This document shows, piece after piece, positions 1 to 48,371 of a stretch of 48,371 bases of DNA. The DNA is from Candidatus Bathyarchaeota archaeon (lineage in GTDB: Archaea > Thermoproteota > Bathyarchaeia > Bathyarchaeales > Bathycorpusculaceae). The notes beneath the pieces are model-generated. The model was not told where the DNA came from and ran no database searches. It saw only the letters and a list, made by a program, of their open reading frames with translations. The stretch lies in the NCBI GenBank assembly GCA_016927015.1, contig JAFGNM010000104.1:1-48371 (forward strand), given 5' to 3'. The number at the start of each line of letters is the position of its first letter. The first letter of the stretch is position 1. Made by a program: the position numbers and the translations under genes.

Positions 1-1220
1 ATGCTTTCGCGGATGGTGTCAGGCTGGTTGGTTATGAACGTGGTGAATATGCCGAAATGGCGCATGCGCGTGACGATGTCGTCCCAGTAGGTTTCGCGGA
101 GGTAAAGGTGCGCTTCTTCAGCGAACAGGAAGGTGGCTTTTAGCTTCCAATTTTGCAGGGAGTCAACGAGCTTGCCTAAAACGTATTCTACGACTATTTG
201 GCGGTCTATGGTGCTTGTGTTGCGCAGGTTTATGATTATGGCGCCGCCTTGATCTTTGGCTTTCAGCAGGCACTCGTCTAGAAGCGTGGCTTCTGCAGGG
301 TTGTCGGTGAAAAAGCCCGAGTTGACGAGAGCGTGATAGCGGGAAGACAGCGCGTCACGTACGTGCTGGTTGCAGTTCAGGTTTCGTATGGCTTCGCCCA
401 TTTCTTGCAGCGTGAGGTGGCCTTTTTCTTTTAGGTTTTTCCAGAGGCGTCTGAACTCGCGGGAGGAAGTTCCAGGCAGGTGCAAGGCGTGGATTAGTAT
501 GCCCATGACAACGTTCAGGTGCAGCTGGTCGAGGGCTACTTTGAAGTTTTGTGAGGGTGTTAGCGCGTGGATTTTGTCGTAGTACATGTTTCTTTTTCCG
601 TCTTGGGTCATGCCGATGCTTGTGTATTCGCCGTTCAAGTCGAAGATGACAACTGTAGCCTTGTAGCCTACGAGGCTCGCCATCAGGAGCTTGGACAGGT
701 GTGATTTGCCGCAGCCTTTTTTGCCCGTTATTATGTTTAATGTGCCGTCTACGTCTGTTGCGTCTATTGTTAAAAGTGACGAGTCTTTGGTGCCGCCGAC
801 GATTATAGGCAGTTTTCCTTCAACTTTGGCGCGTTTTAGCAGCATGGGCACGGACAGTTTTTTGATGGTTGATTGCGAGCGGCTGGGCAGCCAGGAGCTG
901 CTGGGGCTTAATGCTTCGTTTTCCAGTGTTGCCCTTGTTTTGCATATGAGTAGGCTGGCGTCTTGGATGTAGGTGATGTGCGGGGCGATTTCCAGTGGGT
1001 CGATGTCTTCGCCTTGGATTGGTTCGCCGCCGTCTGGCAATGTACGCAGTAGCTCTTCGAGCACGCCTGGGATGCTTGCGAACTGCACGTCAATTACTTG
1101 AGCGATTAATGCTTTGTTGGCGTCGGGGTCTTCAATTAGGAGGTAGTCGCCTTTTTCAGCGTTTTCGTTTGGGAAGCTTAGGATTTGGAGTATGTTGCCT
1201 TCTTTTTTGTAGAGTTTCAT
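1..1220 (-). CDS. herA: HerA-like hexameric DNA translocase ATPase (3' end beyond window)
   Basis: The reading frame is open from an ATG at 1220 down to base 1, about 406 codons, so the C-terminus is missing. A P-loop (GKKGCGKS) lies at residues 166-173 and a Walker B-like strand (FLFAEEAH) near residue 365. The first 100 residues look like a HAS-barrel-type domain, as in HerA (DUF87 family). HerA pumps DNA and works with the NurA nuclease to resect double-strand breaks for homologous recombination. The start codon overlaps the stop of the upstream nurA gene by 4 bp (ATGA), which implies one transcript and coupled translation. No mre11 or rad50 is visible; they could lie beyond the left edge. 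Confidence 0.88.
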   Translation of the reverse strand, partial: MKLYKKEGNILQILSFPNENAEKGDYLLIEDPDANKALIAQVIDVQFASIPGVLEELLRTLPDGGEPIQGEDIDPLEIAPHITYIQDASLLICKTRATLENEALSPSSSWLPSRSQSTIKKLSVPMLLKRAKVEGKLPIIVGGTKDSSLLTIDATDVDGTLNIITGKKGCGKSHLSKLLMASLVGYKATVVIFDLNGEYTSIGMTQDGKRNMYYDKIHALTPSQNFKVALDQLHLNVVMGILIHALHLPGTSSREFRRLWKNLKEKGHLTLQEMGEAIRNLNCNQHVRDALSSRYHALVNSGFFTDNPAEATLLDECLLKAKDQGGAIIINLRNTSTIDRQIVVEYVLGKLVDSLQNWKLKATFLFAEEAHLYLRETYWDDIVTRMRHFGIFTTFITNQPDTIRES

Positions 1221-2302
1221 GAGTGAATTTCTCCTTTGCCGAATGGGCCGAACAGCAGTTTGTGCATGTCTGGTCTGTTGATTATTTGTATGCCGTGTTT
1301 GCGGGTGATGAAGTGCTTGATGGCTAAGACTTCGTTGGCTGTGAAAGTGCATAAGATGTGTGATAGGCGCAGTGTTTCAGGGTAGCCGTGCGTGTGGTGC
1401 AGGTCGTTTCCTAAAAGTTTCTCAACTGCGGTCATTCTGTGCTGGAGGGGGATTTCTCTGTCGATGTCCAAGCGGAAAGCATAGTTTGCCTTGTTGAGTC
1501 TTGCTACGTAGACGCCGCCTAACACGACGGTGGGCGGTTTGAATTGTACTCCTGTGGTTTCCAGAAGGTATGGTGGCTCGTGGTTGGGCAGCTGGTCGGT
1601 TATGAGGTAGCCGTTGACTCTTAGGCTGGTCATTTTGCTGAAGGCGAGTACTGTGTTTTTGTTTTTTCTTGCGAGGCTGAGGATGTCTTTCATGCGTTGC
1701 ACTGGGGTGTCGAAGGTGCCTGAGGTTAGTGAGCCGTCGAACAGGATTAGCCCGTTGTCCACTGTTTTCGCCAGCATTGTTTGTAGCCATCGTTCGAGGA
1801 GGCTTGCGAGGCGGGTGGGCATCTGCATGAGGGGCGGTGTGGAGTGGCGGTTGCTGGAGTAAAGCGTGGTGAAGTAGGATTTTTCGAGTGTGTTGTAGAC
1901 TTCGTTTTTGTTGTCTTCTGTTATGTGGAATATGAATGGTCCGAGGCGGGTGTAGCGGTAGTTTCGGTTTTGTTTCCAGGTGGTTGCGCCTCGGATGGCA
2001 ATTATGATGCCTGTGCTTGTTTCGCCGATTTTTATGGTGGATGTGTCAACTGCGGCGATTATTGTTTCTTGGTGGTTGGGCTTGAGCGCTATGGGTGTAC
2101 GTTTGAGCCGCAGGTTTGAGGGGTGCTGCTCTGAAATGTGGAATTGTTGAAATTGTTGATTTAGTTGAAAAGGTGGGGGTTGCACTTGCTTTAGCGAATG
2201 GAGTGATTGTTCTAGGAAGCGTTGGGGTAATGTTGTGTCGATGGTGGGTTGTGGAAAGTTATATTTCGGGGTTGTTGTTATAGTGTATTGTTCAATCACC
2301 AA
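1217..2302 (-). CDS. nurA: NurA-domain 5'-3' nuclease
   Basis: This 361-residue protein shows the NurA pattern. An Asp-containing strand (AAVDTST) places D86 as a likely metal ligand. E170 lies in a Leu-rich helix and a second Asp strand (LILFDGS) gives D189. The first 75 residues are Gln/Pro-rich and low in complexity. NurA is the nuclease partner of HerA in DNA end resection, and the 4-bp overlap with herA supports that pairing. The start is TTG at 2302 or GTG at 2299; both follow a GGTGA-like ribosome site. The gene is divergent from a winged-helix gene at 2392, and both may share the palindromic TATA element near 2333. Confidence 0.82.
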   Translation of the reverse strand: MVIEQYTITTTPKYNFPQPTIDTTLPQRFLEQSLHSLKQVQPPPFQLNQQFQQFHISEQHPSNLRLKRTPIALKPNHQETIIAAVDTSTIKIGETSTGIIIAIRGATTWKQNRNYRYTRLGPFIFHITEDNKNEVYNTLEKSYFTTLYSSNRHSTPPLMQMPTRLASLLERWLQTMLAKTVDNGLILFDGSLTSGTFDTPVQRMKDILSLARKNKNTVLAFSKMTSLRVNGYLITDQLPNHEPPYLLETTGVQFKPPTVVLGGVYVARLNKANYAFRLDIDREIPLQHRMTAVEKLLGNDLHHTHGYPETLRLSHILCTFTANEVLAIKHFITRKHGIQIINRPDMHKLLFGPFGKGEIHS

Positions 2303-2332
2303 GATTCACCAATAGCCAATAAGGCATGGGCG

Positions 2333-2368
2333 AAATATTTAAGTGTTGTGCATGTGCATCTTGCACAA
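2333..2368. promoter_or_regulatory. Bidirectional TATA palindrome and TTGTGCA inverted repeat
   Basis: AAATATTT at 2333-2340 is a perfect palindrome placed to serve as a TATA box for both nurA (minus) and the winged-helix gene at 2392 (plus). Just to its right, TTGTGCA (2346-2352) is repeated in inverted form as TGCACAA (2362-2368) with a 9-base spacer. This falls where transcription of the rightward gene should begin, as expected of a repressor operator. Autoregulation by the winged-helix product is an inference. Confidence 0.5.
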
Positions 2369-2391
2369 TACAATAAACAACAGGTGACAAC

Positions 2392-2799
2392 TTGACAGAA
2401 AAACCGCAAAAACCACCAATAAAAGTCAAAATGAAAATCGGCGACATAGAATTCGAAATCGAATCGCAAGAGGACCAACTGCAAACCGCCGTAGACCAAA
2501 TACTGTCCACCGTAACCGAAAAACTCAAAGACACACATTTAGCCACAGTCGCAGAAAGACAAGCACCACCACCCAGAGCAGAAACATGCAAAGGCGTAAT
2601 CCAAAAACTCTGGGAAGAAAACTGGTTCACCCAACCAAGAGGACTAAGCGAAGTCCACAGCGAAATGGCAAGAAAAGGCTTCCACTACGACCGCACCGCA
2701 GTAGCCCACGCGCTGATAGACTTAGTCAAGGACGGCATATTGACTCGTGAGGGAAAGCCGAGACGATATCAATATGCCCAAAAACGACCACCACCTTAA
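2392..2799 (+). CDS. Winged-helix domain protein, unknown role
   Basis: The protein has 135 residues and starts with TTG, preceded by an AGGTGA ribosome site 5 bases upstream. Residues 1-45 are charged with an amphipathic stretch. Residues 65-128 look like a winged helix-turn-helix: a helix ending in the GVIQKLWEENWF segment, then a recognition-type helix before a basic wing (GKPRRYQYA). I recognise the fold type but no named family. It is divergent from nurA-herA, so it could regulate that pair or itself; the inverted repeat at 2346-2368 is a candidate site. The coding strand is rich in A and C, like that of nurA. Confidence 0.7.
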   Translation: MTEKPQKPPIKVKMKIGDIEFEIESQEDQLQTAVDQILSTVTEKLKDTHLATVAERQAPPPRAETCKGVIQKLWEENWFTQPRGLSEVHSEMARKGFHYDRTAVAHALIDLVKDGILTREGKPRRYQYAQKRPPP

Positions 2800-2949
2800 T
2801 GGCTCGCTTAATCTCGGTTACTTTCAATTTAGTAAACAGCAAAGCAACTTCTTATGCATATTCAAAAGAGGCTAACGGAAGCACGGGTATTCTACTTTAA
2901 CTCATACTCTACAGACATAGGTAAGCATAACGGGCGCGGTTTCAGTCTG

Positions 2950-3041
2950 GTCAAGAAACCTTGACTAACTGGAATTTTTGTTTGTCAAGAAATCTTGACT
3001 AAAATCTTTGTTGTGGGGTTGTTTAGTCAAGAAAGCTTGAC
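2950..3041. promoter_or_regulatory. Array of three GTCAAG-N4-CTTGAC palindromes
   Basis: Three 16-bp near-identical palindromes lie at 2950-2965 (GTCAAGAAACCTTGAC), 2984-2999 (GTCAAGAAATCTTGAC) and 3026-3041 (GTCAAGAAAGCTTGAC). Their centres are 34 and 42 bp apart. They end about 42 bases before the TTG start of the secreted protein at 3084, so the last one abuts the expected TATA region. The loops are too short for good RNA hairpins, which favours binding by a dimeric DNA-binding protein. A matching triplet lies at 40865-40946 before a relic of the same gene family. Confidence 0.75.
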
Positions 3042-3083
3042 AAAAACGCTTTTACAGCAGAAAAACCCAGCATACAGCAGGGA

Positions 3084-3917
3084 TTGCCCGTGGGAAAGAA
3101 GACGCTCATAACAGCAAGCATCATTTCGACGCTTCTAATCTCAGCGGTAGCGGGAACACAATTTGTTAGCTTAGGGACGGCAAATTTTTTTACTCATACA
3201 GAAACTTACAACACCCCTCCGACCATTTCCATATTTTCACCAACCCAAAATGAGGCAACCCCTTCTAACTTGCTACTGAACTTCACTATAACGAAATCGT
3301 TTGGGTGGAATGTTTCAATATTGAGTCACTTGAAAAACAGGTTAGTTCGTGTTAAGATTTTAATTGATGGGCAATTGTATCGGTCAATTGAAGCCGATAG
3401 CCGCTTGTTCTCTCCTTTCAGCTATTCTGAGTACCTGCAAGACTTGGCAGACGGAATGCACACTTTGGCACTTGAAGCTTTTTGTGAGGGCTGGACTTAT
3501 AATATCTTTATGGGGGGCGGGAAGTTGTGGTATACGGCGTTTTCTGATTTGATAAATTTCACGGTGTACGCTAATCCACCGCAAATACTCCCATTGTCAG
3601 TAAAAAACAAAACATACGAGGCATCTGATGTTCCGTTGGTCTTCACGGTAAACGAGACGGTTTCACAAATTTCATACAGTTTGGACGGGCAGGAGAATTT
3701 GACAATTGGTGGAAATACAACTTTAGCTGGTTTAGCCAATGGCGAGCACAACATAACGATTTACGCAACTGACATTGTTGGAAACATTGGAGCCTCTGAA
3801 ACAATCTATTTTATCGTTGAAGTTCCTTTTCCTGCAATATTGGTTATAGCTCCCATAGCCCCAGCGACTGTCGTTGGAATAGGATTGTTAGTCTACTTCA
3901 AGAAACGCAAACGGTGA
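3084..3917 (+). CDS. Secreted, C-terminally membrane-anchored Ig-like repeat protein
   Basis: The protein has 277 residues. It has an N-terminal signal or anchor helix (about 8-30), two extracellular Ig-like stretches that begin with PPT and PPQ (about 43-150 and 164-245), many N-x-S/T sites, and a C-terminal helix (about 252-271) ending in KKRKR. The second stretch contains the YSLDGQ and GEHNITIYATD pattern that I associate with bathyarchaeal surface proteins. It is probably displayed on the cell surface; its substrate is unknown. The start is TTG; no better start lies nearby, and the N-terminus aligns with the relic at 40821. The gene sits behind the triple palindrome and 4 bases before a paralogue, so the two are likely co-transcribed. 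Confidence 0.8.
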   Translation: MPVGKKTLITASIISTLLISAVAGTQFVSLGTANFFTHTETYNTPPTISIFSPTQNEATPSNLLLNFTITKSFGWNVSILSHLKNRLVRVKILIDGQLYRSIEADSRLFSPFSYSEYLQDLADGMHTLALEAFCEGWTYNIFMGGGKLWYTAFSDLINFTVYANPPQILPLSVKNKTYEASDVPLVFTVNETVSQISYSLDGQENLTIGGNTTLAGLANGEHNITIYATDIVGNIGASETIYFIVEVPFPAILVIAPIAPATVVGIGLLVYFKKRKR

Positions 3918-3921
3918 TGAT

Positions 3922-4569
3922 ATGAAGAAAACAGCATTAGCACTAACATCAATCATGGGTTTATGTTTAACGATTATAGGAATTCAACTTCTTCCTTTGA
4001 CTAATGCAAATTTTATGTTGTTTTACGATTTACCCACTAAACCTGATACGAACCCGCCCTTAGTTACTTTACATTTGCCGACTCAAAACCAAACTTTTAC
4101 TTCGCAAAATATTACTCTGAGCTTCACTGTAATCAAACCAGAAACATGGATTATACCAAGTAAAGGAAAGTTTGTAAACGGAAGTGAAATTTACTACGTT
4201 CTGGGCAACATAACCTCCTTCCATTATGAGGTAGATGAAGTTAAAAGCGAGAATATCGCCGTTCAGGACATTTCTACTGTTTATTTGGCTAATCCGCAGC
4301 GAACTTTAAGCTTCTCAATTAACCTGACGTTGCCTGAAGGATATCATAAACTATGCGTTGGTGTAGAAGGTGAGACCATATATAGGCAAGGTAGTGTCAT
4401 GGATCCTTTCTTATCAAATATGGTGCAGGGGGTCTCTGAAGTTGTTAATTTCACCATAACTAAACCGCCAGAGCCTTTTCCAACGGCATTTGTTTTAACT
4501 ACCTCTGTTGCATCAGTAGCTGTTATTGGCGCTGGTCTGCTTGTGTACTTCAAGAAACGCAAACACTAA
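3922..4569 (+). CDS. Secreted, C-terminally membrane-anchored paralogue
   Basis: The protein has 215 residues with the same plan as the gene before it. It has an N-terminal hydrophobic helix (about 4-25), one extracellular region starting at NPPLVTLHLP, many N-glycosylation-type sites, and a C-terminal helix (about 188-209) ending in VYFKKRKH. That tail is nearly identical to its neighbour's (VYFKKRKR), so the pair arose by duplication or belongs to one family. The ATG follows the upstream TGA by 4 bases and has a GTGATGAT ribosome site overlapping that stop. It lacks the second Ig-like stretch. Function unknown; surface location inferred. Confidence 0.8.
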   Translation: MKKTALALTSIMGLCLTIIGIQLLPLTNANFMLFYDLPTKPDTNPPLVTLHLPTQNQTFTSQNITLSFTVIKPETWIIPSKGKFVNGSEIYYVLGNITSFHYEVDEVKSENIAVQDISTVYLANPQRTLSFSINLTLPEGYHKLCVGVEGETIYRQGSVMDPFLSNMVQGVSEVVNFTITKPPEPFPTAFVLTTSVASVAVIGAGLLVYFKKRKH

Positions 4570-4690
4570 GCAAATTCTCTCACCGCCTGCAAGTTTGAAA
4601 TTTTAATTTAAATTTAAAAAACTGATTTTGCACATCGGGTTATCTATGAATAAGAGAGAGGTAGACATCGCAGAGCTGTCAACACGCCAG

Positions 4691-4852
4691 CATATTTGGC
4701 TCCTAATAGTAAATGTATGCAGAAACCTATAGAGGGGTCTATCCGCGGCGTTTTCCGCAACCAAAAACGTAGAAGGGATAGGGGCTATAGAAAACGATAG
4801 GAGCCTACCACATCTCCAATCTATTAAAGTATATAAAAGGGGCTATAGACTG
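4691..4852. repeat. Dispersed element, copy A
   Basis: Bases 4691-4750 match 34896-34957 closely. They share CATATTTG, then CCTAATAGT, then the 18-base word TGCAGAAACCTATAGAGG and GTCTAT. The right part (4775-4852) carries GGGGCTATAG twice, the second after a TATATAAAAGG TATA-like run. The element fills most of the 312-base gap between the secreted paralogue and acdB. No gene is visible in the gap. Confidence 0.6.
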
Positions 4853-4880
4853 TCGTGAGCGCTTAAGAGCGCTGCATCGT

Positions 4881-5591
4881 TTATTCAAGTATGATTCGTG
4901 CGTCCACTGTTTTTGCGCCTTTCTCGTAAGCCATTATGGGATTCAAGTCTAACTCTTTGATTTCAGGGTAATCCATGACCAGCTTTGAAGTGTTCAGCAA
5001 GACGCTTATTATGGCGTCCAAATCTGCTGGTGGCGTGTTCCGGTATCCCGTCAGAAGCGGATACGCTTTGAGTTTTGTCATCATCTCATGTGCGTCTTCT
5101 CGTGTTATAGGCGCAATCCGGAAAGTGACATCTTTCAAAAGCTCAACGAAAATTCCGCCCAGCCCAAACATCAAAGTCTGCCCAAACTGCGGATCTTTAA
5201 TCGCGCCAACTATAACTTCGGTTGCCTGTGGAGCCATTTCCTGAACCAAAACGCCAACAATTTTCGCCGCGGAATCGTATTTCTTGGCGTTCCCCAAGAT
5301 TTTTCCGTACGCACTCCGAACTTCAGCAGCGTTCTTCAGGTTAACCTTTACGCCTCCAGCATCAGATTTGTGGATGATGTCGGGTGAAACGATTTTCAAA
5401 ACCACGGGAAACCCTATCTGCCCCGCAAACTCAGCCGCTTCTTCCTCGTTTTTAGCCAGCTTAAACGTGGTAACTGGAATCTGGTACTCCATGCAGATGG
5501 CTTTGGCTTCAGCTTCCAAAAGCGCTTTTCTGCCTTCACTGCGAACTTGGGAAATAATTTTTGATGTCTTGTTCAAATCTGCAACTTCCAT
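4881..5591 (-). CDS. acdB: ADP-forming acetyl/acyl-CoA synthetase, beta subunit (ATP-grasp)
   Basis: The protein has 236 residues from ATG 5591; an earlier in-frame ATG at 5618 would add nine residues that do not look like the family. It shows the ATP-grasp core (GFPVVLKIVSPDIIHKSDAGG, here in two parts) and ends with the ELDLNP metal-binding motif. The enzyme makes ATP and acetate (or another acid) from acyl-CoA, ADP and phosphate, the usual energy step of peptide- or sugar-fermenting archaea. The alpha subunit that binds CoA is not in the window, so it must be encoded elsewhere or the partner is distant. Its 3' end lies against repeat copy A. Confidence 0.9.
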   Translation of the reverse strand: MEVADLNKTSKIISQVRSEGRKALLEAEAKAICMEYQIPVTTFKLAKNEEEAAEFAGQIGFPVVLKIVSPDIIHKSDAGGVKVNLKNAAEVRSAYGKILGNAKKYDSAAKIVGVLVQEMAPQATEVIVGAIKDPQFGQTLMFGLGGIFVELLKDVTFRIAPITREDAHEMMTKLKAYPLLTGYRNTPPADLDAIISVLLNTSKLVMDYPEIKELDLNPIMAYEKGAKTVDARIILE

Positions 5592-5667
5592 GAACTTGTG
5601 TTTGAGTAAGACCCGCATCAGGTTTAAAATCGTTTTGCATCAACAAAGAAGAACAGGTACCACGCGA

Positions 5668-6657
5668 TTAGCTGAGCTCCTGTAACGCCCGCAAACGCTT
5701 AACAATGTTCGGATGCGTTGACAAGGCTTCAAGCAACTTATCCGCAAACGTCAATTTCCTCGAAGCAATTTCCGCAACCAACTTCTGGTCACTTTGAGCT
5801 TCCATAGCAGCTAACTCGGCTGAATCCACACTTGCACGATCAGGATCAGCAATGAACAAAGCCTTGAAAGCACTCGAGTTTGGTTTTTCTCTCTGAGCTT
5901 TCCTAGCATCATTAACCTTACGAGTGGTATTAACTATCTTCGCCAGCCCCGTGGAAAGTTTCTGCGCGCCATTATCCACCACGGAAACGCTGTGCCTGTC
6001 AGCATAGTACTCGCGCAGCCTGCTCAAGTAGAGAATAAACAGGTTCAGCACCCAAGAGAAAATCATGAAACCTATACCAATGATAGCGCTTCCACCGCTA
6101 TCGTCTCTGCGCCCACGGTACATGCTTGAAAGCATAAGCGAAAAGCCGATGTAATAGAAAAGCGCTGGCAAAAAGGAAACCACCATCATAACCTGCACGT
6201 CCCTGTGCTTCAAGTGACCAAGCTCATGCCCTATAACAGCCTCAACTTCACTTTCATTCAACGACTCCAAAAGACCCTTAGTGACCGCAACACGGTTACC
6301 TGTTAAGGGTGAACCATACGCAAAAGCATTCGGAATAGGAATCTGCGATAGCATGAGTTTTGGCTTGGAGATTTTGCTTTTTTCGCTGAGATTTTCAACC
6401 ATCTGGTGCAGTTGCGGGTTTTCATTTGCTGAAAGTTCGCGGACTCGGTATATGGCACCAACAAGGTATGGAGATATAAGCCATTGGATAATGTTGAAGG
6501 CTACTACAATTATGCCCAGCGTCAAGAGGTCAAAGACGCCTGCTAGGCTCATGATAACTGTGAATACTAGTGTGGATAAACCGAAGATTACGGCTAAGGT
6601 TCCAGCCATAGAAAGCCGAAGTTTCCATGCGTTCATGTTTCTATCTAAAAGTTGCAT
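5668..6657 (-). CDS. htpX: HtpX-like membrane zinc protease (M48)
   Basis: The protein has 329 residues. Two N-terminal membrane helices (about 15-40 and 42-70) precede the zinc motif HELGH at 144-148. The third ligand is probably E215 in REYYAD, after two more membrane helices (about 155-175 and 188-210). These are the marks of HtpX, which degrades damaged membrane proteins at the cytoplasmic face. The C-terminal 80 residues (KLTFADKLLEALSTHPN and the RLRAL end) match the family. It is followed by acdB on the same strand after about 75 bases; no functional link is evident. Confidence 0.93.
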   Translation of the reverse strand: MQLLDRNMNAWKLRLSMAGTLAVIFGLSTLVFTVIMSLAGVFDLLTLGIIVVAFNIIQWLISPYLVGAIYRVRELSANENPQLHQMVENLSEKSKISKPKLMLSQIPIPNAFAYGSPLTGNRVAVTKGLLESLNESEVEAVIGHELGHLKHRDVQVMMVVSFLPALFYYIGFSLMLSSMYRGRRDDSGGSAIIGIGFMIFSWVLNLFILYLSRLREYYADRHSVSVVDNGAQKLSTGLAKIVNTTRKVNDARKAQREKPNSSAFKALFIADPDRASVDSAELAAMEAQSDQKLVAEIASRKLTFADKLLEALSTHPNIVKRLRALQELS

Positions 6658-6819
6658 GCTTAACGGCGTCTTATAAATTTTACGTTATAACCAAAAATAT
6701 AACAATGATAATTTTGACAAGAAATACGACTATGGCAGCAGACGATTTGCATCAAATTCGAGCCGCTTAAATACCAACCTCACGCTATATCTCCTAGCTG
6801 CAAATGGAGAACTACGCTA

Positions 6820-7509
6820 TTGACTGACAAACACGAGTGGCAACACATCTACACGCTTCTCAAACTCGCGGAAATGGGTGCCCACAGGCGAACCGCCAAA
6901 ATCTCAACCGAATATTTAGCCGAGAAAATGGAAATTTCCCAGCAGACAGCATCCCGCTACTTGATAGAACTAGAACGCAAACGGTGGATTCAAAGAACAA
7001 TAACGCCTGAAGGCAGCCTGATAAAAATCTGCGACTCAGGCATGAAAGAAATTCAGAAGCTATATTCGCACCTGCGATTCTTAATCGAAGCAGCCTATCC
7101 GCCATCAGTTACCCTTGAAGGAACAGTTTTCACAGGTTTAGGCGAAGGCGCTTATTACATCGCAAAAGCGGTTTACAGGAAACAGTTCATTGAAAAACTT
7201 GGCTTTGACCCTTACCCCGGCACGCTCAACCTTAAGCTTACAACCGAATATGACCTTAAGACACGCATGGAACTGGAAACGTACCCAGCCGTTGAAATTG
7301 AAGGCTTCAAAAACGAAAACCGAACTTTTGGGCTGGTTAAATGCTACCCTGCCACTATTGATAATAAGGTTAAGGGCGCTTTGATCTCTGCCCTGCGTAG
7401 CCACTATGACGTCTCAGTTTTGGAGGTAATAGCCCCTGTTTGCCTTAGAAAACAGCTTAACCTGAAGGATGGGCACAAAGTGAAGGTAGAAGTTTTCACT
7501 CGTCCTTAG
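6820..7509 (+). CDS. ribK: CTP-dependent riboflavin kinase with N-terminal winged helix
   Basis: The protein has 229 residues. Residues 1-88 form a winged helix (ISQQTASRYLIELERK is the recognition helix). Residues 97-227 form the archaeal DUF120 kinase, with GTVFTGLGEGAYYI and FDPYPGTLNLKL. The kinase makes FMN from riboflavin using CTP. The winged-helix fusion is known in several archaeal RibK proteins and suggests that it also acts as a flavin-responsive regulator. The start is TTG with no close ATG. The FAD synthase gene, the next step, lies 0.6 kb downstream on the other strand. A TATA-like TTAAATACC lies about 50 bases upstream. Confidence 0.93.
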   Translation: MTDKHEWQHIYTLLKLAEMGAHRRTAKISTEYLAEKMEISQQTASRYLIELERKRWIQRTITPEGSLIKICDSGMKEIQKLYSHLRFLIEAAYPPSVTLEGTVFTGLGEGAYYIAKAVYRKQFIEKLGFDPYPGTLNLKLTTEYDLKTRMELETYPAVEIEGFKNENRTFGLVKCYPATIDNKVKGALISALRSHYDVSVLEVIAPVCLRKQLNLKDGHKVKVEVFTRP

Positions 7510-7511
7510 CG

Positions 7512-8150
7512 CTAAGGAAAGGTTGAATAAGAGTAGCTTACGGTGTACCGTGCCTCTGGTTTACGCCTTGTGGCTAACACGTAGCCTATCAGCAAGCCAG
7601 CAACCAGTCCACCTATATGCGCGAAATTGTTTACGCCTGGTCCTGAACTGAGAAATAACAGAAAGAACGCGTATATCAACGCGCCAATTATAGACTGACT
7701 GAAACTGCGTCTAGCGTAGATCGTAGCAGCGCCGAACATTGCGAAGATGGCTCCTGAGGCTCCAACCGAAGGGACGTTGAGGGGCAAAAGTAGCAGTGAC
7801 AGCAGATTCCCTGTTAATCCGCCTAAGAAGTAGATGGACAGGTACTCAGGCAGCGAGAACATTTCTTCACTTCTTAATCCGAAAATGAGAAGGAAAACCA
7901 TGTTGCCTGCGATGTGCGCTATATTGGCGTGGACAAACATTGATGTAAAAAGCCGATAGTACTGAAACTCGTAAAGGACTAAACTGTTTATTTGACTATA
8001 ATCAAAAATCACACTGTTACTTGTGTTCATAAAATCTCCGCCGGCAACAGAAGTGTAAACGTAAAAGGCAATGTTCAACGCTATGAGAATGTACGTGGGC
8101 TTAAACTTCTGGCTGCTGGACACTGATTGTTCACCTGACAAATTTCTCAA
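7512..8150 (-). CDS. Rhomboid-family intramembrane serine protease
   Basis: The protein has 212 residues with about six membrane helices. The catalytic Ser is S132 in GASGAIFAMFG, the catalytic His is H178 in NFAHIGG, and N83 sits in the HIAGNM segment of helix 2, as in active rhomboids. It cleaves membrane proteins within the bilayer. A short polar N-terminus (about 18 residues) and a Tyr/Ser-rich tail flank the core. Its start overlaps the end of the FAD synthase gene by 4 bp, so the two are co-transcribed. The substrate is unknown. Confidence 0.92.
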   Translation of the reverse strand: MRNLSGEQSVSSSQKFKPTYILIALNIAFYVYTSVAGGDFMNTSNSVIFDYSQINSLVLYEFQYYRLFTSMFVHANIAHIAGNMVFLLIFGLRSEEMFSLPEYLSIYFLGGLTGNLLSLLLLPLNVPSVGASGAIFAMFGAATIYARRSFSQSIIGALIYAFFLLFLSSGPGVNNFAHIGGLVAGLLIGYVLATRRKPEARYTVSYSYSTFP

Positions 8151-8608
8151 CGAACAAATTTCTCAACGATTTTCTGCCGTATCTTTGATGAACTGTCTAA
8201 CTCGTCTTCTTCAAACTTGCCAATTCTGATAACTTGTATGTGTAACTTGTGTTTAGCCACATACATTTGTGTGCCTTTTTCCATATCCGCCTGATCATAC
8301 CCCAAAGCGATAACATCGGGCTTAACTCGCTCAATGACATCGCCAAGGTCAAATTTTTCAAAGCCGAGCACAGCTTCATTAACCACTTTCAAGGACTCTA
8401 CTAAGGCACGCCGCTGGTTCTCCGACATAACTGGTTTTCTGCCCTTTTTTTCCTCCACAGTGCTGTCCCTTGCGATGATGACTATAAGTTCCGCGTCTTT
8501 GCCGCCAGCTTTCTTAGCTTCCTCCAAGAACCGGACATGCCCAAGATGCAGAAGGTCAAATACTCCTGAAGCCAAAACTACTTTTTTCTTTCCGCTTTTG
8601 CCGGCCAT
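8147..8608 (-). CDS. ribL: Archaeal FAD synthase (cytidylyltransferase-like)
   Basis: The protein has 153 residues from ATG 8608. An upstream ATG at 8659 would overlap DUF357 by more and adds unconserved residues. The nucleotidyl-transferase motif HLGH is at 21-24 after GVFDLL, and the SSSKIR motif that binds the nucleotide is near the end. The enzyme adenylylates FMN to FAD. RibK, which makes FMN, is encoded 0.6 kb away. The start lies 31 bases inside the DUF357 gene, so dphB, DUF357, ribL and rhomboid form one tight minus-strand operon. Confidence 0.9.
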   Translation of the reverse strand: MAGKSGKKKVVLASGVFDLLHLGHVRFLEEAKKAGGKDAELIVIIARDSTVEEKKGRKPVMSENQRRALVESLKVVNEAVLGFEKFDLGDVIERVKPDVIALGYDQADMEKGTQMYVAKHKLHIQVIRIGKFEEDELDSSSKIRQKIVEKFVR

Positions 8609-8853
8609 TCGAAGTTCACAGCTCCCAACAGTCTCAACGCGTCTAATAATCCTTCGCAATAAGCGACCGAAGTCAGACTTGTTTCAAACTTTTCCTGAGC
8701 CTTATAATATTTTGCGTCTTCCAAATACGCTGTTACGTAACCCAAAATGTTATCCACGCTCTCTTCAGTCACGTTTATCGCGCCTTTAGTCCGCTGCATT
8801 TCTTCCAGAACCTTTTCTGCGGAAACGATATACTTGGTTACAAGCGCTTCCAA
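8578..8853 (-). CDS. DUF357 family helical protein
   Basis: The protein has 91 residues and is mostly helical, with YVTAYLEDAKYYKAQEKFETSLTS, here cited in parts (YLEDAKYY, KFETSL), as the conserved core of the archaeal DUF357 family. The fold resembles a tetratricopeptide-like pair of helices; the biochemical role is unknown. It starts 2 bases after the dphB stop and overlaps ribL by 31 bases. DUF357 is often found beside RibL-type genes in archaea, from my memory of such clusters, which hints at a helper role in FAD formation. Confidence 0.85.
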   Translation of the reverse strand: MEALVTKYIVSAEKVLEEMQRTKGAINVTEESVDNILGYVTAYLEDAKYYKAQEKFETSLTSVAYCEGLLDALRLLGAVNFEWPAKAERKK

Positions 8854-8855
8854 GC

Positions 8856-9653
8856 TTATTTGGCAAGCCTCCTCAAGTTCTCAGGTGCCCCCGCAAATGC
8901 CACTAAAGCTTCAGTTTCCATAAAATGCAGGGCTCCTGGAAAAATCAAACTCTGCGGCGGATCCCCAAAATCATGCTTTAACAGTTCCTGTATGAAATCA
9001 GCTTTTAAGTTTGGAGCATTGCTTCCAACTCTTGCCACACCAACCGCCACAGTGCTTAGCGTCACTATCTCCTCCTTTCTTTTTTGCTCAATCTTCAAGA
9101 GCAACGTCAAAGCTTCGTTGATGCTTAGGAAGCGTTTTTCGTCCACTTTCAGATCCAGCAGGCACAACGTGTGCAACCCGCGCTTCTTGTTTTGGGCAAT
9201 GACGTTGTAAGGTGTTTCCGAAGAATTCTCTGGGAAGGGTATGGTGACGGTTTTTCCGAACTTGTAGTTGTGCAAACCTGACAAGCCGATTATGGCAGAG
9301 ATCACAGAAGCGCCGTGAACTATGCGCGTCTTAATGCCGCGTTTTTCCGCTTCGATACGCAGCGACACGTGCGTTGTGGCTATGAATGGGTCACCTGGAA
9401 TGAGAAAAACAGTTTTAGCCTTTTCGGCAGCGTTTAAGATAATTGCTCCGTTTTCTTCTTCGAGGTCACGTCTTGATACGACGTGGACTTGCTTGTTGAC
9501 CAGTGATTCAAAGCGTTTTGTTGAGAAGTGTGGGAGAATGCTTGTGTAGAGTTCGATGAAAGCGTGGTCTGCTGTTTTGGTTTCTTCTAGACCTTGGAGG
9601 CTTATTCCTCTTTCGTCGTGTAAACCTAGGCCTACAAACACGAGTTCTTTCAA
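8856..9653 (-). CDS. dphB: Diphthine synthase (diphthamide biosynthesis methyltransferase)
   Basis: The protein has 265 residues, the normal length for Dph5/DphB. It opens with LVFVGLGLHDERGISLQG and has the SAM-binding GDPFIATTH motif near residue 95, typical of this tetrapyrrole-methylase-like family. The enzyme adds methyl groups to the modified histidine of elongation factor 2 on the way to diphthamide. It heads the operon with DUF357, ribL and the rhomboid gene. The start ATG is the only good one, and the upstream 280 bases hold no other gene on this strand. Confidence 0.95.
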   Translation of the reverse strand: MKELVFVGLGLHDERGISLQGLEETKTADHAFIELYTSILPHFSTKRFESLVNKQVHVVSRRDLEEENGAIILNAAEKAKTVFLIPGDPFIATTHVSLRIEAEKRGIKTRIVHGASVISAIIGLSGLHNYKFGKTVTIPFPENSSETPYNVIAQNKKRGLHTLCLLDLKVDEKRFLSINEALTLLLKIEQKRKEEIVTLSTVAVGVARVGSNAPNLKADFIQELLKHDFGDPPQSLIFPGALHFMETEALVAFAGAPENLRRLAK

Positions 9654-9935
9654 TGCGCCTATTCCTCAAAAGTACATTTGCAATATGTTAACTTAAACCG
9701 TTCGTTAAAGCTCACAAACTTATTGAAACCAAACTGTCCATTCCAAAAGGGAGTCGACTATAGCCATAAGAGCTGACGGATTGTAGTCCATACGCCTATA
9801 CTATGTACAGTCTGTTCGGGTATCTATAATAATTAACATAAACTTGTTAGGTGTTTCAAAACGATGCAGTGTCATTACTGGTTTAAAAGTAAATCACACT
9901 TTACGTGGGATCAATGTCCTTGTGAGTTGAATGTG

Positions 9936-10118
9936 CTATTTTTCTTTGATTTCGCCTTTTTCAACCAAGCGGGTATAGTATATTCGACAGGTATCCAGAG
10001 AAACGCCGTGGCGTGCACAGAATTTGACAAGAACTGTCTCCACTGGTTCCTTCGGTTTCTTTTCTTGAATCATTTCCTTCAGTTCCGTGATGTGGCGCTT
10101 GTCCATTTTTTCACCCAT
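9936..10118 (-). CDS. Small charged helix-turn-helix-like protein
   Basis: The protein has 60 residues from ATG 10118, behind an AGAGGTTG ribosome site. A basic helix (MDKRHITELKEMIQEKKPKE) precedes a segment (FCARHGVSLDTCRIYYTRL) that reads like a helix-turn-helix with GVS at the turn and a basic, aromatic second helix. It ends in a charged tail. No family name is recognised. It stands alone between two non-coding stretches of 160-280 bases. A small DNA-binding role is an inference. Confidence 0.55.
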   Translation of the reverse strand: MGEKMDKRHITELKEMIQEKKPKEPVETVLVKFCARHGVSLDTCRIYYTRLVEKGEIKEK

Positions 10119-10279
10119 TTTCGTTTCAACCTCTTGTAGTTAACAAGGTGCTGTGGTTTCAAAAAAAGATTTGCATTGCTACTTTTTGCGCGGCAGATTT
10201 ATAGCATAAAAGCTAAAAGGGTCAGCTTGTTTCTCTCTTCGGTCATTCAGAGGGCGAGAAGGCTACTACAGGTGATTTC

Positions 10280-10543
10280 ATGTCGAGACTTAGGGTTGCA
10301 CTAGTTGTCTTAGGCGATGCAATGCTGATTGCCGTAGTCGTGCTGTTGCTGGAGATTGATAAACTGGTTAATGGCACCCTGTATGGTTACGGATTAGTTT
10401 TCAGCGACGATTGGGCTCAACCTTACTGGCTACTTTTTAGGGTAAGCTTAGCCCTGATTGTTGTAGCTGTTATTCTTATATCTCTGGTAGAGCTTCCGCA
10501 CCCTGCGTTTGAAGAAAGAACCGAAGAGGACGCTTTAGAGTAA
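10280..10543 (+). CDS. Two-helix membrane protein, unknown
   Basis: The protein has 87 residues from ATG 10280, preceded by an AGGTGA ribosome site. One membrane helix lies at about 5-26 and another at about 51-69, joined by a short aromatic loop (GYGLVFSDDWAQPYW). An acidic tail follows. I do not recognise the family. A TATA-like TTTATAGCAT lies about 80 bases upstream. A 41-residue membrane protein is encoded convergently just downstream, and the two may be functionally linked, though nothing shows it. Confidence 0.65.
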   Translation: MSRLRVALVVLGDAMLIAVVVLLLEIDKLVNGTLYGYGLVFSDDWAQPYWLLFRVSLALIVVAVILISLVELPHPAFEERTEEDALE

Positions 10544-10669
10544 AGTTCGGCGGGAACAGCGTCCTAAAGTCAAGTTTTCTCGTGTTTGAGCATGAAAGCT
10601 AAAACTTACAAGGATGCAGCTAAACAAACCGTAAAAACGATGCAGAGTGTCGCATGCAAATTTCAAGTT

Positions 10670-10795
10670 CTACTCTAACAGAACTTTTTTTCGGTCGCGG
10701 CTCCAAAGGTAAGCTGAGAAAATTATGAATGCTATCGAGACTCCGAAAATGAGTAGCAACATTGTAACTGCATTGGCAAATGCGTTTTCGAGCAT
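10670..10795 (-). CDS. 41-residue single-pass membrane protein
   Basis: ATG 10795 opens a 41-residue frame closed by TAG at 10670. A strong ribosome site (GGGAAAGGAG) sits 2 bases before the ATG and a TATA-like TTTATAC lies about 30 bases further up. The product has a short polar start (MLENAFANA), a hydrophobic helix (about 10-30) and a basic end (WSRDRKKVLLE), so the C-terminus should face the cytoplasm. The family is unknown. It resembles the very small subunits of respiratory or transporter complexes in layout only. Confidence 0.6.
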   Translation of the reverse strand: MLENAFANAVTMLLLIFGVSIAFIIFSAYLWSRDRKKVLLE

Positions 10796-10914
10796 TCTCC
10801 TTTCCCTCAACTAACTCTTAGGTGTATAAAGTTAAAAAGCAAAGTTTCAGAAGTCGAAATGAACCTAAACGGAAGTATATCGCTCAATAGGATATATGCC
10901 GATGCTGACACAAA

Positions 10915-11012
10915 CGTTTTATAAGATTCCAGCATACACTGTGTTGACCTGAGGGTGGAAGAAAGGAGAAGGCTTCCATCACAATTTTCTTTTCAAAAGA
11001 TTTTTTATTTTG
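10915..11012 (+). other. Intergenic stretch with TATA, hairpin and T-runs
   Basis: The 330 bases between the 41-residue protein and the PLP enzyme gene hold no convincing gene. A TATA-like GTTTTATAAG (10916-10925) is followed by an 8-bp stem, 10954-10961 with 10973-10980, with an 11-base loop. T-rich runs follow up to 11012. This order would fit a short non-coding transcript, but I cannot assign one. The TATA box of the next gene is at 11034-11040 (TTTATAT). Confidence 0.25.
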
Positions 11013-11125
11013 GTTGGACTATCCAGCCAAACGTTTATATGAAGTTCCATTTTAAACAATGAAACAGAAGGGGCAAGCGTATTCGCGCAAATAAAATTGG
11101 TAATACTGGGAAGGTGATTGAGGGA

Positions 11126-12280
11126 ATGAAGGCTACTTCCAGATTGGTGCGAGATAACATCAAGAGCCTTAAGCCTTGCGTTCACGGCGGTGAAGTCTGG
11201 GAAGCTGCTAGCAAAATTGGCCTCAGGAAAGAAGAGATTTTAGACTTCAGTTCAAGCGTCAACCCATTAGGTCCTTCTAAGAAGGCGCTTGAATCAATAA
11301 AGGCTAATTTGGGGCACATTCCCAGTTATCCGGATTCAAATTCTACTGAGTTACGAGAGGCTATTGCAACCCAGTTCAGAGGAATAGGTAAGGATAATGT
11401 GATTGCAGGCAACGGGTCCACCGAACTCATTTACTTGTTTGTTGAGACATTTATGAAAAAAGGTGATGTGGCGCTTATTCCTGAGCCTACATTTGGCGAG
11501 TATGAAAGGGCTGTGAGAAGAATTGGGGAAGAGCCTAAACACGTAAAGCCGAACCCAAATTTTCAGTTCAGTCCAGCTGTTTTTGCACGTGATTTGAGTG
11601 GCGCCAAGATTGTTTTTTTCTGCAATCCGAACAATCCTACGAGTGTTCTCACTCCACCTGAACATTTGACGGCTATTGTTGAAAGAGCGCTTGAAGAGAA
11701 CGCCTTTGTTTTTCTTGATGAGGATTTCCTTGAGTTTGTTGATGGAGAAGAACGTTTTTCGTTGATAGGCAAGATAAGGAGGTATCCTAACCTTTTTGTT
11801 TTAAGGTCGTTTACGAAGATTTTTGGGTTAACAGGACTTAGAGTAGGCTACGGGATTGCTTCCGAAGAAATCATCAACGTCTTACTGAATGCCAAAATAC
11901 CTTGGAACGTTAACTGCTTAGCTCAAGCTGCTGCCACCGCAGCCTTAGCAGATAAAGAGCATTTGAAGAAAACACGTCAGCTCATCAAGGACGAAAAAGC
12001 ATTTTTGATGCGTGGGTTAATGCAGATTAAGGCTTTCAAAGTTTTTCCGGCTGACGCGAACTTCGTTTTTGTAGACGTTAGGCAGTCAGGTTATACAGCG
12101 GCTGAACTTAAGGAGAAAATGTTGAGGGAGGGGGTATTGATACGAGACTGTAGTTCGTTTAGAGGGCTTGATGAGTACTACATTCGGGTGGCGGTTAAAA
12201 CTCGTCGAGAGAACGAAACGCTATTAGAAACCTTGAAAAAGATTGTGGGGAATGATGTTGAAGCATCTTTTATTACGTGA
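11126..12280 (+). CDS. cobD: CobD-type threonine-phosphate decarboxylase / histidinol-phosphate aminotransferase-like PLP enzyme
   Basis: The protein has 384 residues from ATG 11126, with AAGGTG 9 bases upstream; a GTG at 11114 is less well placed. It is a fold-type I PLP enzyme. The HGG motif near the start is typical of CobD, then come NPLGPS, CNPNNPTS and the Schiff-base Lys K231 in SFTKIFGL. Because cbiB follows 39 bases downstream, the likely job is making aminopropanol phosphate for the nucleotide loop of cobalamin. HisC activity in histidine synthesis is the alternative; no his operon is nearby. Confidence 0.82.
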   Translation: MKATSRLVRDNIKSLKPCVHGGEVWEAASKIGLRKEEILDFSSSVNPLGPSKKALESIKANLGHIPSYPDSNSTELREAIATQFRGIGKDNVIAGNGSTELIYLFVETFMKKGDVALIPEPTFGEYERAVRRIGEEPKHVKPNPNFQFSPAVFARDLSGAKIVFFCNPNNPTSVLTPPEHLTAIVERALEENAFVFLDEDFLEFVDGEERFSLIGKIRRYPNLFVLRSFTKIFGLTGLRVGYGIASEEIINVLLNAKIPWNVNCLAQAAATAALADKEHLKKTRQLIKDEKAFLMRGLMQIKAFKVFPADANFVFVDVRQSGYTAAELKEKMLREGVLIRDCSSFRGLDEYYIRVAVKTRRENETLLETLKKIVGNDVEASFIT

Positions 12281-12319
12281 ATTGCTTGTTTTTCAAATGG
12301 GTGAGTTTGAGCAGGGAAC

Positions 12320-13291
12320 ATGTTGCTGATTGAGAGCGGTGTTTTTGTCGATTCACTGTTGATTTTTGTCTTGGCGTTCTTGATTGACGCAGTTTTCGGC
12401 GAGTTTCCAGACAGAATACACCCAACAGTGTGGATAGGCAAGGTTATAGCTTATTTCAAGCCTAAATTCAAAAATGAGAATCCGCGAATCGAAAAGATAA
12501 ACGGTGTCATTTTATGCCTGTTGGTTATCTTGATTGTCGCAGTTCCTGTCTACTTTCTGCTTTTTGGGATTCGCCTTTTCTTCGGGTGGGTACCGTACAT
12601 TGTTGTGTCCGCGATTTTGTTCAAGACCACCTTTGCAATTAAGTGTATGAAGCAATATACTGTTCCGATAGCTGAGGCATTGAAGCACAAGGATTTTGAC
12701 AAGGCTAAGCGAGGCTTGTATTTCATTGTGAGGCGTGACCCAACTAAGCTGAGCGAACAGCAAATTGCCTCTGCGGCAGTTGAGTCTATAGCAGAATCAA
12801 CAACGGACGGAATTACTGCGCCCTTCTTTTTCTTTGCTTTGTTCGGTGTTCCAGGCGCTTTTGCGTTTCGGGTTATCAACACGCTGGATTCGATGGTGGG
12901 CTACAAAGACCAGGAGCACAGGAACATCGGCTGGTTTTCAGCGAAACTGGACACGGTAGCGAACTATGTTCCAGCCAGATTGACTGCAATATTGATGGTG
13001 GTTGCGGTAGCGCTTTTGGGAGAAAATTGGCGAGAATCCTGGAGAATTCTGCAGAGAGACAAAACAAAAACCAACAGCCTAAACGCGGGATGGACTATGT
13101 CCGCTATGGCTGGTGCCTTGGGTGTTCAGCTGGAAAAGTCTGGGCATTACGCGTTGGGAGACAAGGGAGACATTTCGCCAGCGCACATCACGAGAGCGTT
13201 GCGAATAATGACGTTAACCGCTATTCTGTTTGGCACCGTGGTGATTTGTCCAATTTTAGCGTTAAAAGCGCTAGTTACAAGATTAGTTTAG
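12320..13291 (+). CDS. cbiB: Adenosylcobinamide-phosphate synthase
   Basis: The protein has 323 residues with several membrane helices and the CbiB hallmarks: the early DAVFGEFPDRIHPTVWIG segment, ESIAESTTDGITAPFF, and YVPARLTA. The enzyme joins aminopropanol (or its phosphate) to adenosylcobyric acid in the membrane, a late step of cobalamin synthesis or salvage. It follows the CobD-like gene on the same strand, and the two should act in sequence. No other corrinoid gene or cobalamin riboswitch is visible. Corrinoid supply fits a Wood-Ljungdahl-type methyl metabolism, also suggested by the methanofuran genes. Confidence 0.94.
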   Translation: MLLIESGVFVDSLLIFVLAFLIDAVFGEFPDRIHPTVWIGKVIAYFKPKFKNENPRIEKINGVILCLLVILIVAVPVYFLLFGIRLFFGWVPYIVVSAILFKTTFAIKCMKQYTVPIAEALKHKDFDKAKRGLYFIVRRDPTKLSEQQIASAAVESIAESTTDGITAPFFFFALFGVPGAFAFRVINTLDSMVGYKDQEHRNIGWFSAKLDTVANYVPARLTAILMVVAVALLGENWRESWRILQRDKTKTNSLNAGWTMSAMAGALGVQLEKSGHYALGDKGDISPAHITRALRIMTLTAILFGTVVICPILALKALVTRLV

Positions 13292-13306
13292 AAACTATTG
13301 CTCGGA

Positions 13307-13352
13307 AAAGTCTATACCCCCCTTATATAAAGGAACTATAAATAGGCGCTGC
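13307..13352. repeat. Dispersed element, copy C (short form)
   Basis: This 46-base stretch matches 34950-35008 in reverse complement. Both share GTCTATACCCCCC or its one-base variant, then TTATATAAAGGAACTATA, then GGCGCTGC or AGCGCTGC. It lies 56-100 bases before the pelota start, so its TATATAA run may serve as that gene's TATA box. It lacks the left half seen in copies A and B. Confidence 0.55.
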
Positions 13353-13407
13353 AAAGTGAAGGTTAATTATGTGTTAAGCGAATTTATTTGGGAGGTGCAG
13401 CGGAACC

Positions 13408-14496
13408 GTGAAGATTATAGGCAGAAACCTCAGGCAAGGCTTCGTTAAGGTTGTTCCCAGCTCTGACGATGACCTTTGGCACCTGTACAACGTAGTCTAC
13501 AGGGGCGACGAGGTTTACGCTTACTCGTCGAGAGCCGTAAAGTCCGACGAGGAATATTCTAGGCCGAAGAGCGCCGAGCGGGTTTCAGCGTTCATGGGCG
13601 TCGCCGTGGAATCCGTGGCTTGGGACAAGTTTCTGGGCAAACTCCGCGTTCACGGAACAATCATCCAAGCGCCTGACATTATGCCGACAGGTGCGCACCA
13701 CACGCTGAACATAGCTTTGAACCAGCCTGTGACCATCGTGAAGAAGGAGTGGCCTAAACACCTCTTGGATAGGCTGTTTCGGGCAAGCAAAACCGAAAAA
13801 TCCATGCTAATCATAGCCATAGACGACGAAGGCTTCGCTGTAGCCGAAACCAAACAGTACGGCGTAGACGTCAAAGTGGAAGAGCGCATGAAGCTGCCTG
13901 GAAAACTGGAAGCCGACAAGCGAGTAGCCGCCACAAAAAACTACTTCAAACGCGCAGTAAACAGCCTACGGCAGCTTTGGTCGCCAAATCACAGCCCAAT
14001 AGTCATTGTAGGCGTGGGCTTCGTGAAAGGCGACTTCGCCAAGTTCTTGTCAGACGAGGCGGGGGACATGGCGAAGTCAGTGGTGGACGTGAAAAGCGTC
14101 AACAACGGCGGCGTAAGCGGCATCTACGAGGCACTACGCTCAGGCTTGCTTTTGAAGGCGGCGAAGCAGCTGCGCATTGTTGACGAAACCGTGGTCATGG
14201 AGGAAGTTATGAAGCGGTTGGGAAAAGGCGAAGCCACCATCACTTACGGACTGGACGCGGTTGAAAACGCCGTAGCCATGGGCGCCGTCGAAAAACTGGT
14301 CTTAGCCGACACGATGCTACGCGAATCAGGCGAAGAACAACGCCTACACTTGGAAAAGCTCATGCGAGAAGCAGAACAACGAAGAGGCACCATAACCGTA
14401 GTCAGCACAGAACACGAAGCAGGCGAAAAACTCATAGCCCTAACAGGAATCGCAGCACTCCTCAGATTCCCAATACACGGCACCTATCAAAAATAG
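13408..14496 (+). CDS. pelA: Pelota (mRNA surveillance / ribosome rescue factor)
   Basis: The protein has 362 residues from a GTG start behind GGGAGGTGCAG. It has the three eRF1-like domains of archaeal Pelota: the Sm-like N-domain (1-125, with DLWHLYNVVYRGD), the central domain (about 130-255), and the C-terminal L7Ae-like domain (about 260-360, with TYGLDAVENAVAMGAVEKL in parts TYGLDAV and GAVEKL). It lacks the GGQ motif of termination factors, as expected. Pelota binds stalled ribosomes in the A site with an EF1A-like GTPase and, together with ABCE1, splits them. Codon use is GC-rich like its neighbours upstream but unlike the AT-rich genes after it. Confidence 0.95.
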   Translation: MKIIGRNLRQGFVKVVPSSDDDLWHLYNVVYRGDEVYAYSSRAVKSDEEYSRPKSAERVSAFMGVAVESVAWDKFLGKLRVHGTIIQAPDIMPTGAHHTLNIALNQPVTIVKKEWPKHLLDRLFRASKTEKSMLIIAIDDEGFAVAETKQYGVDVKVEERMKLPGKLEADKRVAATKNYFKRAVNSLRQLWSPNHSPIVIVGVGFVKGDFAKFLSDEAGDMAKSVVDVKSVNNGGVSGIYEALRSGLLLKAAKQLRIVDETVVMEEVMKRLGKGEATITYGLDAVENAVAMGAVEKLVLADTMLRESGEEQRLHLEKLMREAEQRRGTITVVSTEHEAGEKLIALTGIAALLRFPIHGTYQK

Positions 14497-14520
14497 AAGT
14501 TTATCTCATTAACGCTATTC

Positions 14521-15009
14521 TTAATGAAAAAAATTGGAATCAAAAAACAATAAGATTAAAATTGATAGCAAAGTTATGACAAGGGAGCTACTTGCTAAAG
14601 CAATTCCTGCAGAAGTTCCGCTTTTTTTCCAGCTACTTCCTCTTGCGGCTGAAATGAAGCATCCAGTGGAAATCAAGAACGTTATTAAAACAACAATTAT
14701 GAACCATCCTAATTTTCTTGTGTTTCCTGCATAGTTGGGAATAAGAAGAATGAAATATGCTGTGAGTACTCCCCAATTTATTGCTCCTGTCTTAATGTTT
14801 GCGGCTCTGAACAAATAATCTGTTCCTCTAAGATTGTTGCCGCCAACCATCATATTCATGATTGCGGTAATCACAGCAATGACCAAATCAACGGCGTATT
14901 TTACATATATTGGATCGTAGAGAAAATTGAGAAAGTCAACTGGGCTACTCATAATTGAATTATTGGCACTTTCAGTATTAAAATTTCTCTTTTCTTTTAA
15001 ACCCCACAT
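14521..15009 (-). CDS. Four-helix membrane protein, unknown
   Basis: The protein has up to 162 residues; ATG 14952 (starting MSSPVDFL) may be the true start because the first 19 residues are polar and unstructured. Four hydrophobic helices lie at about 37-55, 80-97, 100-117 and 136-156. No family is recognised. The DNA is clearly more AT-rich than pelota next door. The 15014-15025 palindrome (CCGAA-AC-TTCGG) lies just upstream. With the Lys-rich peptide and HNH gene that follow, it may mark a small foreign insert. Confidence 0.55.
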   Translation of the reverse strand: MWGLKEKRNFNTESANNSIMSSPVDFLNFLYDPIYVKYAVDLVIAVITAIMNMMVGGNNLRGTDYLFRAANIKTGAINWGVLTAYFILLIPNYAGNTRKLGWFIIVVLITFLISTGCFISAARGSSWKKSGTSAGIALASSSLVITLLSILILLFFDSNFFH

Positions 15010-15103
15010 TGGTCCGAAACTTCGGAACCGCCTTTTTGGTTTAACAAAATGTTGTAGAACAAATTATTATACTTAAACCACCAATATGCTATTAGGTGAT
15101 TTA

Positions 15104-15202
15104 ATGCCTAAAAAAGGAACAAAAAAAGTTTCGTTTACTGCCACAAAGAAAGTTCCTAAAAAAGTCAAAGTTGAATTTTACGCCAAGAAAAAGAAGAAAT
15201 AG
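15104..15202 (+). CDS. Lysine-rich 32-residue basic peptide
   Basis: ATG 15104 has an AGGTGAT ribosome site 4 bases upstream and the frame closes with TAG at 15200-15202. Of 32 residues, 14 are Lys, ending in five in a row after FYAK. The pattern alternates KK pairs with hydrophobic residues (KKVSFTATKKVPKKVKVEF), as in small nucleic-acid-binding proteins. A TATA-like TTATACTT lies about 35 bases upstream. It could be a chromatin- or RNA-binding peptide; no family is recognised. It is convergent with the HNH gene. Confidence 0.5.
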   Translation: MPKKGTKKVSFTATKKVPKKVKVEFYAKKKKK

Positions 15203-15263
15203 TAATCCGCTAAACTTCACACGCGTTTGCGGTATTACGAGACTGATCTCTCTCGCTTCAAAG

Positions 15264-15653
15264 TTAGAAGAGAGGGAATTTTGTTTTTGGTAAGGTTATG
15301 TCAAAAGGAGAGGTCGTTTTCTTCTTTTTGGACTTAGTTTTGGTCTGTTTTTTCTTTTTAGTTGTTTTGAATTTCATTTTTTTCTGGACATCTCGTAGAT
15401 TCCGGCTTCCTTTCATTCTATTGCAGTCTCTGTGTGCTAAGGCTAATTTGGTTCCACCTTTTGAGTAAGGTTTGGTATGGTCTAATTCTAAATCAGATAG
15501 TTTGGTTATTTTCTTATCACAGATACTGCAAGTTCTTCCGTATATCTCAGGATGTTCCCATACGTATATTCTCTCTTTAGCAGTAAGCCTAACTCTTTTT
15601 TTCTTTGGCTTTGCTTCAAACGGGTTAGGTAAAGAGAACGGATTCGCAGACAT
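15264..15653 (-). CDS. HNH endonuclease-domain protein
   Basis: The protein has 129 residues. A zinc-type pair (CSIC) near residue 43 precedes the HNH core: LDH (about 57-59), SKGGT, and LAHRDCNRMKG, with His as metal ligand and the Cys pairs forming a zinc site. The last 40 residues are a Lys/Thr-rich tail that should grip DNA. HNH proteins of this size occur in mobile elements and as stand-alone nickases. The gene and its flanks are AT-rich. A TATA-like TTTTATATAG lies upstream on its strand (near 15700). Confidence 0.8.
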   Translation of the reverse strand: MSANPFSLPNPFEAKPKKKRVRLTAKERIYVWEHPEIYGRTCSICDKKITKLSDLELDHTKPYSKGGTKLALAHRDCNRMKGSRNLRDVQKKMKFKTTKKKKQTKTKSKKKKTTSPFDITLPKTKFPLF

Positions 15654-15791
15654 ATCCCGTGCACTCCAGCACTTTAATTTAAATAACCAATTCTATATAA
15701 AATTTAAGAATTAAAAATTCAACTACGATTTTTAGCAACACTTCAAAATATGGAATAACCAAATTTAAAAAATCGACTTGGGACTTTGTTG

Positions 15792-16631
15792 CTATTTTTG
15801 TTTGAATTGTTTTTTAACGGTTTCTATTTTTTCGCCTATGATTTGTGCTTGGCTTTTTCCTAGGCCTTTTTCGTGGGCTTTGCGTATGTGTGCGATTTCG
15901 TAGGGGTTGAAGCCCATGATTCGGGCGGCTGTGGCGTCTGTGGCGACTGCGTCTGTTCCCGCGATTATGAGGTTCATCGGTACGGGTGTGCCGTCTACGG
16001 GTCCGTTGCCTTCCATGCCTACGAAGCCGTCTATAACAGTTAACGCAGAATGGAGCACGGTGTTTATGTCGACTATGACTTTGCTTATGCCTTTCATGTG
16101 GTATTTGCCTTTGAACTTGTCAGGAAGCAAACCGAACATGTTCTTCATGCCCAACGTCACACGGGTATTCGCGTGCGTTTTGAGCTTGGCGGCGCTGATA
16201 ACCGCGGATTCGGTAACAAGCCTCGGCACAGTTATGCTCTTCAACGCTTCACCGTTAGGCACCTCAAGCTTAACCTTGTCTTTGACGTGGCGGAGGTTAA
16301 GCCATTCGATGCCGTTGCGGCGGCACATGTCTTTCATGCCCGTAGCCTCAAACGCTTTGTCAGCATTAGTTATTGATGCATCTGACTCTACAACGTAGAC
16401 TTTCACGGGCAAATCTGCAAGCTTCTTGATTATGGCTTCAACTACTATGGGGTCTGTGGTGGCGCCCGTGTCCCAAGTTTTGGTGGTGATGAAGTTGACT
16501 TTGATGAGAACCGTATCGTAACCCGCAAGCGCGCTTCTGTAGTCTATTAGGTCGAGGGCTTTGAAAACTGGCTCGTGACCACGCTCGCCTCTAACAACAG
16601 CCACAACTGGCGACTCAGATTGCATATCCAT
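15792..16631 (-). CDS. DUF362 family protein
   Basis: The protein has 279 residues with the DUF362 landmarks: VLIKVNFIT, AKLKTHANTRVTLGMKNMFG and a VDINTVLHSALTVIDG segment. Many DUF362 proteins carry a ferredoxin-like cluster-binding domain; here no CxxCxxC motif is seen, so the protein is the bare core. The biochemical role of the family is not settled. It is the last gene of the methanofuran operon, 28 bases after mfnE on the same strand, which suggests a link to methanofuran or one-carbon metabolism. Confidence 0.85.
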   Translation of the reverse strand: MDMQSESPVVAVVRGERGHEPVFKALDLIDYRSALAGYDTVLIKVNFITTKTWDTGATTDPIVVEAIIKKLADLPVKVYVVESDASITNADKAFEATGMKDMCRRNGIEWLNLRHVKDKVKLEVPNGEALKSITVPRLVTESAVISAAKLKTHANTRVTLGMKNMFGLLPDKFKGKYHMKGISKVIVDINTVLHSALTVIDGFVGMEGNGPVDGTPVPMNLIIAGTDAVATDATAARIMGFNPYEIAHIRKAHEKGLGKSQAQIIGEKIETVKKQFKQK

Positions 16632-16659
16632 ATCAACGAAGCTTAGCTTATAACCGTGT

Positions 16660-17337
16660 TTATCCAGTTCTTGCGGGAATTAACGTGCAAGTAGCCTGCT
16701 GACCTGCAAGGATAGCGTCGATTCTTTCAGGATGTTTCCCGTTAACCACGTAGCAGTCAACAGGCGACTCCACAAGCAGTTTAGCCAAAAAACGGTCAAC
16801 ACTCGTTCGCGCATCAAGCTTCAGCAGTTCCCCAGCTGACAGTCGCTCTATCAACGTAGCATCCTCATTTTTCTCAGGGTCTTTCGTGAAAATTCCGTCT
16901 ACGTCAGTAACCAAAACAAGTTTAGCCGCCTGCAACCGGCTGGCAACATAGGCTGCAATGGAATCTGAGGTGACGTCCCACGAGTTTTTCAGCGGGTCTT
17001 CCTTGAACATCAGCCGCGACGGCAAGAAAACCGGCACCACCTCAGTCTCCGCAAGCTGCTTTGCGTCACCAAGCGAATAGGTTGCGCAGGAGTTAGGCGT
17101 AATTTGGGCTAGTAACATTCCAAACTGATCCATCCCCAGAATCGCCATCCTATGCGAGACGCCGCTGGATAAATTGAAACGCTTATCAGAATCCCGTACA
17201 ACATCAGCAAACCTGCCGCCTCCAGGCACCACAACCAACCCATAGTTTTCCGCAAGCCCGCTTAACTTGGCGCACAAAGCTATCAGCCACTCTGGCTCTT
17301 CAGCCAAGCTTCCACCCACCTTAACAACCGCGTCCAC
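16660..17337 (-). CDS. mfnE: Amino-acid-kinase-family MfnE, aminomethyl-furan-methanol phosphate kinase
   Basis: The protein has 225 residues of the amino acid kinase fold: VVKVGGSLAE at the start, VVPGGGRFADVVR, a DVTSDSIAAYVA segment and LVTDVDGIF. In methanogens MfnE phosphorylates the furan phosphate to a diphosphate, which makes the furan ring ready for coupling by MfnF. Identification rests on the fold and on the flanking mfnF and mfnD genes. The GTG start shares one base with the mfnF stop (TAGTG), so translation is coupled. A copy of the short dispersed repeat lies about 104 bases upstream, inside mfnF. Confidence 0.87.
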   Translation of the reverse strand: MDAVVKVGGSLAEEPEWLIALCAKLSGLAENYGLVVVPGGGRFADVVRDSDKRFNLSSGVSHRMAILGMDQFGMLLAQITPNSCATYSLGDAKQLAETEVVPVFLPSRLMFKEDPLKNSWDVTSDSIAAYVASRLQAAKLVLVTDVDGIFTKDPEKNEDATLIERLSAGELLKLDARTSVDRFLAKLLVESPVDCYVVNGKHPERIDAILAGQQATCTLIPARTG

Positions 17338-18443
17338 TACACCAACCTCCCATCAAGCGTACACGCCGCCATCAACGCAACACCAAAAGCAGGCGAAGCC
17401 TTCACCACATCGCTTCGCGCCAATGGACTAAGAGGCATTCTGTATACAAAAGCATCACCCAAACACAGTTTTTCAAGGTCCAAAACCTCGTCAACACCAA
17501 TTTTTTGCGCGGCGGTCCTTGCGATGAACTCTTTGCCGAGTCCTGTAACCACAACGGGAACTTTTGCCTTTGTAAGCGACTTAACTCGAGAGTAAACTTG
17601 GCTCAACCCCTCAGCTACCTGCTCAACCTGCCTGCAATGCGCGTATTTTGCGATTTGCACAATTTCCGCCTCAGTCAACATTTCAGTGTCGGCGCAGACA
17701 ACTCGGGCGAGACGCGCCAACGCTTCCCTTCGCGTTTTTCCACGTCCATCCGCCGTTTCCGTCGTGTACTTCTCTTCACTGATGTTGCCTAAGACCAAAT
17801 GGACATCACCTGACTGCGCAAACAGTTCCGAGGAGACCCGCGCTGTGCCACCTCGAAACGGAACAGAACTCACGATTGCCGCAATGTTCGTCCGCAAGCT
17901 TCCCGTGTAAACGAGCTCTCCAACCATAAGCTTCTCCAAATCAGTCTTGCCAACCGCTGAAACACGCCCGTCAACCACTGGTATGATGCTGGTGCTTGTG
18001 CTTCCAACATCTACTATGACGCAGGTCTGGATCTGCTGGGCGACCATCCAGCCTGTTGCTGCCCAATTCGCCGCGGCTACCATAAACGGTTCGGTTTTGG
18101 CATCGTTTATTGACCTCAGTGTTGCGTCTACGTCTAAAACGAAAACTGGCAAGTCAGCGAAAGCCTCTGCAGCACACGTTAAAATGTGGTTGACGCCTTC
18201 TCGCTTAGTTTGATACGCGTCAGACAACTCCGCAGTCATGGTTAAGCCAACACCGTCAAGCTTCACGTTGCTGCTTACTTTCTCTTTCAGCGTTGAAAGC
18301 ACGCGAACGAGTTTCTCGGGGTCCTTCCAGACAGGAAAATACTCTATGGCAGTCCTAATCTCTTTGACGTAACTATTTTCAGTGCGCAGGAAAACGGCTT
18401 TGGTGTTGGCGCCTCCGATGTCCCAGCCGATAACAGTTACCAA
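17337..18443 (-). CDS. mfnF: MfnF-like condensing enzyme (hydantoinase/oxoprolinase-related)
   Basis: The protein has 368 residues. An actin-like phosphate motif (GWDIGGANTKAVF) opens the protein and a second one (VIVDVGSTSTSI) lies near residue 145, as in the family once called H4MPT-linked C1 transfer pathway proteins. MfnF joins the furan diphosphate to glutamyl-tyramine, forming the core of methanofuran. The start is TTG 18443, only 2 bases after the mfnD stop, with a GTAGCG run between. Near its 3' end the coding sequence contains a word (17441-17468) that matches the intergenic repeat family seen elsewhere in the window. Confidence 0.88.
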   Translation of the reverse strand: MVTVIGWDIGGANTKAVFLRTENSYVKEIRTAIEYFPVWKDPEKLVRVLSTLKEKVSSNVKLDGVGLTMTAELSDAYQTKREGVNHILTCAAEAFADLPVFVLDVDATLRSINDAKTEPFMVAAANWAATGWMVAQQIQTCVIVDVGSTSTSIIPVVDGRVSAVGKTDLEKLMVGELVYTGSLRTNIAAIVSSVPFRGGTARVSSELFAQSGDVHLVLGNISEEKYTTETADGRGKTRREALARLARVVCADTEMLTEAEIVQIAKYAHCRQVEQVAEGLSQVYSRVKSLTKAKVPVVVTGLGKEFIARTAAQKIGVDEVLDLEKLCLGDAFVYRMPLSPLARSDVVKASPAFGVALMAACTLDGRLV

Positions 18444-18445
18444 CG

Positions 18446-19678
18446 CTACATGCCTCTGTCTATAGTGTTAATAACGCGCTTTTTAGCTTCACGGAACCTC
18501 GAGGTGGCTTCATTTAATGTGGCACCATAAGATGCGATTAACGCCGAGGCAGCGCCATTATCTATAACTGGGAAAGGCGGAGAAACAATTTCGTCAATCC
18601 TGTAAGTCGTTTCGAGAGCATCAACCGTCGGGTTAGGCGTTTCTACCTTCGAAAAATATGTGCAACCACAACTTTTGCTGTGTCTTGGCAGTTCGCGTTT
18701 TAAAACAGCGTTTACAATCGCTTGGGCAGGGTTAAAGTTGACAACTCTCCTTAATCCCACGTAGGACGTGGTTAATCTTGGATTAACCTCTATGATCACA
18801 GCCTCATCTTCAGTCAAAACAAAATCAACGCCAACATATCCCCTTAAGCCTAGGACGGAGTTAACAAGTCTTTCCGCCACCTCAAACGCTTCAGCCCGAA
18901 GCGGGTTGTCAAAAGGAACCAAGCCACCACTATAACTTGAACAGACTTCAGGCGTTTCAATCGTAACGTCTTGGCGGTTCAAGCTGATGGGCACGGCTTC
19001 GCTGCCCGTAGAAAGCAAGCTAACGCTCGCAGCGGCGCCCTCGATTAATTCTTGAACCAGAAAATGCCTGCTCAGCGACTCCCGCTTAATCTTGTCAACC
19101 CCGCCAGCCACCTGTTCCTCATTTCGGACAACGCTTAATCCGCAACAGCTAACGCCGTCCGAAGGCTTGAATATCACGGGAAAATTCAAACGGCCTCGAA
19201 CAGCTTTCGTGACTTCCTTCAAATCATCAGCTACGCTAAACATTATTGTCTCAGGCAGAGGCAACCCAAGTTTCCTCATGAACTCGTAGACGCCTACTTT
19301 GTCGGACACTTTTTCTATAGCGATAGCTGGACAGTTCAACGAGGCTGTGCCCGTCTGTTCTACAAGCTCCACAAGCGACTGCAAAACGCCATCTGTTTCT
19401 GGCGCAATTACGTAAGCCGCATCAGCCTGTTCAGAAATTTTACGCAGGTTCGCTTGCGCCTCCAGTGAAGAAAAAACAGGCACTACACAATCAGCGTCGA
19501 TGGGCGGATTCAACCTTGCAATACGCGAATCAAGCGTGGCGGTAACGCTGTGTCCAGCAGCTTTAAAATCCGAAATCAGCGTCCTCAGCATGCCGAACCC
19601 CTCGCTCAAAACGCTGCCTGGGATTGCCTCAGCAGCAAAGCCGCCGCCGGAAACATGCTCGTAAACCAGAAGCCTCAA
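18446..19678 (-). CDS. mfnD: Tyramine-L-glutamate ligase (ATP-grasp)
   Basis: The protein has 410 residues. It opens with the family signature LLVYEHVSGGGF, then has an ATP-grasp core: FPVIFKPSDGVSC (about 165-180), FLVQELIEG (about 208-216) and the metal-binding VIIEVNPRLTTSY. A Cys pair (SCGCTYF) lies near residue 338. The enzyme forms gamma-glutamyl-tyramine in methanofuran synthesis. Neighbours on both sides belong to the same pathway. The tail (about 385-410) is basic and helical. The tyrosine decarboxylase that supplies tyramine (MfnA) is not in the window. Confidence 0.9.
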   Translation of the reverse strand: MRLLVYEHVSGGGFAAEAIPGSVLSEGFGMLRTLISDFKAAGHSVTATLDSRIARLNPPIDADCVVPVFSSLEAQANLRKISEQADAAYVIAPETDGVLQSLVELVEQTGTASLNCPAIAIEKVSDKVGVYEFMRKLGLPLPETIMFSVADDLKEVTKAVRGRLNFPVIFKPSDGVSCCGLSVVRNEEQVAGGVDKIKRESLSRHFLVQELIEGAAASVSLLSTGSEAVPISLNRQDVTIETPEVCSSYSGGLVPFDNPLRAEAFEVAERLVNSVLGLRGYVGVDFVLTEDEAVIIEVNPRLTTSYVGLRRVVNFNPAQAIVNAVLKRELPRHSKSCGCTYFSKVETPNPTVDALETTYRIDEIVSPPFPVIDNGAASALIASYGATLNEATSRFREAKKRVINTIDRGM

Positions 19679-19717
19679 GCGCTCGCCTCACCAAACCTCG
19701 ATGAGAACAAGCATATC

Positions 19718-20440
19718 TTAAAGCTTTTCTGCACGTTTGACGACTTCAACGAGCTCTTGCACTTTTTCTCTGGTGATTTGACCGTTGACTCTGTCGCTTA
19801 GGGTGCAAGCGGCGCCTCTCAAACCCGCCACGTCAGCGCCTAAAGCGTAAACCACGGGCAAATCCTCCTTTTGCAGTGACCCAGCTAACGCGGCCTTTAA
19901 ACCGTAACTGTGCGCTACGTCGACAAAGCGCTGAAGCTGAGGCTTTGTGAGAAAGTTGAAGAGGCTTTTTCCGTCTTTAATTGCCGTGTCGAGCATGGCT
20001 ATGTCCGCTTGGGCTTCATACGCTATTTTGGGAACAAGCAAGGGGTCAACGGTGCTTAGTCTGGCTGCGTCAGCGTATCCTGAGGCAACCACTTTGATTG
20101 AAGGGTTATATTCTTTGGCGGCTTTGGTGACGCTTTGCATCAGGTATACCGCTTCCTCAAGCGTTTTTAATCCGTAAAGTCCAGCTTTGATGTAGTTGAC
20201 GCCTGTTGCTGCCGCGCCTAACGAAGCCAGCGCCATGGACCCGGGCAGGTTGGGCACTTCGCCTAAAGTGCAACTTACTTCAATGTTTGTTGGGGTGATC
20301 TGCCTGATTCGCTTTATCACCCATGGAAAGCTTGCGCCTAGCGGACCCTCCTTTGGGTTCTTGACATCTATGATGTCCGCGCCTCCAGAGATGGCTTCCA
20401 CGGCTTCTTTCTCGTTTTTTGGACTAATCAGTAGTTTCAA
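19718..20440 (-). CDS. mfnB: (5-formylfuran-3-yl)methyl phosphate synthase
   Basis: The protein has 240 residues, a TIM barrel of the former DUF556 family. KLLISPKNEKEAVEAI at the start, ADIIDVKNPKEGPLGA with the key Lys pair, and the ASGYADAARL and LDTAIKDGKSLF segments are typical. It condenses two glyceraldehyde-3-phosphate molecules to the furan precursor, the first step of methanofuran synthesis. The TTG start gives the conserved N-terminus; an upstream ATG is out of frame. It is first in the operon mfnB-mfnD-mfnF-mfnE-DUF362. Confidence 0.93.
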   Translation of the reverse strand: MKLLISPKNEKEAVEAISGGADIIDVKNPKEGPLGASFPWVIKRIRQITPTNIEVSCTLGEVPNLPGSMALASLGAAATGVNYIKAGLYGLKTLEEAVYLMQSVTKAAKEYNPSIKVVASGYADAARLSTVDPLLVPKIAYEAQADIAMLDTAIKDGKSLFNFLTKPQLQRFVDVAHSYGLKAALAGSLQKEDLPVVYALGADVAGLRGAACTLSDRVNGQITREKVQELVEVVKRAEKL

Positions 20441-20584
20441 TTGTGCTCATATGATGCGGAATTTCTATGCCTTTAAAGTTTTTTGTTAAAAACCATCAAC
20501 CAAGATGCTGCTGCACTCAAACCATGGTAGTAGTGAAAGCTTTTCTATTGGTTAATAGTCATTGCAAAGGAAGAGGCAAACAGA

Positions 20585-21313
20585 TTGAAGATACTACCTG
20601 TTATTGACATTCTTGGCGGCATTGTGGTTCATGCTGTAAGAGGCAAAAGAAAGGAATACATGCCGCTTAAGAGTGTTCTAAGCTCGTCTACTGATCCCGT
20701 GGACGTTGCAGCCGCGCTAAAGGCTTTTGGTTTCGGCGAGCTTTATGTGGCGGATTTGGACGCAATTACGGGCGGGCAACCAAATTTTTCCTTGCTCGAG
20801 AGGATCGTAGACAAGACAGGTTTTGAACTGATGGTTGACGCTGGCGTAACGAGTCTCGAAAAGGCAGAAGTGTTGAAGAGTCATGTTTCAAAGGTTGTTA
20901 TTGGTACAGAAACCTTGCCGAGCGCTAGTTTTGTGGCAGAGGCAGTTGAATATTTCGGAAGCGAGAGGGTGATAGTTAGCCTCGACTTGATGGGTGATAA
21001 AATTCTTAGCGGGTTTGAGCTTGGCAAGCTTGCGGAGCCTATAACGTTTTTGCGTGAGTTAGAGGCGCTGCGTGTTTCCCAGATTATAGTGTTGGACTTG
21101 GCAAGAGTCGGTAGCGGAGACGGCGTCAACATTGCTTTCCTGCGGGAAGTGCTAAGTAAAATCAGGGCTGAAGTGTTTGTCGGTGGGGGCGTGCGAGATG
21201 TTCAGGATTTGGTGGACTTGAAAGACCTTGGCGTGTTCGGGGTCTTGGTGGCTACTGCATTGCACTCAGGGGAAATCTCCCCTTACGACCTGAAACAAGT
21301 TGGGTTACTTTAG
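20585..21313 (+). CDS. HisA/HisF-related TIM-barrel protein
   Basis: The protein has 242 residues and resembles HisA: VIDILGGIVVHAVRGKR at the start, then YVADLDAITG, VDAGVTS and VGGGVRDVQDL phosphate-binding loops. It fits the group labelled hisA/hisF-related in methanogens, which is distinct from the histidine enzyme. The Asp of the first strand (D8) and the Asp in LDLARVGSGDG are in the places of the HisA catalytic pair. It is divergent from mfnB and shares its 145-base upstream region, so a role in methanofuran or a related cofactor is plausible. No other his gene is present. The TTG start follows GGAAGAGG. Confidence 0.8.
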   Translation: MKILPVIDILGGIVVHAVRGKRKEYMPLKSVLSSSTDPVDVAAALKAFGFGELYVADLDAITGGQPNFSLLERIVDKTGFELMVDAGVTSLEKAEVLKSHVSKVVIGTETLPSASFVAEAVEYFGSERVIVSLDLMGDKILSGFELGKLAEPITFLRELEALRVSQIIVLDLARVGSGDGVNIAFLREVLSKIRAEVFVGGGVRDVQDLVDLKDLGVFGVLVATALHSGEISPYDLKQVGLL

Positions 21314-21980
21314 TCGTTTCACTATCTGCATGTATGCCTTAAGCCGCTAATAAAGCGTCGAAAATAGACGAAGCTTATAAATACGTGAAGATAAAGCCCT
21401 GCAAAAGAGGCAAAATATGCCGGTACATTGGAGCTTTATCAAGGCAAAGCTGCAAAAAACAGGAAAACCGAACCTTATACTGAATGACGCTATGAAGCTT
21501 AAGGGTGCAACCTGAACCTTTCGTTTATGGTTGCGATTATTGCTGTGCGTTTTTCGGCTACAATGCATCAGTTACGTTGCTTGTGCGCTGCGAAAAATTG
21601 TCGAAACGTAAAATTTACAATTTGAAAGTTAAAAATCAGCCTGTGTGTTAACGAAAAATGCGATTTAAGTGTTAAAAATCAACGTTGTTTCCTTGGTTCG
21701 TAACTTCATTTTTCGAAGTAAGAGTCATAACGTGGCAGTTAGAATTGCGGTGGGGTGACAAACGCTGCCAGCCTTTAAAAGCCATAAATTACTATTCTGA
21801 ATATCTCTTACTGTTGGTTGCAACGGGTAAATGTTTGGAGAGTGCTTCAAAAGTGTGTTTTGTTGATGCTTCCGTATACAGTTTCTTAAGACTAAAACTA
21901 TGGCATTTGAACACTTTTAAACTACGCTTCAGAATGCCAAGTTTTTCGCATTTTCATGTATATCCGTGCGAGAGATAGTA
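21314..21980. other. Non-coding interval with two repeat families
   Basis: I see no convincing gene in these 667 bases. At 21366-21382 the word ACGAAGCTTATAAATAC also occurs at 30054-30070 on the other strand, and the sequence after it is weakly similar. A 32-codon frame (21417-21515) with an AAGAGG ribosome site and a TATAAATA box upstream is possible but unsupported by any family. GTTAAAAATCA occurs twice, near 21628 and 21670. A copy of the GATGC repeat is at 21854-21881. Confidence 0.4.
21854..21881 (+). repeat. GATGC repeat, copy a
   Basis: These 28 bases are identical to 31355-31382. The right 20 bases are GTTGATGCTTCCGTATACAG; the left eight are TGTGTTTT. The copy ends 100 bases before the start of the Mrr-like nuclease gene. 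Confidence 0.7.
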
Positions 21981-22676
21981 ATGGTAATTGAAAGAGATTT
22001 GCTACTTTCACTTCTGAAACTGACAAAAGACGGGCCTGTTTTAATTAAATGTGTCAATCAAGACGCTAGGATCGCCTCAGATATTGTAAGAAAATTGCTT
22101 GAAAAACTTCAAAATGAAGGCATGCTTTATCTAAAGGAGGGTACTGTCGAAGCAGACAGTGATAACCGGCTCAAGATAGCCGTTAAAGCAGCATCCTTAG
22201 GCGCAGATGTTGAACATATTAGCGCTTTTCTCCGTTGGCAGGAGTTTGAAGACATTGCTGCCATCGCTTTGGAAAGAAACGGCTACGTAGTAGCCAAGAA
22301 TGTGCGGTTCAAGCATGCGGGGCGCAGGTGGGAAATCGATGTAGTTGGCTGCAGGAAACCCTTAGTTTTATGCGTTGACTGTAAACGTTGGCAACGCGGA
22401 GTGAAGGCTTCTGCGTTAAGGAAAATTGTTGAGGCACAAGTTGAACGAGCACATGCACTCGCCGATACACTGCCTAGCCCAGCGCTGACGGTCGAGTGCG
22501 TTAAGTGGAAAAAGGCAAAGATTGTCCCTGTGATTTTATCGCTTATTCCAAGCAGCCTCAAATTTTACGACAATGTTCCTGTTGTTCCTATCCTACAGTT
22601 GCAGGATTTCTTAATACAATTACCTGCTTATGTAGAGTCATTGAAGTATTTCGTGAAAGAGTTCAGTCATTTATGA
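21981..22676 (+). CDS. Winged-helix-Mrr-like PD-(D/E)xK nuclease
   Basis: The protein has 231 residues from ATG 21981; a GTG at 21966 would add five. Residues 1-78 look like a winged helix (DIVRKLLEKLQNEGML, with a wing after it). Residues 85-165 hold the nuclease core: a helix (FEDIAAIALERNGYVV), then W-E118-I-D120 and V-D133-C-K135, the PD-(D/E)xK triad seen in Mrr-type restriction and resolvase enzymes. No methylase is nearby, so a stand-alone repair or methyl-DNA nuclease is as likely as restriction. Its last 6 bases overlap the end of the convergent permease gene. Confidence 0.72.
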   Translation: MVIERDLLLSLLKLTKDGPVLIKCVNQDARIASDIVRKLLEKLQNEGMLYLKEGTVEADSDNRLKIAVKAASLGADVEHISAFLRWQEFEDIAAIALERNGYVVAKNVRFKHAGRRWEIDVVGCRKPLVLCVDCKRWQRGVKASALRKIVEAQVERAHALADTLPSPALTVECVKWKKAKIVPVILSLIPSSLKFYDNVPVVPILQLQDFLIQLPAYVESLKYFVKEFSHL

Positions 22677-24551
22677 CAATATTTTCAATATTGGTTTCTT
22701 AGCAAAGCGTACTGCGGGCCAGAGGCTCATAAGAAACATCCCAACTAAGGCTGCGAGAAGCCACCCTGCTATCTCTATGATGATGAAGCTCGTCACGAGT
22801 GGTTGCGGCATCAGAATCATGAGCGTAATTATTACTCCCAGAGAAATGCCAACCGCAACGCTCGAAAACAGAACGATTAGGCCTTGCACCGCAAGGATGG
22901 TCACGACTGTTTTAGGTTTTGCGCCCATAGCCCGCAAAACGGCGAATTCTTGACGCTGCTCCTCCACCGCAAGCATAGTATAACCTATCAGGCACAGAGC
23001 AGCCGACATCAAAGTAAATAAGGGCAAAAACATAACTGTCAACCACACAGAACCTAGAAAATCAAGGTTCTCCTGAAGCACTTCCTCCAGCTCGAAAACG
23101 GAAAAAGCCGAATTTACCCCGTTTACCTCGTTTTTAATCTGCGCTAAAAGGGCTGAACGATCAGCAGCAGGGTCTAGTTTGACAAGCACAATGTTGGCGT
23201 TAGATATGCCTGTTAGGTTCTGCAGTTTTTCAATTGAAACGTAGGCAACTTTTCCGTTGTTTATGGGGTCTATACAAACGCCTACTATGCTGAACGACCC
23301 GTTTTGCAGCCTGATGCCTTGAGATAATGGGTCCGAGAAATGTATCCCTGCTTGTGGGTCAGGCGAGAACATCGTCTGCGAGATAGAATCGCCGATGACA
23401 GCTTCACCTGTTTCTTCAGCATTCAAGAATCTTCCTTTAATGGACCATGTAGCTGTGACCTTTTGTGGGTCAACACCAACGATTAATGAGTCCCCCTCGC
23501 GGCTACCGCCGACGGGTAAAGTTGCCAAAGTTTCAGGGTCGATGGTAAAGTTGCTTACTTCGCGAATATGCGCTTTCAAAATCAAGCGCGCGTCAACAGT
23601 TTCTATGCCCTGAATTGCCTCTAATTCATCGAGAAGAATGTCTGGCACTGCCAGCTCTGCGTTCAGATAGTTGAAATCACCGTTTTCTGTGGCTCCCGAG
23701 AACTTTGCCAAAAGCTGCGTGTACTGAACGCCCATGCTTTCGTGGGCTATTGCGACAACGTTTGACCCAATGGCGTTTTCGACCCATGACCGACTTGTGT
23801 TGTTGGCAATTACGCCGCCGGAGATTGACACCGTAAGCAGCACAAAGACTGTTGAAAGCAATATAACAATGCGGACGCTTGCCGATTGACGCCGAAACAG
23901 GCTTCTTGACGCGATTTTAAGCGTTAACCCCGCCCTTGATAACGGCTTGAGTTTATTCCCAGTGGTTAACCCGAAATACTGCACGGGCGAAAGCGCCTTT
24001 ATTGGCGATACCTTGGCGGCGTCCAGCATAGGCTTGGTGCCGAATATGAGCGCAAGGACAAAAAAAGCGGCGAAAACCAGCGGCGCAAGCCACAAATCTG
24101 GAGTTGCCTGGTAAGCTTGGAATTGGAACATGCTGGTAGCGGCAAAGTCTGCTGCAAACCCAAGCGCTACACCTGAAACGCAACCCAGAAAAGTGACCGT
24201 GAGCAGTTCAGTCATGAAATATCCGAACACAAGACCGTTCGGGCATCCAGCAGCCTTAATTAACCCGAAGTCTCGAGTTCGCTGCTTCATAATCAAAAAA
24301 ACGATAAACGACGTTATCACCGCGCCTACAGCGAAGATTAGCACTCCAATGAACAGCAGAAACTGCGAGAAAACGGCGGATAAACCGTAAGTTAAAGCGT
24401 TGCCTGCAGACGTTATTCCCAAGCCGATTCGTCTGCTGAAGAGCAGCAGGAAAAGCGTGGACGCAACACTTAATGTTAAGGTAACCACAGTCAAGCTTGT
24501 TTGCAGTCTTCTGCGCACAAGATCGTTTACTGGAAAAGCAGCTTTACTCAT
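22671..24551 (-). CDS. FtsX/MacB-type ABC transporter permease
   Basis: The protein has 626 residues. The N-terminal helix (about 13-35) is followed by three membrane helices (about 55-170) and a FtsX-type core. A second N-half-like helix comes near 225-250, a large extracytoplasmic domain spans about 250-490, and three C-terminal helices carry the FtsX signature (RQEFAVLRAMGAKPKTV). This is the two-FtsX-domain layout of lipoprotein- or peptide-export permeases such as LolE/MacB relatives. It overlaps the ATPase gene by 8 bases, and the two form one transporter. The substrate is unknown. Confidence 0.88.
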   Translation of the reverse strand: MSKAAFPVNDLVRRRLQTSLTVVTLTLSVASTLFLLLFSRRIGLGITSAGNALTYGLSAVFSQFLLFIGVLIFAVGAVITSFIVFLIMKQRTRDFGLIKAAGCPNGLVFGYFMTELLTVTFLGCVSGVALGFAADFAATSMFQFQAYQATPDLWLAPLVFAAFFVLALIFGTKPMLDAAKVSPIKALSPVQYFGLTTGNKLKPLSRAGLTLKIASRSLFRRQSASVRIVILLSTVFVLLTVSISGGVIANNTSRSWVENAIGSNVVAIAHESMGVQYTQLLAKFSGATENGDFNYLNAELAVPDILLDELEAIQGIETVDARLILKAHIREVSNFTIDPETLATLPVGGSREGDSLIVGVDPQKVTATWSIKGRFLNAEETGEAVIGDSISQTMFSPDPQAGIHFSDPLSQGIRLQNGSFSIVGVCIDPINNGKVAYVSIEKLQNLTGISNANIVLVKLDPAADRSALLAQIKNEVNGVNSAFSVFELEEVLQENLDFLGSVWLTVMFLPLFTLMSAALCLIGYTMLAVEEQRQEFAVLRAMGAKPKTVVTILAVQGLIVLFSSVAVGISLGVIITLMILMPQPLVTSFIIIEIAGWLLAALVGMFLMSLWPAVRFAKKPILKILS

Positions 24552-25239
24552 TTAGGCTCGCTATCCTCCCGTCTTCTAAGCAAACGGTCCGATCGGCAAG
24601 CTGCATCAATTCTGGGTCATGAGTTGCAACAATAACTGTTTTCCCATTAGCCTTCAACGTCCGCAGCATCTGAGTTATTTTCTGGCCATTTTTCGTATCC
24701 AAATTTCCAGTCGGTTCGTCAGCGAGAATAAGTTCGGGGTCGTTTGCCAAGGCGCGTGCGAATGCTACTCGCTGCTGTTCACCTCCGCTTAGTTGCGCTG
24801 GAAAATGATTTGCCCTGTGCTGTAGACCCACGGTCTCCAGCAGTTCTGCGACACGTGTTTCTACTTCCTCCTCGGGTTTTCGGCTCCATTCCATTGGAAA
24901 CGCAACGTTCTCCGCTACTGTCAAAGTTGAAACAAGATTGTAAGATTGGAACACGAAGCCCACGTGGTTGCATCGAAAATCCGCCAAGAAATTCTCGTCT
25001 TGAACCGTTAAGTCCTCACCTAACACAATGATTTTTCCGCTTGTGGTCCTGTCAATTCCGCTTATAATATTGAGTAGCGTAGTTTTTCCAGAACCTGAAG
25101 GACCGCAGATGGCTACAAACTCGCCTCTCGCAACCTTAAACGTTATACCCTTCAGAACTTCAACTTCTACATCGCCCAGCTGGTATGCTTTGTTTAAAGA
25201 ATCCGTGGCAACTACTAAGTCACTTGTTTTCAAGGGCAT
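24544..25239 (-). CDS. LolD/MacB-type ABC transporter ATPase
   Basis: The protein has 231 residues. Walker A is [10 protein letters not shown], the Q-loop is VFQSYNL, the signature is [15 protein letters not shown], Walker B is [12 protein letters not shown], and the H-loop His is in VATHDPE. The TGNLD extension and the short length are typical of the LolD/MacB/FtsE group, which drives mechanical rather than import-type transport. It is upstream of, and overlaps, its permease. The upstream region has a TATA-like TTATAACTTATAACC stretch on its strand. Confidence 0.93.
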
Positions 25240-25303
25240 AATGAAAAATGGGTTATAAGTTATAATATGCTTTTAGGTACGGTTCCTTACGTGCCGCAAA
25301 ATT

Positions 25304-25735
25304 TTAGTAGCTCTTCTCTATGGCAAAGTTGCCCCGGTCCCGCTTAAGGATTCGGAGCTTATCGGGGAGCTTGTCTTTTTCCCATTCTTCCCAGTTGACT
25401 TCTTTGAACAGCCACTTTTTGCCGAGGTGCGCCGCGATTATTGCATGCTTGTTCACTTTGTCTCCAGGTATGAGCTCGTTGAGGAACCTGAAGAGCTTGT
25501 CAACTTGTGGCTTGGGGAAATACGCGTAGTAGCTAGCGTTCTTCACTTCAAAGGCGTAAGTGTGCTCGCCTTTGCGTGCCATAAGATCGGGCAGTGGGCT
25601 TAAGCTTGGGTTGCTGACGGGGATCCGCACGGCGTTGTACCCGTTTTTCTGCAGGAGCTTCACAAGCACTGTCTCGCTGTAGAAGCCTCTTTTGCGCCAT
25701 CGGCGAAGTTTGATTCTGTCCGCGTCATTTACCAC
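25304..25735 (-). CDS. hjc: Archaeal Holliday junction resolvase
   Basis: The protein has 143 residues, the usual size for Hjc. The pattern is RGFYSETVLVKLLQKNGY (Glu21 as first metal ligand), then RIPVSNPSLSPLPDLMA (PD), and AFEVKNA (E-x-K). Hjc cuts four-way junctions in recombination and fork repair. It lies 65 bases beyond the ABC ATPase on the same strand; the link is probably only positional. A GATGC repeat copy (25814-25838) lies 79 bases upstream. Confidence 0.9.
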   Translation of the reverse strand: MVNDADRIKLRRWRKRGFYSETVLVKLLQKNGYNAVRIPVSNPSLSPLPDLMARKGEHTYAFEVKNASYYAYFPKPQVDKLFRFLNELIPGDKVNKHAIIAAHLGKKWLFKEVNWEEWEKDKLPDKLRILKRDRGNFAIEKSY

Positions 25736-25813
25736 ATTTTTCCCTCAGCAGTTGTCCTACTTAAGATGGTGGTATTAAATAAAAAATTCTTCTGTTTGCG
25801 CTAAAAAATGGCA

Positions 25814-25838
25814 GTGTTGTTGATGCCTTTGTATAAGG
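25814..25838 (+). repeat. GATGC repeat, copy f (divergent)
   Basis: GTTGTTGATGCCTTTGTATAAGG is the most divergent copy. It lies 79 bases upstream of hjc, on the opposite strand to that gene, and forms an inverted pair with copy c about 250 bases to its right. Confidence 0.5.
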
Positions 25839-26089
25839 GTTCTGCTCGGCTACGCACGTGGCGCATGCTGGTGACGTAATAAATCACACGTAATACATGC
25901 CCAACTAAAGCCACGCGTAAAGAAAAATAACATGTAAACAAATTAAAAATATACGCGGTTTAGCCTACACTAACAGTCGCAAAAGTACATTCTCACGCAA
26001 AAAGACCAAAAAAACGCCTTATTTCTGAACCAGTTGCTGCACAAAATCTGAGGCTGGTGACACGAAAGACCTCGCAACAGTGCCGTTGC

Positions 26090-26115
26090 GTATACGGAAG
26101 CATCAACAAAACACA
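26090..26115 (-). repeat. GATGC repeat, copy c
   Basis: Reverse-complemented, these 26 bases match copies a and b without a mismatch (TTGATGCTTCCGTATAC core, TGTGTTTTG before it). No gene start lies 80-120 bases away on its own strand. Confidence 0.65.
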
Positions 26116-26702
26116 CTTTCTAAACGCTTACAGCGATTGCACCCGTTCAAAACTTCTACATCTTAGCCACTACACATCGCAACCCCGCCGCTGCGCCACA
26201 ACCCGATGCAGACTGCAAAAATGGAGTGCACACAAAAAGTTTCCACGCCAAAGTGTGCAGAGCCTGCAGAAAAGGCAAAACGCTCGAAGCAGCTTCGAAG
26301 AGAAGCCTCCGCGGCTTCACATGGAGATTTTCAACGGTCTTTATATGAGGTCCCGATTATCTCCATGGGTAAGCCTCAAAGCAGAAGCGAAAACGCTCAA
26401 AATGGGGCTTTTTAGTTGTTTAGGGCTTATTTGCGGCTTGTTGGTTTTTGCTCAGGCAGTAAAAAACTAGGCGGTTTTGGGGTGTACGTAGGTTCGGTTG
26501 TGTACAATGCATCTGATTAGCGTTTGGTGTAGAATAGGCTGTGAAACGGGTTTATTTTAGGAAATAAGCTAAACGGAAAGCCGTAAATTGACGGGGCTGT
26601 GGAGGGGTAATTATGTAGTTTTTTTGAATATTGTTGATTTTGAAATAAGCCCTTTAATTGATTTAGAAGGAAAGAGTACTGGAACATGATGGAGGAGAAG
26701 GC

Positions 26703-28937
26703 GTGTCTTTTGATCATTTTGGAGAAGGCGTAGAAACTCTGACGCGAACTGTACAGGGGCGAACTGTAAAAGTACAGTGGAACTGGGGAAAATTTAGCAC
26801 AACTGAAGGCTTCCCAGTGGATGAAAATATGATAAACTGGGTCATAGGTCAAGAGCAGGCTCTGAGCGAGGGCTTCCTGTGCCTGAACGAGTGGGTTCAC
26901 AAGCTCAAGCATTTAGAGGAGACACAGTGGTACGCGAGTTGGAGCAACGCTGATGAGGCAAAGCCGGCAGCAAAAACTGTAATCAGCCCAGGACCTTATC
27001 TGCTGCTTTTAGGCGACCCTGGAACAGGTAAGTCGCTCCTTGGACGAGCATTATCCGAAAAACTAACTCAGGTTTACAAAGAGAACGGCATAAAGCTCTT
27101 TGATGTCTTAGCTTGGAAAAACGCTGTTTTGCCCAGTCAGCCGCGTGTATCTATCCACACGGTTGGAGAAGGAAAAAAGGTTCTGCAAAAAGAGCAGCGC
27201 AAAGAGCTTAAACGCAAGTTCACAACCAAAATCGGCCTCAAAGCAATCCAAGCCCTTATGCTCACGTTAGGCGTGTTCCTTTTGGCATTAGGCTTATACT
27301 TCATGGTTAACGCATGGCAAACATGGACTGCTGGTGGCGTATCTATAGGCGGCACGTCTTGGCAAGAACTATATAGCAATAACTTTTCAGCTTACTTTGT
27401 TGACAAATTCATAAATCTTGTGCCCCTGACATTTATCCCTGGAGGAAGCTTGATTTTCTTCAGCGTCTTCATCTGGTGGTTCTCACGCATGGGCGGATTA
27501 ACCAATCTACGCGGCGTCGGAGGCGCCCAGCAATCCGATGTTCCAAAACTGATAGTGGACAACGTTTCGGGAAATGCTCCCTTCGTTGACGCAACAGGAC
27601 ACAGGAGCGCTCAACTCTTCGGGTCAGTAGCTTGGGATCCGTTTCAAACTGGCGGGTTAGGCACACCCGAGCACCAACGCGTTACCGCAGGCGATGTGCA
27701 CGTGGCATCTTTAGGAATACTTTACATTGACGAGATTAAGAACTTAGATCCGGAAGACGCGGTTACACTGTTAACGGTTCTGGAAGATGGGCAACTGCCT
27801 ATAACTTTGCGAAGCAGGTGGCACGGCGGAGGCACCTCAGCTATGGCCGTGTCAACTGAGCCTGTGCCCGCTATAACTTTTCTTGTGGGTGCCGGAAACT
27901 TTGACAGCATAGGCCAAGTTCACCCTGCACTTATGGACCGCATTTACGGCTACGGCAAAGTCGTGCGCATGAATAATGATATGCCCAACACGCTGGAAAA
28001 CAGGCGCAAATACGTTCAGTTCATAGCGCAGGAAGTTAAACGCTTCAACCTCATGCCGTTCCGCAGAGACGCATGCATGGAAATAGTTGAAGAAGGGCGA
28101 CGGCGAAGCAACAAGCGTGATGCCCTTTCAACGCGGTTTAGACCCTTGATTTCCATAATTAAGACTTCTGCAATCTTGGCTATGAACGAGAAATGCCAAG
28201 CAGTTGAACGCCGTCACGTTCTAGAAGCTTTAAATGAGCACTGCAAGACCATTCAAAAACAGCTGCTGGAGCATGAGATGCATGAACGAGGAAAACTTTT
28301 AGAAATAAAACCTGAGGGCGTGACGCTTGGGCAGATTCACGGTTTGGCTGTGGTCCATGACCCGTACAGTGGCGAAATGACTGGCAACGTTCTCGGCGTG
28401 AAAGCCCAGCTTGTTAAGAAAACTGAGATTCCCCGAGACCATCCGCTTAAGGGATACTACAAAGTTACCGGTGTCGCTAAGGGTCAAAGCTTCATTTCAG
28501 ACAGCATCGCCAAAGTTAGAAGCGTTATCCTTCAAAAGTACGGTGTAGACATAGCTCAAGACTACTTAACGCATATAGATTTTGCGCAGTCTTACGGAGT
28601 TGACGGTCCGTCTGCAGGCGTAACCATGGCGATACTTTTGTGCTCGCTTATTGAAGGCAAACCTATACGACAAGATGTGGCAGTAACAGGCGAAATAAAC
28701 CTCGGCGTCAACGGCGCTATCCAGATAACCGCGGTAGGTGGGATCCATGAAAAAATCAAGGCTGCCGAAGCTTGGGGTTTCAAGAAAGTGGTTATCCCGC
28801 AAAAGAATTACCTTCATTCAATTGACGCTAGAGACTACACGATTGATGTTGTGCCCGCGGCCACGTTGGACGACTACCTGAAAGAATGCCTAGTGGAGCA
28901 GCAATTTCTCAAAGTGCCAGTTCGCAAATACAAATAA
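26703..28937 (+). CDS. lonB: Membrane-bound archaeal Lon protease (LonB)
   Basis: The protein has 744 residues from GTG 26703, behind GGAGGAG. Walker A (GDPGTGKS) lies near residue 105. Two membrane helices follow (about 180-200 and 240-262), the normal LonB insert between Walker A and B. Walker B is ILYIDEIKNLD near 345. The protease domain has the Ser-Lys dyad S637 (DGPSAGV) and K684 (HEKIKAAE); the loop between them is four residues longer than in E. coli Lon. It degrades misfolded proteins at the membrane and is the main AAA+ protease of most archaea besides the proteasome. The gene appears complete and is transcribed alone. Confidence 0.96.
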   Translation: MSFDHFGEGVETLTRTVQGRTVKVQWNWGKFSTTEGFPVDENMINWVIGQEQALSEGFLCLNEWVHKLKHLEETQWYASWSNADEAKPAAKTVISPGPYLLLLGDPGTGKSLLGRALSEKLTQVYKENGIKLFDVLAWKNAVLPSQPRVSIHTVGEGKKVLQKEQRKELKRKFTTKIGLKAIQALMLTLGVFLLALGLYFMVNAWQTWTAGGVSIGGTSWQELYSNNFSAYFVDKFINLVPLTFIPGGSLIFFSVFIWWFSRMGGLTNLRGVGGAQQSDVPKLIVDNVSGNAPFVDATGHRSAQLFGSVAWDPFQTGGLGTPEHQRVTAGDVHVASLGILYIDEIKNLDPEDAVTLLTVLEDGQLPITLRSRWHGGGTSAMAVSTEPVPAITFLVGAGNFDSIGQVHPALMDRIYGYGKVVRMNNDMPNTLENRRKYVQFIAQEVKRFNLMPFRRDACMEIVEEGRRRSNKRDALSTRFRPLISIIKTSAILAMNEKCQAVERRHVLEALNEHCKTIQKQLLEHEMHERGKLLEIKPEGVTLGQIHGLAVVHDPYSGEMTGNVLGVKAQLVKKTEIPRDHPLKGYYKVTGVAKGQSFISDSIAKVRSVILQKYGVDIAQDYLTHIDFAQSYGVDGPSAGVTMAILLCSLIEGKPIRQDVAVTGEINLGVNGAIQITAVGGIHEKIKAAEAWGFKKVVIPQKNYLHSIDARDYTIDVVPAATLDDYLKECLVEQQFLKVPVRKYK

Positions 28938-29286
28938 CATCCCTAAACCCTTTCTAAAACGCCCTTTTTCAGGCTTATTTCGCGTCAGACTGCCTTTTGC
29001 CGCATCGTGAGTAGGCTAAACCGTTTGAAATTCTGCGAATAGCTCATTGCAAAATTGTTGTTCAGTAGGTTTAGTTGTGTCAATATTACCTTGGGCATTG
29101 TTCGTCACCAGCGTTCACTACGCCACGCCACTCAGGCACTCGTATACAAAAGCATAGACCAAACACATAAAATTAACTGCATTTAATGCCGCGGCTGTTA
29201 AGGAAGGGTGACAGTTTTTGGTGGAAACATTTTTGAACCGTAAACACGAATAGTCAAATGCTGGGATTGATATATCAAGCTTCAAA
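28938..29286. other. Interval without a gene; holds GATGC repeat copy e
   Basis: The 349 bases hold no gene that I can support. A T-run (CCCTTTTTC, near 28972) is a possible stop for lonB. Copy e of the GATGC repeat is at 29141-29168. A TATA-like GATATATC lies at about 29269-29276, close to the next start codon. Confidence 0.4.
29141..29168 (-). repeat. GATGC repeat, copy e
   Basis: Reverse-complemented it reads ATGTGTTTGG, TCTATGCTTTTGTATACG, with the same spacing as the other copies. It ends 119 bases before the YjbQ-like start, but in the opposite orientation to that gene. Confidence 0.6.
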
Positions 29287-29688
29287 GTGATCAATAAAAG
29301 TTTCAGTTTTTCCACGAAAGGCGAAATAGACTTCGTGGACTTGACAGACCATGTTCAAGAGGTAGTGTCAGAATCCGCCATCAAAAACGGTATGGTGCAC
29401 GTTTTCGCACCTCACGCCACAGGCATACTTATCCTGACAGAAAACGACTATGCTTTGCTTAACGACATCAAAGCGCTCCTAGAAGAAATAATTCCAAAGC
29501 GAATAGCCTATCAGCACCCGTCCAACGCTCACTCACACCTGCGTTCTATGCTGCTACCGCCTGACAAGACCCTGCCCGTGATTGACGGACGCGTTGAGTT
29601 CGGAACGTGGCAATCTTTGCTTTTTGTAGAAACAGATGTCTACCCTCGCCAACGAACCCTGATAATTCAGGTTATCGGCGAGCAATAA
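29287..29688 (+). CDS. YjbQ/UPF0047 family protein
   Basis: The protein has 133 residues, the full family length. The conserved pieces are FAPHATGILILTEND, NAHSHLRSML and GTWQSLLFVETD, whose His residues form a metal or phosphate site in family structures. Members have been reported to show a weak thiamine-phosphate synthase activity, but the physiological role is unclear. The start is GTG 29287, with GATATATC just before it and no clear ribosome site, so the transcript may be leaderless. It stands alone. Confidence 0.9.
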   Translation: MINKSFSFSTKGEIDFVDLTDHVQEVVSESAIKNGMVHVFAPHATGILILTENDYALLNDIKALLEEIIPKRIAYQHPSNAHSHLRSMLLPPDKTLPVIDGRVEFGTWQSLLFVETDVYPRQRTLIIQVIGEQ

Positions 29689-30152
29689 CTCTCCATCGTT
29701 CGAGACAACGTGCCTCAACGGCACAGCATTTTTTGTAGGTGCATACGGCAAAAGTTGGTGCTTCGCATTTCGTATTCGACAAAGCACGACCCGCTACATG
29801 AGAATTTAACTTTTAACCTTTAATTTCCCAATTAAGCATTGGCTTTTTTAACTGTTTATTTTAAAATATTACCATTCGAAGCTTTTTCGTAGCGCCTGAG
29901 AAACATACGCAGGTTAAGCTTTTCATAGAGAGACTTTTTTTAAGCGTATAAATGGATGCGTAACCTGTTAAATGCCGGCTTTTTGCAGGATTTCTCCATG
30001 AAATCAGCTTTAACACATCCGTTTTTCAGTAAATTTTCCGCCTTACGCTTGATGTATTTATAAGCTTCGTTAGAGTTCGGAGTGCCTACGGCTTTGAGCA
30101 ACTAGCCATTACCAAAAGTGGTGTAGAATCAGCTCAAAAGTGCTGGCTAGCG
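29689..30152. other. Interval with an unproven 53-codon frame
   Basis: On the minus strand a TTG at 30101 opens a 53-codon frame to TAA at 29940. Its sequence NEAYKYIKRKAEN resembles DEAYKYVKIKPCK read at 21367, and SCKK occurs at the same distance in both, but the 21.4 kb copy has no start codon. The frame has no ribosome site. Inverted words GAGC...GCTC and CTAGCC...GGCTAG lie at 30096-30148. A TATA-like CGTATAAATGG is at 29945. No function is assigned. Confidence 0.3.
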
Positions 30153-30878
30153 TCAGCCTCGTTCAGTACGGATCTTTTTGTAGGGGCCTCGAGGTCTCAT
30201 CCGGGCTTTTTTCTTCGTTTCAAACTTCGATAACGGTTTCTCTCCTAAGCGTTCAGCATCAGGGTCCCCGTGTGGTGGAAGCCCAAGAGGGTCTAGAACA
30301 TCTGCCAAAGTGGCTTGTTCAGCGCCACTTTCAACCATCTCATTAATGGCTTTCGCAGCATCGCTTGGTTCTGCGTTGATACCTGCGATGGCATCCGAAA
30401 GCAGCACAACCTCGAAGCCGAGTTTGCGCGCATCAAGAACCGTGTGCTTCACACAGTAATCAGTTGCTAAACCACCCACAAAAACTCTCGCCGCACTCTG
30501 CATTCGCAACAGGGTTGCCAGCTCGGTGCCGTCAAAACCTGAATAAGCATCTTTAAGCGGGTCCATGGCTTTTGACACTATTGTTGCGCTGTTTGGAAGT
30601 TTCAGGTCTGGATGAAAATCGGCGCCTTCGGTGTTTTGGACGCAGTGAGGCGACCATCTACCTCCTCGGGTTTTGAAGGATACGTGATTTGGCGGATGCC
30701 AGTCTCTCGTAGCAAAGACGCCTGCGTTCGCCTTCCCGAAGAGTATTATGTAGTCGTTAAGAACTGGAATCACTTGGTCGCCTTCAGGAACGGGCAAAGC
30801 GCCGCCGTGACAGAAATCGTTTTGCACATCCACAATTATAAGCGCGTCCGTTTTGCCTACGCTAAAGTCTTTTTTCAA
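30153..30878 (-). CDS. pncA: Nicotinamidase (isochorismatase-like hydrolase)
   Basis: The protein has 241 residues from TTG 30878, behind AGGAGAG. The catalytic triad is visible: Asp in VDVQNDF, Lys in VSKAMDP, and Cys in ATDYCVKHT. The metal-binding DWHP-x-NH motif (RDWHPPNH) marks nicotinamidase rather than other isochorismatase-like enzymes. It converts nicotinamide to nicotinate for NAD salvage. The last 30 residues form a basic tail (KKKARMRPRGPYKK) beyond the normal end; its purpose is unknown. The nnr repair gene for NAD(P)H lies 0.6 kb away on the other strand. Confidence 0.93.
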   Translation of the reverse strand: MKKDFSVGKTDALIIVDVQNDFCHGGALPVPEGDQVIPVLNDYIILFGKANAGVFATRDWHPPNHVSFKTRGGRWSPHCVQNTEGADFHPDLKLPNSATIVSKAMDPLKDAYSGFDGTELATLLRMQSAARVFVGGLATDYCVKHTVLDARKLGFEVVLLSDAIAGINAEPSDAAKAINEMVESGAEQATLADVLDPLGLPPHGDPDAERLGEKPLSKFETKKKARMRPRGPYKKIRTERG

Positions 30879-31030
30879 ACAAAACTCTCCTAAACAATTT
30901 AGCCGAGTTGATTGGAACTCTATTGAAATATGGTTGGAGTAAAGGATAAATGTTTTCCAAAATGCAACGCTAGCGCGGTCGCATGGAAAAGTAATTAAGT
31001 CGTTGTTTGGATAAGGTGTCAGGTGAAATC

Positions 31031-31297
31031 ATGGCTGTTTTAGCTTATGTATTGTTCAAGGTTAGTTCAGGATCTGAAAGAGAAGTGTGCCAAAAACTCA
31101 TCGGGTTTGACGAGGTTTTGCATGCGGACATTATCTTCGGCGAGTACGATGTGGTTGCAAAAGTCGAGATGCCAGAGCTCAGCAAGCTGGAGGAGTTCGT
31201 GTCGCTTAAAGTTCGGAACGTGCCAAATGTGCTGGTAACGTCTAAGATGATTGTATCCCGAGAATACAAAGGAAAAAGCCAGCGCCCAAAAACATAG
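31031..31297 (+). CDS. Stand-alone Lrp/AsnC effector-binding (RAM) domain
   Basis: The protein has 88 residues from ATG 31031, with an AGGTGA site. It is a single RAM domain: VLFKVSSGSEREVCQKL, HADIIFGEYDVVAKVE and the SKMIVSREYKG end. There is no DNA-binding helix-turn-helix, so it may bind amino acids and modulate an Lrp-type regulator encoded elsewhere, or act as a sensor. Such stand-alone RAM proteins are common in archaea. It is 192 bases before nnr on the same strand, with GATGC repeat copy b between them. Confidence 0.9.
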   Translation: MAVLAYVLFKVSSGSEREVCQKLIGFDEVLHADIIFGEYDVVAKVEMPELSKLEEFVSLKVRNVPNVLVTSKMIVSREYKGKSQRPKT

Positions 31298-31354
31298 TTG
31301 CCCTCACCGCTAATGCTTGAGCGGGAAGAGGCTGCACGTAAAGTGAAAATTAAC

Positions 31355-31382
31355 TGTGTTTTGTTGATGCTTCCGTATACAG
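31355..31382 (+). repeat. GATGC repeat, copy b
   Basis: These 28 bases are identical to 21854-21881 (copy a), the best-preserved pair in the window. It ends 107 bases before the nnr start. Confidence 0.7.
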
Positions 31383-31488
31383 CTCCTTGGATTACAGCAA
31401 AAATCCGCTGTTGCAGCCGGTAAACGCCATCTGACCCAAGGATAGGCTTATCTTTTATACAGCAACATTAACTATTCAGGGCTGAAAC

Positions 31489-33036
31489 ATGCAAGCTAAA
31501 AAGAAAAACGCTGAGGCTATCACAAGCAGGGAAATGCGCGCCTTAGAAGTTAACGCCGAGTACTTGGGCATTTCTTTGCTTCAATTGATGGAAAACGCTG
31601 GACGCAACGTGGCTGCAGAAATCACTTCGCGGTGCCCCAGAGAACAAAAAGTTGCGATTTTCTGCGGTTTAGGCGGAAACGGCGGCGACGGATTCGTAGC
31701 TGCTCGGCACCTGTTATCGCAGGGCTTCAAAGTGGCTGTGGTTCTCGCTGGAAAAGGCAGGGACATTCGTCACGAAGCAGCATTACAGAACTGGTGCGCC
31801 CTTCAACCGCTGCGTGAAAGCATTCCGATTCAGGAAGTAACCGACAGCTCCGCCATACCCGCGGTGGACGCTGAAGTAGTTGTTGACGCGTTGCTTGGGA
31901 CAGGTACAAAAGGGAAACTCAAGCCGCCCATAACGCAAATTGTCGAGTACATTAACGCGTTGGATGCTTTCAAAATTGCCGTTGACGTGCCGACTGGGAT
32001 AGATTCGGACACTGGAGACGTGCTAGGCAACGCTGTAAAAGCGAACGTTACGGTAACGTTTCACAAATCAAAGACTGGGCTGCGTGCCGCCAAGAAGTAC
32101 GTGGGCGAGGTGGTCGTGAGGGACATCGGGTTGCCTGACGAAATGTCGAAGCTTGCGGGTCCCGGAGATGTTCTTATGGCAAAGAAACCACGAACTGCCG
32201 GCGCGCATAAAGGCGATTTTGGCCGTTTACTGGTTATTGGCGGCAGCGAAGTTTTCTCAGGCGCACCAGCCTTGGTGTCGTTGGCTGCCCTGCGCTCCGG
32301 CGTTGACATCGTTTATCTTGCGGCGCCCTCAAAAACTGCGTACGCCGTGTCCTCAATGTCTCCTGATTTGATAACACTGAAGCTTAAAGGTGACTATCTG
32401 AGCGCCGGTAACGTTACAGCGTTGCAGCCGTACTTGGAATCTGTTGACGCCGTCGTCATGGGTCCTGGTTTGGGTGTGCACGCTGAAACCCGTGAATTCG
32501 TCAAGGCGTGCGTGACAGCCGTTGAAAGCGCGGGCAAACCGCTGTTGCTGGACGCTGACGGGTTGAAAGCCTTCGCCGAATTTAAACGCGCATTACGAGT
32601 GCCGCTTGTTTTGACGCCGCACGCTGGCGAATATGCCATACTTGCAGGCCGAAAATTGCCTGAAAGCCTCGCAGAGCGTATCGCTGAAGTGCAGGAGACC
32701 GCAGCGGAGCTTAAAGCCGTGATCGTGTTGAAGGGGCAAGTGGACGTGGTTTGCGATGCGAAACGGGTTAAGCTGAACTTTACGGGTAATCAGGGCATGA
32801 CTGTTGGCGGCACTGGCGATGTTCTTTCAGGAGTCGTTGGCGCTTTGTTGGCGCAGAAAGCTGATCCGTTTGAGGCTGCTGTTGCAGGCGCTTTTGTTAA
32901 TGGCGCGGCAGGAGACTTTGTTGCAGCCGACATTGGCTATCACTTGGTAGCCACTGACCTTCTTGAGTGGATTCCCAGGGTTTTTGATGACCCGATGAGT
33001 CATTTGAAGGTGCGAAAGACAGATGGAAACTCTTAG
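31489..33036 (+). CDS. nnr: Bifunctional NAD(P)H-hydrate repair enzyme (epimerase + dehydratase)
   Basis: The protein has 515 residues. The N-terminal epimerase (1-215) has LMENAGR and GLGGNGGDGFVAARHL. The C-terminal ADP-dependent dehydratase (about 225-510) has GDFGRLLVIGGS, DADGLKAF, LTPHAGEY and GGTGDVLSGVVGALL. The protein repairs hydrated NADH and NADPH. The fused form is the normal arrangement in bacteria and archaea. The ATG overlaps no neighbour upstream; the gene ends 14 bases inside tsr3, so translation of both may be coupled. Confidence 0.96.
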   Translation: MQAKKKNAEAITSREMRALEVNAEYLGISLLQLMENAGRNVAAEITSRCPREQKVAIFCGLGGNGGDGFVAARHLLSQGFKVAVVLAGKGRDIRHEAALQNWCALQPLRESIPIQEVTDSSAIPAVDAEVVVDALLGTGTKGKLKPPITQIVEYINALDAFKIAVDVPTGIDSDTGDVLGNAVKANVTVTFHKSKTGLRAAKKYVGEVVVRDIGLPDEMSKLAGPGDVLMAKKPRTAGAHKGDFGRLLVIGGSEVFSGAPALVSLAALRSGVDIVYLAAPSKTAYAVSSMSPDLITLKLKGDYLSAGNVTALQPYLESVDAVVMGPGLGVHAETREFVKACVTAVESAGKPLLLDADGLKAFAEFKRALRVPLVLTPHAGEYAILAGRKLPESLAERIAEVQETAAELKAVIVLKGQVDVVCDAKRVKLNFTGNQGMTVGGTGDVLSGVVGALLAQKADPFEAAVAGAFVNGAAGDFVAADIGYHLVATDLLEWIPRVFDDPMSHLKVRKTDGNS

Positions 33037-33550
33037 ATTAACCATTTATCACGCGAACCAATGTGACCCGAAACGTTGCACGGGCTTGAAGCTTAAGCGG
33101 CACGGTTTGGCGAGAGTAGTGAATAAAGTGAGGTTTTTGCCGAGGCGTGCTGTGGTTCTTAATCCGTTCTCGGAAATCGCGTTTTCTCCTGCTGACAGGA
33201 AGCGTGTTGAAGATTTTGGGTTAGCTGCATTGGATTGTAGTTGGGAGCATGCTGAGAAAGTGTTGCTGAAGCAGGTGAGGGGGACTTCGCGTTGCTTGCC
33301 CATTTTGATTGCGGGGAACCCGGTTAATTTTGGTAAGGCGACGAAGCTTACTACGGTGGAGGCTTTGGCTGGAGCGCTTTACATTGCGGGGTTTAAGCAG
33401 GAGGCGGTGAAGTTGCTTTCAATTTTTGTGTGGGGGCACACTTTTCTGGAGTTGAATAAGGCGCTGCTTGAGAATTATGCTTCTGCGCAGGATAGCACGG
33501 AAATAATAGAGATGCAGCGTGGCTTTACTCGCGGCTCAAGTGTGCCTTAG
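33023..33550 (+). CDS. tsr3: Tsr3-like rRNA aminocarboxypropyltransferase (DUF367)
   Basis: The protein has 175 residues of the Tsr3 family. The parts seen are DPKRCTGLKL, VLNPFSEIAFSPADR, LDCSWEHAEKVL and the C-terminal FVWGHTFLELNKALLENYA. Tsr3 transfers the aminocarboxypropyl group of SAM to a small-subunit rRNA pseudouridine; the archaeal modification is at the equivalent helix-31 position. The start ATG lies inside the last 14 bases of nnr. A GATGC repeat copy lies 15 bases past the stop. Confidence 0.93.
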   Translation: METLRLTIYHANQCDPKRCTGLKLKRHGLARVVNKVRFLPRRAVVLNPFSEIAFSPADRKRVEDFGLAALDCSWEHAEKVLLKQVRGTSRCLPILIAGNPVNFGKATKLTTVEALAGALYIAGFKQEAVKLLSIFVWGHTFLELNKALLENYASAQDSTEIIEMQRGFTRGSSVP

Positions 33551-33564
33551 CAGGGTTTTAGTTA

Positions 33565-33587
33565 GTTTTGGTGATGCTTTTGTATAC
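33565..33587 (+). repeat. GATGC repeat, copy d
   Basis: GTTTTGGTGATGCTTTTGTATAC, followed by GG, differs from copies a and b at a few bases. It starts 15 bases after the tsr3 stop and ends 91-106 bases before the LysE-type gene start. Confidence 0.6.
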
Positions 33588-33692
33588 GGCGTGTTGAAAC
33601 GTTTATTAGAAAAACATTGCCTAGTTGAAGCGTCAAGTTGCTAAGGTATATAAGGGGAGATTTGAGCCACGGAGTTTATCACAAACTTTTAC

Positions 33693-34310
33693 TTGTTTTT
33701 GGCTTCTGTGGTGCTGATATCTTTATCAGGCGTCCTGTTGCCGGGACCCTTGTTTGCGGTGACTATGGAGAAAGCGGCGAAACGGAAAACCGCTGGTTTG
33801 CTGATTGCTGTTGGGCACGGTGTAGTGGAGTTTCCTTTGATGTTTTTCATTTATTTTTGGCTGAGCCAATTCGTCATCCCTGACTTTGTGCCCATTGCTG
33901 TTGGAGTGGTTGGTGGCTTGCTTATGATGTATATGGGTGTTAACACTTTCAGGAACCGGCGTAAAAACGTCAAGGAATACGGGGTTCCACGTCAAGAATC
34001 CTTGCTCGCTGGAATCTGGACAACAGCCGTCAATCCCGGCTTCATACTGTGGTGGATAACGATTGGCACCGCTTTAATCATGAACGCTCAAATCTTTGGG
34101 CTATTAGGCTTTTCCGTGTTCACAGTGGTCCATTGGCTCTGCGATTTCATATGGTACACCGTCGTGGCTTTCATAATTTTCAAGTCGAGGCAGTTCTGGA
34201 ATGAAAAAGTGCACACAGCGATTTTCGTTTTCTGCTTCGCCGTTTTTGTTGGTTTCGGAGCATGGTTTTTCAGTTCAGCCTTGTGGTCGGCAATCAGCAC
34301 GTTAATTTAG
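33693..34310 (+). CDS. LysE-type amino acid exporter
   Basis: The protein has at least 205 residues with six membrane helices. The first has the family motif LSGVLLPGPLFAV, and NPGFILWWITIG lies near the middle. LysE/RhtB exporters move amino acids out of the cell. TTG 33693 is the first standard start, but it leaves helix 1 short and has no ribosome site. An ATC at 33678, 3 bases after GGAG, would restore a normal N-terminus (ITNFYLF before FLAS), so a non-standard start is possible. A frame of 81 codons in another phase covers the same DNA and is a shadow. Confidence 0.85.
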   Translation: MFLASVVLISLSGVLLPGPLFAVTMEKAAKRKTAGLLIAVGHGVVEFPLMFFIYFWLSQFVIPDFVPIAVGVVGGLLMMYMGVNTFRNRRKNVKEYGVPRQESLLAGIWTTAVNPGFILWWITIGTALIMNAQIFGLLGFSVFTVVHWLCDFIWYTVVAFIIFKSRQFWNEKVHTAIFVFCFAVFVGFGAWFFSSALWSAISTLI

Positions 34311-34325
34311 GAAGGTAGAAATGCA

Positions 34326-34880
34326 ATGCGCAAAGAGTTCAAAGTTGGAAAAACAAACGTTCGGTTAATTCGAGGAGACATAACCAACATGGAAACAGAC
34401 GCCATAGTTAACGCGGCTAATTCTTCATTCATGGGCGGCGGAGGCGTCGACGGGGCAATCCACCGCAAAGGCGGACCAAAAATACTCGAAGAATGCAAGA
34501 AAATACGCGCTACAGAATGGCCGCAGGGTCTTCCAACCGGAAAAGCCATCATAACAGGAGCGGGCAACCTAAAAGCAAGGCACGTTATTCACACAGTCGG
34601 ACCAGTTTGGCGCGGAGGCAACCACCGTGAGGCTGAACTGTTGGTGCAGGCTTATCAAAACTCGCTGAGGCTCGCAGTGGCAAAGGGGCTGAAAACCGTG
34701 GCTTTTCCGTCTATAAGCACGGGCGCATATGGTTACCCTGTTGAGGATGCATGCCACGTAGCCTTGGAAGCGGTGAAAGAGTTTCTGGAGAAAAAGGACA
34801 GCCTAGACGAAGTGGTTTTTGTCTTGTTTTCTGAAAGTGCGCTTGAAGTCTACGCGGCTGAAGCGGAAGAAATATTTTGA
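34326..34880 (+). CDS. Macro domain ADP-ribose hydrolase
   Basis: The protein has 184 residues, a single macro domain. ADP-ribose loops are clear: IVNAANSSFMGGGGVDGAIH and FPSISTGAYGYP, with HTVGPVWRGG between. The sequence most resembles MacroD-type O-acetyl-ADP-ribose deacetylases, which remove ADP-ribose from Asp/Glu or from acetylated forms. The Asn in VNAANS and the Asp in GVDGAIH are in the places of the catalytic residues of that group. It follows the LysE gene by 16 bases on the same strand, so the two may be one transcript. No ADP-ribosyltransferase or toxin gene is seen nearby. Confidence 0.92.
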   Translation: MRKEFKVGKTNVRLIRGDITNMETDAIVNAANSSFMGGGGVDGAIHRKGGPKILEECKKIRATEWPQGLPTGKAIITGAGNLKARHVIHTVGPVWRGGNHREAELLVQAYQNSLRLAVAKGLKTVAFPSISTGAYGYPVEDACHVALEAVKEFLEKKDSLDEVVFVLFSESALEVYAAEAEEIF

Positions 34881-34895
34881 AAACTGTGACTGTAA

Positions 34896-35008
34896 CATAT
34901 TTGCCGCCTAATAGTGGTTCATTGCAGAAACCTATAGAGGGGGTCTATCTCGCAGCGCTTCTTTTGAGGCTATATATAGTTCCTTTATATAAGGGGGGTA
35001 TAGTCTTT
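34896..35008. repeat. Dispersed element, copy B (long form)
   Basis: The left half (34896-34957) matches 4691-4750 and the right half (34950-35008) matches 13307-13352 in reverse complement, so this copy joins the two others into one element. It contains CAGAAACCTATAGAGG, then TATATATAGTTCC, TTTATATAAGG and GGGGTATAG. It fills the gap between the macro-domain gene and mdh and ends 63 bases before the mdh start. Confidence 0.65.
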
Positions 35009-35070
35009 GGCAAGCACTAGAGACCACGCTAGTTTTATCAGTTAAACAAGCGCATAGCATCTTGATTGTT

Positions 35071-35982
35071 ATGATAACTATTATTGGTGCTGGAAAAGTA
35101 GGAGCTTCCGCAGCCTTCGAAATTCTAAGGTACATAATAAGCGACGTAACCCTCATCGACATTGCTGAGGATTTGGCGAAAGGCGAAGCATTGGATATGA
35201 TGCAAGCTGCTCCAGCCATCGAGTTTGACGGAAAAATCCGCGGAACCAACGACTACCGTGAGATGAAAGGCAGCGAACTCGTCATCGTAATTGCTGGTCA
35301 AGCACGAAAGCCTAGCATGACACGCATCGACCTCATGAACAACAACGCCAAAATCATCCGCAGCATAGTCAAAGAAGTCGCCAAACACGCACCAGACTGC
35401 AAACTGATGATTGTCACAAACCCCGTTGACGTAATGACCTACATTGCTCGCAGAGAATCCGGGTTACCCCCAAACCACGTGTTCGGCATGGGCAACATTC
35501 TCGACACGCTGCGATTCCGCTCATACATCGCACAGGAACTTAACGTCTCCAGACAAGACGTAAACGCGCTAGTAATCGGCGAACACGGAGACAGCATGGT
35601 CCCACTCGTTGAGTACGCAAGCGTCACAGGAATCCCGATCACCACCCTACTCAACAAAAAACAAATCGACAAAATCGTTCAGCAAACCATCACTTCAGGC
35701 GCAGACGTAATCAAACTCAAAGGCGCCACAATATACGCGCCAGCCGCAGTAATCGCGTTAATGGCAGACGCCGTGCTCAAAGGGAGAAACCGCGTTATAA
35801 GCGTCTCCACTTGCCCAAGCGGAGAATACGGATGCTCAGATTACTCGATAGGTGTTCCAGTGGTTTTGGGAAAAAACGGCGTGGAAAAAATCGTGGAACT
35901 CAAGCTTTCACCTGAATCAAAGCAGCGTTTCGAAAACTCTATCGCGAAAATCAAAGCAGCAGTAACAGCACTAAAAGAATAA
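35071..35982 (+). CDS. mdh: Malate dehydrogenase (LDH-like type)
   Basis: The protein has 303 residues from ATG 35071; a TTG at 35062 would add three. The NAD motif GAGKVGAS is at the N-terminus, the catalytic loop is QARKPSMTR and the catalytic His is in GEHGDSMVP. An Arg in the ARKPSM loop, where lactate dehydrogenases have Gln, favours oxaloacetate/malate. The acid residue D32-region (LIDIAEDLAKG) suggests preference for NAD over NADP. It is a normal length for the archaeal tetrameric type. It follows repeat copy B, which may provide its promoter. Confidence 0.94.
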   Translation: MITIIGAGKVGASAAFEILRYIISDVTLIDIAEDLAKGEALDMMQAAPAIEFDGKIRGTNDYREMKGSELVIVIAGQARKPSMTRIDLMNNNAKIIRSIVKEVAKHAPDCKLMIVTNPVDVMTYIARRESGLPPNHVFGMGNILDTLRFRSYIAQELNVSRQDVNALVIGEHGDSMVPLVEYASVTGIPITTLLNKKQIDKIVQQTITSGADVIKLKGATIYAPAAVIALMADAVLKGRNRVISVSTCPSGEYGCSDYSIGVPVVLGKNGVEKIVELKLSPESKQRFENSIAKIKAAVTALKE

Positions 35983-36079
35983 AAATCCAGAAAAACAATC
36001 AATCTGGCTCTCTGCAGCAGAAGCAACTCTAAACTTTTATAGCCAACAAGCCTAATAGCTCAGTTTTGAGGTACTGCAC

Positions 36080-36742
36080 GTGCTGGTTGCTGGTGTTGAC
36101 GAAGCAGGTCGTGGTTGCGTAATCGGTCCGTTAGTTGTGGCTGGAGTTTTGGTGAAAGAGGAGAATCTGCCTGTTCTGCGCCAGTTAGGTGTGAAAGATT
36201 CAAAGCTTCTTTCGCCGAAGAAACGCGAAGCCCTCTTCACTGAAATCGCGCGTTTAGCAGAAAAGCATCATGTTGTGAAGCTGTTGCCCAGCGAAATCGA
36301 CCGCGCAGTGGAATGCAAGAGAAAACTGCACAAGCTGAACAGGTTGGAAGCGCAAACTATGTCGCAGATAATAAACGCGCTAAACCCAGACGAAGCTTAC
36401 GTGGACGCTGCCGACGTGATTGAAGAACGCTTTAAACACCACATTCAAGAAGGCTTGACAGTAAAAGCAAAAATCACTTCGCGGCACAAGGCTGACAAGA
36501 TTTACCCTGTTGTCTCTGCTGCCTCTATCATCGCAAAAGTGGAACGCGACAAAGAAATCGAGGCGTTAAAAGGCGTGTACGGCGACTTCGGCAGCGGATA
36601 CCTAACAGACCAGAAAACCATGCGTTTCCTGAGGCAGTGGCTGCAAACGCACGCCGAATACCCCAGCTGCGTGAGACAATCTTGGAAACCCGCAAAACAA
36701 GTAAAAAACGAAAAGGGCGCTGTGCAAAAGAAACTCGCCTAG
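36080..36742 (+). CDS. rnhB: Ribonuclease HII
   Basis: The protein has 220 residues from GTG 36080. The signature AGVDEAGRGCVIGPLV carries the Asp-Glu pair; YVDAADV and AASIIAKVERDKEI carry the remaining catalytic Asp and Lys residues. RNase HII removes single ribonucleotides and RNA of RNA-DNA hybrids from the chromosome. The stop TAG overlaps the stop TAG of the convergent HTH gene within the palindrome CTAG at 36739-36742. A TATA-like TTTTATAGCC lies about 45 bases upstream. Confidence 0.95.
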   Translation: MLVAGVDEAGRGCVIGPLVVAGVLVKEENLPVLRQLGVKDSKLLSPKKREALFTEIARLAEKHHVVKLLPSEIDRAVECKRKLHKLNRLEAQTMSQIINALNPDEAYVDAADVIEERFKHHIQEGLTVKAKITSRHKADKIYPVVSAASIIAKVERDKEIEALKGVYGDFGSGYLTDQKTMRFLRQWLQTHAEYPSCVRQSWKPAKQVKNEKGAVQKKLA

Positions 36743-37683
36743 GCAGTGGCGACCAAGTCTTCTGGAGTACGCATTGCGGATAATTCATCCATGCAAATGC
36801 AAGTCATGTCCTTGCTGGAGGAGTGGTGTTTTTCCGTAATCAAAACTGGACGCGCACGAATCACATGGCATAAGCTTATGATTTCCTCGATTCTTTTATC
36901 CAAGTTCCTTTCGCCGCTTACGGCAACGCTGCCCACAATCGCACCCCTGCCTCTTGGAATATTCATGATAAAATCGAAAGGTGCCCTATACACAGGAGAA
37001 ATATCGCAAAACGCAAACTTTCTGAAAACCTTTTGAAGGAGCACTTTGCCCGTAATTGTTTGATGAGCTTTCATGAGGAGACATTGGCGCTGTTTCAGCG
37101 TTCTCTCAAGAACGTTTATCGGTCTCGCCACTGGAACCCCTAACGTTTCAGCCAGCTTGTAAGCTGATTTCACAGATGCTTTAGTCATGCCTCTTTCGTA
37201 GCCGTAAAGGGTTCTGCGGGAAACTCCTACCATAACCGCAAGTTTGCCGATGGATAGCCCCAGCTCTTTTCTTCGTTTTTCAACAAGTTCTCCGTCAACT
37301 TCGACAGAGTAACCGCCTGGACCAGCGTAGACCAGCGGATTCGCAGTTTGGACTGCTATGTTCCTGATAGTTTTTTCAGTTACCACAATAATTCCGTTTC
37401 GCGAATACACCGTGTCATCTTCCAGCAGCTTACCATGCGTCTGCTGGCTGATTACCAACGAAGCTGCAGAAACACGACCAGCTATTAACTTTAGCTCTCG
37501 AGCACTATGAGCGGAAAAAGTATCCACGTCAGAATTAACCTTCACTAAAACAGCCGTATCACCTTTCCTTGCTGCAAAGTCGAAGCAGCTTGGGCGTGAA
37601 CAGCATATTTGGGAAACCAGAAAGCCCGTTTCTTTCAGCGCGGTGCCGAGGTGGACCGCGTTTTCCATTTCCCAATGGTTCAT
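36739..37683 (-). CDS. Archaeal XRE-type HTH regulator with N-terminal nuclease-like domain
   Basis: The protein has 314 residues; ATG 37668 is an alternative start five codons in. Residues 1-125 form a domain like the restriction-endonuclease fold (FDFAARKGDTAVLVKVNSD) but without an obvious full catalytic triad. Residues about 128-195 are an XRE helix-turn-helix (KRRKELGLSIGKLAVMVGVSRRTLYGYERG, in parts LSIGKLAVMVGVS and YGYERG). The last 110 residues are unique to this archaeal regulator group. It is the family annotated as putative HTH-type transcriptional regulatory protein in many archaea. Targets are unknown. A TATA-like TTTATATTTTT lies near 37710 on its strand. Confidence 0.86.
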   Translation of the reverse strand: MNHWEMENAVHLGTALKETGFLVSQICCSRPSCFDFAARKGDTAVLVKVNSDVDTFSAHSARELKLIAGRVSAASLVISQQTHGKLLEDDTVYSRNGIIVVTEKTIRNIAVQTANPLVYAGPGGYSVEVDGELVEKRRKELGLSIGKLAVMVGVSRRTLYGYERGMTKASVKSAYKLAETLGVPVARPINVLERTLKQRQCLLMKAHQTITGKVLLQKVFRKFAFCDISPVYRAPFDFIMNIPRGRGAIVGSVAVSGERNLDKRIEEIISLCHVIRARPVLITEKHHSSSKDMTCICMDELSAMRTPEDLVATA

Positions 37684-37777
37684 TGGCTGTCACTGCCTAC
37701 TATCCATTGCGCTGAAAAATATAAACAATGCTCTCTATCTTTACTATATAGTGTTTCTTCTCTAATCATACGCCGCT

Positions 37778-37809
37778 AAAAAAAAGAGGAGATAGGGGTT
37801 ATACCCTAT
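37778..37809 (-). terminator. Hairpin and T-run terminator of the MORN-like gene
   Basis: On the minus strand ATAGGG (37809-37804) pairs with CCCTAT (37797-37792) and is followed by CTCCTC and eight T (37785-37778). The stem overlaps the stop codon at 37806-37808. T-runs alone end transcription in archaea; the hairpin may also protect the RNA. Confidence 0.5.
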
Positions 37810-38333
37810 GGCGCTGCGTCAGTTGTTGCTGCGGGTGGTGGGAATAGCACGTATTCTCCTCGTGAGTGTTCTAGGCCGAACAGGTATTCTGCCTTCCATG
37901 CTCCGTTGTCGTATTTGCCCCAGAAGAATTCGTCATCGTAGAATCCAGCGAATATGCCTTTGCCGTATATGCCCCAGCATCGTTTGCCCAAGTTGTCTGT
38001 GCCTACGAATCTGCCGTTACCGTAGACTCCCCACATTATATGCACGCCGTCATGAGTCCACAGTAGGAATCTGCGTCTTACCGGGTAGATGTTTCTTTCG
38101 GCTTCTTCTATTGTTTCAGGGGCTAATTCTTTCAGTTGCTCTATGTTTTCTGCTTGTTCTGGCGAAATTGCAATGCTATCGTCAGAGTCTATCTTCTCTA
38201 TCGCTTCTAGCGTGTTTGCTGTAGGCGCAGGAGTGTTTACAGCAGACGTTGCTCCCATCACAAGATTTACTGCTATGATTACCAGCATTAACGCAGCGAC
38301 CGCAGCTAAGGAGATTTTAATTTTTTTCTGCAT
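37806..38333 (-). CDS. Membrane-anchored MORN-like repeat protein
   Basis: The protein has 175 residues. A membrane helix or signal sequence (about 7-28) is followed by an acidic region (40-80) and then a run of YGNGRFVG, YGKGIFAG and KYDNGAW-like units (about 100-160), each with a Trp-Gly or Phe-Gly start, which resemble MORN motifs. The C-terminus is Pro/Ala-rich. The N-terminus is cytoplasmic or cleaved, so the repeats should lie outside the cell. I know no matching family. A terminator-like hairpin follows. It is transcribed alone, behind a short AT-rich stretch. Confidence 0.6.
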   Translation of the reverse strand: MQKKIKISLAAVAALMLVIIAVNLVMGATSAVNTPAPTANTLEAIEKIDSDDSIAISPEQAENIEQLKELAPETIEEAERNIYPVRRRFLLWTHDGVHIMWGVYGNGRFVGTDNLGKRCWGIYGKGIFAGFYDDEFFWGKYDNGAWKAEYLFGLEHSRGEYVLFPPPAATTDAAP

Positions 38334-38455
38334 TTTTTATCCTCACAACCCAGTTGTCACCGGAATACTTTAGGAAATCCGTGAAAAAAGGTGAAAAAAC
38401 TGTTCCAAATCGGAAATAAACCCTAATTTAGGCTTAAATTGGCTTTGATCGCACG

Positions 38456-39367
38456 CTACTTTTTCACGTATTTCTTTCGAATTGAAACTATGTTCTGTCT
38501 CCTGGATTTCCGTATGTCAACTATCTCCATTTTTTCCAGTCTTTTCAGAAGGCGCCAAGTGGTCGTTCTTGGGAGGTCCAGTTTTTCGTAGAGTTCTGCC
38601 TCAAAAGCAGTTCCGTGTTTTTCGGCGAGAAAACGGATCACTTGCACTTCCTCTGGTCTCAAGTGCTTCTCTCTTTCAAACAGCTTGGCGGTGTCTACTT
38701 GGTTTTGAGGTTCTTTTGGTTGTGGAGGTTTTTTTCGTCTCTGAAACCACAGGGCGAGCGCTATGGACGCTATTACGGGGAAGGCTGCGATGGTTATGAG
38801 TTGCCACGTTTCGATAGTTTGGTTCTGTTGGTAAAGGCCATGTTCGGAGATGTACGAAATCTCTATGGTTCCTGAGGGCATGACTAGAGAAACTTGGGCG
38901 TTGGAGCTTTCAATAAGTTCGGGTACGTTGTTGAGGCTTATGATTGAAGCGTCTTCTGGCAGTATAACGGTGGTGTTTGTGGACACTTCTGCGTTCAGGG
39001 TCCAGTATTTGCCGGTTTTTGATGTTAAATCTGGGGTGAAATATGAGATTTTGATTTGGCTGGCGCCGAGACTGTGGATAACTGCTTCACCAATAGTTAG
39101 CGCATAGTCTAATGGAAGGTTTTGTTCATCAACCACCAGCATTTCCTCATGCGCTTCGCCAAGTAGGGTAGCGTTGATTGAGGGAAAAGTTTGGTTAACG
39201 GCTAATTCGTGGTTAACTAGTACAAAGCCGTCAAGATATACTGTAAGCGTTAGCGCTTCTGAAGTTACTGGGTTGTTTGCCGTGACTAAGGGGTGAGAAA
39301 GCTGTATCGCTAATACCAAGAGCAATGTTCCCAAAATTGCCTCTGTTCCTTTACCCAACCATGTCAT
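38456..39367 (-). CDS. Membrane-bound winged-helix transcription regulator
   Basis: The protein has 303 residues from ATG 39367; a longer open frame to 39520 overlaps the upstream gene. A signal or anchor helix (about 7-28) is followed by an extracellular domain (about 30-185) with several N-glycosylation sites. A second membrane helix lies at about 188-207 (LITIAAFPVIASIALALWF). Residues 225-300 form a MarR/IclR-like winged helix (AELYEKLDLPRTTTWRLLKRLEK), facing the cytoplasm. This is a one-component sensor in which an outside signal would reach DNA directly. It starts 77 bases after the end of a coiled-coil secreted gene on the same strand, and the pair is probably functional. Confidence 0.75.
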   Translation of the reverse strand: MTWLGKGTEAILGTLLLVLAIQLSHPLVTANNPVTSEALTLTVYLDGFVLVNHELAVNQTFPSINATLLGEAHEEMLVVDEQNLPLDYALTIGEAVIHSLGASQIKISYFTPDLTSKTGKYWTLNAEVSTNTTVILPEDASIISLNNVPELIESSNAQVSLVMPSGTIEISYISEHGLYQQNQTIETWQLITIAAFPVIASIALALWFQRRKKPPQPKEPQNQVDTAKLFEREKHLRPEEVQVIRFLAEKHGTAFEAELYEKLDLPRTTTWRLLKRLEKMEIVDIRKSRRQNIVSIRKKYVKK

Positions 39368-39443
39368 GTTTCTGCAAACGTCCAATTTTGAATTACGATG
39401 CTTGTGCGTATCGATTAAGATTGTTTTTTGCGGATTTGAGTCT

Positions 39444-40394
39444 TTAGGGAGCCTGAACCGTATTTGGGGTCTTGCTTGATGTGGCATCAAGTGAAGTTGC
39501 TGTGGGTTTAAGGTATTCAACGGCTTCTTCTTCGCTTACTTTAGAGTTTGCAAGCTCGCTGAGTGTTTCGTTTATCCGCTGTTCTTCCAAGTATTCTTTG
39601 GCGTTGTCGAGGCTGGTTTCTGCGCTATTCAAAGCGGCAAGTGAAGCCTCGTTTGAGAGCGCTTCTGCTTTTTCTCTTATTGTGTCAAGCCGCTCTTGCG
39701 TTTGGTTTATGTAATTTGCTATTCGCTGGATTCTCAAGTCAACTGCAAAGTTGTCGATGGAACTCAATATCCGGTCAATGAGGGTTTTTGCGTCAGCGAG
39801 GTTCGCCAAGGCTGCTTCAAAACGTTTTTGATCTACGTTGCTTGATGCCTTGTCCAACAGGGACTTGATGGTTTGAATCTTATCTTCCAGCGTGGTGGTG
39901 TTATATCCCACAGCAGCAAGGCGCGTTAGATTCTCTATTCGCTGTAGCTGCTCATAATACCGGTTTATGGAGCTTTTTACCTGAACAGTCCTTTCAAGGC
40001 TGACTTCTGTTTCAGTTGGCTGCTCAGGAATAGCCGCGTAAGCAATTCTTAATGCCTCTTTCAACTTTTGAAGGGCTTGGACGATTTTACCGTCTGCTCC
40101 GGAATAGTTGCCTGCCTGCAAGAGGCTTTTGGACTCTTCGGCGAGAACAAGCGCCTGATTGTATTCATCTAAGCTTGCTTGCGGTACGGTTTCGCCATCC
40201 TCTTTGAACTGGCGGAAAATTTCGGAGACAGTGGCGTTTGCGTTTTGGAAAAGTGAAAACAAATCTTGCGTTTTGTCCGATGCGGCTGTGGCTTCCTGAA
40301 GTGAGGCTGAGCTTGAAGCCAGAACCAAAGCGGAGAGAGCAACCACCATCAACGCTAAGATGACAAGCCATTTGGGTGCAGGTTTCAGGTGCAA
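39444..40394 (-). CDS. Secreted coiled-coil protein
   Basis: The protein has 316 residues from TTG 40394, behind a GGAG site. An N-terminal signal or anchor helix (about 8-26) is followed by about 270 residues of heptad-rich helix with Asn-x-Ser/Thr sites (NATVSE, NYSGAD). The tail is Ser/Thr/Pro-rich (about 290-316). It has no C-terminal anchor, so it is secreted or tethered by its N-terminus. It precedes the membrane-bound winged-helix gene on the same strand. It may be a ligand or partner of that sensor; no family name is recognised. Confidence 0.72.
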   Translation of the reverse strand: MHLKPAPKWLVILALMVVALSALVLASSSASLQEATAASDKTQDLFSLFQNANATVSEIFRQFKEDGETVPQASLDEYNQALVLAEESKSLLQAGNYSGADGKIVQALQKLKEALRIAYAAIPEQPTETEVSLERTVQVKSSINRYYEQLQRIENLTRLAAVGYNTTTLEDKIQTIKSLLDKASSNVDQKRFEAALANLADAKTLIDRILSSIDNFAVDLRIQRIANYINQTQERLDTIREKAEALSNEASLAALNSAETSLDNAKEYLEEQRINETLSELANSKVSEEEAVEYLKPTATSLDATSSKTPNTVQAP

Positions 40395-40570
40395 GGTGGT
40401 CTACTCCGTGCATAGACCTATGGCGTGGGCATATATGAGGAAACCCCTGAAAAAGAGTGAAAACACCGCTTAAACTGCAACCAGAAACCGCGGGAGACTA
40501 GTGCTCGGCAAAACTTATCTCCCCTCTATAAATAGCTTGAACTTCAGAGAAGAACCAGCACTTGACTGCT

Positions 40571-40821
40571 TTAATTTCCAACGCTCACGTTTAAGGTGAG
40601 GGAGATTGTATCTACCGCATGCACCTTATGGTTCTCCGGAGAGAGCCTTAACTTGTGGGTGGTTCGGCACTACGGTTTGGCGATACATCTCCCTCACACA
40701 GTCGAATGTGGTGATATGGATTCTCCTCTGTCAAGTTAACAAATTGTGCTCCAAGAGTCGCTGACAGAAAAAGCACTGTTATGAACGCTATGGTTAAGTG
40801 AGTATTCTTTTCCACAGGCAA
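40571..40821 (-). pseudogene. Frameshifted relic of the secreted Ig-like family
   Basis: From TTG 40821 the frame begins MPVEKNTHLTIAFITVLFLS and runs to GAQFVNL, which matches the start of the protein at 3084 (MPVGKKTLITASIISTLLIS and GTQFVSL). After 57 residues it stops at 40648. A one-base shift near 40652 restores a matching frame (LRLSPENHKVHAVDTISLTL) that ends at a TAA at 40571. The family normally continues for over 200 more residues. Both the promoter region and the signal peptide are preserved, so this is a recent pseudogene or a remodelled short gene. It sits behind a triplet of the same palindromes as the intact gene. Confidence 0.72.
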
Positions 40822-40864
40822 TCCCTGCTAATAAACGGGCTGTTTCTGCGGTAAAAGCGTTTTT

Positions 40865-40946
40865 ATCAAGGTTTCTTGACTAAAAGGGCTTTTTTTAGTC
40901 AAGATTTCTTGACTAACAGACTTTTTCTTAGTCAAAGTTTCTTGAC
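40865..40946. promoter_or_regulatory. Second array of three GTCAAG-N4-CTTGAC palindromes
   Basis: The sites are at 40865-40880 (ATCAAGGTTTCTTGAC), 40898-40913 (GTCAAGATTTCTTGAC, extended to a TTAGTC/GACTAA arm) and 40931-40946 (GTCAAAGTTTCTTGAC). Centres are exactly 33 bp apart. The array lies 44 bases before the TTG of the pseudogene and in the same relative place as the 2950-3041 array. The flanking word AAAACGCTTTTA is shared by both loci. Confidence 0.75.
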
Positions 40947-40992
40947 TAAGCCTTGCAAGGAGCGCGGTTGCTTACTTACCCGTTTTTGTTCT

Positions 40993-41685
40993 TTACCTTT
41001 GAGCTACTATCATGGCGTGCGCCTTGTCATAAGGCTCCAAACGCACAATTTCCCTGACATCGAAGCCTCGTTTCTTCAAGACTTTGGCTTCCTGCTTGTA
41101 AACTACCAGCGGATCCTTCGTCACGTCAATACTTTGAGATTTAACAGCCAACATAACCCACCCTGACGGCTTAAGCAAAACGTCAGCGTTATCCGCTAAA
41201 ATCTTGGCTTGCTCCGGCTGCGCTACGTCACAGTAAATGCAATCCACTTTTCCCGGGATAAACATGGCATACTTCTCTGGGAAACGTGCGTCTTCAAGAA
41301 ACGGCGACATGTTAAGCCTGTACGCAGCCACGTTGTTGACTAGTTCTCTGATGGAGCGTGAAGCAAATTCCACGCAGTAAACGTGGCCTTCTTCGCCGAC
41401 GATGTCTGAAACGTGGCTCGGCGTGGTTCCAGAGGCAGCGCCCAAATAGAGAACGCGATTGCCCAGTGTTATGGGAACCGTTTGCACGCCCTTAATGATG
41501 GCTGCTGCCAGCTTGCTTCTGAAAGCGTCCCAAACGCGGTACTCAACCTTCTTGAAACGGATGAGCCTTTCGCCGTAAACGGTTCTGCCCGGCGTCAAGT
41601 TCCGCGTGGCTAACCGCTGCGTGCCGTCCTCAAGAAAAGTTTGGTAGACTTCCGCGAACTGTGGGTGAGGCTTAACCTTAGCGTG
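40993..41685 (-). CDS. flpA: Fibrillarin-like 2'-O-methyltransferase
   Basis: The protein has 230 residues from GTG 41685, preceded by GGAG. This start overlaps the nop5 stop by 8 bases; a longer frame to 41808 would add an Arg-rich, unconserved region. The SAM site is VLYLGAASGTTPSHVSDIVG (cited as LYLGAASGTT). The catalytic Lys-Asp-Lys-type residues lie in KKVEYRVWD, CDVAQPEQ and MLAVKSQSID. It methylates ribose in rRNA and tRNA as part of the box C/D sRNP with Nop5 and L7Ae. L7Ae is not in the window. Confidence 0.95.
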   Translation of the reverse strand, partial: HAKVKPHPQFAEVYQTFLEDGTQRLATRNLTPGRTVYGERLIRFKKVEYRVWDAFRSKLAAAIIKGVQTVPITLGNRVLYLGAASGTTPSHVSDIVGEEGHVYCVEFASRSIRELVNNVAAYRLNMSPFLEDARFPEKYAMFIPGKVDCIYCDVAQPEQAKILADNADVLLKPSGWVMLAVKSQSIDVTKDPLVVYKQEAKVLKKRGFDVREIVRLEPYDKAHAMIVAQR

Positions 41686-42937
41686 CACGCCTGTTATTTC
41701 TCCACTTCTTGTCTCGCTGCCATTGTTCCCGCCTTCTCGGTCTCTGCTCTCTCCGTTCAGGTCTCGGCGGCTTCTCCTTCGGTGGCGGCGGCTCCTTGTA
41801 CTTCTCACGAATCTCTGCCAGTCTCTTGTCCACGTCCGCCTTCAAAGCGTCACCTGCATATTTGCCTCCAAAAGCGTCAATCCGTGCGGCAATAGCTAAT
41901 TTTCCAGCTAAAACTCGGGCGATTTTGCCTCTCTGCCACCTTTTAGCGTCATGCAATAACGTGTGCTGGAAGATCAAGCCGTGCTTAGGTGGTCTCGCTC
42001 CCGTTTTCAAAGAGCGGAACAAGGCTTTCTCCGCGCCTAAAACCTGAATTGTGCTGGCTGGTCTCATGGCTAAATTCTGCAAGCTGCCGGCTATAGCGAT
42101 CAAGCGTGCGCCTAGAAGCGCGCCAGCTACTGCTTTGGTGTTAGGCGCCACTTCTTCCATGGTTTTATCCACGTAGCTTTCCATGTTTTTCCGCAGTTCG
42201 TAAAGTTCCAGCACGTTCTTGCTTAAGGCTTGAATTTCCGCCAAATCTTGTTCTGCCATGTCTGCGCCCATGGACTTTTCAGCCACAGTCCCGATGTTCT
42301 CGGCTCTTTCTTTAGGAAGCGCCTCTTTCTCAAGAGCTTCAACCGTGAAGTTGTCTTTGTAACCCAAGTTCATGACAAGACGCGCGTAAGTTTCATGTTT
42401 CTCGATTAACCGGTCAAGCTCTGGAAAATGAACCCCGTACCACTCTCTGAGGCGACCCATAAACAGGTTCACAGTCCTGTCCAAGTCATCAAGAGTTTGA
42501 ATAGCCTGCGCGATTACCAAGTCTCTCTTTTCAGCAGCGCCCTTAACCCGCAGTTTGGCGAGTTCCATGCTGACATTATGATTCCACAAGCTAAGCTCTT
42601 TCGCATCTTTAACGAAGCCTGCTTCAACCGCGATTTGCTCCATGCGAGCGCGGAGTGGCTCAGCCTCGGAGGGCTTCGAGACTTCCGTTTTAACGTTTAG
42701 GCTTTTTTGCGCTTCGCCAGCTACGTTTGCGTTTTCGAACACAAAAGTGTCATAATCAGCTTTCTGAAGCAGGCTGATTAGGGATGCGGTCTCTTCGGAG
42801 ATTTTTCCATCTTCAGCATTCATTATTTTTTTGGCTGCTGCCTGCGGCTTCTTCGGAAACAACACTTTGTCTACTAAGTTGTTTTGCTCGTCGAAAGCCG
42901 CAACTCCGAAAGTAAATTGAATTATCCTTGCTTTCAT
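41678..42937 (-). CDS. nop5: Nop5 (box C/D sRNP scaffold protein)
   Basis: The protein has 419 residues. The N-terminal domain (1-120) binds fibrillarin. A coiled coil (about 130-240) is followed by the NOP domain (about 250-370) with VAPNTKAVAGALLGARLIAIAGSL (in parts VAPNTKAV and GARLIAIAG) and HGLIFQHTLLH. The last 60 residues are a Pro/Arg/Lys-rich tail typical of archaeal Nop5. The protein joins sRNA, L7Ae and fibrillarin. It is transcribed with fibrillarin, whose start overlaps the nop5 stop. A TATA-like CTATTTATTAAG lies about 40-50 bases upstream. Confidence 0.95.
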   Translation of the reverse strand: MKARIIQFTFGVAAFDEQNNLVDKVLFPKKPQAAAKKIMNAEDGKISEETASLISLLQKADYDTFVFENANVAGEAQKSLNVKTEVSKPSEAEPLRARMEQIAVEAGFVKDAKELSLWNHNVSMELAKLRVKGAAEKRDLVIAQAIQTLDDLDRTVNLFMGRLREWYGVHFPELDRLIEKHETYARLVMNLGYKDNFTVEALEKEALPKERAENIGTVAEKSMGADMAEQDLAEIQALSKNVLELYELRKNMESYVDKTMEEVAPNTKAVAGALLGARLIAIAGSLQNLAMRPASTIQVLGAEKALFRSLKTGARPPKHGLIFQHTLLHDAKRWQRGKIARVLAGKLAIAARIDAFGGKYAGDALKADVDKRLAEIREKYKEPPPPKEKPPRPERREQRPRRREQWQRDKKWRNNRRAR

Positions 42938-43098
42938 GACATAAACCTCGTTACAAACTAACTATTGCATGGCACTGTCTTAATAAATAGTTGTTGCTTT
43001 TAACGGCCAAGTTTTCTAACGGCTTGAGGCGCTGCGATAGTTAACCTTTAAACTATTGCTTGCTTATTAGGTACTGCAATTTGAGAGGGGAAAGCATA

Positions 43099-45312
43099 GT
43101 GGTAAAACTTCCGCGTCTTGCACGAGGCGTCAAAGTTCTAAAAGCCGTTTCGTCACCTCTCAGACTGCAAATTCTGAACCTAGTTTCCGAAAAAGGCGAC
43201 CTCTCCTACACTGAGTTGATGAACTCGTTAAAGATGAACCCCAGCCGGGACGCTGGACGATTCGCTTACCACCTCAAGTTTTTGCTCAAGGCAGATTTGC
43301 TTGAAGCTGACACTGATACTAAAAAGTACGTCTTGACCGATTTGGGCAAAATGGTGATTGACGTTGCAGACCGCGTTGAAAAGAAAGCCGATAAACCCCG
43401 CGGAATGCTGGTGCGCACTTCACACTTCACGCTGGAAGAGTTTGACGCGAACAAAATAGCCAACTCGCTTATCAAAGAAGCCAAAGTGCCCCCTGAACTC
43501 GCGAAGAAAGCGGCTAAGGAAGCGGAGAAACGCTTGCTTAAGTCGAAAACGAAGTACTTGACCGCGCCGCTGGTCCGGGAAGTTGTGAACGTGATTCTGG
43601 TTGAGAAAGGCTTTGAGGATTACCGCCATAAGCTTACGCGGTTGGGCATGCCGGTTCATGAAGTAACCAGCTTGATGGACGCTAAAGACCATGCTCGAGA
43701 TTCAAATGCTATCCTTTCGAAAGCGGGAAAAACAGTTTTAGGCGAATACACGCTTCTGAACGTTTTTCCAAGAGATGTTGCCGACGCTCATGTTTCCGGC
43801 GCCATTCACGTGAAGGGTTTAGGAACGTGGATTTTGAAGCCGAATGAAGTAATGCATGATTTGCGCTTTTTCTTGCAGCACGGTCTCAAAGGGGCTAGCC
43901 CCCTTCAACTTTCAGAGGGGGCGCCTCAAAGTTTCGAGTCTGCATTGTCAATTATCTTTAATGTTCTCTTGCACGCCAGCAGGGAAACAGAGGAAATGCA
44001 AACTTGCGATTACTTCAACGTTTTCCTTGCGCCCTTCGTAAAAGGTGCTGATGTTGCAGCAGTAAAGGAACAGTTGCGGCTATTCATTTTGAATGTAAAT
44101 CAACACGTAGAAGCAACGCTGGGGTTGGAGCTTTCAATTCCAAAATTCGTGGCGGACAAGGCAGCCGTTGGACCTCGGGGAAAAATGTGCGGCAAGTATG
44201 GAGACTTTGCCGAGGAAAGCCAATTATTAGTGTCGCTTGCCATCGAAATATTCGCGGAAGAAGGCGTTCCAAAACCTTTGCTTAACCCCCGACTTGTTCT
44301 TAAAATCAGTAAAGAAACGGTAACGGATGAAAACGCAAGAGCCGTTCTCTTGAAAGCTCACAGTTTAACGGCGGATAGGGGCATACTCTACTTCGCCAAT
44401 ACACTGCAAAAAGGGGAGACCTACGCGGTTTTTTCTGCGTCAGGGTGCAAGCTTGAGGCAGATTTGACGGGCGACTGGGAAACAGACACCTTACGAACAG
44501 GCTGCCTTGGAGTGGTAACAGTTAATCTTTCTCGAATCGCCCATGAGAGCGAGAAAGACACGAACAAGTTTTTCGAAATTTTGAAGGAACGTTGCGAACT
44601 GGCAGCACGCGCCTTGAGCATCAAATACCGCGCGCTCAAGCAACACGGCAAAAACTCACTTCCATTCCTGGCGCAACGTTCGAATGGCGACACGTATTTC
44701 AGGCTTGAAAACTGTTCACGCATAATAAATTTTGCTGGGTTCCGGGAATGTGTGGAAAGCTTCTGCGGGAAGAACCTAAGCCATGAAGAGAGCGTCAAGT
44801 TCGCGGAGGAGCTTGTTCAGAACTTGTCAGCTTTCAAACGTAAACTCGGCAGAAGACACGGAAAGCGTTTGTTCCCTGCAGTGCTGCGAAGCCTTGAATC
44901 TTCTGTGCGACTGGCTCAATTAGACATTGAAAAATACGGCGTTGCCAAAGTAACGTTTTCAGGGACCCGAGAGAGTCCATTCTATTCAACTACGAAACGG
45001 TTGAATCTTCAAGCGGGCAATTTTCCCTATGTTTCATCTGAATCGCTGGAGAGCGAACAAAAACTGAAAGGTCTGAACGCTGGAGGCAGCTTGAGCATAA
45101 TAGAATTGGAAGGTAACAAATACACGTCGGAGGAGCTCATGAAGTTGACAGAGCATTTGATTAAGAATGAGTTTTTGGAGTTCTTCACTTACAACCGCGT
45201 AGCCACGTACTGTGATAGCTGCAAGAAAAGCTGGTTCGGAGTCTTGCACAAGTGTCCTTCTTGCGGGTCTATGGGCACTCTGACAACGTTTGACCGGTTC
45301 GCCTCTACTTGA
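43099..45312 (+). CDS. ArsR-like winged helix-ATP-cone-NrdD-like protein lacking the glycyl-radical loop
   Basis: The protein has 737 residues from GTG 43099, with a GAGAGGGG site 6-7 bases upstream (an earlier TTG at 43060 has none). Residues 1-75 form an ArsR-type winged helix (SSPLRLQILNLVSEKG, MNPSRDAGRFAYHLKFLL). Residues about 90-180 are an ATP-cone (FTLEEFDANKIANSLI). The rest resembles class III ribonucleotide reductase: SGCKLEAD around C450, TGCLGVVTVNLSRIAH, AGGSLSIIEL, and a zinc site C705-x2-C708, C719-x2-C722. The normal end would be SRVTGYL-like with the radical Gly; here the chain ends at TFDRFAST. It is probably inactive as a reductase and may be a nucleotide-sensing regulator. 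Confidence 0.8.
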   Translation: MVKLPRLARGVKVLKAVSSPLRLQILNLVSEKGDLSYTELMNSLKMNPSRDAGRFAYHLKFLLKADLLEADTDTKKYVLTDLGKMVIDVADRVEKKADKPRGMLVRTSHFTLEEFDANKIANSLIKEAKVPPELAKKAAKEAEKRLLKSKTKYLTAPLVREVVNVILVEKGFEDYRHKLTRLGMPVHEVTSLMDAKDHARDSNAILSKAGKTVLGEYTLLNVFPRDVADAHVSGAIHVKGLGTWILKPNEVMHDLRFFLQHGLKGASPLQLSEGAPQSFESALSIIFNVLLHASRETEEMQTCDYFNVFLAPFVKGADVAAVKEQLRLFILNVNQHVEATLGLELSIPKFVADKAAVGPRGKMCGKYGDFAEESQLLVSLAIEIFAEEGVPKPLLNPRLVLKISKETVTDENARAVLLKAHSLTADRGILYFANTLQKGETYAVFSASGCKLEADLTGDWETDTLRTGCLGVVTVNLSRIAHESEKDTNKFFEILKERCELAARALSIKYRALKQHGKNSLPFLAQRSNGDTYFRLENCSRIINFAGFRECVESFCGKNLSHEESVKFAEELVQNLSAFKRKLGRRHGKRLFPAVLRSLESSVRLAQLDIEKYGVAKVTFSGTRESPFYSTTKRLNLQAGNFPYVSSESLESEQKLKGLNAGGSLSIIELEGNKYTSEELMKLTEHLIKNEFLEFFTYNRVATYCDSCKKSWFGVLHKCPSCGSMGTLTTFDRFAST

Positions 45313-45320
45313 ACTTGGGC

Positions 45321-46274
<954 letters not shown>

Positions 46275-46340
46275 CTAAATAACACTTTTTATGCGCAGAA
46301 AAGTCTACTGGAAATAAAAAAAGAAAAAAGAGTGGATGTT

Positions 46341-47249
46341 TTACTTTTTGCTTCGGTACATTAGCGCAGCGGCAACTGCAATCACTGCTATTATTGCCAG
46401 CACTATTATTATGGCGTAAAAATATTCATCAGGTATGCCTGTAGAGGCTGGGGCAGCGTCAGACGGAGCAAACATCGCCTGATATGAGTATGTATAACCG
46501 TATCCACAAGTTATGCCCGCTGGGTTATCGGCGAGTGTAGTAGGATGTCCATCTTCGCCTACAGCGACCCAGTATTGGAAGGTATATCCTGAATCTGGTG
46601 TTGCCTCTAAGTTGATGGTTGAGCCGTCTCGGTAAGTGTATGTTCCTGGCGCCGGATTTGTGCTTCCGCCTACTGAATCAAGAACAGTTACAATTGCGTC
46701 GTTTGTTGCGGGTGGTGCAGTGGTTGGAGCGAATACTGGTTCATACACGTACGTGTAGCCGTATCCGCAGATTATTTGCAACGGGTTTGTTGAGAGTATA
46801 AGACTATCTTGAGCTACTTGTGAAGGGGATGGAAAATCTGGAACGTAATTAGGGTCTTCTTCGGCATTTACGGGGTAGTTTATTGGTGGTTGGTTGTGTC
46901 CAGGCGTGTAGGACCCGCGGATAGTCCAGTATAGGAACCTAAATCCAGTGCTTGGCGTAGCTTCCAACGTAATAGTCGCAGCGTAGTTGTATTTGTATAC
47001 TCCTGGCTCGGGATTAGTTGTTCCGCCCACTGATGCTGCTACAACTACTATGGCAACTTCTTCAGGTTCGGGTGGAGGGCTGGGAGGGTTATTGGGGTTT
47101 GGTACCCCATAAAAGAATGGGTATTGTTCCTCAGGGATTGTCTCTATAGGTGGGTCTTGCGCTTTTACAGCAGCTACCGCAAACATAGCGGAAGTCAGTA
47201 GAATCAGAAGAACCAACGCTGAGTTTTTTGCTTTATTCAATCCTTTCAT
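46341..47249 (-). CDS. Secreted, membrane-anchored protein with two B-repeat-like domains
   Basis: The protein has 302 residues. A signal sequence (about 8-30) ends in AVKAQD. A Pro-rich region (about 36-62) follows, then two repeats: GGTTNPEPGVYKYNYAATITLEATP and GGSTNPAPGTYTYRDGSTINLEATP (each cited in parts as GGTTNPEPG and GGSTNPAPG), followed by the GYGYTYxYxxxFAP units. These resemble the divergent InlB B-repeat found in many archaeal surface proteins. The C-terminal helix (about 275-296) ends in YRSKK. Role likely structural or adhesive at the cell surface; not known. Confidence 0.82.
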   Translation of the reverse strand: MKGLNKAKNSALVLLILLTSAMFAVAAVKAQDPPIETIPEEQYPFFYGVPNPNNPPSPPPEPEEVAIVVVAASVGGTTNPEPGVYKYNYAATITLEATPSTGFRFLYWTIRGSYTPGHNQPPINYPVNAEEDPNYVPDFPSPSQVAQDSLILSTNPLQIICGYGYTYVYEPVFAPTTAPPATNDAIVTVLDSVGGSTNPAPGTYTYRDGSTINLEATPDSGYTFQYWVAVGEDGHPTTLADNPAGITCGYGYTYSYQAMFAPSDAAPASTGIPDEYFYAIIIVLAIIAVIAVAAALMYRSKK

Positions 47250-47365
47250 TTCTCTCCTGAATTACTTCCGACTTGTGTATTTTTAAAGATATGTGACTGT
47301 CACGTCACAACAACAATGCAGTCTGTTTTAACGGAAAATAAAGTTGAGAACTTCGCTTTTTTCCT

Positions 47366-47680
47366 TTAAGGATAATTTGCTTCGTTGGTTACTGCAAGGG
47401 CTCGTCCTTCGGTTAGGGCTTGGGCAACTTTTTTTCTTGCACTTTGAAGAAGTCTCCAGACGGTGCCTCTTGAAACGCCCATTTCTGTTCCTGCCTGTTC
47501 CTGAGATAAACCTTCAAGGTCTACTAGTCTCAGGGCTTCTATTTCGGCTGGTTCAATTGTGATGGGGCTGGCTGGTGTTCTTGGTTGTGGGATGAATTGT
47601 TCTACTCTTGAGGGAGTGGGTATGGTTACTGGTTTGGGGAATCGTCCTCTTCTTCCTCTTCTGCATCGTCTGCGTGACAT
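47366..47680 (-). CDS. DUF134 helix-turn-helix protein
   Basis: The protein has 104 residues. The first 12 are Arg-rich (MSRRRCRRGRRG). ITIEPAEIEALRLVDLEGLSQEQAG, cited as IEALRLVDLEGLSQEQAG, and MGVSRGTVWRLLQSARKKVAQAL form a sigma-factor-region-4-like helix-turn-helix, the DUF134 signature. These proteins regulate nearby genes for iron-sulfur or molybdenum-type proteins of the DUF5320/NifX kind. It is divergent from the DUF5320 gene, and both promoters lie in the 104-base gap. The gene ends about 105 bases before the InlB-type gene's start. Confidence 0.9.
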   Translation of the reverse strand: MSRRRCRRGRRGRFPKPVTIPTPSRVEQFIPQPRTPASPITIEPAEIEALRLVDLEGLSQEQAGTEMGVSRGTVWRLLQSARKKVAQALTEGRALAVTNEANYP

Positions 47681-47712
47681 TGTGATCAGTTGATGTAAGT
47701 TGCGCCGTAATA

Positions 47713-47755
47713 CTTATATATTTTTGTGCACTATCTAATAAATGTAAATTGTGCA
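47713..47755. promoter_or_regulatory. Divergent promoter with TTGTGCA direct repeats
   Basis: A TATA-like TTATATATT (47713-47721) is flanked by TTGTGCA at 47724-47730 and again at 47749-47755. The first overlaps the expected core promoter for the rightward gene. On the other strand AAATATATAAG is placed for the DUF134 gene. The same 7-mer is in the inverted repeat at 2346-2368. Confidence 0.45.
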
Positions 47756-47784
47756 TAAACACAAAATAGAGGTGAAAGAAAAAA

Positions 47785-48174
47785 ATGCCAGGAGGAGACC
47801 AAACAGGACCATCAGGCGCCGGCCCCATGACAGGAAGAGCAGCAGGCTACTGCGCAGGCTACTCAGTTACCGGATACGTGAACCCGAGACGCGGATACGG
47901 CAGAGGCTTCGGAAGAGGCTGGGGCCGAGGTTTCGGCAGAGGACGGAGCAGGGGATTCGGAAGAGGCTGGTACGTTTACCCGCCACCCGCAATTGTTCAA
48001 CCCGCTTACCCGCAGACATATCCGCCAGTAACACAACAACAGACTCCAAAGCAAGAAGTCGCAGCCTTGGAAAACTACCAGAAAGACTTGGTGACGGAAA
48101 AAGCAGACCTTGAAAAAGAAATGGACGACATCAAAGCCCGAATCGAAGACTTGAAAACAAAACTCGAAAAATAA
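47785..48174 (+). CDS. DUF5320 Gly/Arg-rich protein
   Basis: The protein has 129 residues from ATG 47785, behind a GAGGTGAAAG site. The N-terminus (MPGGDQTGPSGAGPMTGRAAGYCAGY) is the DUF5320 signature. Residues 35-70 are Gly/Arg repeats (GRGFGRGWGRGFGRG). Residues 85-129 are a coiled coil (ALENYQKDLVTEKADLEKEMDDIKARIEDL, in part EKADLEKEMDDIK). The role is unknown; the family is encoded with NifX-like and DUF134 genes in many anaerobes, which suggests a metal-cofactor scaffold. The next gene starts 66 bases on. Confidence 0.9.
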   Translation: MPGGDQTGPSGAGPMTGRAAGYCAGYSVTGYVNPRRGYGRGFGRGWGRGFGRGRSRGFGRGWYVYPPPAIVQPAYPQTYPPVTQQQTPKQEVAALENYQKDLVTEKADLEKEMDDIKARIEDLKTKLEK

Positions 48175-48240
48175 AGACATATGCAACGTGAATGCAGAAC
48201 AAATTAAGGAAGTTAAAAATCGGGAGAAGGTGAAATATTC

Positions 48241-48371
48241 ATGGTAAAACGAAGGATAGCCGTTGCAACAGACGGAAAGAACGGCTTAGAGGACGTTGTA
48301 TCAAACGTTTTCGGCAGAGCCAAAACATTTACCATAGTTGATGCTGACGATGAAAAGATAGCCAGCGTAAG
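48241..48371 (+). CDS. NifX/NifB-type iron-molybdenum-cofactor-like protein (3' end beyond window)
   Basis: ATG 48241 follows a GGAGAAGGTGA ribosome site and the frame is open to the right edge, 43 codons. It reads VKRRIAVATDGKNGLEDVVSN, then VFGRAKTFTIVDADDEKIASV, here in parts, as at the start of MTH1175-like members of the dinitrogenase iron-molybdenum cofactor family. The bound metal cofactor is unknown for such stand-alone archaeal members. It is the third gene of the DUF134-DUF5320-NifX-like neighbourhood. No nif structural gene is visible. Confidence 0.82.
   Translation, partial: MVKRRIAVATDGKNGLEDVVSNVFGRAKTFTIVDADDEKIASV

Follow-up and report, generated by a model that had tools for sequence, protein, structure and literature searches.

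Ribonucleotide reductase (RNR) genes need tight control, and bacteria use NrdR to provide it. NrdR (TIGR00244) is an RNR repressor in which a zinc ribbon is joined to an ATP-cone. Among radical enzymes, the PFL family includes aminoacyl radical enzymes, in which the Gly is replaced by Ala, Ser or Thr and stable radicals are formed; a 2024 study of non-glycine radical enzymes also searched the class III RNRs (NrdD), and found only the canonical Gly forms (PMC11528403). In this report, we focus on a protein encoded in a 48,371-nucleotide stretch of DNA from a Candidatus Bathyarchaeota archaeon, hereafter the window, in which an ArsR-type winged helix, an ATP-cone and an NrdD-like barrel are fused in one chain. 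We propose, with a probability of roughly two in three, that this fusion protein derives from an RNR and regulates the transcription of RNR genes in response to nucleotides, and as such is a functional analogue of NrdR.

The fusion protein has the fold, the position of the ATP-cone, the zinc ribbon and the NLxR motif in common with NrdD (NRDD, TIGR02487). Unlike NrdD, however, it has neither the substrate cysteine nor RxxGY, its radical cysteine is not conserved, an N-terminal winged helix is added, and its score against TIGR02487, the NCBIfam NrdD equivalog, falls far short of the cut-off (223.8 against 326.35 bits). With NrdR it shares the combination of a DNA-binding module with an ATP-cone, and it is likewise linked genetically to more than one class of RNR gene, but it has a winged helix for the zinc ribbon and a dead NrdD of 500 residues in addition, and TIGR00244 is not among its NCBIfam matches at E<=1. 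The fold and the recognition-helix pattern are those of the ArsR/SmtB repressors CzrA, SmtB and HlyU. In contrast to these, the fusion protein lacks the metal-site cysteines and is joined to a cone and an NrdD; since residues 1-95 contain no Cys at all, there is no ArsR metal-site motif, and the HTH_metalloreg model NF033788 gives 28.7 bits against a cut-off of 55. Regulators of the MocR/PdxR type also join a winged helix to the fold of a metabolic enzyme, reused as a sensor, although that fold is an aminotransferase rather than an RNR, and their sequence is unrelated. As the fusion family fails the radical motif and cysteines of NrdD, as well as the zinc ribbon of NrdR, it fits no known family. 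Its way of working would resemble that of NrdR, while as a family it appears to be new; no description of it was found in a search of the open literature, which covered few subscription papers and no bioRxiv preprints.

Domain architecture and conservation

The fusion gene is a single uninterrupted reading frame, starting at a GTG preceded by gagggg, with an alternative TTG start at 43060. Its features are collected in Table 1. Pfam assigns residues 207-727 to NRDD (4.1e-62), residues 104-175 to the ATP-cone (7e-6), and residues 13-88 to both HTH_5 (6.1e-6) and DUF7347 (9.2e-7), all above the curated cut-offs. The AlphaFold model of the whole protein (pLDDT 81, pTM 0.71) retrieves class III RNRs first in Foldseek (E 1.7e-22). 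When residues 1-199 are modelled separately (pLDDT 77), the first half resembles the ArsR repressors CzrA, SmtB and HlyU and the second half the ATP-cones of NrdR and NrdB, these matches having a probability of 1.00, yet E-values that are all above 0.001. The initial annotation had read the same succession of winged helix, ATP-cone and NrdD barrel with a four-cysteine zinc site from the letters, and the profiles, the models and the invariant cysteines agree with it.

Table 1. Positions in the window of the fusion gene, its parts and its surroundings.
Feature	Position	Strand	Basis or remark
Fusion gene (HTH-ATP-cone-NrdD-like)	43099..45312	+	737 aa; ORF, Pfam, 36 full-length relatives
ArsR-type winged helix, residues 9-95	43123..43383	+	Pfam HTH_5, DUF7347; Foldseek CzrA/SmtB/HlyU
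Recognition helix, residues 52-64 (AGRFAYHLKFLLK)	43252..43290	+	H58 invariant, 125/125 family members
ATP-cone, residues about 103-176	43405..43626	+	Pfam ATP-cone; Foldseek NrdR and NrdB cones; R106 and R160 invariant, 125/125
NrdD-like barrel, catalytically dead, residues 207-727	43717..45279	+	Pfam NRDD 4.1e-62; Foldseek class III RNR
E250, at place of substrate cysteine C79 (T4 numbering)	43846..43848	+	Cys in 0/125 of family against 22/22 canonical NrdD
C450, at place of radical cysteine C290 (T4 numbering)	44446..44448	+	Alignment, family against canonical NrdD
Four-cysteine zinc site C705, C708, C719, C722	45211..45264	+	Invariant in close-family alignment
FDRFAST and stop, replacing glycyl radical loop RxxGY	45289..45312	+	C-terminus common to close relatives
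Upstream element TTAACCTTTAAACT, core GTTTAAAC kept in relatives	43041..43054	+	TATA/BRE box, perhaps also operator
pyrB, convergent neighbour	45321..46259	-	Ancient synteny marker, not co-transcribed

A scan of 84,980 species, each represented by one genome, yielded 36 full-length relatives with 55-84% identity to the window protein, nearly all of them from Bathyarchaeota or Bathycorpusculum. A chance fusion in one MAG is excluded by these relatives and by the profile matches across the class and phylum described below. The winged helix and the cone are the most constrained parts of the protein, as dN/dS against L003 is 0.06 and 0.055 in these two parts and 0.14 in the barrel. In a tree of the cone-plus-NrdD part, which was quick, unrooted and has some long branches, a single branch separates the fusion family from canonical NrdD (SH-aLRT 99). 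Two genomes of a single genus (g32; G154:C173 and G156:C127) carry a TAG in frame within the family gene, possibly reflecting amber readthrough or decay.

Distribution and neighbouring genes

A profile of the fusion protein has matches in 244 of the 257 genomes of the window's class and in 120/120 of the most complete ones; in three of the family-level groups, which are numbered with f-codes, it matches canonical NrdD only (f25-f27). The fusion family is also present in other classes of the same phylum. These include ammonia oxidisers, recognised by AmoA, which was found in all ten genomes tested from f29, f58 and f61; in members from f29 and f61, all three Pfam domains again score above cut-off. 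Canonical NrdD is missing from these ten AmoA-positive genomes, and in all 26 window-family genomes tested canonical NrdD and the fusion protein occur together. Among 55 genomes tested for NrdR, it is above cut-off in 9/9 of the window's family and in G185, and absent in the other 45, including the ten AmoA-positive ones.

In seven families (f4, f6, f9, f21, f22, f23, f47), an intact nrdD follows the fusion gene directly downstream in tandem on the same strand, starting a few hundred nt further on. The combination of fusion and nearby intact nrdD, which the initial annotation suggested looking for in archaeal genomes, thus exists in several anaerobic lineages of Bathyarchaeia. The adjoining nrdDs fall in several distinct clades of the cone-plus-NrdD tree. 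In all 37 genomes of four other families (f29, f58, f61 and f71, the first three being AmoA-positive), the gene directly downstream on the same strand is nrdJ (class II), as it also is in f18 of the window's class. No RNR gene adjoins the fusion gene in f3, f5, f35, f46 and f64. It also stands apart from RNR genes in the window's family, and in the window's own genome the fusion gene, nrdR-nrdD-nrdG and nrdJ lie on three separate contigs. In G309:C6 and G330:C20, a long insertion in frame, probably an intein, interrupts the nrdJ match (ORF of 1266-1298 aa). In two f61 genomes, a gene judged by eye to be CdvB/ESCRT-III-like lies directly upstream of the fusion gene (L203, 4446-5057; L205, from 7033).

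The gene order with an active RNR, together with the retention of the NrdD fold and of the zinc site in most members, could also be explained by a dead RNR subunit that pairs with the adjoining active enzyme and tunes its activity, the winged helix serving for contact with other proteins or for tethering to the nucleoid. The catalytic subunits of RNRs are commonly active as dimers, which would suit such pairing. However, the fusion gene tracks two RNR classes and several nrdD clades, it persists where any canonical NrdD is missing, and the strongest constraint lies on the winged helix and cone. We therefore regard a tuning subunit as unlikely.

A convergent pyrB is the next gene in the window's family, at a distance of 7-63 nt in most loci, and it is a neighbour in nearly all close relatives as well as in many deep members. 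Four nrdD-tandem loci have pyrB after nrdD, and the old order was thus likely regulator, nrdD, pyrB. Both this adjacency and the separation of the window-lineage gene from all RNR genes would be expected if the protein regulated broader nucleotide or pyrimidine genes, pyrB among them, and not RNR. On the other hand, pyrB is convergent and so has no promoter in common with the fusion gene, and the fixed neighbour in ammonia oxidisers is nrdJ, not pyrB; control of pyrB and the like is accordingly quite unlikely. As the two genes share no promoter, the functional support which the initial annotation drew from pyrB falls away, and the gene is better seen as an old syntenic neighbour.

Elsewhere in the window, genes for Nop5/56 and fibrillarin (C/D box guide RNP; 40996-42937, minus strand) are divergent from the fusion gene. 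A run at 15795-20446 (minus strand) resembles methanofuran biosynthesis, with 4-HFC-P synthase (MfnB), an MfnE-like amino acid kinase, and hydantoinase-type, ATP-grasp and DUF362 genes. A class I/II aminotransferase gene followed by CobD/CbiB (11063-13288, plus strand) is likely involved in the synthesis of cobalamin, which class II RNR would need.

Upstream of the fusion gene, GTTTAAAC is found in 23 of 37 orthologous promoters, against 18 sites elsewhere in 574 kb. The site in the window is the sole exact match to the wider TTAACCTTTAAACT-type pattern in its own genome, and at the near-matches elsewhere the adjoining genes show no obvious connection with nucleotide metabolism. Its place and sequence also fit a TATA/BRE box, and hence we do not claim it as an operator. 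As an operator common to the fusion gene and nrdR-nrdD it was rejected, being absent ahead of the latter. Relatives of the window genome have tandem NrdR-box-like sites ahead of nrdR in the nrdR-nrdD-nrdG operon, and this operon, with its NrdR-box-like sites and no GTTTAAAC, counts against the regulator reading in the window's family. In ammonia oxidisers, a conserved candidate operator, gTAryGGTGTnAAnannTTGA, lies in the gap between regulator and nrdJ, upstream of the TATA-like box of nrdJ, and is absent ahead of the regulator gene (L202, L204, L210, L211, L216-L235). As nrdJ has its own TATA-like box there, co-transcription with the fusion gene is not implied. No operator common to the promoters of the family and those of RNR genes was found, and Rfam gave one tRNA and nothing more in the ammonia-oxidiser loci.

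Catalytic residues and the C-terminal end

Residue counts come from aligning 125 family members with 22 canonical NrdDs of the loci examined; the 125 include near relatives, and the counts are thus not counts of independent events. The place of the T4 substrate cysteine C79 is taken by Glu in most members of the window's family. At the place of T4 C290, Cys is present in 22/22 canonical NrdDs and in a minority of the fusion family (10/57 in the window's family), which mostly has V, I, T, L, F or S; the Cys preceding it is mostly replaced by Gly. C450, to which the initial annotation had drawn attention, is indeed present in the window copy, but it is not conserved in the family, and the substrate cysteine is E250 in the same protein. 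Asn at the place of T4 N311 is kept in 124/125 members, and the NLxR motif is kept too. The zinc cysteines are kept in most members and lost in some distant relatives.

The chain of the window protein stops at TFDRFAST, as noted earlier, at the position of R[IV][TV]GY in canonical enzymes. All 36 close relatives end at the same place or within a few residues of it, and the convergent pyrB ends 9 nt past the stop codon, so that no radical segment follows. RxxGY, present in every full-length canonical NrdD, occurs in 0/125 family members, and thus no relative with an intact glycyl-radical end came to light. The radical loop is lost altogether in the window's family. Many deep members outside it retain loop and tail, with the Gly replaced by Ala, Ser, Thr or Asn, and in a few (family f10, L094) Gly does occupy the loop place, but without the following Tyr and without C79. 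Taken together, these losses bear out the earlier view of a non-functional reductase, and the data support a catalytically dead NrdD that is maintained by selection.

Since deep members have Ala, Ser or Thr in place of Gly within a retained loop and tail, like the aminoacyl radical enzymes of the PFL family (PMC11528403), an active reductase with its radical on another residue, or with a glycyl segment supplied in trans, might be considered. However, the catalytic cysteines of these deep members are not conserved, the substrate Cys is gone in 125/125, most members lack the radical Cys as well, the loop is missing from the window's family, and some members have no zinc site, making such activity very improbable. 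A truncated pseudogene or a sequencing error is hardly credible, as it has nothing but the appearance of an early stop in its favour, while a frame or assembly error at 45280-45312 is excluded by the end common to the 36 relatives and the low dN/dS, and pyrB follows immediately.

Proposed regulatory role and its implications

The regulator reading rests on the following observations. The putative DNA- and nucleotide-binding parts are best conserved, while variation is tolerated in the catalytic parts; in many lineages the gene remains beside RNR genes, also across a change of RNR class; and it occurs mostly where NrdR is absent, the window's family being the exception. In this way, the suggestion of a reductase turned NrdR-like regulator is retained, without its pyrB argument. 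The winged helix would bind DNA, the ATP-cone would sense the dATP/ATP balance, and the dead NrdD barrel would act as a dimerising, perhaps nucleotide-binding, scaffold; DNA binding, nucleotide sensing and dimerisation are what the architecture suggests, and repression rather than activation would be expected by analogy with NrdR. The ancestral target may have been the adjoining RNR gene, class III nrdD in anaerobes and class II nrdJ in ammonia oxidisers, and the protein would take the role of NrdR where the latter is missing. The window's family, with its nrdR-nrdD-nrdG operon, has retained it apart from the RNR genes.

The cone itself gives a mixed picture. In S. coelicolor NrdR, V48, K50, R51, E56 and K62 contact the nucleotide (PMC9110341). 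By-eye alignment with the NrdR of the same genome places V105, E113 and K119 of the fusion cone at V48, E56 and K62, but T107/S108 at K50/R51, and the missing K/R pair speaks against the regulator reading. A canonical archaeal NrdD (L039) has the same VRTS form, which makes nucleotide binding by the fusion cone plausible on sequence grounds.

In its widest form, to which we give an even chance, the proposal is of a phylum-wide family of archaeal transcription factors, not related to NrdR, in which a dead RNR senses nucleotides and controls the adjoining live RNR. Its client would have changed from class III to class II in ammonia oxidisers, and the effector may bind at the specificity or substrate site of the NrdD part as well as at the cone.

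Most archaea examined have no NrdR, and the fusion family is thus a candidate RNR regulator in Bathyarchaeia and in ammonia-oxidising archaea, the latter being abundant in oceans and soils. For genome annotation, it follows that NRDD in an aerobic archaeon need not imply a working class III reductase. The grades of decay across lineages, from loop kept to loop lost to zinc site lost, form a ready evolutionary series. If the proposal is true, the family would represent an RNR-derived transcription factor, namely an enzyme turned regulator of its own pathway.
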